Origin: a virus
Length of the DNA stretch: 24,171 nucleotides
Strand: one strand, 5' to 3'
Virus record (IMG/VR): IMGVR_UViG_3300009702_000467
Location: 1-24,171 of that record
This document shows, one piece after another, positions 1 to 24,171 of this stretch (positions are counted from its first letter, which is position 1; every line of letters begins with the position of its first letter). The notes under the pieces were generated by a model. That model had not been told where the DNA came from and ran no database searches. It saw only the letters and a list, made by a program, of their open reading frames with translations. Both the position numbers and the translations under genes were made by a program.

Positions 1-1513
1 GGGCATCAGGTTTTGGAATACGCATAGGAAATATTCCAGATTCAAGATCTTTTTGTCGAATGAATAATACACTATATTCAGGGTTAAAATTATCTTGATA
101 TAATTTGGTGCCATTTTTAAGTGTGTGGGTTTTCCATAATCGGGGGATCATAGATATTTTGACCCCTAAATTTTCTAATGTTGTAAACTTACCATTATAA
201 AGTTCATCTATAATTTTATCGGCTTCAATCCTTAAATCTTTATCCTTAACTCCTTCAATTATAAGTTTTTGACCAATTTCATAAAGTCTGTTAGGAATGT
301 TTTTTGGAATAGGCATACTATATAAACCCTTTAGTCTAAGACCCCAACCCGTAAATTCTTTAGGAAATAATTTATAAAGGCTTTCTTTAAATGTAGATGA
401 TTGTAAAATTAAACCTATAACCCCTAATATATTTTCATTCCCCATAAAGCGTAAAGTTGCATGTGTACCTGTTATAACGGAATCCCGAAAGAATTTTGAA
501 AACATTTTTTTATTTGTTTGTATTAATCTACCCACAAGTAAAAATGAAGTAGGTTTTTCTATTTTAGGATATTCACCAATTTCAGCCACGAATTCTTTAT
601 GTATTATATATTCATGACTTCCTGAAGGAGCATTAGGGGAGGGTATTCTCATAGGAAATGTACCTGCTCTAAGATCTTTTTGGCGTATAAAAGAAACACT
701 ATATTCAGGATTAAAATTATCTTGATATATTCTTTTACCTGATTTAAAAGTAATTGCTTTATTGAAACCAGGAACTAATGATATTTTAATTCCTAAGTCT
801 TTTATTGTAGTAAAATTATTATTTACATTATTCTGTATTCCTTTTCTACTCTTATCAAAAGATATAACACTAATCTTTACCGCAACATCTTTAAAGCCAC
901 TTGTATTGTATTCCTCTTTAATACATGAATAAAAGTCCTCACCAAGTATTTTTCTACTTTGAACCTTTCTGGAATCTACAGCTGTACTACTAACCATAAA
1001 GATGCCTAAAGATAATCCACTATTTATTTGTTGTTTAAATATTTTGGCGAGATAATTATAGTCATTGCCTTTATTAAAGGGGTAATTCCCATAAACTATC
1101 ATCTTACTTAAGTCTAAACTATCGGTTGTAAGCTCAGAGGGCTGTACTTTAATATGTATAACTTCACCAAATAAGTCCTCTGTATGTAAATCAAAAACTT
1201 GTTGAGCATATGATCTCATTTGCGGATCAATGTCAGCCGTTATAAATTGATTTTCTAAAATCTTTCGTGTTTTATCTTTACCATATTTTTTAAATAATAA
1301 TGTAATGACGGCACTTGCGATGACGCCTGAACCTACGCAAGGTTCGTAGATAGTAAAATCTTGATGTTTATCAAATAGATCAACCACTAACTCAGCTATC
1401 TTAACATCGTGGGGGGGTTCAGTAATAAATTGTCCTAACTTGTAACGCTCAACTCTGGTTTCAGGGCTGAATACCCTTAAATGGATTGCTTTTATTTTAT
1501 CAGTGTTACTCAT
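1..1513 (-). CDS. N6-adenine DNA methyltransferase with duplicated C-terminal module (partial)
   Basis: The gene starts at 1513 and runs off the left edge; about 504 codons are visible. It should methylate adenine in DNA using S-adenosylmethionine. Near the N-terminus GQFITEPP resembles the segment that precedes motif I in N6-adenine methylases. Motif I is YEPCVGSGV (residues 56-64), an acidic motif II is ITADIDP (91-97), and motif IV is GNYPF (142-146), where the usual NPPF/Y carries Tyr in place of the first Pro. Downstream, a block of about 62 residues occurs twice (about 235-296 and 444-504, 209 codons apart). Both copies share features such as YQDNFNPEYSV and FIRQKDL, and they may be target-recognition modules. 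The start overlaps the upstream ArcS-like gene by 8 nt (ATGAGTAA), which suggests coupling. No nuclease domain is visible in the part shown. The methylase assignment is firm; the target sequence and the role of the repeat are unknown. Confidence 0.85.
   Translation of the reverse strand, partial: MSNTDKIKAIHLRVFSPETRVERYKLGQFITEPPHDVKIAELVVDLFDKHQDFTIYEPCVGSGVIASAVITLLFKKYGKDKTRKILENQFITADIDPQMRSYAQQVFDLHTEDLFGEVIHIKVQPSELTTDSLDLSKMIVYGNYPFNKGNDYNYLAKIFKQQINSGLSLGIFMVSSTAVDSRKVQSRKILGEDFYSCIKEEYNTSGFKDVAVKISVISFDKSRKGIQNNVNNNFTTIKDLGIKISLVPGFNKAITFKSGKRIYQDNFNPEYSVSFIRQKDLRAGTFPMRIPSPNAPSGSHEYIIHKEFVAEIGEYPKIEKPTSFLLVGRLIQTNKKMFSKFFRDSVITGTHATLRFMGNENILGVIGLILQSSTFKESLYKLFPKEFTGWGLRLKGLYSMPIPKNIPNRLYEIGQKLIIEGVKDKDLRIEADKIIDELYNGKFTTLENLGVKISMIPRLWKTHTLKNGTKLYQDNFNPEYSVLFIRQKDLESGIFPMRIPKPDA
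2..193 (-). repeat. Repeat copy 2 in the methyltransferase gene
   Basis: Encodes a block starting FTTLENLGVKIS and containing YQDNFNPEYSVLFIRQKDL. It is 627 bases from the first copy at about 629-820 and is cut by the window edge. Confidence 0.75.
629..820 (-). repeat. Repeat copy 1 in the methyltransferase gene
   Basis: Encodes a block starting FTTIKDLGIKIS and containing YQDNFNPEYSVSFIRQKDL. DNA similarity to the second copy is obvious, especially at 661-730 against about 34-103. Confidence 0.75.
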
Positions 1514-2294
1514 TATTTCTTCCCAAAAACTTTTTAATTTCTACTAACCTTGTAGGATTTAATACTCTTGTTTTTCCTTGTTTAATAAGATAAGGATCTT
1601 TACAAATTTTGTAACCTTCAGTAAACCAATTTAGTACTACACTCTTTTGTTCTACACAATAAATGGCGAAATTTTCTTTTGTAATATCATCTTCACATAT
1701 TGAACCATTGTTGAGAGTATATCTTAATATTTGTTCAAGGATAGTAGAATACTTCATAGGCAATTCCTTTTCAAGTTTAGCTTTAATACCCTTTTCAATA
1801 TTACGATTCCGTATTCTCCAATCAGTTAAGATATCATCTACCATAGACCAATAAAAATTCCTAACAAGTAAAAGACCTGAGAATGTCTTACCAACTTCTA
1901 ACATAGGTGGCATAATAATTTCTTGATGATAAGGATATAATGCCCCAAAAACCGCATGTCCTTCAAGATTAAGTTCAAACCATTGTTTGAGTCTACTTCG
2001 CCAAATAATTATATCTTCTTTAGTTAATTCATTTGGAGGATAGTTATAAGTATAATCTTCATTCTCCCAAGGAATAAGTGTAAGAGGCTCACTCAATATG
2101 ATTAATGATATCTCCTTTGCTTCGTGTAATGATACCAATTTAGGACAAGTTTTCCTAATACTATCTTGACTTGGATGAACTGATTTACAAGGTACAAATA
2201 CAATCGGCTTATTTTTTAAAGGTTTATAAGGCATAACTATATCGGTAAACCACGCAGTAGGCATCCTGTCTGTAAATTTATGACTTTTTTTCAT
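1506..2294 (-). CDS. ArcS-like (DUF5591-type) protein, possible 7-deazaguanine modification enzyme
   Basis: This is a 262-residue protein. Residues 31-50 read IVFVPCKSVHPSQDSIRK, which lines up with the PC-x3-KPY-x2-S-x2-H motif of archaeosine synthase ArcS. The Pro, Cys, second Pro and Ser positions are kept (P35, C36, P41, S45), while K, Y and H are replaced by H, S and K. A second block, ILSEPLTLIPWE (66-78) followed by NYPP (84-87), resembles the 'SPLG-x-VPRE...Y' stretch of the same domain. ArcS acts on preQ0-modified tRNA in archaea, and relatives are linked to deazaguanine in phage DNA. The remaining 150 residues are not recognised. The gene abuts the basic-protein gene upstream and overlaps the adenine methylase downstream, which fits a DNA-modification role. 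The family match was made by eye. With the motif substitutions, activity may differ or be lost. The start at 2294 follows AGAAGG at a suitable distance. Confidence 0.5.
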   Translation of the reverse strand: MKKSHKFTDRMPTAWFTDIVMPYKPLKNKPIVFVPCKSVHPSQDSIRKTCPKLVSLHEAKEISLIILSEPLTLIPWENEDYTYNYPPNELTKEDIIIWRSRLKQWFELNLEGHAVFGALYPYHQEIIMPPMLEVGKTFSGLLLVRNFYWSMVDDILTDWRIRNRNIEKGIKAKLEKELPMKYSTILEQILRYTLNNGSICEDDITKENFAIYCVEQKSVVLNWFTEGYKICKDPYLIKQGKTRVLNPTRLVEIKKFLGRNNE

Positions 2295-2627
2295 TTACCT
2301 TCTATTCCGTTTTGCGCGATATTTTCTAATCATACTTTTGCCGTGAGAGGATTGTCTGTACTTTTGATTGTACTCTCGTATATGTTGGGCATTTTTCTTC
2401 CGCCACTCAGCTGTTTTGGCAGCAATTTCTTTTCTTCTTCTTTGATTATATTTTTTCATATATTCTTTATGACGAACATTATTATTGTTAGCCTCTTTCA
2501 CAAAGTCATTGCGGTTGTAAATCTTGCGTAATAACTTTCTACGCTCATCAATGTGAATTTGTAATAACCGACGATTTACTTCGATCAATTGATATAATAT
2601 AGCCAGACTCTCAGGTATATGTGTCAT
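2295..2627 (-). CDS. Small, very basic protein, probably nucleic-acid binding
   Basis: This is a 110-residue hypothetical protein. After a short helical N-terminal part it becomes extremely rich in Lys and Arg, with recurring Tyr-x-Lys/Arg spacing (for example EYMKKYNQRRRKE and EYNQKYRQSSHGKS) and an RNRR tail. This composition resembles the basic arm found before the catalytic domain in many phage HNH endonucleases, but no HNH, GIY-YIG or LAGLIDADG residues are present. It is therefore either a stand-alone nucleic-acid-binding protein or a remnant of a homing endonuclease. Its ATG overlaps the stop of the homing endonuclease gene by one base (TAATG), and its stop abuts the start of the ArcS-like gene, so it belongs to the same leftward operon. 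The charge pattern and position are seen; the function is not known. Confidence 0.6.
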   Translation of the reverse strand: MTHIPESLAILYQLIEVNRRLLQIHIDERRKLLRKIYNRNDFVKEANNNNVRHKEYMKKYNQRRRKEIAAKTAEWRKKNAQHIREYNQKYRQSSHGKSMIRKYRAKRNRR

Positions 2628-3181
2628 TATTTATAATCCTTACCATACCATTCTTTGTAAGCCTTTTTATAAGCTTCGTGAGCTTCAACAGCTGTAGTAA
2701 AGAGCCCTAAATAATATTTGTCTCGATTTATTGTTATATGAGCCTCATACCCATTACCATTTTTATAAACACCCCTATATCCTGACTTACCTAAAGGAAA
2801 TGATTTACAATACCTCTGTTTTCTTTTAGGCATACTTTGATTTTCTTTATATGATGCCCATTTTAAATTACTAAGTCGATTATTAGTTTTAGTCTCGTCA
2901 ATATGAGAGGCATTACAACCTTTGGGACATTCACCTACAAATGTTAATAAGACTAAGCGGTGTACATCATAGCGTTTAAAAATACCTTTATCATCTGTTA
3001 AACTAACGTGTATATAACCAACATTGTTTTTTATAAGAGTCATTAAACGAGGTGTTTTTACTAATCTACCTCCTATACATCCTCTTTTTACCCAGCTTCT
3101 TACCCTACCTAAAGAACTTACTTCATATCTACTTTCATATCCTTTTATAGGTTTCCAAATTTCAAATGCTAAATTTTTCAT
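2627..3181 (-). CDS. NUMOD4-HNH-AP2 homing endonuclease (copy 1)
   Basis: This 184-residue protein has the layout of a phage homing endonuclease. An N-terminal NUMOD4-like DNA-binding part begins EIWKPIKGYESRYEVSS (7-23). An HNH_3-type nuclease core spans about 72-116, with conserved H74, H93 in ASHID, N100-N101 and N114 of KEN. A C-terminal AP2-like domain (about 132-180) contains GYRGV and ends in an EAHEAYKKAYKEWYG helix. It probably makes a site-specific break that promotes copying of its own gene. The start overlaps the lipoprotein stop by 4 nt (ATGA) and the stop overlaps the next start by 1 nt. All HNH residues appear intact. A very similar gene lies on the opposite strand at 5388-5933. 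Confidence 0.9.
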   Translation of the reverse strand: MKNLAFEIWKPIKGYESRYEVSSLGRVRSWVKRGCIGGRLVKTPRLMTLIKNNVGYIHVSLTDDKGIFKRYDVHRLVLLTFVGECPKGCNASHIDETKTNNRLSNLKWASYKENQSMPKRKQRYCKSFPLGKSGYRGVYKNGNGYEAHITINRDKYYLGLFTTAVEAHEAYKKAYKEWYGKDYK

Positions 3182-3561
3182 TCTTTATTCCAATCTAAAA
3201 AGTTAACTTCTAATGAATAAGTTCCCAATACATCATTTACAACACCTATACCTGCAGTATATTTGGCTTTCTTAATGGTAAATTTATTCCAGGCTTGTCC
3301 TGAATTACCTGAAGTAAGAACAACTAAGGTACAGGTTCCAGTAACATAATAAATGTCATCTTTTTGAACAATATTATAAACATTATCAAACTTAATGGTG
3401 TAAGATACATCAGTACTATCAATTACCATTTGATGGGCATAATTAATTAGTTCGGTGTTTAAGATGGTTCTATTATTTGTAGGACCAGTTAAAGTGTTTG
3501 AACATCCTGCAAACAGGGCTATCAAAACTACTGCGGTTAAAACTACTACTAAATTTCTCAT
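3178..3561 (-). CDS. Phage-encoded lipoprotein
   Basis: This is a 127-residue protein. The chosen start at 3561 has an AAAGGAG ribosome binding site and gives a classic lipoprotein signal peptide: MRNL, a hydrophobic stretch VVVLTAVVLIALFAG, then Cys19 (lipobox FAGC). A longer reading from 3600 would place charged residues in front and lacks such a site. The mature part is about 109 residues, polar, with alternating hydrophobic residues suggesting beta strands (for example YYVTGTCTLVVLTS). It should be anchored in a host membrane. Phage lipoproteins made early often block superinfection or DNA entry, but nothing here identifies a specific family. The gene sits inside the leftward operon with DNA-binding and nuclease genes rather than with lysis genes, which makes a spanin less likely. 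Confidence 0.75.
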   Translation of the reverse strand: MRNLVVVLTAVVLIALFAGCSNTLTGPTNNRTILNTELINYAHQMVIDSTDVSYTIKFDNVYNIVQKDDIYYVTGTCTLVVLTSGNSGQAWNKFTIKKAKYTAGIGVVNDVLGTYSLEVNFLDWNKE

Positions 3562-3574
3562 TTTCTTTTCTCCT

Positions 3575-3781
3575 TTAAAAATCAAAATCGTTAAATTCAT
3601 TACTTTCTATCATTTCAATGATATTCTTATCTGCTTTTGCATTCTCATAAAGATCAGCAGCTTCTTTAAGGGTAGTACAACGACCTATAAAATGTTGTAC
3701 GCCGTTAAGGGTAATGTTGACATAATATTTGTCAAATATTTTTGTTACCCCATCGTCGAGTTGATTAATTTTTTTACTCAT
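3575..3781 (-). CDS. Small AP2-like DNA-binding protein
   Basis: This is a 68-residue protein. The start at 3781 (MSKKINQ) is preferred because GGAG lies about 8 bases upstream; the longer reading needs a TTG at 3796. Residues of the form YYVNITLNGVQHFIGRCTT followed by LKEAADLYENAKADK line up by eye with the AP2-like C-terminal domain of the two homing endonucleases in this window (pattern Y-x-x-x-I-T-x-N...G-x-x-T-x-x-E-A-x-x-x-Y). That predicts three beta strands packed on a helix that binds DNA. It has no nuclease part, so it may be a regulator or a leftover domain of a homing endonuclease. Its start overlaps the end of the helix-turn-helix gene by 8 nt. Confidence 0.6.
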   Translation of the reverse strand: MSKKINQLDDGVTKIFDKYYVNITLNGVQHFIGRCTTLKEAADLYENAKADKNIIEMIESNEFNDFDF

Positions 3782-4112
3782 TTTCTTTCTCCTCAATTGT
3801 TTGTACGCCGATTAATTCCTCGGCCAGTTTTTTGAATTCCTCTAATTTTTTGACCCTTTCTTTTAATTCAGTAATTTTATTTTTAAGATTTCTAATCTGC
3901 CGAACCTGGGCATTCGTTAACATTGTTTGTAAATCTTTTGAAGGATCTTGCCAACTTCTATAATTGACTATGTTACTGATAACTGCTTGAGTTACTCCAA
4001 ATTCATCTGCTAAATCTTGTTGACGATCCCCTTCTGCATATTTTTGACGAATTGAGTTAACTTGGAATTGATTCAATTTTTGTTTGTTGTTAGTTGAATT
4101 TTTTACTATCAT
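3774..4112 (-). CDS. Helix-turn-helix protein with C-terminal coiled coil
   Basis: This is a 112-residue protein. Residues 14-50 (LNQFQVNSIRQKYAEG, then QQDLADEFGVTQAVISNI) form a typical helix-turn-helix: a leading helix, a QQDLADEFGV helix, the turn, and a TQAVISNIVN recognition helix. A heptad-like stretch rich in Leu, Lys and Glu follows (about 71-102), which should form a dimerising coiled coil. This kind of helix-turn-helix also appears at the ends of phage HNH proteins, so it could be a regulator or an accessory of the homing genes. It has a good GGAG binding site before the ATG at 4112 and is the first gene after the AT-rich gap, so it may be transcribed from its own promoter there. 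Confidence 0.65.
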   Translation of the reverse strand: MIVKNSTNNKQKLNQFQVNSIRQKYAEGDRQQDLADEFGVTQAVISNIVNYRSWQDPSKDLQTMLTNAQVRQIRNLKNKITELKERVKKLEEFKKLAEELIGVQTIEEKENE

Positions 4113-4398
4113 TTTAAATCTCCTGTATTGATTTATTTTACTTTCATTATATAATACATATAAAAATATAAATTAGGACATTTATTCGTATAATGATTTT
4201 TATTCGTATGATGTAATAAGATTAATAAAGAATACTTTTTATTAATTATATTTCTTTTTCTTATTATTTTATATAATATTTTCTTTATTAATATATATAT
4301 AGTTATACCTATATTTTTGACCAATGGTCGAATACTAATATTTGTCCTCATATTGTACTGAGGTCTAAAGACCTGCCGATAAGAAAAGAACCGGATAA
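4113..4398. other. AT-rich intergenic region with two inverted repeats
   Basis: About 286 bases with very high AT content and no convincing gene. It contains two perfect inverted repeats: GACCAATGGTC at 4319-4329 and AGGTCT-AA-AGACCT at 4361-4374. On the minus strand a TATAAT box lies at 4146-4151, about 30 bases ahead of the helix-turn-helix gene, but without a good -35. An alternative weak pair is TTGGTC, overlapping the first inverted repeat, 17 bases before TATATA. The layout suggests a promoter/operator for the leftward genes starting at 4112. Neither inverted repeat is followed by a T-run, so they are not ordinary terminators. Confidence 0.4.
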
Positions 4399-4893
4399 TC
4401 ATTTTATTACTTTTTTGATTGAACTTATATGATAACTATAAGGTTGACCATCAAGTGTTCTATAAACGTGAATTCTTATCTTAGCTTTAATCCCATAAAA
4501 TTTAGTAAGCCTACTATCTAAGGATACTGAGCCGTGATAATTGAAAGTTCTAAATGTTTTTGAATTTAATGGTCGACCTAAAAGTTTTTCGACGAATTGA
4601 GTTAATCGTCTTTCATTTTTAGTTCCATTACGAAAGAACGCTCTGGGTGTAAGACCATAGACATGTAGACCTTTATATTTACCTGCAATTATTTTCCAGT
4701 GCCATTGAAAAGACTCAAAATCAATTGAATGTTTTTCATCAGGACTGATAGGACTGATACTTTCTAAAACTGCTGTAAAATACCCACCCTTAGGAATAAC
4801 TAACTTCCCGAACTGACTGAATGTAGTAGAAGGAGTAATTAAATGCTTTACAACCTCAGTCTTTTTAACTACATTGCTATTAAAAACTTTCAT
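4399..4893 (-). CDS. Hypothetical early protein, possibly OB-fold
   Basis: This is a 164-residue protein, the first leftward gene after the divergent promoters, with a strong GGAGG site 6 bases before ATG 4893. Residues 36-90 (GGYFTAVLESISP, then FQWHWKIIAGKYKGLHVYG) have the look of phage proteins in which a short 'G-Y-x-A' strand is followed by 'W-x-I-x-x-G-x-Y-x-G' (DUF669-like single-strand binding or recombination accessory proteins, often OB-fold). The match is by pattern only. The C-terminal half is basic and contains aromatic residues, consistent with nucleic-acid contact. It probably acts early, in replication or recombination, but no catalytic residues are visible. Confidence 0.5.
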   Translation of the reverse strand: MKVFNSNVVKKTEVVKHLITPSTTFSQFGKLVIPKGGYFTAVLESISPISPDEKHSIDFESFQWHWKIIAGKYKGLHVYGLTPRAFFRNGTKNERRLTQFVEKLLGRPLNSKTFRTFNYHGSVSLDSRLTKFYGIKAKIRIHVYRTLDGQPYSYHISSIKKVIK

Positions 4894-4937
4894 TCCATAC
4901 CTCCGAAATGTTTATTTAATTGTTCTTCGTTAAAAAT

Positions 4938-4967
4938 AATATAGTTCCAAAAAACAAAAAATGTACA
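4938..4967 (-). promoter_or_regulatory. Leftward promoter (GGAAC-TATATT type)
   Basis: Read on the minus strand this shows TGTACA (-35, 4962-4967), an 18-base spacer ending in GGAAC, and TATATT (-10, 4938-4943). The last 11 bases (GGAACTATATT) are identical to the two plus-strand promoters in this window. It lies about 45 bases ahead of the gene starting at 4893 and should drive the left arm. Confidence 0.7.
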
Positions 4968-4993
4968 TTTATTTTAAATAAAATAAAAATAAT

Positions 4994-5023
4994 TTAATAT
5001 TTTTTTAAAAAAGGAACTATATT
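4994..5023 (+). promoter_or_regulatory. Rightward promoter (GGAAC-TATATT type)
   Basis: A weak -35 TTAATA (4994-4999), an 18-base spacer ending in GGAAC, and TATATT (5018-5023). The string from AAAAAAGGAAC through TATATTATATGTA is shared with the copy before the portal gene. It lies about 43 bases ahead of the first right-arm gene and back to back with the leftward promoter. Confidence 0.7.
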
Positions 5024-5065
5024 ATATGTAGCTGATTATTAAAACAGGATTATGGAGAATAGCTA

Positions 5066-5395
5066 ATGCAAAAAAAATTAAAAAAAGAGCCAACCAACTT
5101 ATTTTATAGATTAAATAAATTGGCCACTGGTTTAAAGTATGATGATAACAAAAACATATTTACAGGTCAAGTATCTGTAGACAAAAGGAAAATTAAAGTG
5201 GATATACCTAAAGACTTATTATTCGATAACGATGTGCTCAAGGAGTGTAAAGGGGGCAATTTTGACCAATTTTATATCGAATTTCGCAATGCTTTATGTC
5301 AAAAAGCACTAAAAAACGAAGAAAATCGGTTAAAAACGCGAAATAATGATAATAATGAAGATGAAGAAAATTTGGGATGGGATGATGATGAGTAA
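5066..5395 (+). CDS. Hypothetical protein with acidic tail
   Basis: This is a 109-residue protein and the first gene of the right arm. The first 80 residues are basic and mixed in character (MQKKLKKEPTNLFYRLNKLA, then VSVDKRKIKVDIPKDLLF). The last 25 are very acidic and rich in Asn (NDNNEDEENLGWDDDE). A GGAG site precedes the start. The end overlaps the homing endonuclease start by 8 nt (ATGAGTAA). No family is recognised. Its position just before the terminase genes would suit a packaging or regulatory protein, but this is only context. Confidence 0.6.
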   Translation: MQKKLKKEPTNLFYRLNKLATGLKYDDNKNIFTGQVSVDKRKIKVDIPKDLLFDNDVLKECKGGNFDQFYIEFRNALCQKALKNEENRLKTRNNDNNEDEENLGWDDDE

Positions 5396-5933
5396 AGAAA
5401 TTTGGAAACCTATAAAAGGGTTTGAGGGTAGATATGAAGTTAGTTCTTTTGGGAATGTTAGAAGTTATGTAAAGTGGGGATGTAAAGGGGATTTACTCAC
5501 CAAACCGCGTTTAAAGGTACTTACAATACATAAAGGCACGGGGTATAAAGAGGTAAACTTACGGGATAGTAATGGTAATAAAAAAGTATTACAAGTACAT
5601 AAATTAGTTTTAGAGGCCTTTATTGGTGAATGTCCTCCTGGTTGTAATGCTTCTCATATTGACGAGACTAAAACTAACAATCATATTGAAAATCTTAAGT
5701 GGGCTTCCTATAAAGAAAATATGAATATGCCTAAAAGACTACAACGCTTTATTAAGGGCAGACCTTTAAGTAAGACTGGGTTTAGGGGTGTTGTTAAAAT
5801 AGATGATAGATATAGGGCGCAGATTACAATAAATAAGGATAGATATTACTTAGGTACTTTTAATACAGTTATTGAAGCTCACGAAGCCTATAAAAAGGCT
5901 TACAAAGAATGGTATGGACAGGATTATAGATAA
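5388..5933 (+). CDS. NUMOD4-HNH-AP2 homing endonuclease (copy 2)
   Basis: This is a 181-residue paralogue of the minus-strand endonuclease at 2627-3181. The start at 5388 is chosen because it gives MSKEIWKPIKG, matching the other copy, and overlaps the preceding stop by 8 nt; an in-frame ATG at 5346 would add an unrelated Met-rich leader. NUMOD4-like segment 4-25; HNH core 70-111 with H71, H90 in ASHID, N97-N98 and the N of KEN; AP2-like domain 129-177 ending in EAHEAYKKAYKEWYG. Long blocks such as GCNASHIDETKTNN and LKWASYKEN are identical between the copies. The HNH residues look intact. It lies directly upstream of the terminase genes. HNH proteins beside terminases can take part in DNA packaging, but the NUMOD4/AP2 layout favours homing. 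Confidence 0.88.
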   Translation: MSKEIWKPIKGFEGRYEVSSFGNVRSYVKWGCKGDLLTKPRLKVLTIHKGTGYKEVNLRDSNGNKKVLQVHKLVLEAFIGECPPGCNASHIDETKTNNHIENLKWASYKENMNMPKRLQRFIKGRPLSKTGFRGVVKIDDRYRAQITINKDRYYLGTFNTVIEAHEAYKKAYKEWYGQDYR

Positions 5934-6388
5934 TGAGTAGAAATAATTACTGGACTCTAATACACAAGAAATATGCTATAATGCGCTTGGGTCAGTATGT
6001 TTCATATGCTTTAGTACTTAAAGAATTGAAAGACCCTTTAATAGGTAAGCGTTATGGGTTTACCCCATTACCCCCGGAATATAATTATGTATCATTTTGG
6101 GGGCGACTACAGAATGAGAAGGTTCAAAATAAGATCTCGAAGGCCAAAGATAAGTATAGACGAATGTTAGAAAAGACCCTTCCAATTACGAACGATCAAA
6201 TAAAGTTTGAGGAATTACAGAAAATAATTGACGATCCTAATTCTACTGACAAAGATAAGATGCACGCTATTGAACTGACCCACAAAATACAACAGACCAA
6301 AAACTGGCAGGACTCTGCTAAGGCGAGTAATATAACTGTTCAAATGATTGAAAATATAATTGCCTCTGAGGATGTAAAGGATGAATAA
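5933..6388 (+). CDS. Probable terminase small subunit
   Basis: This is a 151-residue protein. Its start overlaps the upstream stop by one base (TAATG) and its end overlaps the large terminase start by 8 nt (ATGAATAA). Length, position and an overall helical, charged character fit a small terminase subunit that recognises the packaging site and delivers DNA to the large subunit. The segment KFEELQKIIDDPNSTDKDKM followed by an HAIELTHKIQQTKN helix is typical of the oligomerisation region of such proteins. No clear helix-turn-helix is visible at the N-terminus. The assignment rests mainly on gene order. Confidence 0.6.
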   Translation: MSRNNYWTLIHKKYAIMRLGQYVSYALVLKELKDPLIGKRYGFTPLPPEYNYVSFWGRLQNEKVQNKISKAKDKYRRMLEKTLPITNDQIKFEELQKIIDDPNSTDKDKMHAIELTHKIQQTKNWQDSAKASNITVQMIENIIASEDVKDE

Positions 6389-8165
6389 GCCGTCGGCCGA
6401 AAAGATTAAGAATGTTTTAGATAAGCTTAAAGTTAATAATCCTGTTTATTATAATGCCATAAAATATCATAAGACCTCAGATACTGGTCAGGTTATGGTA
6501 TTTAATAATCGACCAGAGGCTATCTGGGTATATAAAGTAATACATAAATATCATAATGTAGTAATACAAAAATGCTCTCAGGTAGGTATGACTGAGATGC
6601 TGTTTAACTTAATGATGTATTACTTAAAACAAGGACTCCGTACAATGTTTTTAGTACGGGATGATGGATGGAGGCATGTTTATGTACAGGACAGGGTTAA
6701 TGGTTTAATTAAGTATGTACCTTATTATAAAAATAATCATTCATTAGATCCTACTGATCCCAAGTCGACTAAGTTAAAAAGATTCTTTAATACTACAGTC
6801 CGCTTCGCCGGCGTCCGTAATGCGGCTAACTTATTCAGTACGCCAGCTCAAGTTATAATCGTCGATGAGTTCGACCTTTGTAATCAGGAGAATTTAGTTT
6901 TTGCTGATGATCGTACTGGATGGAAAACACACGAGAATCAAGATGACCCGTACACTGTTAAGATAGGTAATCCTACAATTGAGAACTGGGGAATAAATAA
7001 AGAACTTAAAAAAGTCGACCAGTATTACTGGCACGCGGAGTGCGATCATTGTGGCCATCAACAAAGGATGGAATGGACTACGCACTTCGTCGAGAAGGAC
7101 GATTCGAGTAAATCAGGGTGGAAGCTTAAAGATCCTAAGGGGAATCCTGTATGTACTAATTGTAATAAATCTTTTAATCGTAGAGGTAAGGGTCATTATA
7201 AGTTAGTTAATAAGGGGGACAAAGAAAGTTCAATAGGAATACATATAGATAAATTAAGATGGGATGTTAGTAAGAACGCAATTAAAAAGTTATTTATTAA
7301 GTGGGAAGAAGCTCAAACCAGTATAATAGCAAAGGAACACTTTTATAATCAAGAATTAGGCTTACCTTATGAGGCTGGTGAACATAGGATAACCAAGACT
7401 ATGTTGTTAGAGTGCGCTGTTAATGGTCCTCTACAAATGATTAAACCTGACGAATTAAAAGCAAATACTTATGTAGGGGTAGATGGGGTTAAACATAAAG
7501 CAGCAGCTGAAAGCCTTGTTACTGTAGTAGCAGGATTAGATCAAGGTCATTCAAAAGGTAATCATTTAAATATATCTATTGTAACCGATAAGGGTGTAAG
7601 ACATAAAATATTTATCGGTCGAGTTTTTTCATTAAAAGAGTTTGAACAAAAACTTGACGATTATAATGTATCTACTTGTGTAATCGACGCAGCCGGAGGC
7701 GGATTCGGGTACAATGAACTACGAGACCTTTGTAGCCGTAGGCCTGGTCAGGTATACCTTTGTAGGTACAGAGCTAAAAGTAAAACTGAAGCAATGTATA
7801 AGATAGATGAGGATCATTCATTAATAAGTGCTAACAGGACTGATAGCCTTGATGGTTCATTCGATGCCTATAAAAATAAAAAAGTAATACTGCCCCAGAA
7901 TTACGCTGATATAGATGGGGGTCAATTTGTAGAACAAATGGTCGAGTCCGTACGAACTAAAGAGGTTGATAAGAATAATACAATAATAGGGGTCTGGAAA
8001 AATACAGGGCCCGATGATTATAGGCACTCAGACAACTATGAATATATAGCGCAGTGTGTAGCAGGATATAGTAATGCTGATGTATATGAAGGTGAAGAAT
8101 CGGGGGATCTTGATATAATTGATGATAATGCAGCGGACGACTATAATTGGGATGTCTTTCAGTAA
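6381..8165 (+). CDS. terL: Terminase large subunit (GpA-type)
   Basis: This 594-residue protein is the ATPase and nuclease that packages DNA into the prohead. A deviant Walker A is seen as QKCSQVGMTE (63-72) and a Walker B as VIIVDEFD (158-165). The block GNPTIENWGINKELKKVDQ (196-214), followed by a zinc-binding set of two CxxC pairs (C221, C224 in CDHC; C258, C261 in CTNC), is typical of the lambda GpA family. The nuclease half contains VAGLDQG (D387) and CVIDAAGG (D436), candidates for metal-binding acids, and a C-terminal DDYRHSDNYEYIA. It is full length for the family. It follows the probable small subunit by overlap and is followed by a 115-base gap holding the portal promoter. Confidence 0.9.
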   Translation: MNKPSAEKIKNVLDKLKVNNPVYYNAIKYHKTSDTGQVMVFNNRPEAIWVYKVIHKYHNVVIQKCSQVGMTEMLFNLMMYYLKQGLRTMFLVRDDGWRHVYVQDRVNGLIKYVPYYKNNHSLDPTDPKSTKLKRFFNTTVRFAGVRNAANLFSTPAQVIIVDEFDLCNQENLVFADDRTGWKTHENQDDPYTVKIGNPTIENWGINKELKKVDQYYWHAECDHCGHQQRMEWTTHFVEKDDSSKSGWKLKDPKGNPVCTNCNKSFNRRGKGHYKLVNKGDKESSIGIHIDKLRWDVSKNAIKKLFIKWEEAQTSIIAKEHFYNQELGLPYEAGEHRITKTMLLECAVNGPLQMIKPDELKANTYVGVDGVKHKAAAESLVTVVAGLDQGHSKGNHLNISIVTDKGVRHKIFIGRVFSLKEFEQKLDDYNVSTCVIDAAGGGFGYNELRDLCSRRPGQVYLCRYRAKSKTEAMYKIDEDHSLISANRTDSLDGSFDAYKNKKVILPQNYADIDGGQFVEQMVESVRTKEVDKNNTIIGVWKNTGPDDYRHSDNYEYIAQCVAGYSNADVYEGEESGDLDIIDDNAADDYNWDVFQ

Positions 8166-8204
8166 TAACGACTTACAAAGTATTTTCAAAAAAATAAAAA
8201 TAAA

Positions 8205-8234
8205 TTGACATTTTTGCAAAAAAGGAACTATATT
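8205..8234 (+). promoter_or_regulatory. Promoter for head genes (GGAAC-TATATT type)
   Basis: TTGACA (8205-8210) matches the sigma-70 -35 consensus. An 18-base spacer ending in GGAAC leads to TATATT (8229-8234). It shares the run from AAAAAAGGAAC through TATATTATATGTA with the promoter at 4994-5023. It lies about 47 bases before the portal start. The leader also has ACCT (8261-8264 area) able to pair with AGGT of the portal binding site, which is weak. Confidence 0.75.
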
Positions 8235-8280
8235 ATATGTAAGGTAGAACGGACCCTAAACCTTTTAATAGGTGGACTAA

Positions 8281-10035
8281 ATGAATATATTTGATAAATT
8301 TAACAATTTTAATTATGATAATAAAAATTTGCCGAAAGGCAGTCTACGCCCTATTACCTCTGAAAGGCCTGAGAATCCTCTACAGCAAGAGGATTCCTGG
8401 GCCGGTTTTACTGGTAGTAATCTTTTAAATAGCCCCTGGCAATTAGCTAAGGTGGCTACTCAATATAGTAATAGTCATGTTGCAATATGTGTAAGCGTAC
8501 TCGCCGATGCTGTAAGCCAATTACCTGCTGATATTATTAAAGTCGAGACTTCAAACGGCACCCGTACTGAAGTCGACGATAATAATCATCCAGCCAATTC
8601 AATGTTTAAAGCCCCTAACCCTGAAACAACTTGGTCGGACTTTATGACAGGTATTGTATCTTCATTACTTTTAGATGGTAATGCTTATATAGCAATAGAT
8701 ATTGTACCTGGTGGATATGAGCTTTATTTACAAGACCCTACATCCACTCAAGTAAATGTATCCAAAGATAATAAACGAATCCTATCTTATGAGTTCGGTC
8801 CGTATGACACTCGTGTTGTGTACCCCCGTGAAAGAGTCATTCATATGCGTGAGCTTAATATTAAGAATCATTTAAAAGGTAAATCAAGATTAGATGCCTT
8901 ACGAGAAGAACTTACGATGGACGAATACATTAAGCAGTACAACGCAAACTTCTTTAAGAACGGCGGTACAATAGGATGGATGTGGACTCCTGAAAAGTTC
9001 CTAAATAAAGAACAACATAAACAAATTCAAAGGGCAATAAGAAATAGTATTAGTGGGGTTACAAGAGCATTTAGTTTATTCATTAATAGATTCCCCGGTA
9101 AGCTTGAAACCCCTAATCAAAAACATAAAGACATTGCTTTTCTTGAACTGCTTAAATATATACGAGAAACTATTAACGGCGTATTTCACGTACCTCCGTA
9201 TAAAGCGGGTGTATTAGAATATGCTAACTATGCAAACAGCACACAGCAGCAGGAATCCTTCTGGACTGACGGCGTCCTGCCCTTACTTCGTAGGATTCAA
9301 GACATTATAAATAAAGACTTCATCTGGAAGTACTACGACGAAAATCACGAACTTAAATTTAACTTAAGAGGTGTTAAAGCTCTACAGGGGAATCCAATTC
9401 AAAAGATGCAAGAGCTTACGGGATACAAAAAAGAAGGTATCCTTACTATTGATGAAGTTAGAGCCGAGATAGGCCGTGAGCCTTTAAATGCTGATCAACA
9501 GAAAGCAAGTGCTACTGCTGATAAGTATGGTCAAGCTTTACAGGATTTCTTTGAAGCCCAAAAGGCTCGGGTATTCGAGAGCATTGATAAGATTACAATA
9601 AACGGATCCTTTAAGACTTACTTAGAGGTGGCTGACTTAAATGATATATTTAATATTAAGGACGAAAATAAAAGGCTTGAAAAGATGTTAAGTCCTCTAT
9701 TACGCGGTACCGCCTTAACTGTAGGTAATGTTTATTTTGATTCATTATCAGAGGATCAAGTTTTTAATATGAACTCTGATAGTATTAAGACCTCATTAAA
9801 TACATTAATATCTAAATACACTTCAATAAATGAGAAAACATTAAATGCCGTTGAACAATTAAAAGATGAAGCTATTATATCAGGCTGGGAAATTCGTGAA
9901 TTAAAAAATAGAATAGCTGATACACTTTGTAGTACTAATGCTAAGAAAATAGGTAAAGAAATTGCAGATAATATTGTGAGGCGCGTAAGACAGGCAGCCG
10001 AGAAACAAGCTACACAGAATACGGAGGAAAATTAA
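8281..10035 (+). CDS. Portal protein (HK97 family) with MuF-like C-terminal extension
   Basis: This 584-residue protein forms the ring through which DNA enters and leaves the head. The N-terminal part, for example WQLAKVATQYSNSHVAICVS then VLADAVSQLPADI, and the later KEGILTIDEVRAEIGREPLN are typical of HK97-like portals (usual length about 400-450). Residues about 425-584 are extra. The stretch INEKTLNAVEQLKDEAIISG then WEIRELKNRIADTL resembles the N-terminal half of MuF/SPP1 gp7 head-morphogenesis proteins, although the downstream conserved 'ART(E)' region is not evident. No separate MuF gene is found nearby, so the extension may take over that role. A GGTGG site precedes ATG 8281. The end overlaps the next gene by TAATG. 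Confidence 0.85.
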   Translation: MNIFDKFNNFNYDNKNLPKGSLRPITSERPENPLQQEDSWAGFTGSNLLNSPWQLAKVATQYSNSHVAICVSVLADAVSQLPADIIKVETSNGTRTEVDDNNHPANSMFKAPNPETTWSDFMTGIVSSLLLDGNAYIAIDIVPGGYELYLQDPTSTQVNVSKDNKRILSYEFGPYDTRVVYPRERVIHMRELNIKNHLKGKSRLDALREELTMDEYIKQYNANFFKNGGTIGWMWTPEKFLNKEQHKQIQRAIRNSISGVTRAFSLFINRFPGKLETPNQKHKDIAFLELLKYIRETINGVFHVPPYKAGVLEYANYANSTQQQESFWTDGVLPLLRRIQDIINKDFIWKYYDENHELKFNLRGVKALQGNPIQKMQELTGYKKEGILTIDEVRAEIGREPLNADQQKASATADKYGQALQDFFEAQKARVFESIDKITINGSFKTYLEVADLNDIFNIKDENKRLEKMLSPLLRGTALTVGNVYFDSLSEDQVFNMNSDSIKTSLNTLISKYTSINEKTLNAVEQLKDEAIISGWEIRELKNRIADTLCSTNAKKIGKEIADNIVRRVRQAAEKQATQNTEEN

Positions 10036-12107
10036 TGAAAAAACATAATAACCTACAACGATCCGCTAACATTAAATTTAACACTGATCAAGTATTCAAA
10101 GAAGGTAATGATATAATCGTTGAAGGTTGGGCTACTAAAGAAGGTGTCAATCTTAAAGGTAATAATGTACTATTGTCCTCCTACACCTGGGACGGCGCTT
10201 TTAAATATTTCGGCGATATGGTCTTAGCGTTCCACCGCCAGGATGTAGCATCCGTAGGTAAGATTGAAAGTTATGAAATTGTTGATACAGTTGATAATAA
10301 AGGATTAAAAGTAAGAGTACGCTTTTTCGGGGACAATAATCCTTTATTCTTACGGGACATTACTGAGGGCGTCCTTAATGGCTTCAGTATAGGATACAAT
10401 GTATTAGAAGACCATTATGATGATGCGGGTAATTGGATCTTTGATAAGATTCAACTATATGAACTAAGTGTAGTTCATCTGGGGGCCAATCCTGAGGCGG
10501 TATTTCAAACAGTAATGGACGCTTTAATTGATAATAAAGAAACTAACAATGACAATAATAATAAAGAAACTAAAACCTTTACAACCATTAAGGAGAAAAA
10601 ATTAATGAGTAAAGAACTTGAGTTCAATCAAAAGGACCTGGATAATCTTAAACCGACTCTTGATAGTCTTACTGAAGGTCAAAAGACTTTGGAAGAAAAT
10701 GAAGCTGCTCGGACTAAGCTACTTAACCAGATCAATGATCAAATTAAAGACTATTCGGACGGCAAGCTTCCTGAAGGCATGCTGAAAGCCTTTATGGACA
10801 AGATTCGTCCTGACTTTGATCGTATTAATCAGGAGATCGCACAGGCTAAAGCAGTTTCAGCCACTAAAGCTGAACGCATTGATATTAGCACTAAAGATCT
10901 CAGGTCTTTAATCCGTGTAGGTTCTATGTCGGATAAAGATCAAAGAGCATGGACATTATTTAATGCTCGTGTTAATTATGACAGTATGGGTTCGACTGGT
11001 TCGCGCCTTATTCGTCTTAGAAACCTTCACGATACTGCATACATGCAGTATGTACAATCAAACGCAAGAGGCAATTTATCTAATTATTATCAGTCTGACC
11101 TCTATAAAACTTTTGAACGAGAAGTTCGTGCTTTTGATCCTATCCTTGCAGATGCTATGGCAGTAGGTAATACTGGTTATGGTGCTGAATGGAATCCGGA
11201 AAGATGGTCAGCTGAAGTTCAAGAGTATACCCGCGTTCAAGACGCCTGGGTTGCAAGACTTCCTCATTTTGAAAACATTGATAAACTTCCCAGTGTTAAT
11301 GGTAGAGGCAAAGCCTTTATCTATGGTGAACCTACAACTGATGACTCCGCTCGTATGAAAGCCACTAAATATGCAACTGGTGTTACTACTCCTACCTACA
11401 AAACCTTCGGCGCTCTCGTTTATCAGTCTCAACTATTCAACGAGCGTTCGATCGTAGCTGCTATGCAGTTTACTCGTAATGAAATCGGTCGTATTTTAGC
11501 TGACGGCCGTTCACAAGCCTTTATTAATGGCGACTCTGATGGTACGCATATGGATACTGGCGATACTTTTGCATCTGATGATGTTGAAGTTGCTATTAAT
11601 GGTTTACGGCGTTATGTCCAGGTCAATGGTACTTCAGTTGCTGCTGGCACCTCAGGTGTGTTAGCCAAGGCTGACCTCATTGATGCTTTCAGTAAACTTG
11701 GTAAGAAAGGTAATCCTTCTGAATGCTTTATTCTTGCTCCTGCACAGCTTCGTGCGACTATTTGGAATCTCGTAACTCCTATATCTGCTTTAGGCGATCA
11801 AGTCCTGACCTCCGGTATTATACCCCCGATCTTTGGAATGTCCACCTACTTTGATGGCGATTATCGTTCTAACTTAAACGCCTCCGGTATTTATGATGGT
11901 ACTACTACTGATAGAAATTCATTACTTATCGTTCACGCCCCTTCATTCGGTGTCTTTGAAGAAAGACCTATTACACTTGAATTCGAAAAACAGATTACTA
12001 ATCAACAGTGGGCTTTCGTTGGAACAGCTCGTTGGGCATTAGAACAGATTCGTACTGATGAATCTACTTCTGGTACTTACAGTGCTTCCGGCATTGTTGA
12101 CCTTTAA
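10035..12107 (+). CDS. Prohead protease-scaffold-major capsid fusion
   Basis: A 690-residue single frame holds what are usually two or three genes. Residues 1-165 are an HK97-type (S78) prohead protease. The likely catalytic triad is H67 in LAFHRQD, S118 in GVLNGFSIGY and E143 in YELSVVHLGANPEA. Residues 166-190 are an Asn/Lys-rich linker. Residues about 191-285 are helical and charged like the HK97 delta (scaffold) domain. The rest is the HK97-fold major capsid protein. The fused product should be a minor component, carrying the protease into the prohead, while the capsid is made mainly from an internal start at 10605. Binding site GGAGG; TAATG overlap with the portal gene. The cleavage site after the scaffold is not assignable by eye. 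Confidence 0.85.
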   Translation: MKKHNNLQRSANIKFNTDQVFKEGNDIIVEGWATKEGVNLKGNNVLLSSYTWDGAFKYFGDMVLAFHRQDVASVGKIESYEIVDTVDNKGLKVRVRFFGDNNPLFLRDITEGVLNGFSIGYNVLEDHYDDAGNWIFDKIQLYELSVVHLGANPEAVFQTVMDALIDNKETNNDNNNKETKTFTTIKEKKLMSKELEFNQKDLDNLKPTLDSLTEGQKTLEENEAARTKLLNQINDQIKDYSDGKLPEGMLKAFMDKIRPDFDRINQEIAQAKAVSATKAERIDISTKDLRSLIRVGSMSDKDQRAWTLFNARVNYDSMGSTGSRLIRLRNLHDTAYMQYVQSNARGNLSNYYQSDLYKTFEREVRAFDPILADAMAVGNTGYGAEWNPERWSAEVQEYTRVQDAWVARLPHFENIDKLPSVNGRGKAFIYGEPTTDDSARMKATKYATGVTTPTYKTFGALVYQSQLFNERSIVAAMQFTRNEIGRILADGRSQAFINGDSDGTHMDTGDTFASDDVEVAINGLRRYVQVNGTSVAAGTSGVLAKADLIDAFSKLGKKGNPSECFILAPAQLRATIWNLVTPISALGDQVLTSGIIPPIFGMSTYFDGDYRSNLNASGIYDGTTTDRNSLLIVHAPSFGVFEERPITLEFEKQITNQQWAFVGTARWALEQIRTDESTSGTYSASGIVDL
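10590..10607 (+). promoter_or_regulatory. Internal ribosome binding site for capsid precursor
   Basis: AAGGAG followed by AAAAAATTA and ATG (10605-10607), in frame within the protease-capsid fusion. The site decides the start of the short product. Confidence 0.75.
10605..12107 (+). CDS. Major capsid protein precursor from internal in-frame start
   Basis: Codon 191 of the fusion gene is an ATG preceded by AAGGAG 9 bases upstream (10590-10595), as strong as any binding site in the window. Translation from here gives a 500-residue protein, MSKELEFNQK onward: a charged helical scaffold-like segment (about 95 residues), then the HK97-fold capsid domain of about 400 residues. That size and layout match a normal HK97 gp5-type precursor. 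The site sits exactly at the junction between the protease and the scaffold, within a low-complexity linker, where a separate gene would start in other phages. It is inferred to supply most of the capsid subunits. Confidence 0.75.
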   Translation: MSKELEFNQKDLDNLKPTLDSLTEGQKTLEENEAARTKLLNQINDQIKDYSDGKLPEGMLKAFMDKIRPDFDRINQEIAQAKAVSATKAERIDISTKDLRSLIRVGSMSDKDQRAWTLFNARVNYDSMGSTGSRLIRLRNLHDTAYMQYVQSNARGNLSNYYQSDLYKTFEREVRAFDPILADAMAVGNTGYGAEWNPERWSAEVQEYTRVQDAWVARLPHFENIDKLPSVNGRGKAFIYGEPTTDDSARMKATKYATGVTTPTYKTFGALVYQSQLFNERSIVAAMQFTRNEIGRILADGRSQAFINGDSDGTHMDTGDTFASDDVEVAINGLRRYVQVNGTSVAAGTSGVLAKADLIDAFSKLGKKGNPSECFILAPAQLRATIWNLVTPISALGDQVLTSGIIPPIFGMSTYFDGDYRSNLNASGIYDGTTTDRNSLLIVHAPSFGVFEERPITLEFEKQITNQQWAFVGTARWALEQIRTDESTSGTYSASGIVDL

Positions 12108-12125
12108 GCCGATAATTAAACTAAT

Positions 12126-12163
12126 TAAAGGAGAGTGTAAAAACTCTCCTTTACATAAGGAGA
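12126..12163 (+). promoter_or_regulatory. Two alternative hairpins over the adaptor gene binding site
   Basis: Hairpin A: TAAAGGAGAGT (12126-12136) pairs perfectly with ACTCTCCTTTA (12143-12153), 11 base pairs around a 6-base loop. Hairpin B: TCTCCTT (12145-12151) pairs perfectly with AAGGAGA (12157-12163), 7 base pairs around a 5-base loop, and covers the binding site of the gene starting at 12170. The two share 12145-12151 and cannot form together. There is no T-run after either, so this is not a normal intrinsic terminator. Confidence 0.65.
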
Positions 12164-12169
12164 TAGTCA

Positions 12170-12835
12170 ATGACCTTCAATTCAAATGCTTTAACTAACC
12201 TTTATATGCTTGCTGAAAATCTCGGTGGATCAGGCATTAAAGATGCTCATAAATTAGTGGCAGCCAATAGTGGTAGTTATATACAGCATATTAATTCTGC
12301 CTCTGAGTGGATAGAAAATCAAATAGGTTTCCCACTATTCTCCGGATCATTACAAAATGAAAAGCGTTCTGGTAATAACAGTATGGTTATCTATACTGAC
12401 CGAGGTATTGCTGGGATGGATGATATTACGGTTTATAGAGTTAGATATTATACAGGTCCTGAATTAACGGATTATTATGATATTGATACTGAAAACTGGA
12501 AGTGGGCTTATAATGCTGAAACTGGTCGTATTTATACAGTTGATGGTAATATATTTTTTAAGGATTCAGCAATAGATGAGAATTGGGAAATTCAATATTC
12601 ATATGGACTACCTTTAACCAGTATACCTACCGACGGAGAAATTAAAAGTACTTCAGTACCTGCTGATTTACAGTGGGCTGTTGCAATGATAGTTAAAAGA
12701 AAAGAAAACCTTCCTACTCAAATGGGTGTAGTTTCAGGTACTTCAACTGATGGCCGTAATGTATCATATAATCCTGATTTTATACCTTCTGAAGTGTATG
12801 ATATTATAAATAAATACAGGAGATACACTGATTAA
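12170..12835 (+). CDS. Head-tail adaptor (HK97 gp6-like)
   Basis: This 221-residue protein should form the ring that attaches beneath the portal. Typical elements are HINSASEWIENQIGFPL (40-56), the helix that opens this family, and VPADLQWAVAMIVKRKENLP in the last third, the conserved 'P-A-D-L-x-x-A' helix. The middle is beta-rich (DDITVYRVRYYTG) and longer than in the smallest members. It is the first gene after the capsid, the normal place for this protein. Its binding site AAGGAG lies inside the alternative hairpin just upstream, so its translation may be tuned relative to the capsid. It ends with a TAATG overlap. Confidence 0.75.
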   Translation: MTFNSNALTNLYMLAENLGGSGIKDAHKLVAANSGSYIQHINSASEWIENQIGFPLFSGSLQNEKRSGNNSMVIYTDRGIAGMDDITVYRVRYYTGPELTDYYDIDTENWKWAYNAETGRIYTVDGNIFFKDSAIDENWEIQYSYGLPLTSIPTDGEIKSTSVPADLQWAVAMIVKRKENLPTQMGVVSGTSTDGRNVSYNPDFIPSEVYDIINKYRRYTD

Positions 12836-13227
12836 TGTTTTCTATTAAAATATTCCCAAGCAGACCTAAACATTTAGAACACGCGCGCCTTCATTTTAGT
12901 CATGAAATGAAAGAGGCTTTACTCGAAGCTGGTGATATGTTGCGCGAAGAAGCCGCCTCAGAAGCGCCTGTTAAAACAGGAGCCTTACGGCGTAGTCTTG
13001 AGTTTGTAGTTAAAAAATTACAACAAGGCTGGGCTTTATTTGTAGGTTCAGGTGTTAAATCTGGTAGATATGTACCATATGCAAGAATACAAGATATAGG
13101 TGGTAATACAGGACGCAATGGTTCAGTACATATTTCAGGTAATAGATACTTAACTGGTACAATAGAAAGAAGAAAACAAGCAGTAGATCATATAATAGAT
13201 AAACATATACGGAGGCTGTTTAGATAA
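12835..13227 (+). CDS. HK97 gp10-like head-tail/tail completion protein
   Basis: This 130-residue protein shows the family hallmark APVKTGALRRSLEF (43-56) and a later YARIQDIGG (82-90). Members join the head connector to the tail or complete its upper end. Length is normal. It sits between the adaptor and the tail-terminator-like genes, with TAATG overlaps on both sides, so it should be coupled to its neighbours. Confidence 0.8.
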   Translation: MFSIKIFPSRPKHLEHARLHFSHEMKEALLEAGDMLREEAASEAPVKTGALRRSLEFVVKKLQQGWALFVGSGVKSGRYVPYARIQDIGGNTGRNGSVHISGNRYLTGTIERRKQAVDHIIDKHIRRLFR

Positions 13228-13637
13228 TGGCTGATGCAAGACAAACATGGATAAATGAGCTTGTAGATGAAATACAAACAATACCTGAGGTAGTTGAGTC
13301 CTCTCGTCGTTTAAAATCAATAGTAGATGAGCAGTATAGTCAGCCATATGTAGGCATTCATATAGATGTAGATCAAATAAGAGTTAAAGATTCAACGCAC
13401 GTACGCAAATTAAGTACTTGTACGCTGTATATATTAACAGCCGAGGATCAAGTAAGCTCTGAAAAAATGATTAAATTAATTAATGATAAAATAGAAACCC
13501 TAACACTGACTGGAGTTAAAAAGATTTGGGTTGATAGTATAAGAGGTCCTTATGTAGAGGACCCCAATAAAGACCCTTACGCAGCAATAGAAATAGATCT
13601 ATCCGTTATATGGGTAGCATTAAGGAGCGCATACTAA
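13227..13637 (+). CDS. Tail terminator-like protein (first of two)
   Basis: This 136-residue protein has an N-terminal helix (TWINELVDEIQTIPEV), beta strands (PYVGIHIDVDQIRV and LSTCTLYILTAE), a helix (SSEKMIKLINDKIETL) and a final strand region (YAAIEIDLSVIW). This order fits tail terminator/tail completion proteins (gpU- or DUF3168-like), which form a ring capping the tail tube. Position after the gp10-like gene agrees. TAATG overlaps at both ends. The match is by predicted fold and order, not by a signature motif. Confidence 0.55.
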   Translation: MADARQTWINELVDEIQTIPEVVESSRRLKSIVDEQYSQPYVGIHIDVDQIRVKDSTHVRKLSTCTLYILTAEDQVSSEKMIKLINDKIETLTLTGVKKIWVDSIRGPYVEDPNKDPYAAIEIDLSVIWVALRSAY

Positions 13638-14074
13638 TGGCTCAACCTACATACAACGCTTTATATAAAGTGTATTCAGCCCTATCTTCAGGTAGTTTAG
13701 GGGTTAATGTTTATAATCATCATAAAGTTGCTGATTTAGATTTAAACGCAGTAACTGTAGGGGTTGTAAGTACTGGATTAGCTACTTTATCGGATAGTGG
13801 ACAAACAAGTAACACATATATTAAAAATCATACAATTCGTATTTCAATTTATGGTCATACAGCGTGGATGGAACAGGATATTAATCATAATACCACTATT
13901 CAGTTGATGGACGATATTATGACCGTACTGATTGAAAATCAGGACCTCGGAGATCAATATCATATCAGCGGCTTTTCAAGTCCTACTTATGATGAAACAT
14001 TTACCGAGACCGATACTCAAGGTGGTAGAGTAGATATTGAAGTACACGTAGTTGTTGGTTATACGAGGGCATAA
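13637..14074 (+). CDS. Tail terminator-like protein (second of two)
   Basis: This 145-residue protein starts at 13637, where AAGGAG lies 11 bases upstream and the ATG overlaps the previous stop by one base; the longer in-frame reading from 13610 has no advantage. An N-terminal helix (NALYKVYSALSS), strands (NHTIRISIYGHT), a helix (TIQLMDDIMTVLIENQDL) and a final strand (GGRVDIEVHVVVGY) repeat the order seen in its neighbour, and it matches the DUF3168-like pattern a little better. One of the two is probably the tail terminator and the other a head-completion or stopper protein. Confidence 0.6.
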   Translation: MAQPTYNALYKVYSALSSGSLGVNVYNHHKVADLDLNAVTVGVVSTGLATLSDSGQTSNTYIKNHTIRISIYGHTAWMEQDINHNTTIQLMDDIMTVLIENQDLGDQYHISGFSSPTYDETFTETDTQGGRVDIEVHVVVGYTRA

Positions 14075-14334
14075 TGAAAGTTAAAGGATTAAAAAGAATA
14101 CAAGATTTTATGGCCTATGATCTTGCGAATAAGTTCGATATTTCGATTGATACGGCCAAAGCATTGAAGCGTTTAGAAACTGTTGATGTTCCTAATGAAA
14201 CCGCGCAAATATTCCTTGGCAACGACTGGGTTGATGCTGTAATAGAGGATAAACCTAAGAAACATAAAAAATCAAAGAAAACAATTGATTTAGATTTAGA
14301 TGAACAAATAAACAATAATGATAAGGAGGAATAA
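14074..14334 (+). CDS. Small hypothetical tail-region protein
   Basis: This is an 86-residue protein with no recognised family. The first 60 residues contain FDISIDTAKALKRLETVDVP and IFLGNDWVDAVIED and look folded; the last 25 are a Lys-rich patch (KPKKHKKSKK) and an acidic, Asn-rich tail. It is coupled to the upstream gene by TAATG and ends 3 bases before the tail tube start. Small proteins in this place are common in siphoviruses, but their function is usually unknown. Confidence 0.6.
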   Translation: MKVKGLKRIQDFMAYDLANKFDISIDTAKALKRLETVDVPNETAQIFLGNDWVDAVIEDKPKKHKKSKKTIDLDLDEQINNNDKEE

Positions 14335-14337
14335 CCA

Positions 14338-15369
14338 ATGGCTGGTGTTCCACAAATTGGATCGGAGATCCGTTACGCAATCAAAATGCAATCCGTCGTA
14401 GGTGAAACCCTTACTGCTACAGGTGCCCACGAGATTAATATTGATAAAATGACTACTCCAACTCCGGTAAAAGAAATAGCAATTCCTGCAAGTACAGGTG
14501 CTGCAGGCCCGACTGAGGACTCATTTATTTATTTAACCTCAGGATCAATCCTAGGATTAAGCCTTTCAGGACCTTTAGATGTGTACGACGACTTTATTTT
14601 AAGTCAGTGTCATTTCCAGAAAGCCTCTGAAGAAGCAACTGCCCCTTTTGCAAAGACATTTACCCCTTACACTACTCATCCTGCTGATACAGCGGTTAAA
14701 GTCTTTACTTTATGGGAATACTATCCTGCAACAGGTCAATGTCATGTATATCGCGACTGTGTAGTAGAAAATTACACTAATGAGGGTGATATTGATGGTG
14801 GAGACCTTGTAAAACGCAGTGTAGATATTAAAGCATTGAGAGTAGGATACACTGAAGATGTTGATGCAGCTCTTTCAAGCTGGGTTAATTCAGGTTCTGC
14901 GGCCGGTAATGAAGGCGGTGGCTATGTGCATGTTAATGATTTAACTGCTACTATCGACTTTGGAAGTGGCGCAGTAAGTGTTCCTTTAAAAGCTTTTTCT
15001 ATTAAAACTGGATATGATAATGCAATAGGTAGTTATCCTGACGGCGCAGGTGGTTGGAATGGATATAATATTACTGGTCAAAATGGTGATTATTCGATTA
15101 CTATTTTAAAGACTGATGATAATTATGTTGAAACAGCTCTTGCAAGCCTTAAAGCGGGTACGCCTATTGATATTACAATTGAAAAAGGTGATGGTACAGC
15201 ATTTTTAAATTATAAAGATGTTGTACACGGTAAGATTGCAAGTCCTGACATTAAGAAAGATAATGCAGCCGCAATCCGCGCAACCTTTACTGGTAAGATA
15301 ACTAAAGCTGATGCTTCATCTGATGCACGCAGTCATACTGTTGTTGATGGCGAGGATAGAGGCTTATAA
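14338..15369 (+). CDS. Major tail tube protein
   Basis: This is a 343-residue, beta-rich, slightly acidic protein. Its place between the tail terminators and the tail chaperone pair, a strong AAGGAGG binding site expected for an abundant protein, and Gly/Ser/Thr-rich strand patterns (for example YLTSGSILGLSLSGP) all fit the subunit of the tail tube. Residues about 190-330 (VNDLTATIDFGSGAV and following) look like a second domain, so the protein could contain a duplicated tube fold or an added outer domain; common single-domain tubes are nearer 200-250 residues. No sheath gene follows, so the tail should be non-contractile. Confidence 0.75.
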   Translation: MAGVPQIGSEIRYAIKMQSVVGETLTATGAHEINIDKMTTPTPVKEIAIPASTGAAGPTEDSFIYLTSGSILGLSLSGPLDVYDDFILSQCHFQKASEEATAPFAKTFTPYTTHPADTAVKVFTLWEYYPATGQCHVYRDCVVENYTNEGDIDGGDLVKRSVDIKALRVGYTEDVDAALSSWVNSGSAAGNEGGGYVHVNDLTATIDFGSGAVSVPLKAFSIKTGYDNAIGSYPDGAGGWNGYNITGQNGDYSITILKTDDNYVETALASLKAGTPIDITIEKGDGTAFLNYKDVVHGKIASPDIKKDNAAAIRATFTGKITKADASSDARSHTVVDGEDRGL

Positions 15370-15399
15370 TAAACGCATATAAATACAGGAGATATAATT

Positions 15400-15834
15400 A
15401 TGCAAAGACGATCAAATACGCCAGATGAATTTAAAACTACTATATTAGGAGAAACCTTCATTTTGAGGTCTTTCTCCTTATATAAGCGTAGATTAAAAGT
15501 AAAAGAACTGGGTGAACTACAAAGACACTTTCAGTCTACTGGCGATACAGCTGATTATGATGCTATCCTTAAGAAAGCAGCTGAGTTTATTATTAGAGTT
15601 GAGAATTATGAGGGTACACCCTTACAATTCTTTACTGATGAAGTAATGCGCAATGATGACCTCAGTCTTATTATAGATAGTGTATCTTTATACGGCATCC
15701 TTGATGAGCAAACATTAAAAAACTTGCACTCCTCGTCGGAATCAGATACCGAGGCAGCGGCGGGGAATGTACAGACGGATGCCGCCTCGGATCCAGAGCC
15801 TGCTTTAAAGGTAGATCAGCAACCGAAAAGTTAA
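15400..15834 (+). CDS. Tail assembly chaperone, short form (gpG-like)
   Basis: This 144-residue protein lies between the tail tube and tape measure genes. The globular part (about 1-105) is followed by a hydrophilic tail rich in Ser, Glu, Asp and Ala. Chaperones of this kind coat the tape measure and recruit tube subunits, and are made in a short and a frameshifted long form. Binding site CAGGAG before ATG 15400. The sequence coding the tail (about 15728-15800) is clearly richer in G and C than its surroundings. Confidence 0.75.
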   Translation: MQRRSNTPDEFKTTILGETFILRSFSLYKRRLKVKELGELQRHFQSTGDTADYDAILKKAAEFIIRVENYEGTPLQFFTDEVMRNDDLSLIIDSVSLYGILDEQTLKNLHSSSESDTEAAAGNVQTDAASDPEPALKVDQQPKS

Positions 15835-16163
15835 CAATTAAGTTTAGGGGTTTAACACTTCCCGATGTTAAAATTACTAAACACGAATGGCCGAAGCTTG
15901 TAAATATGATAAGGTCAGCCATTAACCAACCTGACCTTCCTGTGCGGGACGCCTTACATTACTACACTAACCTCTGTTTATCCTCAATCATTTCATATCA
16001 AGCTTTAAACCTCTTGAGGCAATACGATGATTTTAAAAGATTCAACATACAACTTAACTGGACGGAATTTAATCATTCCTTCCCCGACTATTTATATGAG
16101 GCTTTCTGTCAAATAGATTCAGAGCACAGGTACTATGAATACCTTGATAGAAATAAAAAATAA
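15400..16163 (+). CDS. Tail assembly chaperone, long form by -1 frameshift (gpGT-like)
   Basis: The -1 frame is open from 15708 to 16163, past the stop at 15832, and reads as a good protein (KFRGLTLPDVKITKHEWPKL, then the stretch INQPDLPVRDALHYY). Its first ATG (15906) lacks a binding site, so it should be made as a fusion. Two heptamers of the right phase are present: A AAA AAC at 15717-15723 and T TTA AAG at 15804-15810. The second is 24 bases before the short-form stop and gives a fusion of about 254 residues without a strange linker. The fusion ends with a TAATG overlap to the tape measure. Confidence 0.75.
15717..15723 (+). other. Slippery heptamer A AAA AAC (candidate 1)
   Basis: In phase with the chaperone frame (codons TTA AAA AAC). 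It is an intrinsically excellent -1 slip sequence. Slipping here would add a Cys/Arg-rich stretch of doubtful coding quality before the second domain. Confidence 0.5.
15804..15810 (+). other. Slippery heptamer T TTA AAG (candidate 2)
   Basis: In phase with the chaperone frame (codons GCT TTA AAG), near the end of the short form, as usual for tail chaperones. The reading frames before and after it both look coding, which favours this site. Confidence 0.6.
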
Positions 16164-18301
16164 TGTCAATAGATAAACACACAATACAAATAAATCAAAC
16201 AGGAAATGCAAAAGAAGGCCTAAACGGAATTGCAGGAGCCTTCCCAGGTATTAGTTTAGCAGCTGTAGGAGCTGCAGGAGCTCTTGCGTTAGTAGCAGGT
16301 GGATTAAAATCAATCATTAGTAAGGCGGCTGAATCTCAAAAAGTGTGGATGTCTGTTGATGGTTCAATCAAAAGAGCAGGATTATCATTAGATAGTACCA
16401 GAAAAAAAATTCATGCATTTGCTTCTGAGATGCAAGATACAACGGGACAATCAGATGAAGATTTTGGTAATATGGTTGCCAACTTACTTGATAGAGGTAT
16501 TGATCTTCAAACAGCATTTAAAACAGTAAGACTTTCTGCTGATATTGCTGCCGGCGGCCTGGATAGTATGTCTACAGCATTTAAACAAGTTGCAGATGCT
16601 GTAGGTAAAGGTAATGTTAGGGCTTTAACTAAGTACGGCATTACAGTTGATAAAACTAAATCAAAACAAGATCAACTTAATGATGCCTTAGCGCAGTTAC
16701 AGAAAATGGTCGGCGGTAGAGCTAAAAGTATGGCCGATTCATTTGATGTTAAGTGGAAGGCAGTTAAACAAACATTTGGGGACACTGCTGAGATTATAGG
16801 TAATGATTTACTACCATTCTTAACCGATCTCGGATCAGCAGTAAATTCAACATTAAAAGACTTAAATTATTGGTTAGGTGGTTCACCCAGTACAGCGGAT
16901 GTAATGGATGATAGTGCTCGTAGTACATATAACATGGAAATAAAGGTAACTGACCTTAATCAAGCATTCGCCGACGGTAAGATTACAGTTGATCAATATA
17001 AAGAAGGTATTTCTAATCTACAGAAAACCGCAGGTAATGTAAAACCAGGTTTAGATGAACTTGAGAAAAAAGATTCTAAAGCAGCCAAAAAATTAAAAAG
17101 AATGTTATTTGATTTATCGGAAGGTGTAAAAGATGGTACAATAAAATATTCCGATGCATTAAAATTGGCAAAGAAAGCAACAGCAGAATACGCAAATAGT
17201 CTTCATACAGATACTAAAGAAGGAATTGATGCTCTTGATAAGTGGGATGATTCTATAAAGAAATACGAAGAACATGCGGCGAAAATGAAATTACTTAATA
17301 AAAGTCTTGCTGGAATGCATATAACCCCTCCTAAAGCTCCTGTCATTCCTGGACCTGAAATGCCTAAGTTTGATCCTGCACAGGAATCTAAGGAATTAGA
17401 TGATTCAAATGCGCTCTACATAAAAAAAGAAAAAGAAAAAAATGCTAAGCTTACAGAATTACAAAAGGAACAATTAAAAAAGAAAGAAGAATCCCGGCAG
17501 CAAGATATATACAATACAATAGAATACAACCGAGAAAAATATTCAGTTCTTGTTGATGGTTTAGGTGAAGTAGGCGATGAATTAAATACATTCCTTACAG
17601 ATAACTTAGGATTATTCGGCGATACAGCTAATAATATCTTTCAAAGCGTAGGCGCCACAATGATTAGTAGTTTAAGTACTAAAGCATTAGATAGGTTTAC
17701 TGATAAATTATTAGCAGGCCAGAATGCATTCGGAGGCCTTAGTAAAATTATGAGTGGATTTTCAGCAGGTAGTAAGAGTGTAGTTAAATCTACATTAAAT
17801 ATAGTTGCAGCTTTAGGTAAAGAAATTTTTCAGGTAGCAAAGTTAATAGGTAAATATATTGCACTTGCTGCCGTTCAAGCTGCAAAAGCAGTATCTCATA
17901 TACCTGTAATAGGTGTACCTCTTGCGATCGCCGCCGCGGCAGCTGTAGTAGCGGGCTTAGGTAAGATTGTAGGGGCTTTCGATGATCCCGCTAACGATAT
18001 AGTCGCCGAGAAGTGGGGTATAGACGCAGGCAATAACTTTGTTAAAGGCTTCCGTAAAGCTACGGCAGCACCTCAATTTGGGGAAATGGCTGTAGGGGCT
18101 TTACAACAGGGGTTTGATTATAATAGCGGAGGTTCAACTTATAATTCTACTAATAGTAATCATTTAACTTTTGTAATTCAAAGCGGGGCTACACTTGATG
18201 AAGCGGCCGCCGATAAAATATTAAATAAACTTCCTAAAATATTGAAAGATAATAACCTTGACCTCGGAGAGCTCAGTTATTATGACATACAAAGAGGATA
18301 A
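16163..18301 (+). CDS. Tape measure protein
   Basis: This 712-residue protein is mostly helical and sets tail length. At the usual 1.5 angstrom per residue it predicts a tail of about 105 nm. There are hydrophobic, Ala/Gly-rich stretches near the N-terminus (LAAVGAAGALALVAGGL, about 32-48) and near the C-terminus (about 576-604). The middle contains the conserved-looking LDSMSTAFKQVADAVGKGN, then LTKYGITVDKTKSKQDQL, typical of tape measures, and a Lys/Glu-rich coiled coil (about 415-455). TAATG overlap with the chaperone. Confidence 0.9.
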   Translation: MSIDKHTIQINQTGNAKEGLNGIAGAFPGISLAAVGAAGALALVAGGLKSIISKAAESQKVWMSVDGSIKRAGLSLDSTRKKIHAFASEMQDTTGQSDEDFGNMVANLLDRGIDLQTAFKTVRLSADIAAGGLDSMSTAFKQVADAVGKGNVRALTKYGITVDKTKSKQDQLNDALAQLQKMVGGRAKSMADSFDVKWKAVKQTFGDTAEIIGNDLLPFLTDLGSAVNSTLKDLNYWLGGSPSTADVMDDSARSTYNMEIKVTDLNQAFADGKITVDQYKEGISNLQKTAGNVKPGLDELEKKDSKAAKKLKRMLFDLSEGVKDGTIKYSDALKLAKKATAEYANSLHTDTKEGIDALDKWDDSIKKYEEHAAKMKLLNKSLAGMHITPPKAPVIPGPEMPKFDPAQESKELDDSNALYIKKEKEKNAKLTELQKEQLKKKEESRQQDIYNTIEYNREKYSVLVDGLGEVGDELNTFLTDNLGLFGDTANNIFQSVGATMISSLSTKALDRFTDKLLAGQNAFGGLSKIMSGFSAGSKSVVKSTLNIVAALGKEIFQVAKLIGKYIALAAVQAAKAVSHIPVIGVPLAIAAAAAVVAGLGKIVGAFDDPANDIVAEKWGIDAGNNFVKGFRKATAAPQFGEMAVGALQQGFDYNSGGSTYNSTNSNHLTFVIQSGATLDEAAADKILNKLPKILKDNNLDLGELSYYDIQRG

Positions 18302-18304
18302 AAC

Positions 18305-19146
18305 ATGGCAAATAAGATAAAATTATTCAGTTTACAAGCTCACAGATATATTGAACCTATAAGTGTAAACTGGGCAGCAAAAGATGATATGTACAATCTT
18401 GTAGATTGGAGGCTAACAACTAAATGTATAGCCACTTCAACTGCTGAACAAGTATATGTTTTCGACCGGTATCCTCAAGATGAGGCGAATTATCAAGCAG
18501 GTAATGGTAAGGCTTCAGGTTCAACTGAGTGGGATACAGGGGGTATTATGATAGGTAATTATGCTGAAACTGATTGGTCAGCTGCTTCTATAGCCTTATT
18601 ATCAAATGATAGTCCTACAGATCCAGGAGGTACTCAACATACAACCCCAATAGAAAATAATAATGGTCCTTTCTTTGCATACAAAGAACTTAACAATGAT
18701 TTATCTAAAAGATACATTATTGTTAAGATATACAATTCGCCCGTGCCTATTAAAGTTTCTCATTTTTTATTTATGAAAGAACACGAACTAACTATTAGGC
18801 CTCAATATTCATTAGATGTAACATATGATTATGATACCGCTTCGCAAAAGCTTTAGGCAATGATGAAGTCGTATCTTTAAGGTCTCAAAATCCAATACAA
18901 ATATTAAAAAGAAACTTCACGATTTTAGGGGGCTCTACAGTTAGTAGTGTAATAGAATGGTTTAAAGAGGGCGCAGGTAATGCGAGATTTGTAGTGTATT
19001 TAGAAAATGTAGATACAATAACCGACGCGTATGTTTGTAGATTAAATAATTCTCAACTAAAGATAGAACAAAAACAACACGAATTATATATTACAGGATT
19101 AATACTAAAAACAGTTCCTTATTATGAATCAGGAGAGGACTGGTAA
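18305..19146 (+). CDS. Distal tail protein, interrupted by an apparent 1-nt frameshift
   Basis: As read, the first frame stops at 18856 after 183 codons. The -1 frame is open from 18835 and continues as convincing protein (NDEVVSLRSQNPIQILKRNF, then VYLENVDTITDAYV) up to TAA 19144-19146, which overlaps the next ATG in the TAATG manner used throughout this region. Restoring one A to the run in GCAAAAGC near 18846-18849 gives one protein of about 280 residues. Its place after the tape measure fits a distal tail (Dit/gpL-like) protein of the tail tip. The break may be a sequencing error in a homopolymer, a real mutation, or frameshifting at A-AAG. No canonical seven-base slip site is present. 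Confidence 0.7.
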
Positions 19147-21668
19147 TGATTACAGAGCCTACAAGATTTACAGCCAATAAACATAAAGGCGACTTTATGG
19201 GGGTAGTCTTTCAAATAGTTAAAGACGGTAAGAATTATTTGTTAGGTAATTTTGCAGCCGATATTACTGAAGGTACAATTCATAATTGTTTAATTAATGA
19301 TGATTGGAATTATAAAGCCAAGGGTAATCGAGTAACAAAGAAATTTTCACGCCAAAAAGCGGGTGCAAAGTTTGCAAATCAGTATACTATTGAAGGTAAT
19401 ACTTTAAATAAATTATTTAGCCCTGGTTTAAATTGCGCAATGTGGTTGTTTACAACCCGTAATATATCAGGATTAGCAGACGGAATACGGAGGTTTAGTG
19501 GATCAATTGATAATACAAACCCTCGAGATCGGGATGTATTTACTTTAAGTGCTATCGACGGTAGTCCTGAATATCTTGATTATAAATTATTAAATGAGAA
19601 ACTGACCGATAATTATACTAAAGTACCTAAAAGAAATAAACTCGCAAGATCATACTGGCACTTCGGTACCCGTAAATATCCAGGTAGATATTTTAAGGCT
19701 TTAAGATATATGCCTGGAGGCTTTTGGGATGTCTCAAAGAAAGATATGAATAATATTTCAGCTTTATATATTACAATTATAAAAGATAAAGATCCTATTA
19801 GAGTAGATACCTTCGGTGTTAATAATGTTTATACGGCTCCAAATCATACGACCGTTAGACATGATCCTACTATACATAATAATCAATCAAGTTATAGCGC
19901 AACTGAGTTTTATTCTGTAAATGATAATTTAGAACCCCCCTTTAATTTAGGTGCGCACGGGTATGCTGACTTTTATAAGCCTACGGCCTACCCTGAGTGT
20001 GCTTTTGATGGCAGCCAAAAAACAATTAACGGGCAGTATCAAGGGGGTGCTTTTACTACAATGGCTCAAATAGGTGGATATGATCTTTATCCTATTGCAG
20101 GCACAGGTATTAAATCATCTTTAGTTACTATTGTATGGGAAATTAATGATGCTGATGATTTACAAGAACGATTTACATCATCTAAACTTAAAGCAACTCT
20201 ATGGCCACAGTGGACTAACTTTAGAATAAGTCAGGCCTTAAAAAATATAGGTTGGACTGAAAATACTGACGGATCATTAACTGCCCCTTCAGTTCCTTAT
20301 CCTTATGTAGAATCTAAATTTAGTGCTCGGTGGGGTCTTATTACAGATCCTGGTAATAAAGATGAATTTCCTGCAGAACCTGGACACGCATGGCTTAATG
20401 GTTGGGGGCATACTGAAAATGGTTATGGAGTTAGTGGTCCTTTCAGTACATCATCAACTTGGTCTACACCAATATCTCCTACAACTGTATTAACCCCTGC
20501 TGATATAAAAACTACCCCTACTCGTAGTTATGCTTTAGGTTTAAAGGTAGGTTATTATAAAGGCTCTTACGCATCTGAAGCAGATCCCCCTTATTATGAT
20601 ACAGACCCTTTACTGGTTTTAGGTAATATTGTACTTGTAATGCAGGTTGTAGTTACACCTGAGGATACCGATGAGGACACCGGATGGCTTGCGCCCTACG
20701 CCTATGTACAAGGAGCAGGTATGTCTTATCCTTCGTGGATTACAGCACCTAACTGGAGTGCCACAAGAGGTAGGCCTGAAGAAGGTTATGTAATAGATAA
20801 TTCAGCCTGGATTGCGGCCGCAATGATTATTGAAGGTCCTCAAGGTGGTACTTTTGATTCATCTATTTTTGATACTCAAAGCTTTTTAAATGCTCAAATA
20901 AATGTACTTAAAACGAGCTACTCAGTATTAGATGAAAATGAAACCCCTCGTATAGCAATACAAAAATTAGGGGCTGAATCATATTGGGCGCCTGCTTGGT
21001 TAGGACAAGGAAAATTAAGATTAAAAACATTTAGAAACTTGGGACTTTATTGGCCACCAGTATTAAACGAACCCTTTAAGATTTACTGGGAAGATATTGT
21101 TAATGGTCAAGTTAAACAAGATAAAACTCCGGATGAATATATTGTAAATGAAATAAACTTTAAATACAATTATAATGTTGCAACCGATAAGTATGAAAAA
21201 GAAGTTACCGTTGGTAATGCAGCCTCTCAAGCAGTTTATGGTAAAAGAATTACTGATATAAAGCTTAAAACTATTAATGACGGCGGAGATAATGCGCCAC
21301 TCATTAATAATTCAGTCGCAATGTTGGCCACTCATTTAATTGATTATGATGATGATGAAGGTGTTAGTGTTAATGATGGCTTCCTTGCGAGACGCCATAA
21401 CACTCATAATCTTACATTAAGAGGGTTTAAATTTGCGTCAGCCGAAATTTTTGATGAAGTAGTTTTTGATAATACTTCAATGCAGGCTCACGGATTTGAA
21501 TGTCCTGATGAAGATACTTGGTCGAATACATATACTGATAAGTACCACGATGTAGAGGCAATTAGTATAAATAAGAATGGGGTTGAATTGACTGTATGGC
21601 AACTACCCAGATATAGAAACTTATTTGATCTTAAAGGTGTAAGATTATTTTCATCGAGGTTAACATAA
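19146..21668 (+). CDS. Large tail-tip/baseplate hub protein
   Basis: This is an 840-residue protein after the distal tail gene. The N-terminal 150 residues (for example KFSRQKAGAKFANQYTIEGN, then GSIDNTNPRDRDVFTLSAID) look like the folded base of a tail-tip protein. The long middle part is rich in Trp, Tyr, Pro, Gly and Asn, as in exposed receptor-contacting or carbohydrate-binding regions. The end (VNEINFKYNYNVATDKYEKE, then NKNGVELTVWQLP) looks like another beta domain. By order it corresponds to the hub/tail-associated protein (gpJ- or Tal-like). No lysozyme or peptidase motif was recognised. Confidence 0.65.
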   Translation: MITEPTRFTANKHKGDFMGVVFQIVKDGKNYLLGNFAADITEGTIHNCLINDDWNYKAKGNRVTKKFSRQKAGAKFANQYTIEGNTLNKLFSPGLNCAMWLFTTRNISGLADGIRRFSGSIDNTNPRDRDVFTLSAIDGSPEYLDYKLLNEKLTDNYTKVPKRNKLARSYWHFGTRKYPGRYFKALRYMPGGFWDVSKKDMNNISALYITIIKDKDPIRVDTFGVNNVYTAPNHTTVRHDPTIHNNQSSYSATEFYSVNDNLEPPFNLGAHGYADFYKPTAYPECAFDGSQKTINGQYQGGAFTTMAQIGGYDLYPIAGTGIKSSLVTIVWEINDADDLQERFTSSKLKATLWPQWTNFRISQALKNIGWTENTDGSLTAPSVPYPYVESKFSARWGLITDPGNKDEFPAEPGHAWLNGWGHTENGYGVSGPFSTSSTWSTPISPTTVLTPADIKTTPTRSYALGLKVGYYKGSYASEADPPYYDTDPLLVLGNIVLVMQVVVTPEDTDEDTGWLAPYAYVQGAGMSYPSWITAPNWSATRGRPEEGYVIDNSAWIAAAMIIEGPQGGTFDSSIFDTQSFLNAQINVLKTSYSVLDENETPRIAIQKLGAESYWAPAWLGQGKLRLKTFRNLGLYWPPVLNEPFKIYWEDIVNGQVKQDKTPDEYIVNEINFKYNYNVATDKYEKEVTVGNAASQAVYGKRITDIKLKTINDGGDNAPLINNSVAMLATHLIDYDDDEGVSVNDGFLARRHNTHNLTLRGFKFASAEIFDEVVFDNTSMQAHGFECPDEDTWSNTYTDKYHDVEAISINKNGVELTVWQLPRYRNLFDLKGVRLFSSRLT

Positions 21669-22387
21669 TGGCTACATATTCAGGAAACATGCACGGACTA
21701 CCTACCGGAACCTTTAGATTTGAGATAACATTATATAATGATCCTGCGCCTGAAGTAGTTGATCTTAACGCAGTTCCTCATTATAGCGGCAGCCTAACTT
21801 CAGATGGTTTATGGCTTGAAAGTAATACAGCCCCTACAAGTACTACACTATCGGGATCATACCCTGCACTTATAGACGGAGATTATTATACCCCAGCAGT
21901 ATCAGGTTCAAATAATTCATCTATCGGCATAGATTTAGGGGCTCAATATGAGATATATGGTATGAAAATTGTAGATGATGGTACAGCAGGTTTAGGTATT
22001 GCTTATTTTTCAGGTTCTCACGATACTGTATCAGCCTATTATAGTAATGATAATTCGTCGTGGACTTTAATTAAAACTATCTCACCAGCTCAAAGAGTTT
22101 CCGGATCATATGGGTATGAAGTATTTGTATGGTGGGAAGATGATCCTGTAACTGCTCAATATATACAATTACACTTCCCGAGAGGGTTCTTATATAGTGC
22201 TGAATCAAAGCCTTTAATAATAACTGAATCCGTTGCGTTTGCACAAACTGCTGTTAATAATTCATCGGGTTTAGTTAGGCGTATTTATAGTAATTCTATA
22301 GGTAAACTGTCTATTGATGGTTCTCAACAAACTGGATCGGTTTCCGGTTCAGCCGATATTACATTTCAAAATAAAAATATTTCATAA
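21668..22387 (+). CDS. Tail protein with discoidin-like (F5/8 type C) domain
   Basis: This is a 239-residue protein. Residues about 60-175 match the discoidin pattern by eye: ALIDGDYYTPAV, SIGIDLGAQYEIYGMKI, then AYYSNDNSSWTLIK and TAQYIQLHFP. Such domains bind sugars or lipids, so this is a likely receptor-binding or adhesion protein of the tail tip. The short N-terminal and C-terminal regions are beta-rich and Ser/Gly-rich. TAATG overlap with the hub gene. It is followed by the tail fibre gene after 13 bases. Confidence 0.65.
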   Translation: MATYSGNMHGLPTGTFRFEITLYNDPAPEVVDLNAVPHYSGSLTSDGLWLESNTAPTSTTLSGSYPALIDGDYYTPAVSGSNNSSIGIDLGAQYEIYGMKIVDDGTAGLGIAYFSGSHDTVSAYYSNDNSSWTLIKTISPAQRVSGSYGYEVFVWWEDDPVTAQYIQLHFPRGFLYSAESKPLIITESVAFAQTAVNNSSGLVRRIYSNSIGKLSIDGSQQTGSVSGSADITFQNKNIS

Positions 22388-22400
22388 ATAGGACATAAAA

Positions 22401-24171
22401 ATGTCAACAACAAGACTTCCTTACATACATTCAAACATAGATAAAGCTATTAACATAAGATTTACAGGTGCTCGTACTCTTTCTACAGACTCAGCCGAAT
22501 TACAATTAAGAGTAGAAGGTGTTGAGTATGCCTCCGGTTCAATAGGTATGACTGAATATGTGCCTACTGAATATTCAGGATCATTATCAGGATCGTGGAT
22601 GGATAGCCTTATTGATGGTAAACAATATTATGTTATTCCAGAATTAATATTTGTAGGACCTTCAGGCTCTCAAGCATTTGCGTACGATTTTAGTATGAGA
22701 GGTGAATCCGATCAATCTTATTATGTAGGTTCAGGATCAGCTGGTGGCGATGTTTATGTAGGCCCTAACAATTCAAGTCCTGGTGATCCTTCAATATTTT
22801 TCTACAATGGTGGGGATAATCAATGGACATCTATTAGATATGATCCAGATGCTTTTGGTGGTGTAGCTGGAGCAATTGCATTTGATTCTGATATTTATAT
22901 GGAAGGGGCTTCATCAATCTATAATCTACCTGATCCAGTAATGCCTACTGAAGCAGCCAATAAAGAATATGTTGATGCTCAAGTTACTGGCACTTTACAA
23001 GATTTACAAAGTGTTACTGATGTAGGTAGAGTTACTACAAATGATATTACCGCTAAAGCTTACTACAGTGCAGGTAATATTTATATTAATTATGCTGGAC
23101 CGGACGCCAATTCTTATTTATATTTTTGGGCTAACAGTTCAATAACGGGTGCTTATTTAATGTATGATAATACAGAGGATGCATTTCATTTTAGCGGGGA
23201 TTTAGTGGTTGAAGGCTTGTTAAATATGAGTACTCATCAAATTAATGATGTTGCAGATCCTACCGCAGCTCAAGATGCTGCAACTAAAAATTATGTTGAT
23301 ACTCACGCAGGCACTCAAGACCTTCAAAGTGTAACTGATGTAGGTAACACTACTACAAATGATATTACAGTCGGTAATATTATGGTTAACAAGGGGATTT
23401 ATGTTAATTATGACGGGCCCGAAGGGCGTTCATACATTTATTTTTATGATGGAGGATCACCTTCAAGTAAATATTTAAGATGGGATGATTCAAATAGTAG
23501 GTTTGATTTTAATTATGACCTTTATGTAACTGGAAATATAACTGCAACCGGTGAAGTAAAAGGTAATACTTTAAGAGCATCATTTGCAGGTCCAGGTATT
23601 GTAGCTTATTTAGGTAATGATGCCACTATTAACGATTTGAATATTCAAAATACTTTAGGCCTTCAAGGTACTTCTGATTCTACTAAAGGCAGTTTAAAGT
23701 TAGGTTCAGCAGGTGGAACTATTAGTGGATACAATGGCAAGATAGGAATAAATACAACAACTCCGGCGACTACCCTTGATGTTAATGGATTTATTACTAT
23801 GACTGGATATAACTCAAATGCAAATTCTAAGGTCCGGGGCGATTTTAGATGTACTGATAGAATTTTTATCAACTCTGAAGGCCCAGATGGGCAGGGAACT
23901 TTATTCTTTTATGAAGGTTCTGAAGGCGGAAGATGGTTAATTTGGGATCATACAAATAGTAAGTTTGAATTTAATGATAAATTACATGTTTTGGGGAGTA
24001 TTTCATCATATGGTAATATGTACATTAATTGGGACGGCCCCGACACTGATTCTTATTTATATTTTTATGATGGAAGTTCTCCTACTGGTCAATATTTAAC
24101 TTGGTCAAATACTGCAAGTAGGTTTGAATCCAGTACTGATTTTTATTCAGCAGGCTACCTTGAAGCTGAAA
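22401..24171 (+). CDS. Tail fibre protein with internal repeats (partial)
   Basis: The frame is open from ATG 22401 to the right edge (590 codons) and is incomplete. Five copies of a beta repeat of about 45 residues begin near 22752, 23079, 23397, 23862 and 24018. Typical features are I-Y-[IV]-N-x-x-GP-D/E, SYLYFYDG and YLxW...SRF followed by a strand and a Gly turn. A longer unit of 106 residues containing the 'AAxKxYVD' motif of tail fibres, DLQSVTDVG and one beta repeat occurs twice, 318 bases apart. Such proteins form trimeric fibres that contact the host. The start has only a weak AGGA site. A chaperone or peptidase domain may lie beyond the edge. Confidence 0.8.
   Translation, partial: MSTTRLPYIHSNIDKAINIRFTGARTLSTDSAELQLRVEGVEYASGSIGMTEYVPTEYSGSLSGSWMDSLIDGKQYYVIPELIFVGPSGSQAFAYDFSMRGESDQSYYVGSGSAGGDVYVGPNNSSPGDPSIFFYNGGDNQWTSIRYDPDAFGGVAGAIAFDSDIYMEGASSIYNLPDPVMPTEAANKEYVDAQVTGTLQDLQSVTDVGRVTTNDITAKAYYSAGNIYINYAGPDANSYLYFWANSSITGAYLMYDNTEDAFHFSGDLVVEGLLNMSTHQINDVADPTAAQDAATKNYVDTHAGTQDLQSVTDVGNTTTNDITVGNIMVNKGIYVNYDGPEGRSYIYFYDGGSPSSKYLRWDDSNSRFDFNYDLYVTGNITATGEVKGNTLRASFAGPGIVAYLGNDATINDLNIQNTLGLQGTSDSTKGSLKLGSAGGTISGYNGKIGINTTTPATTLDVNGFITMTGYNSNANSKVRGDFRCTDRIFINSEGPDGQGTLFFYEGSEGGRWLIWDHTNSKFEFNDKLHVLGSISSYGNMYINWDGPDTDSYLYFYDGSSPTGQYLTWSNTASRFESSTDFYSAGYLEAE
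22752..24171 (+). repeat. Degenerate beta repeats in the tail fibre gene
   Basis: Five repeat starts are seen at about 22752, 23079, 23397, 23862 and 24018. The second and third belong to a 318-base duplication that includes DLQSVTDVG at 23001 and 23319. Confidence 0.7.

Follow-up and report, generated by a model that had tools for sequence, protein, structure and literature searches.

How might a phage whose shell protein is fused to a protease build its head without filling the interior with enzyme? The question is raised by one gene of an IMG/VR virus record (IMGVR_UViG_3300009702_000467, positions 1 to 24,171; this whole stretch of 24,171 nucleotides is called the window below), in which prohead protease, scaffold, and major capsid protein (MCP) are encoded together in 690 codons (10035–12107; plus strand, as for all features of this gene). 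Nested protease/scaffold genes, as in lambda, and protease–capsid fusions are both already known. That an internal capsid start is kept across fusions of different origin is not stated in the literature searched, a scope that did not include Effantin et al. (2010). From the evidence below, we consider it likely, with a probability of roughly 0.78, that the window gene is a nested head gene with two products.

The gene lies between a portal gene upstream and a head–tail adaptor gene downstream; its start codon, the ATG at 10035, shares bases with the stop codon of the portal gene (TAATG) and follows an external Shine–Dalgarno (SD) motif, GGAGG, at 10023–10027. The single frame for protease, scaffold, and capsid, first proposed in the preliminary description, is borne out by the open reading frame and by Pfam matches, with the scaffold appearing as a helical region in a low-confidence model. 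Peptidase_S78 matched amino acids 71–159 (10245–10511) at 40.1 bits (curated cut-off 21; E 5e-10), and the same profile matched 11 of 11 relatives. Residues H67, S118, and E143, unchanged in an alignment of 11 fused genes, we take from family knowledge of Peptidase_S78 to be the catalytic His, Ser, and Glu. Phage_capsid matched amino acids 436–559 (11340–11711) at 22.5 bits, just below the Pfam cut-off of 24.2 (E 9e-5), and the capsid domain runs on to amino acid 690. Further support came from PF05065, matched at E < 0.01 by 10 of 11 family members, from TIGR01554, passed by relatives, and from T5-type MCP chains of known structure, which matched the capsid part at E 2e-4; by profile match, this part is an HK97-type MCP. 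The AlphaFold2 model of the protein was of low confidence (mean pLDDT 45; capsid part mostly below 50). Its order was a beta-rich protease to about amino acid 147, a helix to 169, a disordered linker at about 170–198 (10542–10628; pLDDT 20–30), and then long helices, of which about 199–295 (10629–10919) form a predicted delta-type scaffold.

Several other features of the window were observed in passing. An HNH endonuclease gene is located near the terminase (5346–5933). Just after the capsid gene, at 12126–12153, is a perfect 11-bp inverted repeat, TAAAGGAGAGT...ACTCTCCTTTA, the SD-like and anti-SD-like arms of which stand immediately ahead of the next gene's SD. An open reading frame listed from 13610 has no SD there; it more likely starts at 13637, where an in-frame ATG comes with AAGGAG.

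The preliminary description had also pointed to a second start exactly where protease gives way to scaffold, and it is present: AAGGAG at 10590–10595 stands 9 nt upstream of an in-frame ATG at 10605 (codon 191), which opens a nested frame of 500 amino acids (10605–12107) for a scaffold–capsid precursor lacking the protease. Both motif and start codon fall in the modelled disordered linker. Ranked by SD energy among the 126 in-frame internal ATG, GTG, and TTG codons in the genes of the window, the ATG at 10605 was fourth, and resampling of synonymous codons with the protein sequence held fixed gave P = 0.03. Predicted SD energies were −9.5 kcal/mol for the external and −9.2 kcal/mol for the internal site, and the prediction gave the region of the internal start somewhat more structure than that of the external one. 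Taken from this single genome alone, the evidence for an internal start is modest.

If both starts are used, initiation at 10035 would yield a 690-amino-acid protease–scaffold–capsid subunit, and a second, independent initiation event, directed to 10605 by the internal SD, would yield the 500-amino-acid precursor in the same frame. The two forms would co-assemble through their common scaffold and capsid domains, so that the long form would bring the protease covalently into the prohead, where it would later cut the scaffold and itself off the shell protein. Use of the start at 10605, co-assembly, cleavage, and the ratio of the two forms are all inferred.

Stronger evidence comes from relatives. 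Two IMG/VR contigs (L002 and L003) encode a 684-amino-acid homologue with 48% amino acid identity to the window protein; at the same border they carry ATAAGGAGAACCAAATGAGCAAA, an SD with an in-frame ATG, within a linker most of which is unalignable with that of the window. Scans with parts of the alignment collected a family of many split genes and eleven distinct fused ones (the window gene, L002, L020, L022, L024, L025, L110, L114, L116, L031, and L078). Each of the eleven combines an SD with ATG or TTG, in frame, at the border, and in ten the border start outranks every internal start in 60-codon control windows taken from the same gene. Synonymous-codon resampling over the eleven gave a Fisher P of about 3e-6, an optimistic value given that the genes are related and the lineages not fully independent. 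The preliminary description had named loss of the internal site in relatives with the same fusion as evidence against its proposal; the site is kept in all fused members of the family that were found. Genome-wide scans of bacterial genomes gave no relatives. As a separate observation, L002 carries HNH endonuclease-like and GIY-YIG-like genes (2076–3063; recognized by eye, not by profile) directly upstream of its fused gene, the GIY-YIG-like gene overlapping the fused-gene start.

Seven of these genes (L020, L022, L024, L025, L110, L114, and L116) have TTG as the border start. The corresponding Leu is written as TTG in all seven, when TTG makes up only 15–31% of the Leu codons in these genes; from codon usage, the product of chances for this outcome is 2.7e-5. 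In a four-gene alignment this Leu was the sole invariant residue between protease and scaffold. The SD preceding it is read in several frames, as R-S, E-R-G, E-G-D, T-G-D, V-R-S, E-R-N, or E-V. Because the Leu is always TTG and the SD shifts its reading frame, the border signal is kept as RNA and not as peptide. A conserved peptide motif at the border, such as a cleavage site, was considered and rejected, as the reading frame of the SD differs among relatives. Fixation of TTG together with an SD whose reading frame varies is, from sequence comparison, the strongest single argument for initiation at the border.

Split members of the family locate the same start by another route. In two of them, L021 and L027, this capsid protein has its own MCP gene, which begins with an SD and an ATG, the ATG lying within the 3′ end of a protease gene in another frame; the start of the nested frame in the window, 10605, corresponds to the start of these MCP genes. 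On a quick capsid-domain tree, L021 and L027 sat among the fused genes and the fused L078 elsewhere, so the fused or split label would need at least three changes on that tree. This placement suggests that fused and split arrangements interconvert with the start kept, a conversion that would be easy if the capsid start works in both forms.

Fusions of other lineages were compared next to the family. For actinobacteriophages, protease–capsid fusions have been published (PMC5513430, PMC7302621); the passages of those two papers that describe them present plain fusions and mention no internal start. Among 15 divergent representatives of the actinobacteriophage groups (clusters AN, AM, AU, EE, EL, AX, FE, CW, DM, and RRH1), a border start was found in 13, one of them weak. 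It is an ATG in Kevanna, TinoCrisci, Gordon, Penoan, Atraxa, Adaia, GMA5, Schiebs, McGonagall, BlueFeather, and RRH1, an ATG with a weak SD in Yavru, and a GTG in PensacolaC28; the border in Gordon is less certain, with a region of about 110 amino acids between protease and start site. No convincing border start was found in the Gordonia phages Emperor and SallySpecial. An SD with an ATG at codon 121 of Emperor was rejected as a border start, since it lies upstream of the protease. These two fusions (Emperor, L132, 1051–2910; SallySpecial, L138, 1439–3346) have an additional N-terminal hydrophobic, perhaps holin-like, domain, with an SD and ATG between it and the protease; such a domain is also present in L133, L137, and L140 (Gordonia and Rhodococcus fusions). 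A window-position test on fusions of other lineages gave low combined P values, which are rough, as the windows overlap. Synonymous resampling of the GC-rich actinophage fusions yielded no signal (Fisher P 0.97), so the support they lend is positional only.

Outside the actinobacteriophages, Gifsy-2 has protease, scaffold, and capsid in one gene according to Effantin et al. 2010, as cited in PMC3121763. All three non-actinobacteriophage fusions carry a border start. The best internal start of Gifsy-2 is an ATG at codon 221 with AGGAG (SD energy −8.8), where the ClpP domain ends; BR200a retains it, and the Rhodobacter phage RcKai (L143) has AAAGGAA and an ATG at its own border. In RcKai (1526–3568) the capsid part is Gifsy-2-like and the protease part looks unlike ClpP, which suggests that the protease half of such fusions may be swappable. 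The arrangement had seemed peculiar to the window gene. That idea seems not to hold: border starts recur across fusions and appear, from the genomes compared, to be the rule for protease–capsid fusions, with at least two exceptions; judged by Emperor and SallySpecial, the border start is not essential in every lineage.

These exceptions bear on the simplest alternative, that only the long fusion is made, every subunit carrying a protease that cuts itself off near the border, and that the internal start is a relic of a separate capsid gene. Such a single product would suit fusions with no good border start, the external start of the window, no weaker than the internal one, and the published annotations, which in the relevant passages of PMC5513430 and PMC7302621 call such genes plain fusions. 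A relic should decay, yet SD and start codon have been kept through about 50% amino acid divergence, despite changes in the reading frame of the SD and with TTG fixed in seven genes. We regard the single product as unlikely.

Two further alternatives are more doubtful still. SD-like motifs within genes have been proposed to slow ribosomes, and a motif in a linker between folded regions, where the low-confidence model puts this one, could mark a translational pause that lets protease and capsid fold in sequence, with no initiation at all; a pause could do without a start codon, but one, ATG or TTG, stands at the proper distance in 11 of 11 family members, and TTG is preferred over other Leu codons, so a pause seems quite improbable to us. 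Marginally less probable again is a scheme with two products in which the short one has its own transcript, begun within the protease region as in herpesvirus UL26/UL26.5, and owes nothing to internal initiation on a shared mRNA. A promoter-like site at 10528–10556, upstream of 10605, would serve such a transcript, but promoter-like sites in the region are at chance level, with 8 found against 6.0 expected.

Two products from two starts on one frame remain the preferred reading. The preliminary description had expected initiation strength to keep the protease-to-capsid ratio low; such a ratio is not predicted from the sequence, in which the SDs are nearly equal, the internal start is slightly the more structured, and seven relatives use TTG. 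TTG is a weak start, and ATG would be the expected start of a major capsid product, which counts against the two-product reading. The TTG starts argue against a simple excess of the short form, and suggest that diluting the protease-bearing subunits moderately may be enough.

With that qualification, the so-called protease–capsid fusion genes probably make two proteins, protease-tagged and plain shell subunits. We lean, by a small margin over even odds, toward a broader statement: that nested two-product genes are the rule among tailed-phage protease–capsid "fusions", that the internal start has many times been retained, lost, or switched between the fused and the split arrangement, that this has happened in no fewer than two unrelated families of protease, S78 and ClpP, and that the reason is a need of heads for protease-free subunits. 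If this is true, genes now recorded in many phages as encoding one fusion protein have been misread, each giving two shell subunits, with and without protease; the interconversion of fused and split forms is explained; and so is how protease-fused subunits build a head without an interior full of enzyme. The two-product reading can be tested in culturable phages, namely Gifsy-2 and the Arthrobacter and Microbacterium phages.

The window gene can be set beside described systems in turn. The NCBIfam model NF045541 (prohead protease/major capsid protein fusion) has the same domain order, and the protease part matches, but the window protein reaches 36.8 bits, far below the cut-off of 525, and is outside that family. 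T5-type phages (DT57C and the Vibrio Thalassavirus phages) have a distantly homologous head protease and MCP in the same order, but as two genes with stop codons between them. The actinobacteriophage fusions share protease, scaffold, and capsid in one frame and, in 13 of 15, the border start; they differ in that their similarity to the window gene is distant and mostly in the protease part, and in that their genomes are mostly 14–17 kb. Gifsy-2 likewise has protease, scaffold, and capsid in one frame, with its strongest internal SD and ATG at the same border, but its protease is ClpP-like and unrelated to the S78 protease of the window. In the lambda C/Nu3 pair, nested protease/scaffold genes have an in-frame internal start at the border, such that the long form has the protease and the short form lacks it, and the capsid protein is encoded by a separate gene; Mu I/Z is similar. 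The parallel with lambda drawn in the preliminary description holds, including the difference it noted: the window shares the in-frame internal start with an SD at the protease–scaffold border, but its nested product includes the capsid, in the same frame and with no separate capsid gene. With its two products predicted from sequence, the window gene is one that would work like the C/Nu3 pair but is not that pair.
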